From a virus, in the IMG/VR virus record IMGVR_UViG_3300045973_000349, positions 1 to 28,920 of that record: DNA of 28,920 nucleotides; one strand, given 5' to 3'. Shown in pieces: positions 1 through 28,920 of the stretch. The first letter of the stretch is position 1, and each line of letters begins with the position of its first letter. A program made the translations under genes and the position numbers. A model generated the notes under the pieces. That model saw only the letters and a program-made list of their open reading frames with translations, did no database searches and was not told where the DNA came from.

Positions 1-509
1 GTTGTCGTCAGGTCATAAGTCACCTGAGTGTATGCATTGGCAGTTGCATTGACGGACTGATCACCATTGGTTGATGTGTACACATTCGCAGTTGATGTCA
101 TGGCATCAACACCAGACCTGATCAAAGTCGCAGTCGCTGAGAACTTAAATGCACCAGTCGCGCCAGGTGTGTAGTGACCAAGCTTCATTGTGATTTGTGA
201 GCCCGTCAAAAAGCTCGATGGCACTCGAACGAACATTGTCATTGCTTGAAGTTGACTCTTCGTGAATAGCAAAGCTCTTTCGTCATACTCGAAAGTTTCA
301 ACAGGTGCTGCACCCGCAACACCTTGCCAGCTTGAGCCTAAGTTTTGAATCACTTGATTGACTTGAACGATTGAAGGGGTGCCATTATTCCTGAGAAGAT
401 AGAACTTGCCGTCGAAGTAATTAATTGCAGACTCTCCGTTTGAGAGTTGCGAGGTCAATGGCTTCGCACCTTGCGTTCCGCTATTTCTGAGAATAACAGC
501 ACTAGGCAT
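1..509 (-). CDS. Fibre-tip / receptor-binding-like protein, 3' end outside window
   Basis: An open frame runs from an ATG at 509 to the window edge, giving 169 residues without a stop (MPSAVILRNSG...). The first ~45 residues contain a pattern like the phage 'Mtd N-terminal' fibre module (LSNGESAINYFDGKFYLL). From about residue 60 the sequence (SSWQGVAGAAPVETFEYDER, then FVRVPSSFLTGS and MKLGHYTPG) aligns well with the C-terminal domain of the protein at 11598-12722 (NWQGIDAAAPTEAFEYGEK, WVRVPSGYLSGS, MKLAHYSPS). It is therefore probably a virion receptor-binding or fibre-tip protein, a paralogue of that one on a shorter stem. It follows the fibre gene at 510-1583 with no gap, so the two are likely translationally coupled. 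The receptor is unknown and the fibre role is inferred. Confidence 0.75.
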   Translation of the reverse strand, partial: MPSAVILRNSGTQGAKPLTSQLSNGESAINYFDGKFYLLRNNGTPSIVQVNQVIQNLGSSWQGVAGAAPVETFEYDERALLFTKSQLQAMTMFVRVPSSFLTGSQITMKLGHYTPGATGAFKFSATATLIRSGVDAMTSTANVYTSTNGDQSVNATANAYTQVTYDLTT

Positions 510-1583
510 CTAAAACACGCCTCCGCTTATTGAAACACCACTGATTGCAACACCTGACATTGTACCGCCAGTGATTGCAACTGAGCTTGAACTCTGTGTT
601 GCCATGTCGCCAAGCCCCAAATTGGTTCTTGCTGTTGGAGCACTTGTTAAGTCAGAAAGATTGTTTGAAGCAACAAGTCTTGAGTTGATCTGAGCTTGTA
701 ATTTTCCAAGGGCAACAAGGATTGATTCTGTTGCCACAATCGCCGCATTTGTTGCAGTCGATAGGCCAGTCATTACTGTCGCAAGAACCTTTGATTCAGT
801 GAAATACTTATTTGTTGTGCCTTCAGACACATTGTCGCTTGATAAGGAGACAATACCAGTTTGACCGTTGACTGATGAAACCTTATTTTGGTTGTCGATA
901 TAGTCCCATGCAACGCCGTCATAAGCTGCCCAGTCACCAATCGCATAAGCATGCCCTGAGATCGTCCCAGCAACGCTCACAACGTAATAGTCGCCCTTTG
1001 CAGGACTTGCAGGGTATGCCGCTGTTGAAGCGTCTAGGACGCCTTTATAGCTCAAGGCACCAATTGCAGTTGAAGGAAGCTGCGAAGTGGGAACTTTTCC
1101 AGTTGCGTCAAGAGTTGCAACGCCGTTTGCTGCACCCTTATCCGAAAGTAAACTTGAGGGAATTGAAGGCATGTCAGCCGCAACCAATGCTCTAAATGCA
1201 GGCGTTCCCGCAGTCGAGCCAGTTGAAGGACCCGCATAAACTTGATTAGGTGATTGAGATCCGCCCGAAGCGCCTACTGCAGCTTGAACGAATGCTGTGC
1301 TTGCAACCTTTGTTGAGTTGTCACCAGTAGTCACCGTTGGTACTGTTGGCGAGCTTGAGAATGCTTTCACGCCAGCAATCGTCTGATCTGTTGTTTTATC
1401 AACAAATGCACCTTTTCCTGATATTGGAATGATAGAAGTCGCAACTCCCGAACCGTTGTCTCCCTTACCATAATAAAGGGTATCATCTTGTTCGTTGTAT
1501 GCAGGTTCAGCACTTGCCAAAGTTGTTGGTGCGCCAGCTGCTCCGCCGACTGCTCGTTTTTTCAAAAGTATTGTTACTGCCAT
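510..1583 (-). CDS. Tail fibre protein with Mtd-N-like head and repetitive shaft
   Basis: The protein has 357 residues and starts at ATG 1583 after an AAGGAA ribosome site. The N-terminus (about 1-50, with LASAEPAYNEQDDTLYYGKG) matches the short beta module found at the start of many phage fibres (Mtd N-terminal type). Residues ~65-100 carry the widespread fibre shaft pattern QTIAGVKAFSSSP and GDNSTKVASTAFV. A middle part has GVATLDATGKVPTSQLP and the SSVNGQTGIVSLSSDNVSEG motif. The end has NNLSDLTSAPTARTNLGLGD and a short repetitive SGVAISGVSISGGVF tail. All are typical of trimeric phage fibres and low in cysteine. It probably forms a side fibre or the shaft carrying the product at 1-509. 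Attachment point and receptor are not visible. Confidence 0.8.
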   Translation of the reverse strand: MAVTILLKKRAVGGAAGAPTTLASAEPAYNEQDDTLYYGKGDNGSGVATSIIPISGKGAFVDKTTDQTIAGVKAFSSSPTVPTVTTGDNSTKVASTAFVQAAVGASGGSQSPNQVYAGPSTGSTAGTPAFRALVAADMPSIPSSLLSDKGAANGVATLDATGKVPTSQLPSTAIGALSYKGVLDASTAAYPASPAKGDYYVVSVAGTISGHAYAIGDWAAYDGVAWDYIDNQNKVSSVNGQTGIVSLSSDNVSEGTTNKYFTESKVLATVMTGLSTATNAAIVATESILVALGKLQAQINSRLVASNNLSDLTSAPTARTNLGLGDMATQSSSSVAITGGTMSGVAISGVSISGGVF

Positions 1584-1604
1584 TTTATATTCCTTCCGTG
1601 GTTA

Positions 1605-1850
1605 TCAAAAATTCCCCCCGCTGATTACTTCATTCGTCAGTGGGTTTTGTAGTGATATAGTTTGAGTTGTTGAATCATAAATTAAAGGAGAAACCACATT
1701 GATAGAAGTTGTCCCGCCGCCAGTTCCTGCAGGACCCGGAGGCCCTTGAATTCCCTGTGGACCCGGCACACCTTGCGCCCCTGGTCCCGGCTCTTGAACG
1801 AGTATTACTCGCTCGATCTCAGTTGTTTTAATAACTGAAACATTTCCCAT
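1605..1850 (-). CDS. Collagen-like mini-fibre protein
   Basis: An 81-residue protein. ATG at 1850 shares its A with the TGA of the preceding gene (TGATG), so I prefer it to the GTG one codon upstream. After a short N-terminus (about 20 residues) there are seven consecutive Gly-X-Y triplets, roughly residues 24-44 (GAQ GVP GPQ GIQ GPP GPA GTG). These would form a collagen-type triple helix. The remainder (SPLIYDSTTQTISLQNPL) resembles fibre shaft or cap motifs, and the end NEVISGGNF recalls the SGGVF end of the next gene downstream. Phage collagen-like segments usually act as trimeric linkers in fibres. A minor virion fibre or a connector for the following fibre is the likely role; no direct evidence shows it is in the virion. 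Confidence 0.75.
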   Translation of the reverse strand: MGNVSVIKTTEIERVILVQEPGPGAQGVPGPQGIQGPPGPAGTGGGTTSINVVSPLIYDSTTQTISLQNPLTNEVISGGNF

Positions 1851-2341
1851 CACTTGCCTAATTTCTTAAGCGCATGAACGACATCTTTCGGCGTCACCAT
1901 GTCTGGGTTTACATCAATTTCTAATCCAACAAACTTGCCGAACCTTTCGACCAGTTCAGAGCAGTTGGAAGCCTTGCGACCATTTGAGAAAATATTGCGT
2001 TTTAAATTAAAGAACTTTGAAACCTCAATCCCAATGTTTTGCAACAGAGAATAAGGTTCACCACATGAATCAAAAGCAGCATAAATAAATTGCTGCATCT
2101 TTTCTTCGTCTATCGTGAAGTCATGCTGAAATATAACCTTGTGTTTTTGATCCCACCACTTCTCACCTGTGACTACAACTCCGCCCGATAGCACACATTC
2201 AAATGTTGCGATCTTTTTTCCAAGGTCATCCCAAATTAAAAATGAAACATGAGAATACTTCGTTCCAAGTATTTTCATAATGATCCATGATCCGATTTTG
2301 AATTTCTTTGTTGTACTAGCAACAACTGAAATCTTTAACAC
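1850..2341 (-). CDS. Permuted NlpC/P60-like (YiiX-type) putative hydrolase
   Basis: A 163-residue protein starting at GTG 2341 behind an AGAGGTGA ribosome site. The order of candidate catalytic residues is that of circularly permuted papain-fold NlpC/P60 enzymes: His in an early strand (YSHVSFLIWDD, His31), an acidic residue in the next strand (ATFECV, Glu48), a GGVVV strand, then a late helix carrying the nucleophile (ASNCSELVERF, Cys127). The C-terminal part (PYSLLQNIGIEVSKFF) also fits that family. Such enzymes cleave amide or thioester-type bonds, some in peptidoglycan or lipid-linked substrates. No signal peptide is seen. Sitting among fibre genes, it could be a lysis enzyme, a virion-borne wall hydrolase or a host-directed enzyme. 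Family assignment is moderately sure; substrate unknown. Confidence 0.65.
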   Translation of the reverse strand: MLKISVVASTTKKFKIGSWIIMKILGTKYSHVSFLIWDDLGKKIATFECVLSGGVVVTGEKWWDQKHKVIFQHDFTIDEEKMQQFIYAAFDSCGEPYSLLQNIGIEVSKFFNLKRNIFSNGRKASNCSELVERFGKFVGLEIDVNPDMVTPKDVVHALKKLGK

Positions 2342-2351
2342 TGATCACCTC

Positions 2352-2672
2352 TTAAGTGTTTTGAATCAATTGTTGTTGTCTGATAACCGCAAGCATTCCA
2401 AGCATAAGCTGTTGCAAAGTAGTGTTCGCACCAAGGTTTGCACCTGTTGTTGGGTCAACTAAAGGAATCGGAGTTGTACCGTTTCCAACTAGATCAAGTT
2501 GAAATGAAATACTTTCAGCAGGACTGATTGCAACGATTGTATTGTCAGCAAGCTTCACAGCATTTTCCTGTGACACAGTTACCGTTGGAACTCCATTTTC
2601 TGGATACTGAATTGTGATGTTGTTCGCTCTGATGTACTTGATTCCGATTTGTGACGAATTATAATTTACCAT
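2352..2672 (-). CDS. Small tail-region structural protein, unknown role
   Basis: A 106-residue protein starting at ATG 2672 after a clear AGGAGA site. The first 60 residues look beta-rich. The C-terminus (LVDPTTGANLGANTTLQQLM followed by a helix ending VIRQQQLIQNT) resembles a short element seen at the ends of small phage structural proteins, where a P-T-T-G-A-N turn precedes an amphipathic helix. No enzyme motif, signal peptide or membrane segment is present. Position between a beta-rich protein and the putative hydrolase, within the fibre cluster, suggests a minor virion or fibre-associated component. Function not recognised. Confidence 0.6.
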   Translation of the reverse strand: MVNYNSSQIGIKYIRANNITIQYPENGVPTVTVSQENAVKLADNTIVAISPAESISFQLDLVGNGTTPIPLVDPTTGANLGANTTLQQLMLGMLAVIRQQQLIQNT

Positions 2673-2680
2673 TTTATCTC

Positions 2681-3211
2681 CTAGTATTCATAACCTGTTA
2701 TTGAAATTTGACCATATCCAACGGCTGCCGCAGTTCCTGTTGCATTAAAGCCTTGCATTGAAACTCCAATGCCTGTGCCCGCCGCAAACTCCATACCATC
2801 AGGAATTGGAATTGAATAACTTGCAGTTTCGCCTGCTGTTCCTCGAGCCCAGTTGCTTGATACATATTCAACAACAGCAGGTGAAGTAATCGCAACAACA
2901 CCCGCCGGGTTTGCTCTCAGTGTGAAGTGAACATTACCCTCTGTTGTTACGCCAACGTAAGTGATATTTATTGAAGTAATTCTGTATATCTTTCCTGCTG
3001 TCACAACTGCCGGTGTTGTCGTCGCAGTCACCGACGCGCCTGACTTGTATCCAGTCAAAGACATTAGTGTGTCTGTTGCTGTTGATACTATCGGAAGCAC
3101 CATAAAAAAGTTTGTAATATTTCTTCCTGAATCATTAACCGGCTGTGTGGGCGTGAACAAACTTGGCTGTACGCCTTTTGTAGTTGGTGAAATTTCTTGT
3201 GCGTAAGACAT
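2681..3211 (-). CDS. Beta-rich putative minor virion protein
   Basis: A 176-residue protein starting at ATG 3211 after an AGGAG site. It begins AQEISPTTKGVQPS, then a long stretch of alternating hydrophobic, Thr/Val/Ala-rich strands (TPAVVTAGKIYRITSINITY, HFTLRANPAGV, SYSIPIPDGMEFAAGTGIGV) and ends GQISITGYEY. This looks like a single jelly-roll-like or Ig-like beta sandwich, the pattern of phage accessory head/tail proteins, but I cannot name a family. It contains no cysteine and no membrane segment. The fibre-cluster context suggests a small surface protein of the virion. Confidence 0.6.
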   Translation of the reverse strand: MSYAQEISPTTKGVQPSLFTPTQPVNDSGRNITNFFMVLPIVSTATDTLMSLTGYKSGASVTATTTPAVVTAGKIYRITSINITYVGVTTEGNVHFTLRANPAGVVAITSPAVVEYVSSNWARGTAGETASYSIPIPDGMEFAAGTGIGVSMQGFNATGTAAAVGYGQISITGYEY

Positions 3212-3219
3212 GTCTACTC

Positions 3220-3606
3220 CTAAACTATATTCCAGTTTGCATTATCAGAAACTAAATCAATCGAATCATATTGACGACCGATGACTGCTGTTAATCCGCC
3301 GTCAATTGTTTGCGACGAAGTTGTGTTAACAGTGACAACACCTGTGCCAACATTTTTAATTGTATAGTCACCTGACGAAGCAACCGCTGTCGGCAAAGTT
3401 AAAGTAATCGTGCCGCTTGCAAGATAAACATAATCAGTGCTTGGCGCTGATGCGAGTGTCATAGTCGTAGACACAGCCGCAACAACACGACTCGATCCGC
3501 CCGCGCCGCTTGGTGATTGCCAACTGGCTTTGCCAGATCCGTTTGATGTTAGGACCTGGCCCGCAGTTGACGATTCTGAATTAAAAAAACGAGCTATGAA
3601 GCGCAC
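3220..3606 (-). CDS. Small fibre-like protein
   Basis: A 128-residue protein with a GTG start at 3606 preceded by AAGGAA. Residues ~14-35 contain AGQVLTSNGSGKASWQSP, a very common fibre motif at junctions between shaft and tip modules. A Gly/Ser hinge (GAGGSS) follows, then a beta domain (VYLASGTITLTLPTAVAS, YTIKNVGTGVVTVNTTS, QTIDGG) of a kind repeated in tail-fibre and tail-spike proteins. It appears to be a compact stand-alone fibre-tip unit lacking its own long shaft. It may trimerise onto a larger fibre. No receptor or enzymatic site is visible. Confidence 0.65.
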   Translation of the reverse strand: MRFIARFFNSESSTAGQVLTSNGSGKASWQSPSGAGGSSRVVAAVSTTMTLASAPSTDYVYLASGTITLTLPTAVASSGDYTIKNVGTGVVTVNTTSSQTIDGGLTAVIGRQYDSIDLVSDNANWNIV

Positions 3607-3615
3607 TTAAGTTCC

Positions 3616-4659
3616 TTATAAATATCTGTATGAAATATAAAGTACATCGCCAGCAACTAGAGCCGCAGCCCCTGCCGTTGCAAGATCACCTGCAAATGTA
3701 ACTCGAGTCTTAGAACCAGCGCCGCCTGTTAAGTTAACAGTGTAGTCAGTAGTAAGAACTTGCTCTGGTCCGCCCTTTGGAATCACAGCTAGGCTTGCAG
3801 CATTCTCTGCCACTTGAGTCAAATCAACATACTGGTTTGTGATGTCAGTTGCAGTAAGTGTGAATGTATCGCTGACGGCTTTTGTTCCTTCAATTTGATT
3901 TGTAGCATTGATTTTCATTGTGTTTGCTGCAGGATTTACTGCAAGTGTACCGCCTGGGTTTCCTGGATTAGAAGACACAAGTCCGCTTGCTGTGCTTAAT
4001 GCAACTGAGAAAACTGTTCCTACAAGAGTCACCATGTCACCTGCAGTGTATGCAAGTTGCTGAAGGTATTTTACGATTGTGATTGCTGTAGTGCCGACAG
4101 TGATCGCTCCCGCAGTAGTAACCATCCATTGAGATTTTGCATTGATAGTTCCCTCTTCAACAAGGAACGCCATGCCTTCCATGATTTGCCCAGTCGCTGC
4201 AGCGTCAGTCGCTCTTGCAAGCACTACTGAAGTTCCAACGCCAGATACAACATAGATGCCATTTTGCGAAGCTGTAGTTTGACCAACAAGAGCAAGACGA
4301 TCACCGTTTGCCATTGTCACTCCGTCAACCACTAGTGAGGCACCGCCTGGGCTGATCGCGATATTAGCACTTGATAATGCTCTTACTGCATCTTTTGTAG
4401 AACGAAGACCTTGCGCAATACTTTGAACGATTGCGATTGTTGCAATGTCATTTGGATTCACAGGGGTTCCAACGATTTGTGGAACGCTTGGGAACTCGAT
4501 CACATCACTTGCGTTTGTGCGAATAATGTTTATGTCAGCAGTGTTTGCAGCATTACGACCACGAAAATAGTTTGCTGATCTCAATCGCATTTTAGAATCA
4601 TCAATACCTGTTAGTGATGCGCCACTTGCTGGTTCGAAAAATTTACCTTTTAATAACAT
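3616..4659 (-). CDS. Tail fibre / collar-type protein
   Basis: A 347-residue protein starting at ATG 4659 after AAGGGG. Residues ~85-200 carry a module seen in many phage fibres: KDAVRALSSANIAI, GVTMANGDRLALVGQTTASQ, NGIYVVSGVG, LARATDAA and a stretch about an active 'event' strand (FLVEEGTINAKSQWMV). The last ~150 residues are another beta-rich module (DTFTLTATDITNQYVDLTQV, ending DVLYISYRYL). It is low in charged residues and cysteine, as expected of a trimeric fibre. It likely forms one of several separate side fibres or tip proteins encoded here. Receptor unknown. Confidence 0.75.
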   Translation of the reverse strand: MLLKGKFFEPASGASLTGIDDSKMRLRSANYFRGRNAANTADINIIRTNASDVIEFPSVPQIVGTPVNPNDIATIAIVQSIAQGLRSTKDAVRALSSANIAISPGGASLVVDGVTMANGDRLALVGQTTASQNGIYVVSGVGTSVVLARATDAAATGQIMEGMAFLVEEGTINAKSQWMVTTAGAITVGTTAITIVKYLQQLAYTAGDMVTLVGTVFSVALSTASGLVSSNPGNPGGTLAVNPAANTMKINATNQIEGTKAVSDTFTLTATDITNQYVDLTQVAENAASLAVIPKGGPEQVLTTDYTVNLTGGAGSKTRVTFAGDLATAGAAALVAGDVLYISYRYL

Positions 4660-4672
4660 TTAAAACCCCTTG

Positions 4673-5053
4673 TTAAAATTCTATAATTAATATGTCACCG
4701 GCTGAAACGACTGTCGCCATTCCAAGACCTGACCATGACAAAATATTTCCACTCACTGTAAAATCTATTCCGTTTGCCTGAGCACAACCGCCGTAAATAT
4801 TTACTGAAACATCACTTGAGATTGGCGGAGTTTCTGGCAATGTCATTTGACCTGCTGATAAATCAGAACCTGTTAAAATATATTCGAAATAAGGTGTTCC
4901 TTGAAATGACCCACCTGAATCAATCCAGTCACTGGCTGAAGATGTTCCGACTGATACGTATGATTTTCGATTTGTAATGTCGATGTAGTGCTGACCGATT
5001 TTAGTCGGTGCTACACTTGGCGCGCTTGTTCCTTGAATAATATGAACGCTCAT
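4673..5053 (-). CDS. Small fibre-associated protein with DW-type cap motif
   Basis: A 126-residue protein. I chose ATG 5053 because a CGGAG site lies about seven bases upstream; a GTG sits one codon earlier. The N-terminal half (GTSAPSVAPTKIGQHYIDIT, then YVSVGTSSASDWID) matches a recurrent phage fibre motif in which a Gly-X-X-Ala-Pro turn leads to a short beta hairpin ending in Asp-Trp. The C-terminal half is a second beta module (SDLSAGQMTLPETPP, ending VSAGDILIIEF). The combination looks like a small tip or adaptor between fibre segments. No enzymatic features. It overlaps or abuts the neighbouring 69-residue gene, suggesting coupled expression. Confidence 0.65.
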   Translation of the reverse strand: MSVHIIQGTSAPSVAPTKIGQHYIDITNRKSYVSVGTSSASDWIDSGGSFQGTPYFEYILTGSDLSAGQMTLPETPPISSDVSVNIYGGCAQANGIDFTVSGNILSWSGLGMATVVSAGDILIIEF

Positions 5054-5055
5054 CA

Positions 5056-5265
5056 CTACACTCCGACAATAACATTTGAGTCACTATCAACCAATACGTC
5101 ACCGTTTTGATCCACGAGAATAGTATCGACGTTTAGAGAACTGCCGGAACCGCCTCCAATTATTGGATAGATGCCAACGTCGGTTAACGCTTGCAAAAGA
5201 TCATACTCAACGACCTCGTCGTATTCAGTTGAACCTTTTCCAAAGATTGCAATTTTGATTTGCAT
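5056..5265 (-). CDS. Small hypothetical protein in fibre cluster
   Basis: A 69-residue protein starting at ATG 5265 (MQIKIAIFGKGSTEYDEVVE). The first half reads like a beta-alpha unit, then a Gly/Ser-rich hinge (IIGGGSGSSL), then two short near-repeats (TILVDQNGDVLVDSDSNVIV). No Shine-Dalgarno sequence is evident upstream (AT-rich CTTAAATAAAT), unlike the neighbours, so it may be translated poorly or by coupling through an RNA fold in the 5266-5324 gap. Its stop abuts the next gene. Product role unknown; a fibre connector is a guess from position only. Confidence 0.5.
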   Translation of the reverse strand: MQIKIAIFGKGSTEYDEVVEYDLLQALTDVGIYPIIGGGSGSSLNVDTILVDQNGDVLVDSDSNVIVGV

Positions 5266-5282
5266 ATTTATTTAAGATGAAA

Positions 5283-5312
5283 GGCCGTGATGACACCGCT
5301 ATCACCACAGCC
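5283..5312 (-). other. Imperfect stem-loop in the 59-base gap 5266-5324
   Basis: The gap between the 464-residue fibre gene and the 69-residue gene can fold as GTGAT (5301-5305 on the plus strand reads ATCAC) around a nine-base loop, extended by three G-C pairs across an asymmetric internal loop. No clean run of U follows on the transcript, so I do not call it a terminator. It could affect translation of the downstream small gene, which lacks a ribosome site. Low confidence. Confidence 0.25.
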
Positions 5313-5324
5313 CCTCAAAATTCC

Positions 5325-6719
5325 TTAAGCTATTACTTTAATAAAGTCGCATTGCACATGAAGGTCTGTTGCATTTTTAGCAACTCCCATTTTCCAAACA
5401 TGTGAACCTGAGCTAGATGGCATAGTCGTTGAAAGACCTGTTCCGCTCCAATAGTATGTAGCACCCGCAACGGCACCCGATAACACACCTGGGATTACAG
5501 CGTCGTCCATAAGGACTTGCACTCTTGCACCTGCAGTCACTGTATCAGACGCAATACCAATCACGCGTTGGTGATTAGAAACTGCACCCAATGGTCCAAC
5601 TTTGTCAGCACTTGAGATCACGACTGGTTGACCTTTAGTCACTCCGCCAAGATCTGCCAAGTAGTCAACGCCAGTTGCTTCAACTCTCATGTAAAGGTCT
5701 TGAATTGCACCCTCAACATCTGAAGCCGCTGTGTAGTTTCCTACATCAACGATTGGAAGCAATGAGGCTTTCACTTGACCTGCGCCTACACCGAAATCAA
5801 TCTTTGCAGCTTTAACGCCAATATCTTTAATTTCAAGTTGTCCAGAGCCATTTAAATCAACTGACAAGTTATCAAACTTAGCACTCAAAACACCTGCTAA
5901 GAATGACAAACCAGAACCGGCAGCACTTGATGCAAGCTGAATGTCCATGCCTACTTTAGTCAAACCAGTAGAAGCACTTGTTGCCTCGAATGATTTTTTA
6001 GACCAAGATGTTCCATCATATAAATAAATTCCATCAGTTTCGTTGTCTACAGAAACCATGTTACCAATATGAGGGACAGTGAATACATAAGCAGAACCAC
6101 TCCACTGAGCAATCGACTTATCGTTTCCAACGAATGCACCAGAAAGAGCGCCCATTCCAGAGTCAACTAAATATCTTGCACCAACTACTGGGCTTGATGC
6201 CGGAGCATTAGCGCGAGACAATACTGCGTTCATCCAGTCGCCTGTGCCAGCCATCAAATCGTCAACATATTTTTTGTCGATAAGTTGTGTAGGCAAACTG
6301 AAGCTTGGGTGACTTGCGTATTTAATCGCACCTGAGAAGTCACGAGATCCATCTGCTTTTGAATATTGAACGTGATCGTCAGCACTCAAGTTTGTTAAAG
6401 CAGAGTGAGACAGCAAAGCATTAAGAGTTGAAACATCAAGTAATGAAGTATCAAGCTTTCCTGCGGAGCCTGCATAGATTGGTTTATTAGCATCAGCAAT
6501 ACCAGCAGACGAAGAAATATATTGATTCTGTCTGAAGTATCGAGCGTCATGAATGTGTTCGTCGTTTGCATCAACACCGTCGATCAGCTTCGAAAGCTTT
6601 GTATCTGTAAGCTCTTTCGTCGCAGTTTTAAATGAGAACATTTGGATTGAATCTGTTGATGAATTACTTTCCTGATTGAAACCTTCTGAATTTACATAGA
6701 GCACTTTTATGTCTGCCAT
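5325..6719 (-). CDS. Large tail fibre protein
   Basis: A 464-residue protein starting at ATG 6719 after AAAGGAA. Features of phage fibres appear in order: an N-terminal region ending GVDANDEHIHDARYFR (~50-65), KLDTSLLDVSTLNALLSHSA, then LSADDHVQYSKADGSRDFSG (~115-135), a common fibre shaft motif, then KKYVDDLMAGTGDW. The middle (RYLVDSGMGALSGAFVGNDK, GIYLYDGTSW) is another fibre module. The final ~110 residues (KGQPVVISSADKVGPLGA, then RVIGIASDTVTAGARVQVLM) form a beta domain also seen in the protein at 7104-7628. It is likely the main or longest side fibre of the virion. Exact attachment and receptor unknown. Confidence 0.8.
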   Translation of the reverse strand: MADIKVLYVNSEGFNQESNSSTDSIQMFSFKTATKELTDTKLSKLIDGVDANDEHIHDARYFRQNQYISSSAGIADANKPIYAGSAGKLDTSLLDVSTLNALLSHSALTNLSADDHVQYSKADGSRDFSGAIKYASHPSFSLPTQLIDKKYVDDLMAGTGDWMNAVLSRANAPASSPVVGARYLVDSGMGALSGAFVGNDKSIAQWSGSAYVFTVPHIGNMVSVDNETDGIYLYDGTSWSKKSFEATSASTGLTKVGMDIQLASSAAGSGLSFLAGVLSAKFDNLSVDLNGSGQLEIKDIGVKAAKIDFGVGAGQVKASLLPIVDVGNYTAASDVEGAIQDLYMRVEATGVDYLADLGGVTKGQPVVISSADKVGPLGAVSNHQRVIGIASDTVTAGARVQVLMDDAVIPGVLSGAVAGATYYWSGTGLSTTMPSSSGSHVWKMGVAKNATDLHVQCDFIKVIA

Positions 6720-6735
6720 GTTTTATTCCTTTCGT

Positions 6736-7092
6736 TTATTGTTTGTGTATTTTTCCTGTTTCGACGTCGTAGCCAAGCCCAGCGGATTCCTCAAGCCCGT
6801 ACTGGGGCCACAAATCTTTTTTGAATTGAGTGAATCGTTTAGAAATTGTATCGGCGTGGTCTGCTTTTTGCTGAACGAGAAGCTTCTGTTTTTCTAGTCT
6901 ATTTTTTAAAAGTTCAAATTCTAAAATGAGATTTCTATAACCCTGCTCTTCAACTGCAATATGGACTCTAGAAAGTTCAACGTCTCGTGACATAGTTTCT
7001 AGTAGACGAAGGTGATCAGCGTGTAAAAACTCTGAACCTTTTAATGATGACTCATCTTTTTTTTCTATTTTCTTTTTTGCCGTTGACGCCAT
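6736..7092 (-). CDS. Coiled-coil protein of unknown function
   Basis: A 118-residue, strongly charged helical protein starting at ATG 7092 after a GGGGGC site. After a Lys-rich start (ASTAKKKIEKKDESS), residues ~25-95 read as heptad-like helix (LRLLETMSRDVELSRVHIAV, LILEFELLKNRLEKQKLLVQ), then a Trp/Tyr-containing tail (DLWPQYGLEES, GKIHKQ). There is no membrane segment or signal peptide. It lies between two genes that share a C-terminal beta domain, so it could be a fibre chaperone or a rod-like fibre connector. Function not recognised. Confidence 0.6.
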   Translation of the reverse strand: MASTAKKKIEKKDESSLKGSEFLHADHLRLLETMSRDVELSRVHIAVEEQGYRNLILEFELLKNRLEKQKLLVQQKADHADTISKRFTQFKKDLWPQYGLEESAGLGYDVETGKIHKQ

Positions 7093-7103
7093 TTGTAGCC
7101 CCC

Positions 7104-7628
7104 TTAGATTATTTCTGGCACTTGAACATTCACAAGGATTTGATTCCCACCAAGAGACCTGCCGACGATGGTTCTAAATCCTGTCATTGGTTTTTGATCA
7201 GAGATCCCACCGTTATGATCGAGCATCAAAAGTTTATTGACTGTGAAAATTGAAAGACTTGAATCTGTGAAAACACCCATAATGAGTATGTCAACTGTCG
7301 CGCCCGCGACTGCATCGTTAAGCGCAACACCTAAACACATAGCTCTTTGAAGTGTCGTGTTTGAGTTTGCAACTCCAACCGTGTTTGCGTCGATTGCACA
7401 GACGGCATCGCCTTTTAAAATTGCTTCGCTTGCTATGCGTGTGATCGAAAGAGATCCTGCTGATAAAGCGTAGTTTGTATTTCCGCCAGAACCCGTGAAT
7501 CCTTCACGAACTATCACGCGCTCAATAACGGGAACTCTTAATATTTCAAGCTCATCTGAGAACTCAGAACCGAACACCACGATTCTTGTCGTGGAATCTA
7601 GAACTGCGATAAGCTCAGAGTCTGTCAT
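7104..7628 (-). CDS. Putative fibre/tail protein with shared beta domain
   Basis: A 174-residue protein whose ATG (7628) overlaps the TGA of the preceding gene (ATGA). The first ~50 residues (MTDSELIAVLDSTTRIVVFG, VIERVIVREGFTG) are an unknown adaptor. The rest (ILKGDAVCAIDANTVGVANS, QRAMCLGVALNDAVAGATVD, GVFTDSS) is a beta domain with the same order of motifs as the C-terminus of the fibre at 5325-6719: a G-D/Q-x-V strand, then R-x-x-G-I/V-A, then A-G-A-x-V. Related short domains occur on many phage surface proteins. Probably a small virion surface or fibre-base protein, moderately supported. Confidence 0.6.
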   Translation of the reverse strand: MTDSELIAVLDSTTRIVVFGSEFSDELEILRVPVIERVIVREGFTGSGGNTNYALSAGSLSITRIASEAILKGDAVCAIDANTVGVANSNTTLQRAMCLGVALNDAVAGATVDILIMGVFTDSSLSIFTVNKLLMLDHNGGISDQKPMTGFRTIVGRSLGGNQILVNVQVPEII

Positions 7629-8014
7629 GCGGTGATTTGTCCAGAGACCTCAAAGTTTCCTTGCACAAATCGAATCACGAAGCTTGAAGGTGAAGTCAGA
7701 TCAAGGTCATACTTATACATTCCCGAGGCAAGGGCTGCAGTATCAGTTGCAGATAATGACAAAGTAATTTTTCCATTTGCAGCATCGATCGTGATGCGCC
7801 CATTTGTAGTCGATAACTCTATAATGACAGGTGATCCAGTATTTTTGCGAACTTGCATTTTTGCTGAGAAACCCGTTAAGTCAACCGGAACAAAAAGGCC
7901 AGAGCCAACAGGGTTTTCTTTTTGCCAAATTAAATCGTAATTAAAGTTTGCACCAGCTTCGCAAGGATTTCCCCCGCATTCGTTTGATACAAAATCAAGT
8001 TTTTGCGCTGCCAC
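7625..8014 (-). CDS. Phage tail-region beta-sandwich protein
   Basis: A 129-residue protein with a GTG start at 8014 right after a GGGGGA ribosome site. The pattern VDLTGFSAKMQVRKNTGSPV, then GRITIDAANGKITLSLSATD, then ALASGMYKYDLDLTSP and FVQGNFEVSGQIT is a familiar small phage family: an N-terminal beta sandwich often encoded beside tail fibres in many tailed phages and prophages. No experimental role is known to me. It has two cysteines near the start (NECGGNPCEAG). It is likely a minor tail or baseplate-associated protein. Coupled by ATGA overlap to the gene that follows. Confidence 0.65.
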   Translation of the reverse strand: MAAQKLDFVSNECGGNPCEAGANFNYDLIWQKENPVGSGLFVPVDLTGFSAKMQVRKNTGSPVIIELSTTNGRITIDAANGKITLSLSATDTAALASGMYKYDLDLTSPSSFVIRFVQGNFEVSGQITA

Positions 8015-8025
8015 AGATCCCCCGA

Positions 8026-8349
8026 TTATTTCTGATGTTCAATATATGCTTCGACTTTTGCAAGAATTCTGTTCATGTCATCCATGGTTTTCTTGTGAAC
8101 ATCGAAGCGAGATCCAAGGTTTGAAAAAGATTGAGCAGTCTTGTTTTCGATTTTTAAAAGTTCTTCTTTAAAATCAGATCTTAGTTTTGCAGTTTCATTC
8201 TTATGATCAGTCTCAAGCTTATCAATTCGATCACTCATCATTCTGATGTTACTCTCATTAGAATTATTCTTTGATTCAATTCGAACGATGTAAACGATCA
8301 GTGAAACAATCGCGAGCCCGACTTGCCAAGGGAAAGAATAATCAGCCAT
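8026..8349 (-). CDS. N-terminally membrane-anchored coiled-coil protein
   Basis: A 107-residue protein. ATG 8349 shares its A with the upstream TGA (TGATG) and I prefer it to the GTG one codon earlier. Residues ~7-24 (PWQVGLAIVSLIVYIVRI) form a single hydrophobic segment, followed by ~75 residues of charged helix (MMSDRIDKLETDHKNETAKL, FKEELLKIENKTAQ) likely to be a coiled coil. This shape is shared by haemolysin XhlA-type proteins, i-spanins and some holin partners, so a role in lysis is plausible, but no sequence family is recognised. No o-spanin-like lipoprotein is embedded. Alternative: a virion or membrane anchor protein. Confidence 0.6.
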   Translation of the reverse strand: MADYSFPWQVGLAIVSLIVYIVRIESKNNSNESNIRMMSDRIDKLETDHKNETAKLRSDFKEELLKIENKTAQSFSNLGSRFDVHKKTMDDMNRILAKVEAYIEHQK

Positions 8350-9005
8350 CACATGCCCCAGACTTTATTTATTATCACATTAGCAAGGGCGTTTTCTTTC
8401 CGCCAATTGCACCAATAATTAATAATGTTAGCTTTTAAATCTTTATGAAACTTTCTTAAAAATCTCATGTGCCACGGATGAGTTACCATTGCCATGCAAA
8501 TTAATTGGTTGGTCTCGTGTTTTGAATCAACGAAACACGCCCAAAGTAAATCGATGAAAAACATTGCTTTGCCAATGAGTGAAGGCTTAGCGCCCGCACA
8601 AATGCGAAGGTGATTGCGAACGCTTGGACTCAACCAATCGGAACCGTCTGGGAATTTCTTAGCAGACCCTGGCACATCTGATTCAACATTCTGTGCGCGC
8701 CAACCATTATTCTTTGCGTTCACATATAGAATCGTGCAGAGATCAATTCGACCTGCGAAATAAAGTCCTGTTGCAAGACACACAAGTTGATCACGGGAAA
8801 AGTTTTTAGGATTATTTGCAGGTGACTCAACAGGATGACGAACAGCCTGAAACTCACCAAGGCCTGTTTGAATGATATACTTGCAACATATTTCTTTTGG
8901 AAACGTAGGATATGAAAATGTTGCCATAACCCCAGCCAGCATGGCGCTGTCCATTTTGTCGTCAGCGCCTTGTACTTTTGGCAATCCTAAATCATCAAAA
9001 ATCAT
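8349..9005 (-). CDS. Conserved-looking phage protein of unknown function
   Basis: A 218-residue protein. I chose ATG 9005, which begins one base after the upstream stop; an in-frame start at 9071 would overlap the previous gene by 65 bases and has no ribosome site. The protein is rich in Trp, Cys and His (NPKNFSRDQLVCLATGLYFA, DWLSPSVRNHLRICAGAKPS, MFFIDLLWACFVDSK, MAMVTHPWHMRFLRKFHKD). I have a vague sense of similar NFSRDQL-containing proteins in other tailed phages near tail or lysis genes, but no function. There is no signal peptide; residues ~150-180 could form a hydrophobic helix. Placed next to the membrane-anchored coiled coil, a lysis role is possible but unproven. Confidence 0.6.
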   Translation of the reverse strand: MIFDDLGLPKVQGADDKMDSAMLAGVMATFSYPTFPKEICCKYIIQTGLGEFQAVRHPVESPANNPKNFSRDQLVCLATGLYFAGRIDLCTILYVNAKNNGWRAQNVESDVPGSAKKFPDGSDWLSPSVRNHLRICAGAKPSLIGKAMFFIDLLWACFVDSKHETNQLICMAMVTHPWHMRFLRKFHKDLKANIINYWCNWRKENALANVIINKVWGM

Positions 9006-9006
9006 T

Positions 9007-9414
9007 TTACATCGCCGCCAATTTTGCAACGAACTCATCAACAACAGATTGAGGATAAATCGAAGGTCCATTTTGAACGATCAACTGACTTGCTGTTTGT
9101 GGCGCACCAGTTAAAAGAGCAAGACAGATTCCTTGAAAGGCTGAGTTTGAAAACACAGTCGCAGGGTTTATTTGCAGTTCTAAGTTTAAAGCTGCGATTT
9201 CGTCGATAAGCTCAAGACATTTTACTCGAACAGATTCTCTACTATAAACTTTTTTTGCATGATCAACTTCTGCCGTTACGTCAGAAAATACAAAAGTATA
9301 GTCAGTAGCATATTGAGGAAATTCAATTTGGTGAGCATCAAATTGAGCTTGATCATTGAATAATGATTCTTCAGTGATTCCAGTTGCTTTGTTTGTAAAA
9401 ACTACTTTTAACAT
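9007..9414 (-). CDS. Hypothetical protein, possible fibre-assembly-type
   Basis: A 135-residue protein starting at ATG 9414 after GAGG. The N-terminal half (MLKVVFTNKATGITEESLFN, FPQYATDYTFVFSDVTAEVD) is beta-like, the middle (RVKCLELIDEIAALNLELQI) is helical, and the C-terminal half resembles a packed helical bundle (FQGICLALLTGAPQTASQLI, VVDEFVAKLAAM). This beta-then-helix layout resembles small phage proteins encoded after fibre genes, some of which help fibre assembly, but I see no diagnostic motif. It directly follows the signal-peptide protein gene. Function not recognised. Confidence 0.55.
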   Translation of the reverse strand: MLKVVFTNKATGITEESLFNDQAQFDAHQIEFPQYATDYTFVFSDVTAEVDHAKKVYSRESVRVKCLELIDEIAALNLELQINPATVFSNSAFQGICLALLTGAPQTASQLIVQNGPSIYPQSVVDEFVAKLAAM

Positions 9415-9426
9415 TTTAAACCTCGA

Positions 9427-11583
9427 TTATTTAGGACCCGTACAAGTTAAAGTAACTGCGTCGTCTGCTGCGGCACCAGCTAAATTATAAATTGTAACAT
9501 TAACTAACGATGCGGATTTTCCAGTAGGTGCTCCAACATGAAGTAACGAATTACATTCCGGTTGAATTACGCACAATGGAGGCGCTGACCATGTTCCAGC
9601 AGCAAAGTTTACAACATATATCCCAGCTCCAGAGCGAGTGATTGATGAAACCCACGAACTAGAAGTAGTTATTGTTGTACAAGGTGAGCCAGTACAGCTT
9701 GTAGGACTTGTTACAGTACCACCACCGCCGAATAATATTCTTTCAACTCTCTCAGCCCCCGCACTACCACTCGTTACAGATCCGACTAGTATAGGTGCAC
9801 TCATGCTAGTTTGATCAGCCCCTTGTTTATCACAATTAAGAGTGAAGGCCCCATCAGTGAGAGTCCCAGAAACATTCCATAAATAAATTGAAACTGATGA
9901 AGTGCTAATACTTGCTATTGCAGATTGACCATTAACACCTTGAACAATGCAATTTGGAGCTACACTAAAAAATCCTGATACAAAAGGAATTGTATAGTTT
10001 CCAACACCAGCCCTAGTGTTTGCATTTGTAACCCATGGGACATTTTGAACAGAAGTTACAGCCCAATTTGAGAAATACGCGCTCAAGTGATTTATGCAAG
10101 ATCCTGAAGATGCGCACTGAGATTGAACTGCTAGTTGAGATTGAGAAGGGTAGTAATAAACTCTAATCACACCTGGATAAGCTGTTTGACCCGTGACAAA
10201 AGAGGTATCGCCAGAGTCTACTTTTCCTCTAATTGAAAGAGTTACATTAGACTGTGCCGTTGTATATGTGATTGATTGAGAGAATGATGGAACAGAGACG
10301 CTTACTCCACCTGAAGAAACAAATGCGCTTACTGCTGATGTTTCTCTTGCGGCGTTTGTTCCGTCAGAAAATTGAAAATATGCATTTTTTCCCGTGACGT
10401 TATTAATTATCAATCCTTCATACTCAAGTTTATATTCGCCAGGAGGCAGTGAAGCGAATTTAATTGCTGGTATCATTGTGCTAGGTGCAAGTGCTGATCC
10501 CGTTACTGCATAAGAGCATCCTGTCGTTGCTGCGAAGTCTGCAAAAACAGTTGATGACGTTGACCACATTGCCGCACATCCGGTCATTGTGATTGTACCA
10601 ACAAGTCTTGCTTGACTAACCTGACTAAGATTCGTCGCTTGTCCTACATAAGCTTGATCAACAAGAATTGATCCAGTCGATCCAGTCCATACAACTGCAG
10701 CACCGACCGAACCGCTCGCAGGACCAATGAAGTTCGCATTCACATATTGCCATGTTCCTGTTGTTGGAACCGCATTACAATAGTTGCCCGATAAGGTTAC
10801 ACCTCCAACTCGAGCACATACGGTCACGCCCGAGGTCGTTGTGTTGACCCACATTCCAGCTTCCATGTTGGTGCCAGAAAGATTCGTGAGCGGAGTCACA
10901 TCCTGATAAAATGAACCAGCCGCTGAAGGCGCAAGCGCAATCGACTGAGTCCCATCATGAAAGTTTGAAGTGTTAACCGATGACGTTGCGTTTGAAACAG
11001 TCCAAGAACCTGCACCGCCCTCAAAGCTTGAGTTTAAAAGATAGTTGATTCCTGTGCTACCGCTTGACGAACCACTGCTAGAACTTTGAGCAGGTCCAAG
11101 ATAACAGCCGTCAATATAGGCAGTTCCTGTTGTTGATCCAGTTGTTGAAACCTGGATCCCAACAGTTCCGCTGGATGGCCCCGTAAAGTTCGGCAAACTT
11201 ACTAGGCTCCATTTTCCTGTTGATGGGGCTGTGTAACAGCTTCCCGCAACTCCGCCCGTTCTAGAGCAGATTTGGAAGCTTGCTGAAGTTGTGTTCACAA
11301 AACAAGCAGCACTCATTGAAACAGCACCTGGGGTCGGCACATCCTGCGACAGGGTTCCTGTTGCAGCACTCAGGGCCCATGCCCCTGCAGCCTTTCCAGC
11401 AATCTTTGTTGCCGTTTGGCTTGTGAAGGTTCCCGCCGAAGCTGTCCAGTTGGCAGTTCCGTTTTCAAAACCGCCGTTGTTTAACATCTGAATTTGTGAA
11501 GGCATGCTTTGAAGGTCGGCAGGTGTTATTGCCTGAGCTATCGAAAGCCATCCTAGAACTAAAATTAAAATAATATTTTTCAT
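9427..11583 (-). CDS. Secreted multi-domain protein with duplicated carbohydrate-binding-like modules
   Basis: A 718-residue protein starting at ATG 11583 after an AGGAG site. The N-terminus (MKNIILILVLGWLSIAQA then ITPAD) is a textbook type I signal peptide with cleavage after AQA. Two related ~130-residue beta-sandwich modules follow, about 35-163 (NNGGFENGTANWTAS... TAYIDGCYLG) and 182-315 (LNSSFEGGAGSWTVS... ILVDQAYVG), of the CBM4/9-like type, joined by a Ser/Gly linker (~166-178). A third beta domain spans ~325-480. Two further C-terminal repeats (VGNYTIPFVSGFFSVAPNCI... and AGIYVVNFAAGTWSAPPLCV...) are related to each other. Many cysteines fit disulfides outside the cytoplasm. A signal peptide is unusual for a tail-operon protein. 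It may be a surface-exported conversion protein or an unusual fibre. Confidence 0.8.
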   Translation of the reverse strand: MKNIILILVLGWLSIAQAITPADLQSMPSQIQMLNNGGFENGTANWTASAGTFTSQTATKIAGKAAGAWALSAATGTLSQDVPTPGAVSMSAACFVNTTSASFQICSRTGGVAGSCYTAPSTGKWSLVSLPNFTGPSSGTVGIQVSTTGSTTGTAYIDGCYLGPAQSSSSGSSSGSTGINYLLNSSFEGGAGSWTVSNATSSVNTSNFHDGTQSIALAPSAAGSFYQDVTPLTNLSGTNMEAGMWVNTTTSGVTVCARVGGVTLSGNYCNAVPTTGTWQYVNANFIGPASGSVGAAVVWTGSTGSILVDQAYVGQATNLSQVSQARLVGTITMTGCAAMWSTSSTVFADFAATTGCSYAVTGSALAPSTMIPAIKFASLPPGEYKLEYEGLIINNVTGKNAYFQFSDGTNAARETSAVSAFVSSGGVSVSVPSFSQSITYTTAQSNVTLSIRGKVDSGDTSFVTGQTAYPGVIRVYYYPSQSQLAVQSQCASSGSCINHLSAYFSNWAVTSVQNVPWVTNANTRAGVGNYTIPFVSGFFSVAPNCIVQGVNGQSAIASISTSSVSIYLWNVSGTLTDGAFTLNCDKQGADQTSMSAPILVGSVTSGSAGAERVERILFGGGGTVTSPTSCTGSPCTTITTSSSWVSSITRSGAGIYVVNFAAGTWSAPPLCVIQPECNSLLHVGAPTGKSASLVNVTIYNLAGAAADDAVTLTCTGPK

Positions 11584-11597
11584 GAGTTTAACTCCTA

Positions 11598-12722
11598 TTA
11601 GCTAAAAAGTATTTCTGTGCTCGAGGGAATCATTCGAACGTCGCTTGAATCCTCTGTTGCCGTTGGCGCAATTCTCAAAACCTCTACATAAATCATGTCA
11701 CCAGGTGACACGCTTAAGCCGTTGATAAGCCCTAGTGACGAGCTTAAATCGTAAACAACTTCTTTGTATTGATTCGCAACACTTTGAGTGACTTCAACAT
11801 TTGTTGAGTTGTGCTGATTCGTCGTTGAGGAAATCGCATCGACATTTTTCTTTATCAAAGTAGTGATGGCTTTAAATTTCCATGCACCACTTGTGCTCGG
11901 CGAATAATGAGCAAGCTTCATGCTGATTGGCGAGCCTGACAAGTATCCACTGGGAACTCGAACCCAAAGACCGCAAGCTTGATTTGCACTTTGAGCAAAC
12001 AAGAATGATTTCTCACCATATTCGAATGCTTCTGTTGGTGCCGCAGCATCTATACCTTGCCAGTTAGCCCCTGCCCCGCCTCCGCCGCCAGAACCAAAAG
12101 CCGAGTAACGAACTCCGTCGCTTGAGAACTGAAGCTGACCTGCAGACTGATTCATTCTAATAAATGCGTTGTTATTTCCAAGCATGATCGCTGAACTATA
12201 AAAGCTTACGTCATCAACTTGAGAAAGATTTGCCGAGGTTATGGAAGACACCGCCGCAAGTACCTGGACTTGTCCGACTGATATATTCGCAGACGAGGCA
12301 AGTGGGAGACTAGGACTTGAAGCGGGCGTCCCTTGAACTAAATGAATTGATGCTGCATAAAGAATGTCTAGAACTTTTGAAGTTGAGTTCACATCTAGAA
12401 CAGCTGTGTTGTTTGTTGGAGTGTAAGCAATTTCAACTCTATCCAAACGAGGGTTGGTCGGGTCTGCGGCTGAAACGCTCGCAGTTAAATCAGGGAACGC
12501 AACAAGCTGACCGTCAGGCATTAGCACAATACCTGCTGAAACCTTGATCTGCATTCCTGCAACAACTGAAAGTTTAGCACCAGCAATCACACCCGCTGAG
12601 CGAGAGTTTTGCAGATACTGAATCAAGTTTTGTTTTAAATAAGTTTGTGACAACTCCATATCAGAAGGCTGCACATTATAGTCTAGCAAATTTGACCAGT
12701 TAATTTTTCCGTTTATCAACAT
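11598..12722 (-). CDS. Baseplate-proximal fibre/receptor-binding protein
   Basis: A 374-residue protein starting at ATG 12722 after GGGAG. It comes directly after the gp48-like baseplate gene, the place of the first tail-fibre gene in Mu-type phages. The N-terminal ~180 residues (INWSNLLDYNVQPSDMELSQ, GMQIKVSAGIVLMPDGQLVA, NPRLDRVEIAYTPTN) resemble baseplate-attached fibre bases of myophages. A Gly-rich hinge (GSGGGGGAG) leads to a tip domain (~215-374; NWQGIDAAAPTEAFEYGEK, CGLWVRVPSGYLSGSPISMK) that is a paralogue of the partial protein at 1-509. I interpret it as the first fibre on the baseplate, with a receptor-binding-like tip. Receptor unknown. Confidence 0.75.
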   Translation of the reverse strand: MLINGKINWSNLLDYNVQPSDMELSQTYLKQNLIQYLQNSRSAGVIAGAKLSVVAGMQIKVSAGIVLMPDGQLVAFPDLTASVSAADPTNPRLDRVEIAYTPTNNTAVLDVNSTSKVLDILYAASIHLVQGTPASSPSLPLASSANISVGQVQVLAAVSSITSANLSQVDDVSFYSSAIMLGNNNAFIRMNQSAGQLQFSSDGVRYSAFGSGGGGGAGANWQGIDAAAPTEAFEYGEKSFLFAQSANQACGLWVRVPSGYLSGSPISMKLAHYSPSTSGAWKFKAITTLIKKNVDAISSTTNQHNSTNVEVTQSVANQYKEVVYDLSSSLGLINGLSVSPGDMIYVEVLRIAPTATEDSSDVRMIPSSTEILFS

Positions 12723-12725
12723 AAA

Positions 12726-13358
12726 TTAAGCTCCCAACGTCGTATTAATTCCCAGTGGCACTTGACCCAAGATCCAGAATTGCGTCGGCGCTTTTACTTT
12801 GTGCGTGCAACCTGCTTTTTCAATCAACGTCAATGCTTGATCGAGTTGGTTCAACAATGTGGAATTAATTGGTTTAGTGAATGAAACTAAATATACAAAT
12901 GTCCCTGTCGATTCGCCGCCCATGACTGTAGAAATACCAAGCACAGCACGACCTAAAACAAACCCTGCGTTTTCCATGTTTCGAATTACAACAGGCGTTG
13001 ACCCAACAATACTCTGAGACAGCCCCATGACATCAGGAACACTCATCGAGAATCTGCGATTGAACTTTGTCATAATCTCACTCACTCGTTGAGCAAGCGG
13101 CAGGCTACCTTTTACAAAGCCAAAGTAATCAAGCTCCCAGTCTGCAATCGTTAAAGCAGTCACAGTCATTGGGAATGCGTTGAGCTTTACCTCGTCAATC
13201 AATGCTTTAAGCTTTACGATCTGACGAGCATAAACGAGATTTAATATTTGATTTAACGGAGCATTGCCATCAATAGAAGCCGTTGGCGAAAAATCTTTGT
13301 AAAATACTGTGTGGTCGGTTCGGCTTAACAGTTCGTAATAGATCTGTTCCTTACTCAT
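12726..13358 (-). CDS. Baseplate protein, Mu gp48-like (DUF2313 type)
   Basis: A 210-residue protein starting at ATG 13358, two bases after the TGA of the baseplate J gene. The position right after gp47/J and before the first fibre is that of Mu gp48. The sequence pattern fits: an N-terminal helical region (APLNQILNLVYARQIVKLKA LIDE), then a stretch like the DUF2313 core (TIADWELDYFGFVKGSLPLA, QRVSEIMTKFNRRFSMSVPD) and a beta end (CTHKVKAPTQFWILGQVPLG). In Mu-type baseplates this protein is a wedge/periphery component that helps attach fibres. I am fairly confident of the assignment from order plus motif pattern. Confidence 0.8.
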   Translation of the reverse strand: MSKEQIYYELLSRTDHTVFYKDFSPTASIDGNAPLNQILNLVYARQIVKLKALIDEVKLNAFPMTVTALTIADWELDYFGFVKGSLPLAQRVSEIMTKFNRRFSMSVPDVMGLSQSIVGSTPVVIRNMENAGFVLGRAVLGISTVMGGESTGTFVYLVSFTKPINSTLLNQLDQALTLIEKAGCTHKVKAPTQFWILGQVPLGINTTLGA

Positions 13359-13359
13359 A

Positions 13360-14511
13360 TCACACCGGAGTCGTTAGCTGAGTTAAGGTTATCGTGCCAG
13401 GGGCCACAATAGAACTCGACCCGACCTGATAATAACTTGTTGATCCCCCAAGATTTCCGCACTCACGCTCATCAATCAAATCACCAATTGCTAAATCAAC
13501 TGCCCGCTCAATCTGAGTTGGTGTTAACACATCCATGGGACGAGCCGAGTAAAGGAAAATTTGAATTGTCTGCGTGATGATATTATTCACATAAGAACGA
13601 TTTCCGACTGTTTCATTATAAAGAGAATATGAAAACGAAACATTGATCGGAACTTCTGTTGGACCCATGACTTGAACATCGTCTGTCACAGGGTTGAATG
13701 TATTTATATAAGCAAGGACTGTTGAAACAAGTGACGTTGATGGCTGACGAGTCACAGCTTGCCCACTTTGCACAGCACCTTGAATGTCTGTAGTGCCACT
13801 TGTAATAATCACGTTCACTGTACCAAGACCGCGAGGGTTCTTAATACCTTTTGCAGTCACCACTTCATTACTTGCAGCCTTGGCCCACGTTTCATAAGCA
13901 ACAATGTTGCCGCCTGAATTGTAGTCCTGATCATGCGCAAGAATCCTTGCAACCATTTCAGCATTCGTTTCAAGATCACGACCGTCCAAGAACTTAGTAA
14001 GGCTCACGCAGCTTGAAGTCACTCCAACGATAGGCTGAACCAATTGAAAAGGCTCACCGTTTGCAATGATGTTCGTGACACTTCCGGCGTCCATTGATTC
14101 AAAGAAAATAGTTGCCTGGCCTGTTGAGTCCACAACAACGTCTTGAATAGATTGGAACAAAGCACCGTTTGATTTTCTTTTAACTTGAGTTCCGACTGGA
14201 ATGTCAGTTCCTGGTGTTGAAAATACAAATTGGATTTGTCCGTGAGATTTCTGCGGCTGAATTTGATCAGGCATATTTCTAGTCAATAAATGCTTTCGAA
14301 GAGAGTTCGTGTCAGCACTTGAGGGAAAGAAATTATTTAGCACTTGTTGCAAAGTCGAGTACACAGAAGACAGAGGCCCCGAATCGGTCCAGAATTTTAC
14401 AACTCTTGGGTCATCAATCTGGTCTGGTGTTAAAGTAACGCCCGTGATGTTTTTAAAATCATCACACATGCTCTGAACTATATCTCTGGTTGCAACAAAT
14501 ACTGAAGCCAT
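13360..14511 (-). CDS. Baseplate J-like wedge protein (Mu gp47-like)
   Basis: A 383-residue protein starting at ATG 14511. It has the layout of the Baseplate_J family: a helical N-terminus with the SLRKHLLTRNM segment, a beta part QIQFVFSTPGTDIPVGTQVK RKSNGALFQS, a run GSVTNIIANGEPFQLVQPIV, then the family-typical FLDGRDLETNAEMVARILAH and GGNIVAYETWAKAA, TAKGIKNPRGLGTVNVIIT. In Mu, P2 and T4 the homologues (gp47, gpJ, gp6) form the baseplate wedge ring that changes shape to trigger sheath contraction. Its position between the gp46-like and gp48-like genes supports this. No unusual feature. Confidence 0.9.
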   Translation of the reverse strand: MASVFVATRDIVQSMCDDFKNITGVTLTPDQIDDPRVVKFWTDSGPLSSVYSTLQQVLNNFFPSSADTNSLRKHLLTRNMPDQIQPQKSHGQIQFVFSTPGTDIPVGTQVKRKSNGALFQSIQDVVVDSTGQATIFFESMDAGSVTNIIANGEPFQLVQPIVGVTSSCVSLTKFLDGRDLETNAEMVARILAHDQDYNSGGNIVAYETWAKAASNEVVTAKGIKNPRGLGTVNVIITSGTTDIQGAVQSGQAVTRQPSTSLVSTVLAYINTFNPVTDDVQVMGPTEVPINVSFSYSLYNETVGNRSYVNNIITQTIQIFLYSARPMDVLTPTQIERAVDLAIGDLIDERECGNLGGSTSYYQVGSSSIVAPGTITLTQLTTPV

Positions 14512-14513
14512 CG

Positions 14514-14840
14514 TTAAGTACCTGTCGATGGAATTTGCGGAATCGTAAAGTCTATTTCAAGTTTTCCACGACCTGTGAAAATCGAAGTGACACTTGGTCC
14601 GTAAGGTTTAAGATAAAGCTTCACGTTCTTTTCAAACTCTAGAATCTTTTCAGGTGTTGCTTTTGCATTTTTATAAGCATCAAAATTATGACCCGAGGTT
14701 GGAGCATAGAGCCAAGTGTTTTGCGGCAACGCTAAAGACACCCTTGCTTTATAAACAGGATGCGTGCTTGTTGTTGGATAAAGAGAACCACCAACAGTTC
14801 TATAATTTCCTTGCTCGTCTATTATTGGAATGCCACTCAT
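14514..14840 (-). CDS. Mu gp46-like / gp25-type baseplate protein
   Basis: A 108-residue protein whose ATG (14840) overlaps the TGA of the small upstream gene (ATGA). Length, position immediately before baseplate J, and the C-terminal pattern (KILEFEKNVKLYLKPYGPSV, TGRGKLEIDFTIPQ) fit Mu gp46 / gp25-like small wedge proteins that link sheath and baseplate. The N-terminus has a loop rich in Ser, Gly and Tyr (GNYRTVGGSLYPTTSTHPVY) less like the canonical family. Assignment depends partly on gene order. Confidence 0.65.
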   Translation of the reverse strand: MSGIPIIDEQGNYRTVGGSLYPTTSTHPVYKARVSLALPQNTWLYAPTSGHNFDAYKNAKATPEKILEFEKNVKLYLKPYGPSVTSIFTGRGKLEIDFTIPQIPSTGT

Positions 14841-15034
14841 GATATTGTCCCCGTCACTGCACCGCCAGCGCCAAGTCCGCCAGTCACGGTTCCTGTTATT
14901 GTTGCGTTTGCTTTAATTTCATCAACGATTCCTTTGCATAGAATCAAAAGAAAGTTTGGATCTTGAATCGTGACCCCTGCCGCCGCTGCCGCTGCTTTAA
15001 TTTTTGCGACCATGTCCGCTTCACTTAACGCCAT
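14837..15034 (-). CDS. Small spike-adjacent protein, unknown
   Basis: A 65-residue protein with an unusually good ribosome site (GGGAGG, four bases before the ATG at 15034). An N-terminal amphipathic helix (ALSEADMVAKIKAAAAAAGV) is followed by a second helix (FLLILCKGIVDEIKANA) and a Thr/Gly/Val-rich beta tail (TITGTVTGGLGAGGAVTGTIS split over ~48-65). Comparable small genes with GTVT..G..GAVTG ends sit beside spike genes in some myophages. It might cap or chaperone the spike, but this is a guess. It has no PAAR-like zinc-binding pattern. Confidence 0.5.
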   Translation of the reverse strand: MALSEADMVAKIKAAAAAAGVTIQDPNFLLILCKGIVDEIKANATITGTVTGGLGAGGAVTGTIS

Positions 15035-15043
15035 AAAGCCTCC

Positions 15044-15628
15044 CTATTTTGCCGCTTTCACTACTGCCGACAAATGCGCAGCATCGCTTGGAACAATTGG
15101 CATCCCCGTTGGAATTCCCATATTTCCCAAGTGCTGATGTTCATTAAAAAATGTCTGAAAGGTTTCGCCGTTTAAAACTTTTTCCAATGCCCCAGAACCA
15201 AGTTCGACAGTTGACGCGTTGACGGTAACGTCTGGCGCATTCACAACGACTTTCGTCGGCGCATTGATTGTCAAAGTGCCATCAGCCCCAAGGGTGATTT
15301 TTACTTTCACAGTATTTCCACTTGAGTCCGTTGAATAAAGAATCGTTTCACCAGGACCAGAAGGCGAGGGACGCTTCGCGTGCTGAAGAGCAACTATTAT
15401 GTTTGCATATCCAGACCCAAAGAGTGATTGAAAGAATCCAGTCACACCTTTTGGGATGCCTGAAATAAATCCAAATGGTGAAGCAAGATCAAACCTGTCA
15501 TCGTATCCGTCAGGGAAAAGATTATCCATTGAGGCTTTAGTCCCAGACTGATCAACGATCTTGCCAGGCTTTAGAGGCTTTACGATTGAAAGTATGAATG
15601 ACCTAAGCCATGTTTTGTCTATGTTCAT
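15044..15628 (-). CDS. Baseplate spike protein (Mu gp45-like)
   Basis: A 194-residue protein whose ATG (15628) overlaps the previous TGA. Position after the hub gene and the layout match Mu gp45: N-terminal region with a beta barrel (PFGFISGIPKGVTGFFQSLF, IIVALQHAKRPSPSGPGETI), then repetitive short strands that would form a beta-helix (NTVKVKITLGADGTLTINAP, TKVVVNAPDVTVNASTVELG). Near the C-terminus is an H-x-H pair (NEHQHLGNMG, His164 and His166), the type of motif that binds an iron ion at the tip of P2/phi92-like spikes. The trimeric spike pierces the outer membrane on contraction. Metal binding is inferred. Confidence 0.8.
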   Translation of the reverse strand: MNIDKTWLRSFILSIVKPLKPGKIVDQSGTKASMDNLFPDGYDDRFDLASPFGFISGIPKGVTGFFQSLFGSGYANIIVALQHAKRPSPSGPGETILYSTDSSGNTVKVKITLGADGTLTINAPTKVVVNAPDVTVNASTVELGSGALEKVLNGETFQTFFNEHQHLGNMGIPTGMPIVPSDAAHLSAVVKAAK

Positions 15629-16797
15629 ATTAAACTATCCATTGGTATGAAACAGAGTTCGACATTGAGTTCATTTGCATCTTGCGTGTATCCGATTCCA
15701 ACGAGCCTCATGTACTCATTGATTTCGTTCGTGTAAGAATAGATTTTCCAAAGCTGGTTCACTTCATAAGGAATCGTGTCACCTGTTTTAGTTAAATAAA
15801 AAGGCCTGTGAGTTTGAATCACGACTTGAGTTAAATTCTGATTACTCTTTCGCAATATGCTTTTTGCCAGCGCATCACGCTTCTGATCAACACCAATTGT
15901 CCCGCCAGTGGTGACCAAAGTGTCTGTCTGAAATGTTCTGATCTCTGGTTGAAATATCTGCCGAGCTTTTCTATTGGAATTGAATACGGCGTTCGAAGGT
16001 GTTGAGTAGTAATCAATATTATTTTCACCGCCCGCGTATTGTATTTTCACTTCAGAAAAAACTTTCGAATAGTTTTCTCTCAAGACAAAACGCTTTACGT
16101 TCTGGTCGGTGTCTTCACTTAGAGTGTATCCCATTTTGTTTGCGTTCAAAAACTTTAAGTCAGGCTCTTCACCTCGACCCCAAACAACAACACTCCCTTT
16201 TCTGTGTTGATAAACAATATTCATTACCTCTTCATAGGATTGTTGAACTACGGGTGCGATCTTGGCGTCAGATAGGTTTTGAATATTAAGTGGAGTCTTT
16301 GAAGCTCCATGATCAAGAACGAGTTGAGTCCTATTATTGAAGCGTAAATATTCAGCAAGGTATGTGTCTTGCTTTTGTCCGTCAGTCTTATATTCCTGTT
16401 TTATGACCTCTGTAAGAAAATTTAAGGTTGAGGTCTGGTTGAATGTTTTTGCTTTTAAAAACGGCAGTGAAAAGAACTGGCCTAGAAAATCTCGACCGTT
16501 TGCTTGAAATTTAAGCGCAGAGCTATTCGTCTCTTTCACGAAGTCTTCAATATACCCGCATGAGATTTGAAACTTTGTTTTTGTATTTGGCAGATAAAAA
16601 TAGAACTCAACAAAATCATGTGAGTGAAGCTCAATCTCTTCGCCGAACCTGAATGAGATTTCGAAATCAAAAGAGTCTGTGAGAGATCGAATGTCCTTAT
16701 TGACGGTGATTCTATTTTGCACAGGAACAGAAGTAATTCTCTTTCCCTTCCTGCGATTGATAAAATCTGCTCTGATGACCGCCTTAAAATCACTCAT
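15625..16797 (-). CDS. Baseplate hub protein, Mu gpP (gp44)-like
   Basis: A 390-residue protein starting at ATG 16797, overlapping the gpN-like gene stop. The sequence begins with the hub-type pattern KAVIRADFINRRKGKRITSV, FDFEISFRFGEEIELHSHDF, YFYLPNTKTKFQISCGYIED, followed by ANGRDFLGQFFSLPF (a motif of T4 gp27/Mu gpP/P2 gpD-like hubs). The middle (PLNIQNLSDAKIAPVVQQSY) and end (VIQTHRPFYLTKTGDTIPYE, VGIGYTQDANELNVELCF) also fit the family. The trimer joins tail tube to spike. Order N-P-45 as in Mu. Good confidence. Confidence 0.85.
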   Translation of the reverse strand: MSDFKAVIRADFINRRKGKRITSVPVQNRITVNKDIRSLTDSFDFEISFRFGEEIELHSHDFVEFYFYLPNTKTKFQISCGYIEDFVKETNSSALKFQANGRDFLGQFFSLPFLKAKTFNQTSTLNFLTEVIKQEYKTDGQKQDTYLAEYLRFNNRTQLVLDHGASKTPLNIQNLSDAKIAPVVQQSYEEVMNIVYQHRKGSVVVWGRGEEPDLKFLNANKMGYTLSEDTDQNVKRFVLRENYSKVFSEVKIQYAGGENNIDYYSTPSNAVFNSNRKARQIFQPEIRTFQTDTLVTTGGTIGVDQKRDALAKSILRKSNQNLTQVVIQTHRPFYLTKTGDTIPYEVNQLWKIYSYTNEINEYMRLVGIGYTQDANELNVELCFIPMDSLI

Positions 16798-18002
16798 ATA
16801 TTAAGAACCGTATATGGTGGGATGTCTAGAATATCATCTAAGTCTGGATTTAACTCATGGACTGATTCAAGCATGTCAATGCTAAGGCTATTCTGAAACA
16901 GAACTTCTAATAGCGAGGTTTCAGTCTGTGTCATGACCGTTCTAGATGCTGACGTTTTCATGATCGCTATTAAATCAATCATTGAGTTTTCTAAAGTAAT
17001 TGACGAGGCTGTGAAGTCATTCGTTGCCCCTTGAGTTTTTGATTCAATGCTTGCGCGGTTTGCTTGAAGTGCTGCAACTTTAATCTGCAAAGCTTCAACG
17101 CCTTCAGGGAATGATCCGATTTGTTGAACCGGAGGCGTGGTCACTTGAATTGTTGAAACGCCTGCAACAACCGTTGTGCTCACCACATCGGGAGCAACGA
17201 AGTCGATTGCGCCAACGCCTGTGTTGTATCTCGTTGGGGCCGCAGCACTTAAGCCTAAAGATAAGGCATCAGCAAGGGTCGTAATACCTGCCGCGATACC
17301 CTGAACAGCTGCGAGGTCAGTCTTTGCTGTTTGAACGGCATTTAAAATGCTCTGGCGGGCGTTCCTGCCGACATTTAAAACATTGTTGATCGACGTGAGC
17401 GTGTTAACTATCGCGCTCTGTGCAGCCGTTAACGCGGCAATTGATGAGTTAAGGCTTAATGTGCTCGTTGCTTTAGCAGCGTTTGCTGCAACCAATGCCG
17501 CTTGATCAAAGATCGTTGGCAATGCTGGTGTATTATTTTTTTCCTGGATTGCTTTGTTTGCGTTTGCAATAGCTTGATACTGACTCGGCAATACTGCCGT
17601 CGTGTTGTCCTCAATCCAACTCACTGTCATCGATGTTGAAGACCCGTCTGCTGCAGAAGACTTGCGTGAGCTTTTTTGGAACTTCGCCCATATCGCATTC
17701 TCAACGTCAGGCAAAATCAAGATCCCTGACTTACCGTCATTTAGAATGTCCTCAAATTGTTTTAAATAAGGTAAATAATCAGGTGCGTTCGGTGTTGAAA
17801 AGAAAACCACTGTCGCTGAGTACGTTCTAGCCTTGCGACCGAAGTCCTCAACGTCAGCCCCATCGATCAACGCTTTTTCAGAAACCTGCAGACGACGTTC
17901 AACGTCTTCACTTTGATCTGTGACACCAAATGGAAGTCCCATTGCTGTGGCCGTGTGAAACGCAACACCCTTATAAATTCCTGCCGTAATATTCCATGTC
18001 AT
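16794..18002 (-). CDS. DNA circularisation / tail protein, Mu gpN-like
   Basis: A 402-residue protein starting at ATG 18002, overlapping the TAA of the tape measure gene (TAATG). The first ~110 residues carry the DNA_circ_N-type pattern (PFGVTDQSEDVERRLQVSEK, DVEDFGRKARTYSATVVFFS, ILNDGKSGILILPDVENAIW). The rest is mostly helical with Ala/Thr-rich stretches and an end PDLDDILDIPPYTVLNI that resembles LysM-like 'YTV' endings. In Mu gpN is a tail/baseplate protein needed for tail assembly; the 'DNA circularisation' name comes from related proteins. Order between tape measure and hub agrees. Confidence 0.8.
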   Translation of the reverse strand: MTWNITAGIYKGVAFHTATAMGLPFGVTDQSEDVERRLQVSEKALIDGADVEDFGRKARTYSATVVFFSTPNAPDYLPYLKQFEDILNDGKSGILILPDVENAIWAKFQKSSRKSSAADGSSTSMTVSWIEDNTTAVLPSQYQAIANANKAIQEKNNTPALPTIFDQAALVAANAAKATSTLSLNSSIAALTAAQSAIVNTLTSINNVLNVGRNARQSILNAVQTAKTDLAAVQGIAAGITTLADALSLGLSAAAPTRYNTGVGAIDFVAPDVVSTTVVAGVSTIQVTTPPVQQIGSFPEGVEALQIKVAALQANRASIESKTQGATNDFTASSITLENSMIDLIAIMKTSASRTVMTQTETSLLEVLFQNSLSIDMLESVHELNPDLDDILDIPPYTVLNI

Positions 18003-19876
18003 TAGTAAGTCCTCGCGCTTCGTGCATTGTCAGTTGACTTCGGTCTTGCGGAGAATTGAGGGTCTTTAGAATCAACCTCAACCATGACTTTATAAATCCC
18101 GTGGGCTGTTCCAAGCGTTGCGCCAACACCTGCTCCAATTGCCGTTCCGATTCCCGGAATAATTGACCCAAGCATGGCTCCCGTCGCTGCGCCCTCTAAA
18201 GCCTCACCGCCAACATTCGCTGCTCGACCCCAGTTTTCATGTCCATGCTCTGTTAACTTATCACCAGCGTAATCAACACCCATGCCAGCAAGGCCAACAA
18301 GTCCGGCTTTGCCCATGAACTTACCCTTGCCTGCAAAAACGCCAGCCTTACCCGCAACGGTTTTTGTAATATCACCGCCCATCATATCTTTAAGGGCACC
18401 CATCGCCATGTTTTGGTCTTTTCCCATATCAGAGGCATTGACGACATAAACGGGGGTCACACCCATCTGCTTAAGTGCGGAACCAATCCCAACGCTCTTG
18501 ATTAGCTCCGTTGTATTAGCAACGCCTTTTTTTCCAAGTAGAGAGCTAATTAATTTTCCGCCGCCAGCAAGTGTTCCAAGTGCTCCGAGAGTCAACAATG
18601 GGTGATCTATGACAGCACTTCCGATTGCGTTCTTTGTTCCGCCATAAAGACCGCCTGCTGCTTTGCCAAAATTCCCGCTAAGTAAATTTGAAAGTGGAGC
18701 CTCAAAGCCTCTGAAAATATCTGCAAAGCCTCCAACTAAAGTGGTCTCAAGTTTCTGATAACTTGCTTTTAAGTTATTACCAGCAACTTTTGCACTGTCT
18801 CCAAGAGTTGTTTGATCTTTGATAGTCTCATCCATGACTCGATTCATTTTTTCAAACTGACGAATCATGTTGAACATGCCTTCGGCCTCTTTATCGCCAA
18901 GGCCAGACATTTGTTTAAATATTGCAAGGTTTGTATTCTCATCTTTTCCAAGATGAGTGAGACCATTTGCTTGACTTGAACCAAGCGCAGAAAGGTTAAG
19001 CTTCCCGCCTTGCATAAGTTGACCGCCAAGAACGCCGTTAAGCTGACTCAACATTCCCTGTCCATTAGAACCAAGCATCCCCTGAACAGCATCGATCCCA
19101 TGAATGCCCGTCTGACTTGCGCCAGAAAGTAAACCCACTATTTGTTTTTGCGATAGTCCTGAAAGCTTCACTGCGTTTTGATCAAGCCCACTCATTGCAC
19201 CCATGGCCTTGTCAATTGAGCCCATATCTGCGCCATGATTAGTTAAAAGATTTGCTGAGTTTAAAACATCATTCACATTTGCATTTGTGAACTCCTTACC
19301 CTGACCTCGTATCACGTTTTTCAACATGTCAGTGACACCCTTGGAATTTCCGCCATTCATCATTGTGGCGTTTCCAATTGCATCCATGAATTTCAAAACC
19401 TCTTCAGGGTTTGCGACTTGAGACATTTCATCAAAAGCCGAGGTCATCTGAGCTAGATTTGTTTTTGTACTTATAGAAGTTTTTGTGATTGATTCTCGCC
19501 ACTTGTCCATTTGAGAAGTAGTGGCACCAAGACGTGCTTGAATCTTTGCAAACGTCTCTGATGCGTCCATTGCCATAGCAACTGCATCTTTTGCCGCTTT
19601 ATTTAAAGCCTCACCGCCGAAGCCTAGAGTTGCCGCTTTGATTCCAGTTGATAAGTTGTCTTTAATATTCGAGCCAGCTTTTTTTAAAGTGTCGCCGACT
19701 TCTTTTCCCCACTGCTTCCACTGCTTTTCATTTTGATTAATTACTTTAGAACTGTTGGTGAGATCTTTATTCATCTCATCAGTTGCAGACTTAAGTTCTT
19801 TATTCGCTTTTTTTACGTTGTCAGAATATTCCTTAATATCAAGCGAGACTTTTTGTTTGATTTCGTTGACTGACAT
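18002..19876 (-). CDS. Tail tape measure protein
   Basis: A 624-residue protein starting at ATG 19876, immediately after the -1-frame stop of the chaperone extension. The N-terminal ~75 residues are charged coiled coil (SLDIKEYSDNVKKANKELKS), followed by a TMP-like region (ALNKAAKDAVAMAMDASETF, KIQARLGATTSQMD). Glycine/alanine-rich hydrophobic segments lie in the middle and C-terminal parts (PLLTLGALGTLAGGGKLISS; MLGSIIPGIGTAIGAGVGAT), as usual for tape measures that insert in the host inner membrane. Using the common rule of about 0.15 nm per residue, the tail would be near 90-95 nm; that is inference. No peptidase domain seen. Confidence 0.85.
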   Translation of the reverse strand: MSVNEIKQKVSLDIKEYSDNVKKANKELKSATDEMNKDLTNSSKVINQNEKQWKQWGKEVGDTLKKAGSNIKDNLSTGIKAATLGFGGEALNKAAKDAVAMAMDASETFAKIQARLGATTSQMDKWRESITKTSISTKTNLAQMTSAFDEMSQVANPEEVLKFMDAIGNATMMNGGNSKGVTDMLKNVIRGQGKEFTNANVNDVLNSANLLTNHGADMGSIDKAMGAMSGLDQNAVKLSGLSQKQIVGLLSGASQTGIHGIDAVQGMLGSNGQGMLSQLNGVLGGQLMQGGKLNLSALGSSQANGLTHLGKDENTNLAIFKQMSGLGDKEAEGMFNMIRQFEKMNRVMDETIKDQTTLGDSAKVAGNNLKASYQKLETTLVGGFADIFRGFEAPLSNLLSGNFGKAAGGLYGGTKNAIGSAVIDHPLLTLGALGTLAGGGKLISSLLGKKGVANTTELIKSVGIGSALKQMGVTPVYVVNASDMGKDQNMAMGALKDMMGGDITKTVAGKAGVFAGKGKFMGKAGLVGLAGMGVDYAGDKLTEHGHENWGRAANVGGEALEGAATGAMLGSIIPGIGTAIGAGVGATLGTAHGIYKVMVEVDSKDPQFSARPKSTDNARSARTY

Positions 19877-20448
19877 TTAGATCCTTCCATGAACCTCATC
19901 GCCAAAGGCTAACCTCATGATTGCGTACCAAGTTCGTTGGCCGTCTGTGATGTCGCTATGCTCGTCAAATATAATTTTCCAATCGCCGCCAGTTGATAAC
20001 CAAAATAGTTTTTCACTGAACTCGGACCCTTTTTTTTTACCTCTTCAACGATTTGCAAAATCTCTTGAGGCGATAGGTCCTGAATATTTGGGTTGATTGT
20101 ATGATTTAAAGTTACATACTGATCATAAAGATCAGTAAGCTCACGCTCTCGAAGCTCTTCAAAGAATCTGTCAGGCAAACCAGCAGCATCAATCGTCGTC
20201 GATGCTTTTAAGATTCCCTTCATTACGTTGATAGATTCCCAAATCTCTTTTTTCAAACCTTGAGGGTTGTCTTTAATAGATTTTTGATTTGCTTTTGCAA
20301 CAACAAGAGCCTCTTCTGTGGCAGAAAGCAGGCGGCACGGGACCTTAAGTTCGCCTAGGCCAATCTCAAGAACCTGAGAATTTCCTCTGCGAAGCTTTTC
20401 TAAAAGGTCCTCAGCCGTCGTAATTTTATCAACATCAACTGACGCCAT
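19877..20448 (-). CDS. Tail assembly chaperone, predicted -1 frameshift (GT-type) product
   Basis: If ribosomes slip back one base in the A9 run (20030-20038), after Lys140 the reading frame continues 50 residues: GSEFSEKLFWLSTGGDWKII, then FDEHSDITDGQRTWYAIMRL and AFGDEVHGRI, stopping at TAA 19877-19879, directly against the tape-measure ATG (19876). The extension fills the whole gap and its Trp-containing helical character looks like the T parts of other tail chaperone pairs. In lambda (G/GT) and Mu-like phages the same arrangement gives a minority long product that binds the tube protein. Predicted fusion length 190 residues. I infer this from frame geometry; no expression data. Confidence 0.75.
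19915..20448 (-). CDS. Tail assembly chaperone (gp41/gpG-like), short product
   Basis: A 177-residue protein starting at ATG 20448 after AGGA. It lies between tail tube and tape measure, the canonical place for the tail assembly chaperone. Mostly helical (TTAEDLLEKLRRGN, RFFEELRERELTDLYDQYVT, QDLSPQEILQIVEEV). The acidic/helical nature and the preserved A9 run at codons 137-140 fit the G-type chaperone that binds the tape measure during tail assembly and is absent from finished virions. Frame 0 continues 37 residues past the slippery run and stops at TGA 19915-19917. See the separate entry for the longer -1 product. Confidence 0.8.
   Translation of the reverse strand: MASVDVDKITTAEDLLEKLRRGNSQVLEIGLGELKVPCRLLSATEEALVVAKANQKSIKDNPQGLKKEIWESINVMKGILKASTTIDAAGLPDRFFEELRERELTDLYDQYVTLNHTINPNIQDLSPQEILQIVEEVKKKGPSSVKNYFGYQLAAIGKLYLTSIATSQTANELGTQS
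20029..20040 (-). promoter_or_regulatory. Slippery site for -1 ribosomal frameshift
   Basis: On the coding strand the site reads GTA AAA AAA AAG in frame 0, an A9 homopolymer with an A-AAA-AAG heptamer. The G-rich bases after it (GGGTCC) and a short imperfect stem-loop possible between CAGTGA and TCAACTG about 13-40 bases downstream could stimulate slippage, though the stem is weak. The -1 frame is open for 50 codons beyond the site. Confidence 0.7.
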
Positions 20449-20451
20449 TTA

Positions 20452-20865
20452 TTAGAATCCTACTATCGCGTTTACCGCTGCGCCGGATTCATTGATTGCG
20501 TCTAGAGCTTCAAAGTTTATAGTCTTCGATGCTTCACCAACTGAACCAGAATAATCTTGAGTAGTTTGCACAAGACCTCTTAAAGTCCAACGCTCACCGC
20601 TTGAGCCAAGAGTACAAACGATGTCAACTGGCTGTCCGTAAAGGAATGACAAGTCAATCTCTGCCTTTGTATCTGGCACATCAAGTTCCATAGAACCTGT
20701 AATTTTTCTGTTTCCTTTTTTCCATCCTACAGATCTGTGATCTCTAGACATTGTATCAACGCGAGTGACTGCGTCGTCGATTGTCCATTTCACAGACTTA
20801 AGGTTTGCTTTTTCTGTTCCATTGATCGTGACAAATGCACGGTCACTATAAAAAGTAGTTGCCAT
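20452..20865 (-). CDS. Tail tube protein (Mu gpM-like)
   Basis: A 137-residue protein starting at ATG 20865, seven bases after AAGGAG. The position after the sheath and the beta-rich sequence with tube-type features (AFVTINGTEKANLKSVKWTI, RDHRSVGWKKGNRKITGSME, LDVPDTKAEIDLSFLYGQPV, RGLVQTTQDYSGSVGEASKT) match Mu gpM-type tube subunits that stack as rings inside the sheath. Small size and low complexity of domains agree. Its mRNA leader (20866-20914) carries a hairpin and a 27-base sequence shared with the leader of the major capsid gene, which suits a high-copy virion protein. Confidence 0.85.
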   Translation of the reverse strand: MATTFYSDRAFVTINGTEKANLKSVKWTIDDAVTRVDTMSRDHRSVGWKKGNRKITGSMELDVPDTKAEIDLSFLYGQPVDIVCTLGSSGERWTLRGLVQTTQDYSGSVGEASKTINFEALDAINESGAAVNAIVGF

Positions 20866-20879
20866 TATAAAACTCCTTG

Positions 20880-20895
20880 GCCCCTGTTCTGGGGC
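20880..20895 (-). promoter_or_regulatory. Leader hairpin before tail tube gene
   Basis: The transcript reads GCCCC AGAACA GGGGC: a five-pair all-GC stem with a six-base loop, ending one base before the AAGGAG ribosome site of the tail tube gene. There is no following U run, so it is not a standard terminator. The same stem, with a slightly different loop, stands in front of the major capsid gene at 25341-25357. Confidence 0.7.
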
Positions 20896-20917
20896 AAAAG
20901 TTGTTAGTTAAAATTTA
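20891..20917 (-). repeat. 27-base leader repeat, copy 1 (before tail tube)
   Basis: Exact 27-base match to 25353-25379; on the transcript it runs from the sheath stop codon (TAA) through TTTTAACTAACAACTTTTG into GCCCC, the 5' arm of the hairpin. The first three bases are part of the sheath stop. Apart from hairpin and ribosome site, this is the only conserved non-coding block noticed in the window. Confidence 0.85.
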
Positions 20918-22111
20918 TAAACCAGTTCCATCAAATTGCGTTGTTCCTGTGATCGCGATTCCGATGTTCGCAAGCACTGGGATCACGTTCATTGGAACGC
21001 TGTACACTGCTGCATTTCTGTTTCCTGGTAATTGGTTCACTGTGAATTGATCAGCAAACTTAGAAACGAACTGCAACATTCCGATTGACTCCATGTCTTT
21101 ACACGCAGAGATCAACTCAGACTTAAGCGCAAGCAAGACTTGAATCGAAGCTTTCGCTTGGCGATAACGAGGTTGCATTGCGATGTTGTAGAAAACTTTT
21201 CGGCAGTAATATAAAACTTGCCAGTCTTGCAAATCGTAATAAGCAATGTCTTGAATGCTTGACACAACTCTTGAAGCTGTAATCGCACGAGAGATTGCAA
21301 CCATTCCGCTTGGCAATACTTGAAGAGGAACAAGGCCCGCAGATAGTCCAAGTGCGACAGTTCCTGCATCGCCTGGTGTGTGCCAGTCAGCGTGTGAAGA
21401 CGGAGCAACAAGACCGCCAACAGATACACCGTTCAATGAATTGAATGGTACACCCATGCATGCACTGATTGCCGCCATTGCTGCAGAGACTTGATGAACG
21501 CTGTTTGCTGGTGTTGTCGCTGTATCACGAAGCCATGGCAATACAAGGTTTGAACTTGCTGCTGCAACACCCACAGGTGTGGCACTTGAAGTTTGCAAAA
21601 TTGTTGCTGCAAAACCGAATGAACCGAACTGACCATTGTCACCACGATCACTTGAAGAAATTGCAGTCATGAAACTTGATAAAGCCGTCAACGCAGCTGA
21701 ATCATCAGCCGCATAAGGGATTGCCATGTAAGGCGCTGGCATTGCTAAGAAGTTTGCAAGGAAAGCCGACAGAGTCGAACTTGCCGCAGCGTTTGCCATT
21801 GGATAAACTTTGATTGGCGGATAAACTTTATTTTGAAGGCTTGAGTAAAGAACGGCCTTGATTGCCGCAACAACCATTTCGCCGATCTCAGACCCTGCAC
21901 CGAAATATCCGTCGCACTCAGTTTGAGCAGCAACTGGATCACCATAGTTATTGATGATTGTTGGCGCGCCAACTGCAACAGTTCCGCCAGCAGCAGCAAC
22001 TCGTCCAACTAAAATAAGTTGATTGTCCGCACCTGCTAAACCGCTCACCGCAGTTGCAACAGATACTTTCACGCTTGGGTTTCTTGTAAAATTAAAAACA
22101 GGTATAGACAT
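20915..22111 (-). CDS. Contractile tail sheath protein (Mu gpL-like)
   Basis: A 398-residue protein starting at ATG 22111. It shows the layout of Mu gpL-type sheaths: a short N-terminal strand used for neighbour-subunit exchange (SIPVFNFTRNPSVKVSVATA), the PTIINNYGDP region, a variable outer domain (50s-250s), then a conserved inner C-terminal half (ISRAITASRVVSSIQDIAYY, YYCRKVFYNIAMQPRYRQAK) ending GTTQFDGTGL. The presence of this gene shows that the tail is contractile. Followed by a 49-base leader of the tail tube gene. Confidence 0.9.
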   Translation of the reverse strand: MSIPVFNFTRNPSVKVSVATAVSGLAGADNQLILVGRVAAAGGTVAVGAPTIINNYGDPVAAQTECDGYFGAGSEIGEMVVAAIKAVLYSSLQNKVYPPIKVYPMANAAASSTLSAFLANFLAMPAPYMAIPYAADDSAALTALSSFMTAISSSDRGDNGQFGSFGFAATILQTSSATPVGVAAASSNLVLPWLRDTATTPANSVHQVSAAMAAISACMGVPFNSLNGVSVGGLVAPSSHADWHTPGDAGTVALGLSAGLVPLQVLPSGMVAISRAITASRVVSSIQDIAYYDLQDWQVLYYCRKVFYNIAMQPRYRQAKASIQVLLALKSELISACKDMESIGMLQFVSKFADQFTVNQLPGNRNAAVYSVPMNVIPVLANIGIAITGTTQFDGTGL

Positions 22112-22114
22112 GAG

Positions 22115-22303
22115 TTAATCCTTTACTTCTAGAACGTCGCCATCCTTTAGCGCGTTTGTTAGTTGAGCCATTGATTCAAATTTCATTTGCTTCGGATCAA
22201 GTTCAACTGGGTCTTTTCCAATGTGAATGATCGAGCCTTTATAAAATATCGGTAACAACTTGCCAGGTGCCGCCATTACCTTAATTGGTTTGTCCAGTAA
22301 CAC
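22115..22303 (-). CDS. Small DUF2635-like protein (Mu gp38 position)
   Basis: A 62-residue protein. Start is GTG 22303 inside the end of the preceding gene: a GAGGGGG site sits about seven bases upstream of it, while the later ATG (22276) has only a badly spaced AAGG. Sequence KPIKVMAAPGKLLPIF ... NALKDGDVLEVKD is similar in order to DUF2635 proteins (K-x-A-P-G-...-L-x-D-G-D-V) located directly before the sheath in Mu-like phages. Function in Mu is unknown. The order (terminator - gp38-like - sheath) is preserved here. Confidence 0.6.
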   Translation of the reverse strand: MLLDKPIKVMAAPGKLLPIFYKGSIIHIGKDPVELDPKQMKFESMAQLTNALKDGDVLEVKD

Positions 22304-22922
22304 TCATGACCCCCTCTGGTTGTAGAACTTGTCCTGTTGGTACATCTGTGACTTTCAATAAATACTCTGTGACAAATCCAATATCTGAATTGTCCAGTGG
22401 TGCGAGCGGATCGTATTGCGATTTCAAACGCACCAGCTGTAAGTCGAACTTAAACGGAATTGTCATCTGAATAGCGGGTGCTGAGATTCCATCAAATCTT
22501 GCAAGACCTTCATAATTAAATTGAGTGCCATAACCGAATTTAATCAGGCCAGGCACGTTTGAAAAAACATTCATGCGCCCACCCATGAACCGCTGAAACA
22601 GGGAACCCACTCTGCGCTTGGCATTGAAGTCACCGTCTAAGGTAATAGGTAAAACGATCAGCCCATCAAGTGAGCCTTCAAAATATGAATCACCGGAATT
22701 AAAAGTCTCTTGCTTCCATGTGAGTAGAAGTGCGGGCAAAATTGTTTCATTCATGTTTGGACGTTTTGCGTGAAAGATTCTCTCACCATTTACACCGAAC
22801 ATCGTTTGAAACACAGGCTCTGTAATAAGTTCTTGTTTAAAAGCCTCAAGTAAGTTTGAACCAAACAGAGGACCCGTGACTTGACTAAGTGGCAGATCAA
22901 CGCGTGCGTGCTGATTACTCAT
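22281..22922 (-). CDS. Putative tail terminator / gp37-like protein
   Basis: A 213-residue protein starting at ATG 22922, overlapping the previous TGA. It lies between the gpG-like gene and the gp38-like gene, the location of Mu gp37/gpK. The sequence (LLEAFKQELITEPVFQTMFG, RPNMNETILPALLLTWKQET, LDGLIVLPITLDGDFNAKRR, PAIQMTIPFKFDLQLVRLK) resembles terminator-type subunits in having an N-terminal helix and a mixed beta sheet, but it is longer than usual and I do not see a defining motif. Its proposed role is to end tail tube growth and join tail to head. Confidence 0.55.
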   Translation of the reverse strand: MSNQHARVDLPLSQVTGPLFGSNLLEAFKQELITEPVFQTMFGVNGERIFHAKRPNMNETILPALLLTWKQETFNSGDSYFEGSLDGLIVLPITLDGDFNAKRRVGSLFQRFMGGRMNVFSNVPGLIKFGYGTQFNYEGLARFDGISAPAIQMTIPFKFDLQLVRLKSQYDPLAPLDNSDIGFVTEYLLKVTDVPTGQVLQPEGVMSVTGQTN

Positions 22923-23431
22923 GCGCCCGCCTTATTGATGAAACCCTCAACAGTCTCAGTGACCTCTTCATTATCTTTTTGACCGAAGCCTATGAACGGC
23001 CTTGCTGGTATGTGAACATTCACACCCATGAGACTCATTCCATCTGCGGTTTCGTGTAAAGATTGTACTGTAAATGTATGACCGAACTGATGAGTTGCTG
23101 CATAAGGAACATTCGTTCCCAGAGTCACATCGCTGCCTTCGGTTGATTGAATTTCATAAGGTGCATTAGAACTCGTTAAAGAATTTCTAAGCATCCCAGT
23201 GTCTTGAAGTATTTTTGCGGCATTCTTTTTCTTGCCTTTTTTTCTACCTGATAAAGTCTTCTCAGATAATGGTGCCCATTTGTTCCCGTCTGGATCAGAC
23301 TCGGCTTGAAAGACTTCGTCCTTTTGACCGATCATCACTGACAATATTGTGCGCTTTAAAGTTTCAAACTTTTCGCCTGAGAACATATCAGGGATCGAGA
23401 TTAGTTTTGAAAAGTTGAACTCAAGCTTCAT
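22919..23431 (-). CDS. Phage virion morphogenesis protein (Mu gpG / P2 gpS-like)
   Basis: A 170-residue protein starting at ATG 23431 (TAATG overlap). Family motifs are clear: ESDPDGNKWAPLSEKTL (~45-60), a Lys-rich stretch, ILQDTGMLRNSL (~74-85), VTLGTNVPYAATHQFGHTF (~102-120), VHIPARPFIGFG (~139-150). Proteins of this family complete tails or act at the head-tail joint. In Mu gpG lies between F and I; here it is after the gp36-like gene, so the block has been rearranged compared with Mu. Function assignment is good. Confidence 0.85.
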   Translation of the reverse strand: MKLEFNFSKLISIPDMFSGEKFETLKRTILSVMIGQKDEVFQAESDPDGNKWAPLSEKTLSGRKKGKKKNAAKILQDTGMLRNSLTSSNAPYEIQSTEGSDVTLGTNVPYAATHQFGHTFTVQSLHETADGMSLMGVNVHIPARPFIGFGQKDNEEVTETVEGFINKAGA

Positions 23432-23916
23432 TAGTAAAACCCGCTCCCAGAATTTCCGATTGGGTCTGTGCCGTTATCAGCCTTTGATAGGCCAATATGC
23501 TGAACCGGGGTTTGTGCGTCTTGCGCTTGATCGAGCATTAGAAACCCGTAATCAATTTTAGGATTCAATAAATCTTTGATCTGCTTTTTGTACGCTTCAC
23601 CATGCACGTTTAAAAACTTTTCAGTTGAATCAATTGTACCAGTGAGATTTCTATTCTTATCGTATCCAATGATTTCACGGATCTTGTCTTTGATTGCATT
23701 TAATACTTTGTTCTGAGCAAAGCTTGGCGACAAAGAATAAGCCGTACCTGTTTTTGTTTGAAGTGGCACGACAAACTTCTGAGCCATGTCGGCTTCAAAA
23801 TCACCAACTGCTCGTTGAATGATTTCCAATTTCTTAGCACTCTCGCTGTCTGAGTAATTTAAATCTTGCAGGACCCAGCCATAAGATTGATCAGAAATGT
23901 AAATGGAAAAAGCCAT
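23431..23916 (-). CDS. Head-tail connector, gp36-like (DUF1320 type)
   Basis: A 161-residue protein starting at ATG 23916 after GGAG. Residues ~30-75 have the pattern of gp36/DUF1320 adaptor proteins (AVGDFEADMAQKFVVPLQTK, FAQNKVLNAIKDKIREIIGY), and the segment FLNVHGEAYKKQIKDLLNPK matches the 'Y...I..L' helix at the end of such domains. Its C-terminus is an extended polar tail (HIGLSKADNGTDPIGNSGSG). The position between capsid and tail genes supports a head-completion connector below the portal. Confidence 0.65.
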   Translation of the reverse strand: MAFSIYISDQSYGWVLQDLNYSDSESAKKLEIIQRAVGDFEADMAQKFVVPLQTKTGTAYSLSPSFAQNKVLNAIKDKIREIIGYDKNRNLTGTIDSTEKFLNVHGEAYKKQIKDLLNPKIDYGFLMLDQAQDAQTPVQHIGLSKADNGTDPIGNSGSGFY

Positions 23917-23922
23917 TTGTCA

Positions 23923-24132
23923 TTACTCCAAAATGTTTGCGATACTCTCGCCGTGCGCGCTTTGTAAGTGCTTAAGGTCCTCTTGTGAAACGTCACAATG
24001 TTGACCACTGATAAGCTCAACACCGCTTGGTAGAACCATGTTGACTTTTGATTTGTACATTTTCTTTTTCATCACTGATGCTTCAGATTTAACTTCAGCC
24101 TCTGGTGAAATCATTTTAACTGGCTTTGCCAT
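23923..24132 (-). CDS. Small hypothetical head-region protein
   Basis: A 69-residue protein. I chose ATG 24132 because GGAG lies six bases before it; an in-frame ATG at 24144 has no ribosome site. The sequence begins AKPVKMISPEAEVKSEAS, with Lys-rich KKKMYKSKVNM, then VLPSGVELISGQHCDVSQED and a helical end LKHLQSAHGESIANILE. It sits where Mu gp35 lies (between capsid and gp36) but similarity to FluMu-type gp35 is not obvious beyond position and size. Unknown function. Confidence 0.55.
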   Translation of the reverse strand: MAKPVKMISPEAEVKSEASVMKKKMYKSKVNMVLPSGVELISGQHCDVSQEDLKHLQSAHGESIANILE

Positions 24133-24164
24133 GAGATACTCCATTGATTAGAGTTTGAAAGCGA

Positions 24165-24186
24165 TGCTAGGGTTTTCACCCTAGCA
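24165..24186 (-). promoter_or_regulatory. Perfect 9-bp hairpin with GAAA tetraloop after capsid gene
   Basis: On the transcript TGCTAGGGT GAAA ACCCTAGCA: nine perfect pairs closed by a GNRA loop, about 53 bases after the capsid stop codon. The downstream bases (TCGCTTTC) lack a U run, so a rho-independent terminator is not convincing; an mRNA-stabilising or processing hairpin between the highly expressed capsid cistron and later genes is more likely. Confidence 0.7.
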
Positions 24187-24224
24187 CCGTGGAATTGATT
24201 TCAAATCCATTTTCAATCAAACCC

Positions 24225-24236
24225 TAGTCGCGACTA
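24225..24236. repeat. 12-base perfect palindrome
   Basis: TAGTCGCGACTA, perfectly self-complementary, two bases after the capsid stop codon and 38 bases before the GAAA hairpin on the transcript. The next bases (CTAGGGT, overlapping its end) repeat the 5' arm of that hairpin. Could be a protein-binding site or simply secondary structure. Confidence 0.55.
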
Positions 24237-24238
24237 AA

Positions 24239-25327
24239 TTAAATTCCTGATTTTCCGTTGATGACTAGAACGTCGTTTCTGCGAAGTAAGTTCGCGCCGC
24301 CGTTGAAACCAGTAACGATGTCAACCCATGGAGACTTGCGATGTTGCAATCCCAATTCGTCAACAAAGGAATAGATTCCAATTGCAGGACTCTCAACAGA
24401 CGCTGATGGGTCGTTTATGTTGTAAGTCATTTGGATTTCGCCGTAACCGTCATATAAAGATCCGCCGAAGTCAGCCACTGCTAGAACTTTAAAGTCTGGC
24501 ACGAAGTACTGAGCGTTGCCTTGAACAACTCTACCAGCAACGATAGATTGATCTTGCCAAGCATCTTTACAAACTCGGAATGGCGGAAGACCTGGATAAA
24601 GAATATCTTTTGCTTTATTCAAGTCACCAGTTGCCATCGAGTTATTGATTACGATGTTGCGAACTTCAGCAGAGTTTAAAATCGCCGCTGCAGTTACTGG
24701 ATTGATGATAAATTCTTTTACGATGTACTTACGATAAACTGCGTTTCCAACAAGAATTGCAAGCAAGTCTTTCATTGGAGTTGCACTTGATGCGATTGAC
24801 CAATCAGTTCCTGCAGTCACAGTGTTAGCTGTTGGAACTGCGAAATCAAATTTAGTCACACCTTGATAAGTGTACTTACCAGTTAAAAGAGTATCCCAAG
24901 CCATTTTGTTTAAACGGTTGTTCAATTTAACTTTTAAGTCTTCACCAGCGCGGCTCATGAAATCAAGAACGCCGCTAGTCAAGCCAGTCGCTCCACGATC
25001 ACCGATTGAACCAAGTCTGCGTAAAGCGATAAGATCTCTCTCACCGAATCGTTTAGCTTCTTGATAAGCACCAGGTGAGAACTCGAATGTTTCAGAGCTA
25101 GAAGCTGCCCCTGCAACACCCTCTTCGCCAAGTACGCGTTCTTTTAAAAGACCGCCGAATCCTGACACCATTTCAGTATAAACCAAATGTTGAGGATACG
25201 CTTTGATAGGCATTAATTTAAGACCAAGCTGCTCGCCTGGCTTTGCTGTAATTTCGTCAACGACTGCGCCGATGACTGCTGTTTCTCTTTGGCCGATGAT
25301 CCCGGCTAAGCTATGTAACTTTCTCAT
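24239..25327 (-). CDS. Major capsid protein, lambda gpE-like
   Basis: A 362-residue protein starting at ATG 25327, six bases after GGGAG. Sequence and order (decoration then capsid) match the lambda gpE-type HK97-fold capsid family: long N-terminal strand and E-loop (HLVYTEMVSGFGGLLKERVL, RFGERDLIALRRLG), a helical spine (DLKVKLNNRLNKMAWDTLLT, GKYTYQG), NSAEVRNIVINNSMAT, LPPFRVCKDAWQDQ, YFVPDFKVLAVADFGGSLYD, ending NVLVINGKSGI-type. It assembles into the head shell. It is preceded by the repeat/hairpin leader at 25341-25379 shared with the tail tube gene. Confidence 0.88.
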   Translation of the reverse strand: MRKLHSLAGIIGQRETAVIGAVVDEITAKPGEQLGLKLMPIKAYPQHLVYTEMVSGFGGLLKERVLGEEGVAGAASSSETFEFSPGAYQEAKRFGERDLIALRRLGSIGDRGATGLTSGVLDFMSRAGEDLKVKLNNRLNKMAWDTLLTGKYTYQGVTKFDFAVPTANTVTAGTDWSIASSATPMKDLLAILVGNAVYRKYIVKEFIINPVTAAAILNSAEVRNIVINNSMATGDLNKAKDILYPGLPPFRVCKDAWQDQSIVAGRVVQGNAQYFVPDFKVLAVADFGGSLYDGYGEIQMTYNINDPSASVESPAIGIYSFVDELGLQHRKSPWVDIVTGFNGGANLLRRNDVLVINGKSGI

Positions 25328-25340
25328 TGAAAACTCCCAG

Positions 25341-25357
25341 GCCCCTAGTTATGGGGC
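25341..25357 (-). promoter_or_regulatory. Leader hairpin before major capsid gene
   Basis: Transcript GCCCC ATAACTA GGGGC, a five-pair GC stem with a seven-base loop two bases before the GGGAG ribosome site of the capsid gene. Same stem as at 20880-20895 with a changed loop; no U run follows. Stem conserved while loop varies is what one expects of a functional structure. Confidence 0.7.
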
Positions 25358-25379
25358 AAAAGTTGTTAGTTAAAATTTA
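25353..25379 (-). repeat. 27-base leader repeat, copy 2 (before major capsid)
   Basis: Exact 27-base match to 20891-20917. Here it is entirely non-coding, six bases after the decoration protein stop. It ends in the 5' arm of the hairpin. Confidence 0.85.
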
Positions 25380-25385
25380 GTAGAC

Positions 25386-25775
25386 TTACTTATTATCTAA
25401 TTCGATTTCGTCAGTTTCGATCATGCGGAAACCACAAGCTGCAACCATGTCACCGGAAACTAATCCGCCAGCTGTGTTTGCATCAAGGATTGCGCTCATT
25501 ACGAAATAGCCCTTGAAGAACGCAGCCGCAAAAGCGTCTTGTCCTGCAACAACTTTAATTTCGTCCATAGCGATGCGAACTGCACCTAATGCCATTGTAT
25601 CTGTTCCGTGAACATACACATGGTATTTTCCGTTTGATGATTGTTTCACAAGAAGCGCGCCACGGGGAATAATCCCATCAGCTGCAATTCCTGCACCGTC
25701 AATTATGCACTTGCTAGCAAGAGCTTTGTCATCGAATCGGCTAACGATTGCGACATTTGTAATTACTGGATTCAT
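25386..25775 (-). CDS. Head decoration protein (lambda gpD-type)
   Basis: A 129-residue protein whose ATG (25775) overlaps the TGA of the protease/scaffold gene (ATGA). The pattern IIPRGALLVKQSSNGKYHVY, ALGAVRIAMDEIKVVAGQDA, AFFKGYFVMSAILDANTAGG fits HDPD-type decoration proteins: a G-x-L strand, a 'vGi...d' strand and a hydrophobic strand followed by a conserved loop. It sits between scaffold and capsid genes, as lambda gpD does. Such trimers stabilise the expanded capsid. Confidence good but length is slightly greater than lambda D. Confidence 0.8.
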   Translation of the reverse strand: MNPVITNVAIVSRFDDKALASKCIIDGAGIAADGIIPRGALLVKQSSNGKYHVYVHGTDTMALGAVRIAMDEIKVVAGQDAFAAAFFKGYFVMSAILDANTAGGLVSGDMVAACGFRMIETDEIELDNK

Positions 25776-26518
25776 TTTTCTTCCCCTTCTTTTTCGTCTT
25801 TTTCTTCAATTGCTAATTCTTTTTTCTCTTCGTCTTTTTCTTCAGCCGCTAGTTTTTCAACATCGCCGCCCATAGCTTTGATACTCTCAACGACACCTGA
25901 AAGCTTTTCATGAACGCCAGAAATCTCTTCTAGACATTTTGCGTAAGCCTCTTCGTCCATTGCATAAGACTTCATTGCTTTTTCTTTATCAGCTTGCTCT
26001 TCACCGTGCTCTTCTCCATTGGCTGCAAGCTTCTCTTCGTCTTGCTCGTCTTCACCTTCAGCAAGTACAACAGAATTTTTCCCAGCTTTTTGTAAAGCAA
26101 TCGCCTCACGCATGTTTTCAGGCGTAAGTTTTTTACTCATATTCACTTCAGAACCAGTTTGGCCGTATTGAAAAACGTCAGCCATTACGGGACGCGCTTC
26201 ATAACTTGAAAGAACAACTTTCAAATGATTCTCGCTCATTTGAGCAAGTTCTTTGATGTCGATCTTCTTAAGTTCAACAGGATTCATTTTCCCGCCGCGA
26301 ATAAGTTCATTGAACTTACCTTTAACTTGTGAAGCTTTAATGCTTAGCTTGATCTCAGAAGCGTTCTTTGAAAGAGCTTCGATCTCTTTTGCAAGCGTTG
26401 TTGCTGTTGCAGTAATCTTTGACAATTCTGCAGTTCGTTTTTTTCGTGACTCTTTAGTCAAAGCCGCAAGAGCTTGATGCTTTTGCGAAAGAGTCGTGAG
26501 CTTTTTCTGTAGCTCCAT
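25772..26518 (-). CDS. Predicted separate scaffold protein from an internal start (Mu gpZ / lambda Nu3-like)
   Basis: Within the protease gene an ATG at 26518 (MELQKKLTTLSQ) is preceded by AAGGAG at 26527-26532, eight bases away, better than most gene starts in this window. Translation from it gives a 248-residue protein containing only the helical, acidic scaffold part, in the same frame. This is how Mu gpZ and lambda Nu3 are made from gpI and C. I infer independent expression from the ribosome site. Confidence 0.7.
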   Translation of the reverse strand: MELQKKLTTLSQKHQALAALTKESRKKRTAELSKITATATTLAKEIEALSKNASEIKLSIKASQVKGKFNELIRGGKMNPVELKKIDIKELAQMSENHLKVVLSSYEARPVMADVFQYGQTGSEVNMSKKLTPENMREAIALQKAGKNSVVLAEGEDEQDEEKLAANGEEHGEEQADKEKAMKSYAMDEEAYAKCLEEISGVHEKLSGVVESIKAMGGDVEKLAAEEKDEEKKELAIEEKDEKEGEEK

Positions 26519-27007
26519 ATTTTTGTCTCCTTCGTTTTGTGATAGTACAATCGAACCTCGTGCAGCCTCTACAGCCACGAAACTCACTTCAAAAATTTCC
26601 CATTTTTCTTCGTCAAAGCTGATTGAAAGATGTGCATACTTTCCAGCCTCAACATTTTTCTTTGCCTCTTCGTCATCGATGCGAAGCTTGCCAAAAAGTC
26701 CAAACTGCATTTTGCCGTCGAACTCTTTCCACTCTTTGACTTCCATTCCTTCAGTTAAAAGGCGGCCTTTTATGAACTCAACATTTCTGTCGTGATTGAT
26801 AAGGATTGGAGCATAATCATTTTCATTTGTAGGCTCGGCATGGACCTTCAGATAGGTCTCTTTAAGCTGCTCAAGCATTTCTTTTGTAACAACAACAGGG
26901 CCGTTCATTCCTTCAAAACTTCCTGATCTGCAAAGCACAGCTTCGCGCACAAGTCCCTTTGTCTGAGCCGCAGGTTGAACCTCAATTGATAGGCGTTGTT
27001 CTTTCAT
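25772..27007 (-). CDS. Capsid maturation protease with C-terminal scaffold (Mu gpI-like)
   Basis: A 411-residue protein. ATG 27007 has AAAAGGA five bases upstream; a TTG at 27049 would add 14 residues but has no ribosome site. The N-terminal ~160 residues have Mu gpI/I-protease features: GLVREAVLCRSGSFEGMNGP, APILINHDRNVEFIKGRLLT, KYAHLSISFDEEKWEIFEVS, FVAVEAARGS, including candidate His and Ser residues (NHD; HLSIS). The remainder is a charged helical scaffold (KKLTTLSQKHQALAALTKES...) with a very acidic C-terminus (EKDEEKKELAIEEKDEKEGE). The protease trims scaffold and capsid; the scaffold directs shell assembly. Catalytic assignment is inferred. Confidence 0.8.
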   Translation of the reverse strand: MKEQRLSIEVQPAAQTKGLVREAVLCRSGSFEGMNGPVVVTKEMLEQLKETYLKVHAEPTNENDYAPILINHDRNVEFIKGRLLTEGMEVKEWKEFDGKMQFGLFGKLRIDDEEAKKNVEAGKYAHLSISFDEEKWEIFEVSFVAVEAARGSIVLSQNEGDKNMELQKKLTTLSQKHQALAALTKESRKKRTAELSKITATATTLAKEIEALSKNASEIKLSIKASQVKGKFNELIRGGKMNPVELKKIDIKELAQMSENHLKVVLSSYEARPVMADVFQYGQTGSEVNMSKKLTPENMREAIALQKAGKNSVVLAEGEDEQDEEKLAANGEEHGEEQADKEKAMKSYAMDEEAYAKCLEEISGVHEKLSGVVESIKAMGGDVEKLAAEEKDEEKKELAIEEKDEKEGEEK

Positions 27008-27049
27008 GAAAATCCTTTTCCAAGTTGACTCATCGAGTGAGCCAAACAA

Positions 27050-27994
27050 TCAGGAAGGCAGGGAGTGGTTGAAGTTGAATTGACTTGGCAACGTCCGCTT
27101 TCCTTTAAAGTCTTTGTTTGTTGTATCTGAGTGGACGACTTGAAACTCAGCCCCAAGGTTGTCCTCAACTCTTTTTGCGTGTGACTTAATATAAGTAATC
27201 AGTGGCGACAAAACTGTGCGGCAGTTGTAATGATACGGAGGTTTGAATCTTGGCTTGCCTGATTCACTGACTGGGATCACATAGCCGTTTCTGTGCTCAC
27301 ATAAATCAGAGATGCGGCCATCAGTAATTGCAACGACCTGAACAAAATCAACCTTAGTATTATTTTGAAAGTATCCAACTCTAGCTTCATTGAAATACCT
27401 CGTCGTTTCAGTTCTAAAAGTTCTTTCAGCTGCATTGTCCGTGAGCTTGAAGACACGACCTAAAACATCTTTCACAACTTCTTTCGTGTCAGTGGTGTCA
27501 GGTTCTTTAAAAAAAGACTCAGCCGCTTTGCGAAAAATATTAGTGACGTTTCGTTTGTATCGCTCAAGGTCTAGGTCAATTATCTGAGTGTATGTGTATT
27601 TCTTCTTTAGCTTTTTATGGATCACATCAAAAATTGAATCGCGAAGCTTAAGCTCGATTGTGTTGTGAAAACTTTCCTCAACTGGATACCAATAAGGATA
27701 CTCTTGCCACGCGCCAAGCTTATTTTCTGGTGTGACTTCTCTCATGCCATCACTGACTGCGGCCTTCACAACCGCAGCTTGGTGAGCAATATAAACCTTA
27801 TGCATTAGTGGCTTAAGCTCATCAGCATGGATCGCGATTGTGTGCTGACCGTTTTCAAGAGCCTCGACCATTCTTGCTTGCTGCTTATGCAAATGCTCTG
27901 CATAAATATGCGTGAACATGCGTCGATACTTGGCCGTGAGTCGGTCAAGAGTCGTGCGTTTCCAAGCATTGTAGGCAGAGAGGTTTTCAGTCAT
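27050..27994 (-). CDS. Phage head morphogenesis protein, MuF/SPP1 gp7-like
   Basis: A 314-residue protein starting at ATG 27994 (TAATG overlap with the preceding gene). The C-terminal domain has the SPP1 gp7/MuF signature: AAERTFRTETTRYFNEARVG (~188-207), ITDGRISDLCEHRNGYVIPV (~223-242), RFKPPYHYNCRTVLSPL (~249-265) with Cys/His residues spaced as in the family. The N-terminal ~130 residues are helical. Members associate with the portal and take part in head assembly, and some are injected. Portal and terminase genes, expected next in Mu order, should lie just to the right of the window, probably beyond the small genes. Confidence 0.85.
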   Translation of the reverse strand: MTENLSAYNAWKRTTLDRLTAKYRRMFTHIYAEHLHKQQARMVEALENGQHTIAIHADELKPLMHKVYIAHQAAVVKAAVSDGMREVTPENKLGAWQEYPYWYPVEESFHNTIELKLRDSIFDVIHKKLKKKYTYTQIIDLDLERYKRNVTNIFRKAAESFFKEPDTTDTKEVVKDVLGRVFKLTDNAAERTFRTETTRYFNEARVGYFQNNTKVDFVQVVAITDGRISDLCEHRNGYVIPVSESGKPRFKPPYHYNCRTVLSPLITYIKSHAKRVEDNLGAEFQVVHSDTTNKDFKGKRTLPSQFNFNHSLPS

Positions 27995-28491
27995 TACAGT
28001 CCGTCAATTTTGCAGTTTTCAGCTTGATTTCCGTACAGCGTAAAAGTGCAAGATTTTCCCTGAATGTTTGATAATCGTTTTTTGTCTTTATCTGTCGGCC
28101 ATTGATGATTGTTTTTATCAATCCCAACTATTCCAGTGAAATGTAAAAAATAAGACTTCCCATCCTCGCCACGGACTGCGCCCTCACCTTTAAGTGAGTC
28201 AAAATATCTAATGGTACCCTTCATCGCTCCAGCAAGGTTCACACCTGAGTTTGTAGAAAGTTTACCTACGCCGTTTTCAATTGCTTTTTTTGCGCCTTGA
28301 ATTGCTTCGCCTTCACTCTTGAAAATCATCCCACCTTTTGTAGAACCTATTTTCCAAAAGAATCCGCCGCCTTCTTTGCGAATTTCAAAATCAACACCTT
28401 TGTGTTTTCCATAATAAGTTGGGGCAAGTTCAATGCCCAATTGCTTTTGTTTCAAAATAACTCTTCGTTCGAATTCTTTTCGTTTATCCAT
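27994..28491 (-). CDS. Fusion of a small unknown domain with a cold-shock-like domain
   Basis: A 165-residue protein. Residues 1-75 (DKRKEFERRVILKQKQLGIE, FEIRKEGGGFFWKIGSTKGG, then EAIQGAKKAIENG) are a diverged copy of the whole 79-residue protein at 28502-28741. Residues ~90-165 look like an OB-fold cold-shock domain: MKGTIRYFDSLKGEGAVRGE at the start (compare KGTVKWFN..KGFGFI of CspA-type proteins) and DGKSYFLHFTGIVGID. The RNP1-like stretch is KGEGAV rather than KGFGFI, and RNP2-like is YFLHF. It may bind nucleic acid, but the aromatic RNP1 residues are lost. Role in a head-gene operon is unknown. Confidence 0.65.
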   Translation of the reverse strand: MDKRKEFERRVILKQKQLGIELAPTYYGKHKGVDFEIRKEGGGFFWKIGSTKGGMIFKSEGEAIQGAKKAIENGVGKLSTNSGVNLAGAMKGTIRYFDSLKGEGAVRGEDGKSYFLHFTGIVGIDKNNHQWPTDKDKKRLSNIQGKSCTFTLYGNQAENCKIDGL

Positions 28492-28501
28492 TTGCTCCCC
28501 T

Positions 28502-28741
28502 TTATTTTAACCAATTTTCAATCATCGCTTTTCCAGCTTGAATTGCTTTATCTTTGGAATCGTAATCACCATAGACAGGGTATTTTGTTTCATCGTCAGC
28601 AACAGAGGCTTTGAACCTGCCTGCAACTTTATCGACAATGATCTTGTACATTTTGTCGTACGGAACCACTTCAGAAAGGCTTATGCCCCACTGATCCATT
28701 TTAAACGCAATCCGCTGTTCTCGTTCTTTTCTTAATTCCAT
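28502..28741 (-). CDS. Small protein, paralogue of its neighbours
   Basis: A 79-residue protein starting at ATG 28741. N-terminus ELRKEREQRIAFKMDQWGIS aligns with DKRKEFERRVILKQKQLGIE of the next gene, and residues ~40-79 (AGRFKASVADDE ... DSKDKAIQAGKAMIENWLK) match the F-W/F-K-x ... A-I-x-x-A/G-K-x-x-I-E pattern of the next gene and of the partial one upstream. The layout is a short helix followed by a three-strand plus helix module, loosely like DUF1508-type small domains. Function unknown. Confidence 0.55.
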   Translation of the reverse strand: MELRKEREQRIAFKMDQWGISLSEVVPYDKMYKIIVDKVAGRFKASVADDETKYPVYGDYDSKDKAIQAGKAMIENWLK

Positions 28742-28750
28742 AAAGTCCCC

Positions 28751-28920
28751 TTAAGGATGTGGCCCGTTTATTTTTTCAACTATTTCGTCAACGCAGAATT
28801 TTGCGTCATTCACTGCCTGACCTATGTCATTGAAGTATTCAGAACTCACCTCACGTTGAGATCCGCGCAGTAATATTTTCCACATGAATTTTTTATCAGC
28901 CTCATAGACGGCTATCGTAT
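28751..28920 (-). CDS. 3' part of a small protein related to the next two genes (5' end outside window)
   Basis: An open frame enters from the window edge and ends at TAA 28751-28753, giving 55 residues (TIAVYEADKKFMWKILLRGS ... FNDIGQAVNDAKFCVDEIVE). The F-x-W-K ... A-V/I-x-x-A-K pattern is the same as in the two neighbouring genes, so this is a third tandem copy. It is too short for the ORF size cut used, but its spacing (nine bases before the next ATG) and its similarity support it as real. Confidence 0.55.
   Translation of the reverse strand, partial: TIAVYEADKKFMWKILLRGSQREVSSEYFNDIGQAVNDAKFCVDEIVEKINGPHP

Follow-up and report, generated by a model that had tools for sequence, protein, structure and literature searches.

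A duplicated leader with a GC-rich hairpin precedes the major capsid and tail tube genes of an uncultured tailed phage

The major capsid and tail tube genes of an uncultured tailed phage are each preceded by a copy of the same 50-base leader, which carries a GC-rich hairpin and the Shine-Dalgarno (SD) site of the gene that follows. To judge from alignment and folding models, the duplicated leader is a real, regulatory-looking and lineage-specific element, its effect on the two genes being a prediction. We consider it possible, with a probability of roughly 40%, that a cis-acting RNA hairpin damps or gates translation initiation at both genes by pairing with the SD. We regard the repeat and its GC hairpin as secure, and infer from them that the fold is adopted in vivo and has an effect on translation.

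A 50-base leader present at two gene starts

The structural genes of the window (the whole 28,920-nucleotide stretch analysed here) all lie on the minus strand, and the features discussed below are collected in Table 1. The original prediction had described an exact 27-base block leading into a GC hairpin in the leaders of the shell and tube genes. The 27-mer TAAATTTTAACTAACAACTTTTGCCCC is indeed found exactly twice in the window, on the minus strand in both cases (0 expected in 100 shuffles), and the stems GCCCC/GGGGC are identical, with the loops AGAACA and ATAACTA as described. The arrangement GCCCC-N-GGGGC is confined to the same two sites, again with 0 expected by chance. The true unit turned out to be larger. 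When one gap is allowed in the loop, 46 of 50 aligned columns (92%) are identical, from a start at TAAATTTTAAC / TAAATTTT through the GC hairpin and the SD site to a GTTTT end. Since this agreement runs through to GTTTT, the SD belongs to the repeat. The distance from the end of the repeat to the ATG is 3 nt for the tube gene and 2 nt for the capsid gene. No other exact repeat in the window reaches 18 nt. No U run follows the GC hairpin in either orientation in either copy, which bears out the earlier view that these are not ordinary intrinsic terminators.

Table 1. Coordinates of the leader copies, their parts and the adjoining genes in the window
Feature	Position	Strand	Details	Evidence
Repeat, copy 1	20869-20917	-	Tail tube leader; begins at the sheath gene's TAA stop	Sequence, alignment
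Repeat, copy 2	25330-25379	-	Major capsid leader; begins 6 nt past the TAA of the upstream gene	Sequence, alignment
Exact 27-base block, copy 1	20891-20917	-		
Exact 27-base block, copy 2	25353-25379	-		
GC hairpin, copy 1	20880-20895	-	GCCCC-AGAACA-GGGGC	
GC hairpin, copy 2	25341-25357	-	GCCCC-ATAACTA-GGGGC	
Extended stem-loop, copy 1 (predicted)	20871-20902	-	AACUUUU (20902-20896) with AGGAGUU (20877-20871); SD AAGGAG (20878-20873) occluded	
Extended stem-loop, copy 2 (predicted)	25332-25364	-	AACUUUU (25364-25358) with GGGAGUU (25338-25332); SD GGGAG (25338-25334) occluded	
Tail tube protein gene	20452-20865	-	137 aa; phrog_185	
Major capsid protein gene	24239-25327	-	362 aa; Phage_cap_E, phrog_29	
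Tail sheath gene	20915-22111	-	Adjoins copy 1 on its upstream side; itself without the element	
Small gene	25386-25775	-	129 aa; adjoins copy 2 on its upstream side	

The family matches of the two downstream genes agree with their original assignment as shell and tube genes. The product of the 129-aa gene is, from its position, a probable decoration or head protein. The element had also been linked to the large number of copies in which shell and tube subunits are needed. In contractile tails, sheath and tube are needed in equal number. The shell and tube genes do carry the element, but the start of the sheath gene is without it and, in the folding of leaders from 36 start sites, has an accessible SD, and the argument from copy number is therefore weak.

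Predicted fold of the leaders and its statistical weight

In the folding model, one and the same 12-pair stem, interrupted by a 2-base bulge, is obtained for both 55-base leaders, with energies of -13.8 and -13.1 kcal/mol. The GC hairpin forms the top of this stem. Below the bulge, AACUUUU, which belongs to the end of the 27-base block, forms pairs with AGGAGUU in the tube leader and GGGAGUU in the capsid leader, and the SD is thus predicted to sit within the stem. In this respect the original description, in which the hairpin ended one to two bases before the SD, did not hold; the predicted stem extends across the SD in both copies. Among the 36 start-site leaders of the window, compared as 40-base leaders, those of the tube and capsid genes rank 1 and 2 for stability, and the predicted accessibility of the SD is low in both (0.15 and 0.10). 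Opening the lower stem to free the SD would cost about 3.5 kcal/mol. Pairing with the anti-SD is worth -6.8 to -7.9 kcal/mol, and because opening costs less than this pairing yields, the hairpin would be a brake rather than a lock. The predicted effect of SD occlusion on translation may accordingly be small.

The differences between the two copies spare the predicted structure. All six fall in the loop, in the bulge, in one pair that changes from U-A to U-G, or in the spacer before the ATG. When an equal number of changes was placed at random, assuming a single copying of the whole unit followed by random change, the 12 pairs survived in 4.5% of cases, the 27-mer was spared in 0.8%, and both occurred in 0.016%. 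There are just two copies, and so the alignment holds no independent covariation. Shuffling gave less weight to the pairing of the SD itself. The 7-pair extension covering the SD, a geometry defined only after it had been seen, was produced by 3.3% and 5.0% of shuffles of the upstream block when the copies were taken singly and in 2.2% with both tails. Plain occlusion of the SD was equalled by 17-30% of shuffled upstream sequences and by 11-16% of random 22-mers from the window, and with 75-95 bases of context the fold energy was no better than that of shuffles (z -0.1 to -1.4). The SD pairing is only marginally beyond chance, at about 0.02 at best and 0.1-0.3 in the other tests. Masking of the SD by the lower stem is a plausible prediction of the folding model.

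Distribution of the element and origin of the duplication

Searches of IMG/VR with the sheath and capsid proteins gave four distinct syntenic relatives: L007 (with the near-identical L005), at 56-68% identity for sheath, capsid and tube, L006 at 45-55%, L009 at 36-46% and L011 at about 30%. This search may omit the records closest to the window, and closer relatives bearing the element may exist. Single-protein or alignment scans of genome contigs and viral contigs gave few or no relatives.

In none of the four syntenic relatives does the element precede the capsid or tube gene, and the leaders that they have at these genes either are short or fold weakly. A covariance model of the element, the search that the original prediction had proposed, was run on the relatives and recovered nothing beyond the two copies in the window. 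A 15-base match to the model in L020 (E 0.23) was discarded, as it lies antisense to the genes of that relative and has no hairpin. In alignments of the element with the leaders of the relatives, the best was to the capsid leader of L006, which 31 of 500 shuffles equalled and which is not significant. Blastn of the element against 50,697 phage records and 72,556 plasmid records gave no match, and a gapped pattern of the element had no matches in IMG/VR. An exact 18-mer scan of IMG/VR pointed to two contigs with the same GC-rich, unrelated sequence, which has neither a hairpin nor a similarly placed start codon and was put down to chance.

Taking into account that the four syntenic relatives are without the element and that the covariance model finds the window copies only, the element is, on this sequence comparison, a recent and lineage-specific duplication of a translation-initiation cassette. 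Absence from close relatives and a recent recombination scar had both been named in the original prediction as observations that would speak against it. The relatives lacking the element stand at about 30-68% protein identity, and to that extent each of these observations has been made in part.

Possible functions of the leader

The shared unit is an initiation region on the sense strand that abuts and includes the SD, and this favours an action on mRNA. A leader acting on mRNA or translation still represents the best class, as originally proposed; the SD predicted to lie in the stem favours damping or gating at least equally with the stabilising or enhancing role put forward at first. In the mechanism that we tentatively prefer, the duplicated cassette would consist of a 15-base unpaired A/U-rich stretch followed by a stem-loop with a stable GC-rich top, whose weaker lower part would pair the U tract AACUUUU with the SD. 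With the SD partly occluded on the late polycistronic transcript, ribosomes would load more slowly, or in a gated manner, at the capsid and tube genes, and their entry at these two genes could be set independently of the neighbouring genes. That the known relatives manage without the element counts against this mechanism. Possible means of opening the hairpin are the ribosome itself, re-initiation from the gene upstream, and a binding protein. It is even conceivable, and in our estimate quite improbable, that both leaders are a shared RNA operator through which one trans-acting factor co-regulates shell and tube translation and keeps the two self-polymerising subunits in step during assembly; the structural operon of the phage would then contain a post-transcriptional regulon of two genes. 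If the leader is functional at all, it would be a compact, portable ribosome-site hairpin copied by the phage to a second structural gene, and a natural example of a phage tuning single genes within one long late mRNA.

The main functional rival to SD gating, itself rather unlikely, is a leader for mRNA processing and stabilisation. After a cut by RNase E or a similar enzyme in the single-stranded A/U-rich stretch, the hairpin would lie close to the new 5' end and protect a shorter, stable capsid or tube mRNA. In the single-stranded UAAAUUUUAAC the RNase E core motif RN|WUU (PMC5222698) is indeed matched at overlapping positions, but the motif is very common: the minus strand of the window has 708 such matches. 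A precedent is found in T4, where RNase E cleaves the mRNAs of gene 32 at a site 71 nt ahead of the start (PMC3014915). The capsid gene of the window is followed by a very stable structured region (-40.8 kcal/mol, z -5.8), and with this region the capsid mRNA would have hairpins at both ends; however, a post-capsid structure is also present in relatives without the leader element, and the tube gene, with the following gene starting 3 nt on, has no 3' structure. Nor does the sheath, of which as many copies are needed as of the tube, have a leader of this kind.

It is doubtful to the same degree as processing, though worth weighing, that one leader was recently copied to another gene by recombination or gene conversion and has no regulatory role beyond providing a usable SD. 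The 92% identity of the copies, their absence from the four syntenic relatives and from the phage and plasmid records, and the weak results of the SD-pairing shuffle tests fit this explanation, and the copied unit simply contains the SD. Against it, the differences between the copies spare both 27-mer and stem, an outcome seen in 0.016% of random placements, the GC hairpin lies well outside what chance would give, and landing at exactly the capsid and tube starts among 36 would have to be a coincidence. If non-functional, the repeat would be a case of leader copying between genes in a phage genome. A site at the DNA level, such as a late promoter, an activator site or another protein-binding site with the dyad read in duplex DNA, is less likely than damping, processing or copying, and we regard it as improbable. 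Mu-type phages employ activated late promoters, and a conserved block with an inverted repeat does sit upstream of two late genes. Nevertheless, the two copies have no promoter-like hexamers in common, promoter-like matches in the region stay below the shuffled number (12 vs 16.9), and a dyad that abuts the SD with a gap of 1-2 bases, in a repeat that crosses the SD, fits RNA better. Damping, processing, copying and a DNA site are not all mutually exclusive.

Comparison with known leader elements

The element is most aptly placed as a new example of start-proximal leader hairpins, assigned to no family. A search of Rfam gave no family at gathering score and none relevant at E values up to 10. 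The nearest described kinds are the SAS/ESAS elements, fourU thermometers and the T4 gene 32 and 43 leaders; the element has features of layout in common with each of these and matches none of them in full. In cluster K mycobacteriophages, SAS/ESAS are repeated blocks at translation starts that contain the SD core. Roughly half of them are immediately preceded by an inverted repeat, and a role in initiation has been proposed. The leader resembles them in that a block including the SD is repeated at gene starts, two in this case. The SAS, however, has a 13-bp consensus, GGGATAGGAGCCC, which is absent from the repeat, and is present in 11-19 copies per genome, at non-structural genes only and conserved in the cluster, whereas the present element has 50 bases and two copies, at structural genes of one lineage.

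The leader of T7 gene 10, which encodes the major capsid protein, has a hairpin first and then an A/U-rich stretch, and leaves the SD open. Hairpin, A/U-rich stretch and SD likewise lie ahead of the major capsid gene here, but the present hairpin abuts the SD and is predicted to overlap it. The processed leader of T4 gene 32 and the translational operator of gene 43 each serve one gene and have a known cut or protein partner (PMC3014915). Like them, our element is a structured leader close to the SD of phage genes; it differs in serving two genes and in having no known protein partner or cut. The UAAC in the loop of the capsid leader recalls the loop of the gene 43 operator, a likeness too short to be meaningful.

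FourU thermometers are of the agsA type and have been described in a phage, at blyA of SP-beta (PMC10586365). As in these, the predicted minimum free energy structures place UUUU opposite AGGA (tube) or GGGA (capsid) before the start codon. In contrast to a thermometer, the predicted unpaired probability of the SD changes little from 10 to 42 °C and is still low at 50 °C. In the folding model the SD stays mostly paired across 10-50 °C on account of the GC-rich upper stem, and no switch is therefore predicted near 25-42 °C; we set aside a temperature switch as without support from the model.

Post-capsid structure and phage type

Strongly structured intergenic regions after the capsid gene are present in the window (24133-24238, minus strand) and in L007 (5812-5925), L006 (5586-5725) and L009 (5504-5590). 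In these four, 0 of 200 shuffles folded as well; the corresponding region of L011 was not significant. The regions have no obvious sequence similarity by eye, and those of L006 and L009 have a T-rich, terminator-like tail after the stem. They look like a terminator or 3' stabiliser conserved in position.

The capsid and sheath proteins had no tblastn match among 50,697 phage records, and the phage group is, at the level of sequence, remote from isolates. The original prediction had treated the phage as Mu-like, and some proteins do match Mu-type families (Phage_Mu_F). Despite these matches the analysis lends the label no support, since G002 (46,780 bases), the closest long relative, encodes a tyrosine integrase (L017, 3175-4320), a CI-like regulator and a Terminase_2 small subunit (L019, 2224-2757). 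The integrase and the terminase subunit make the phage group look like temperate phages of the integrase type and not like transposable ones. The first 18-base word of the G002 contig (position 1) recurs at 46559 and 46685, inside a repeat-bearing coding stretch, and could represent a terminal overlap or a repetitive gene.
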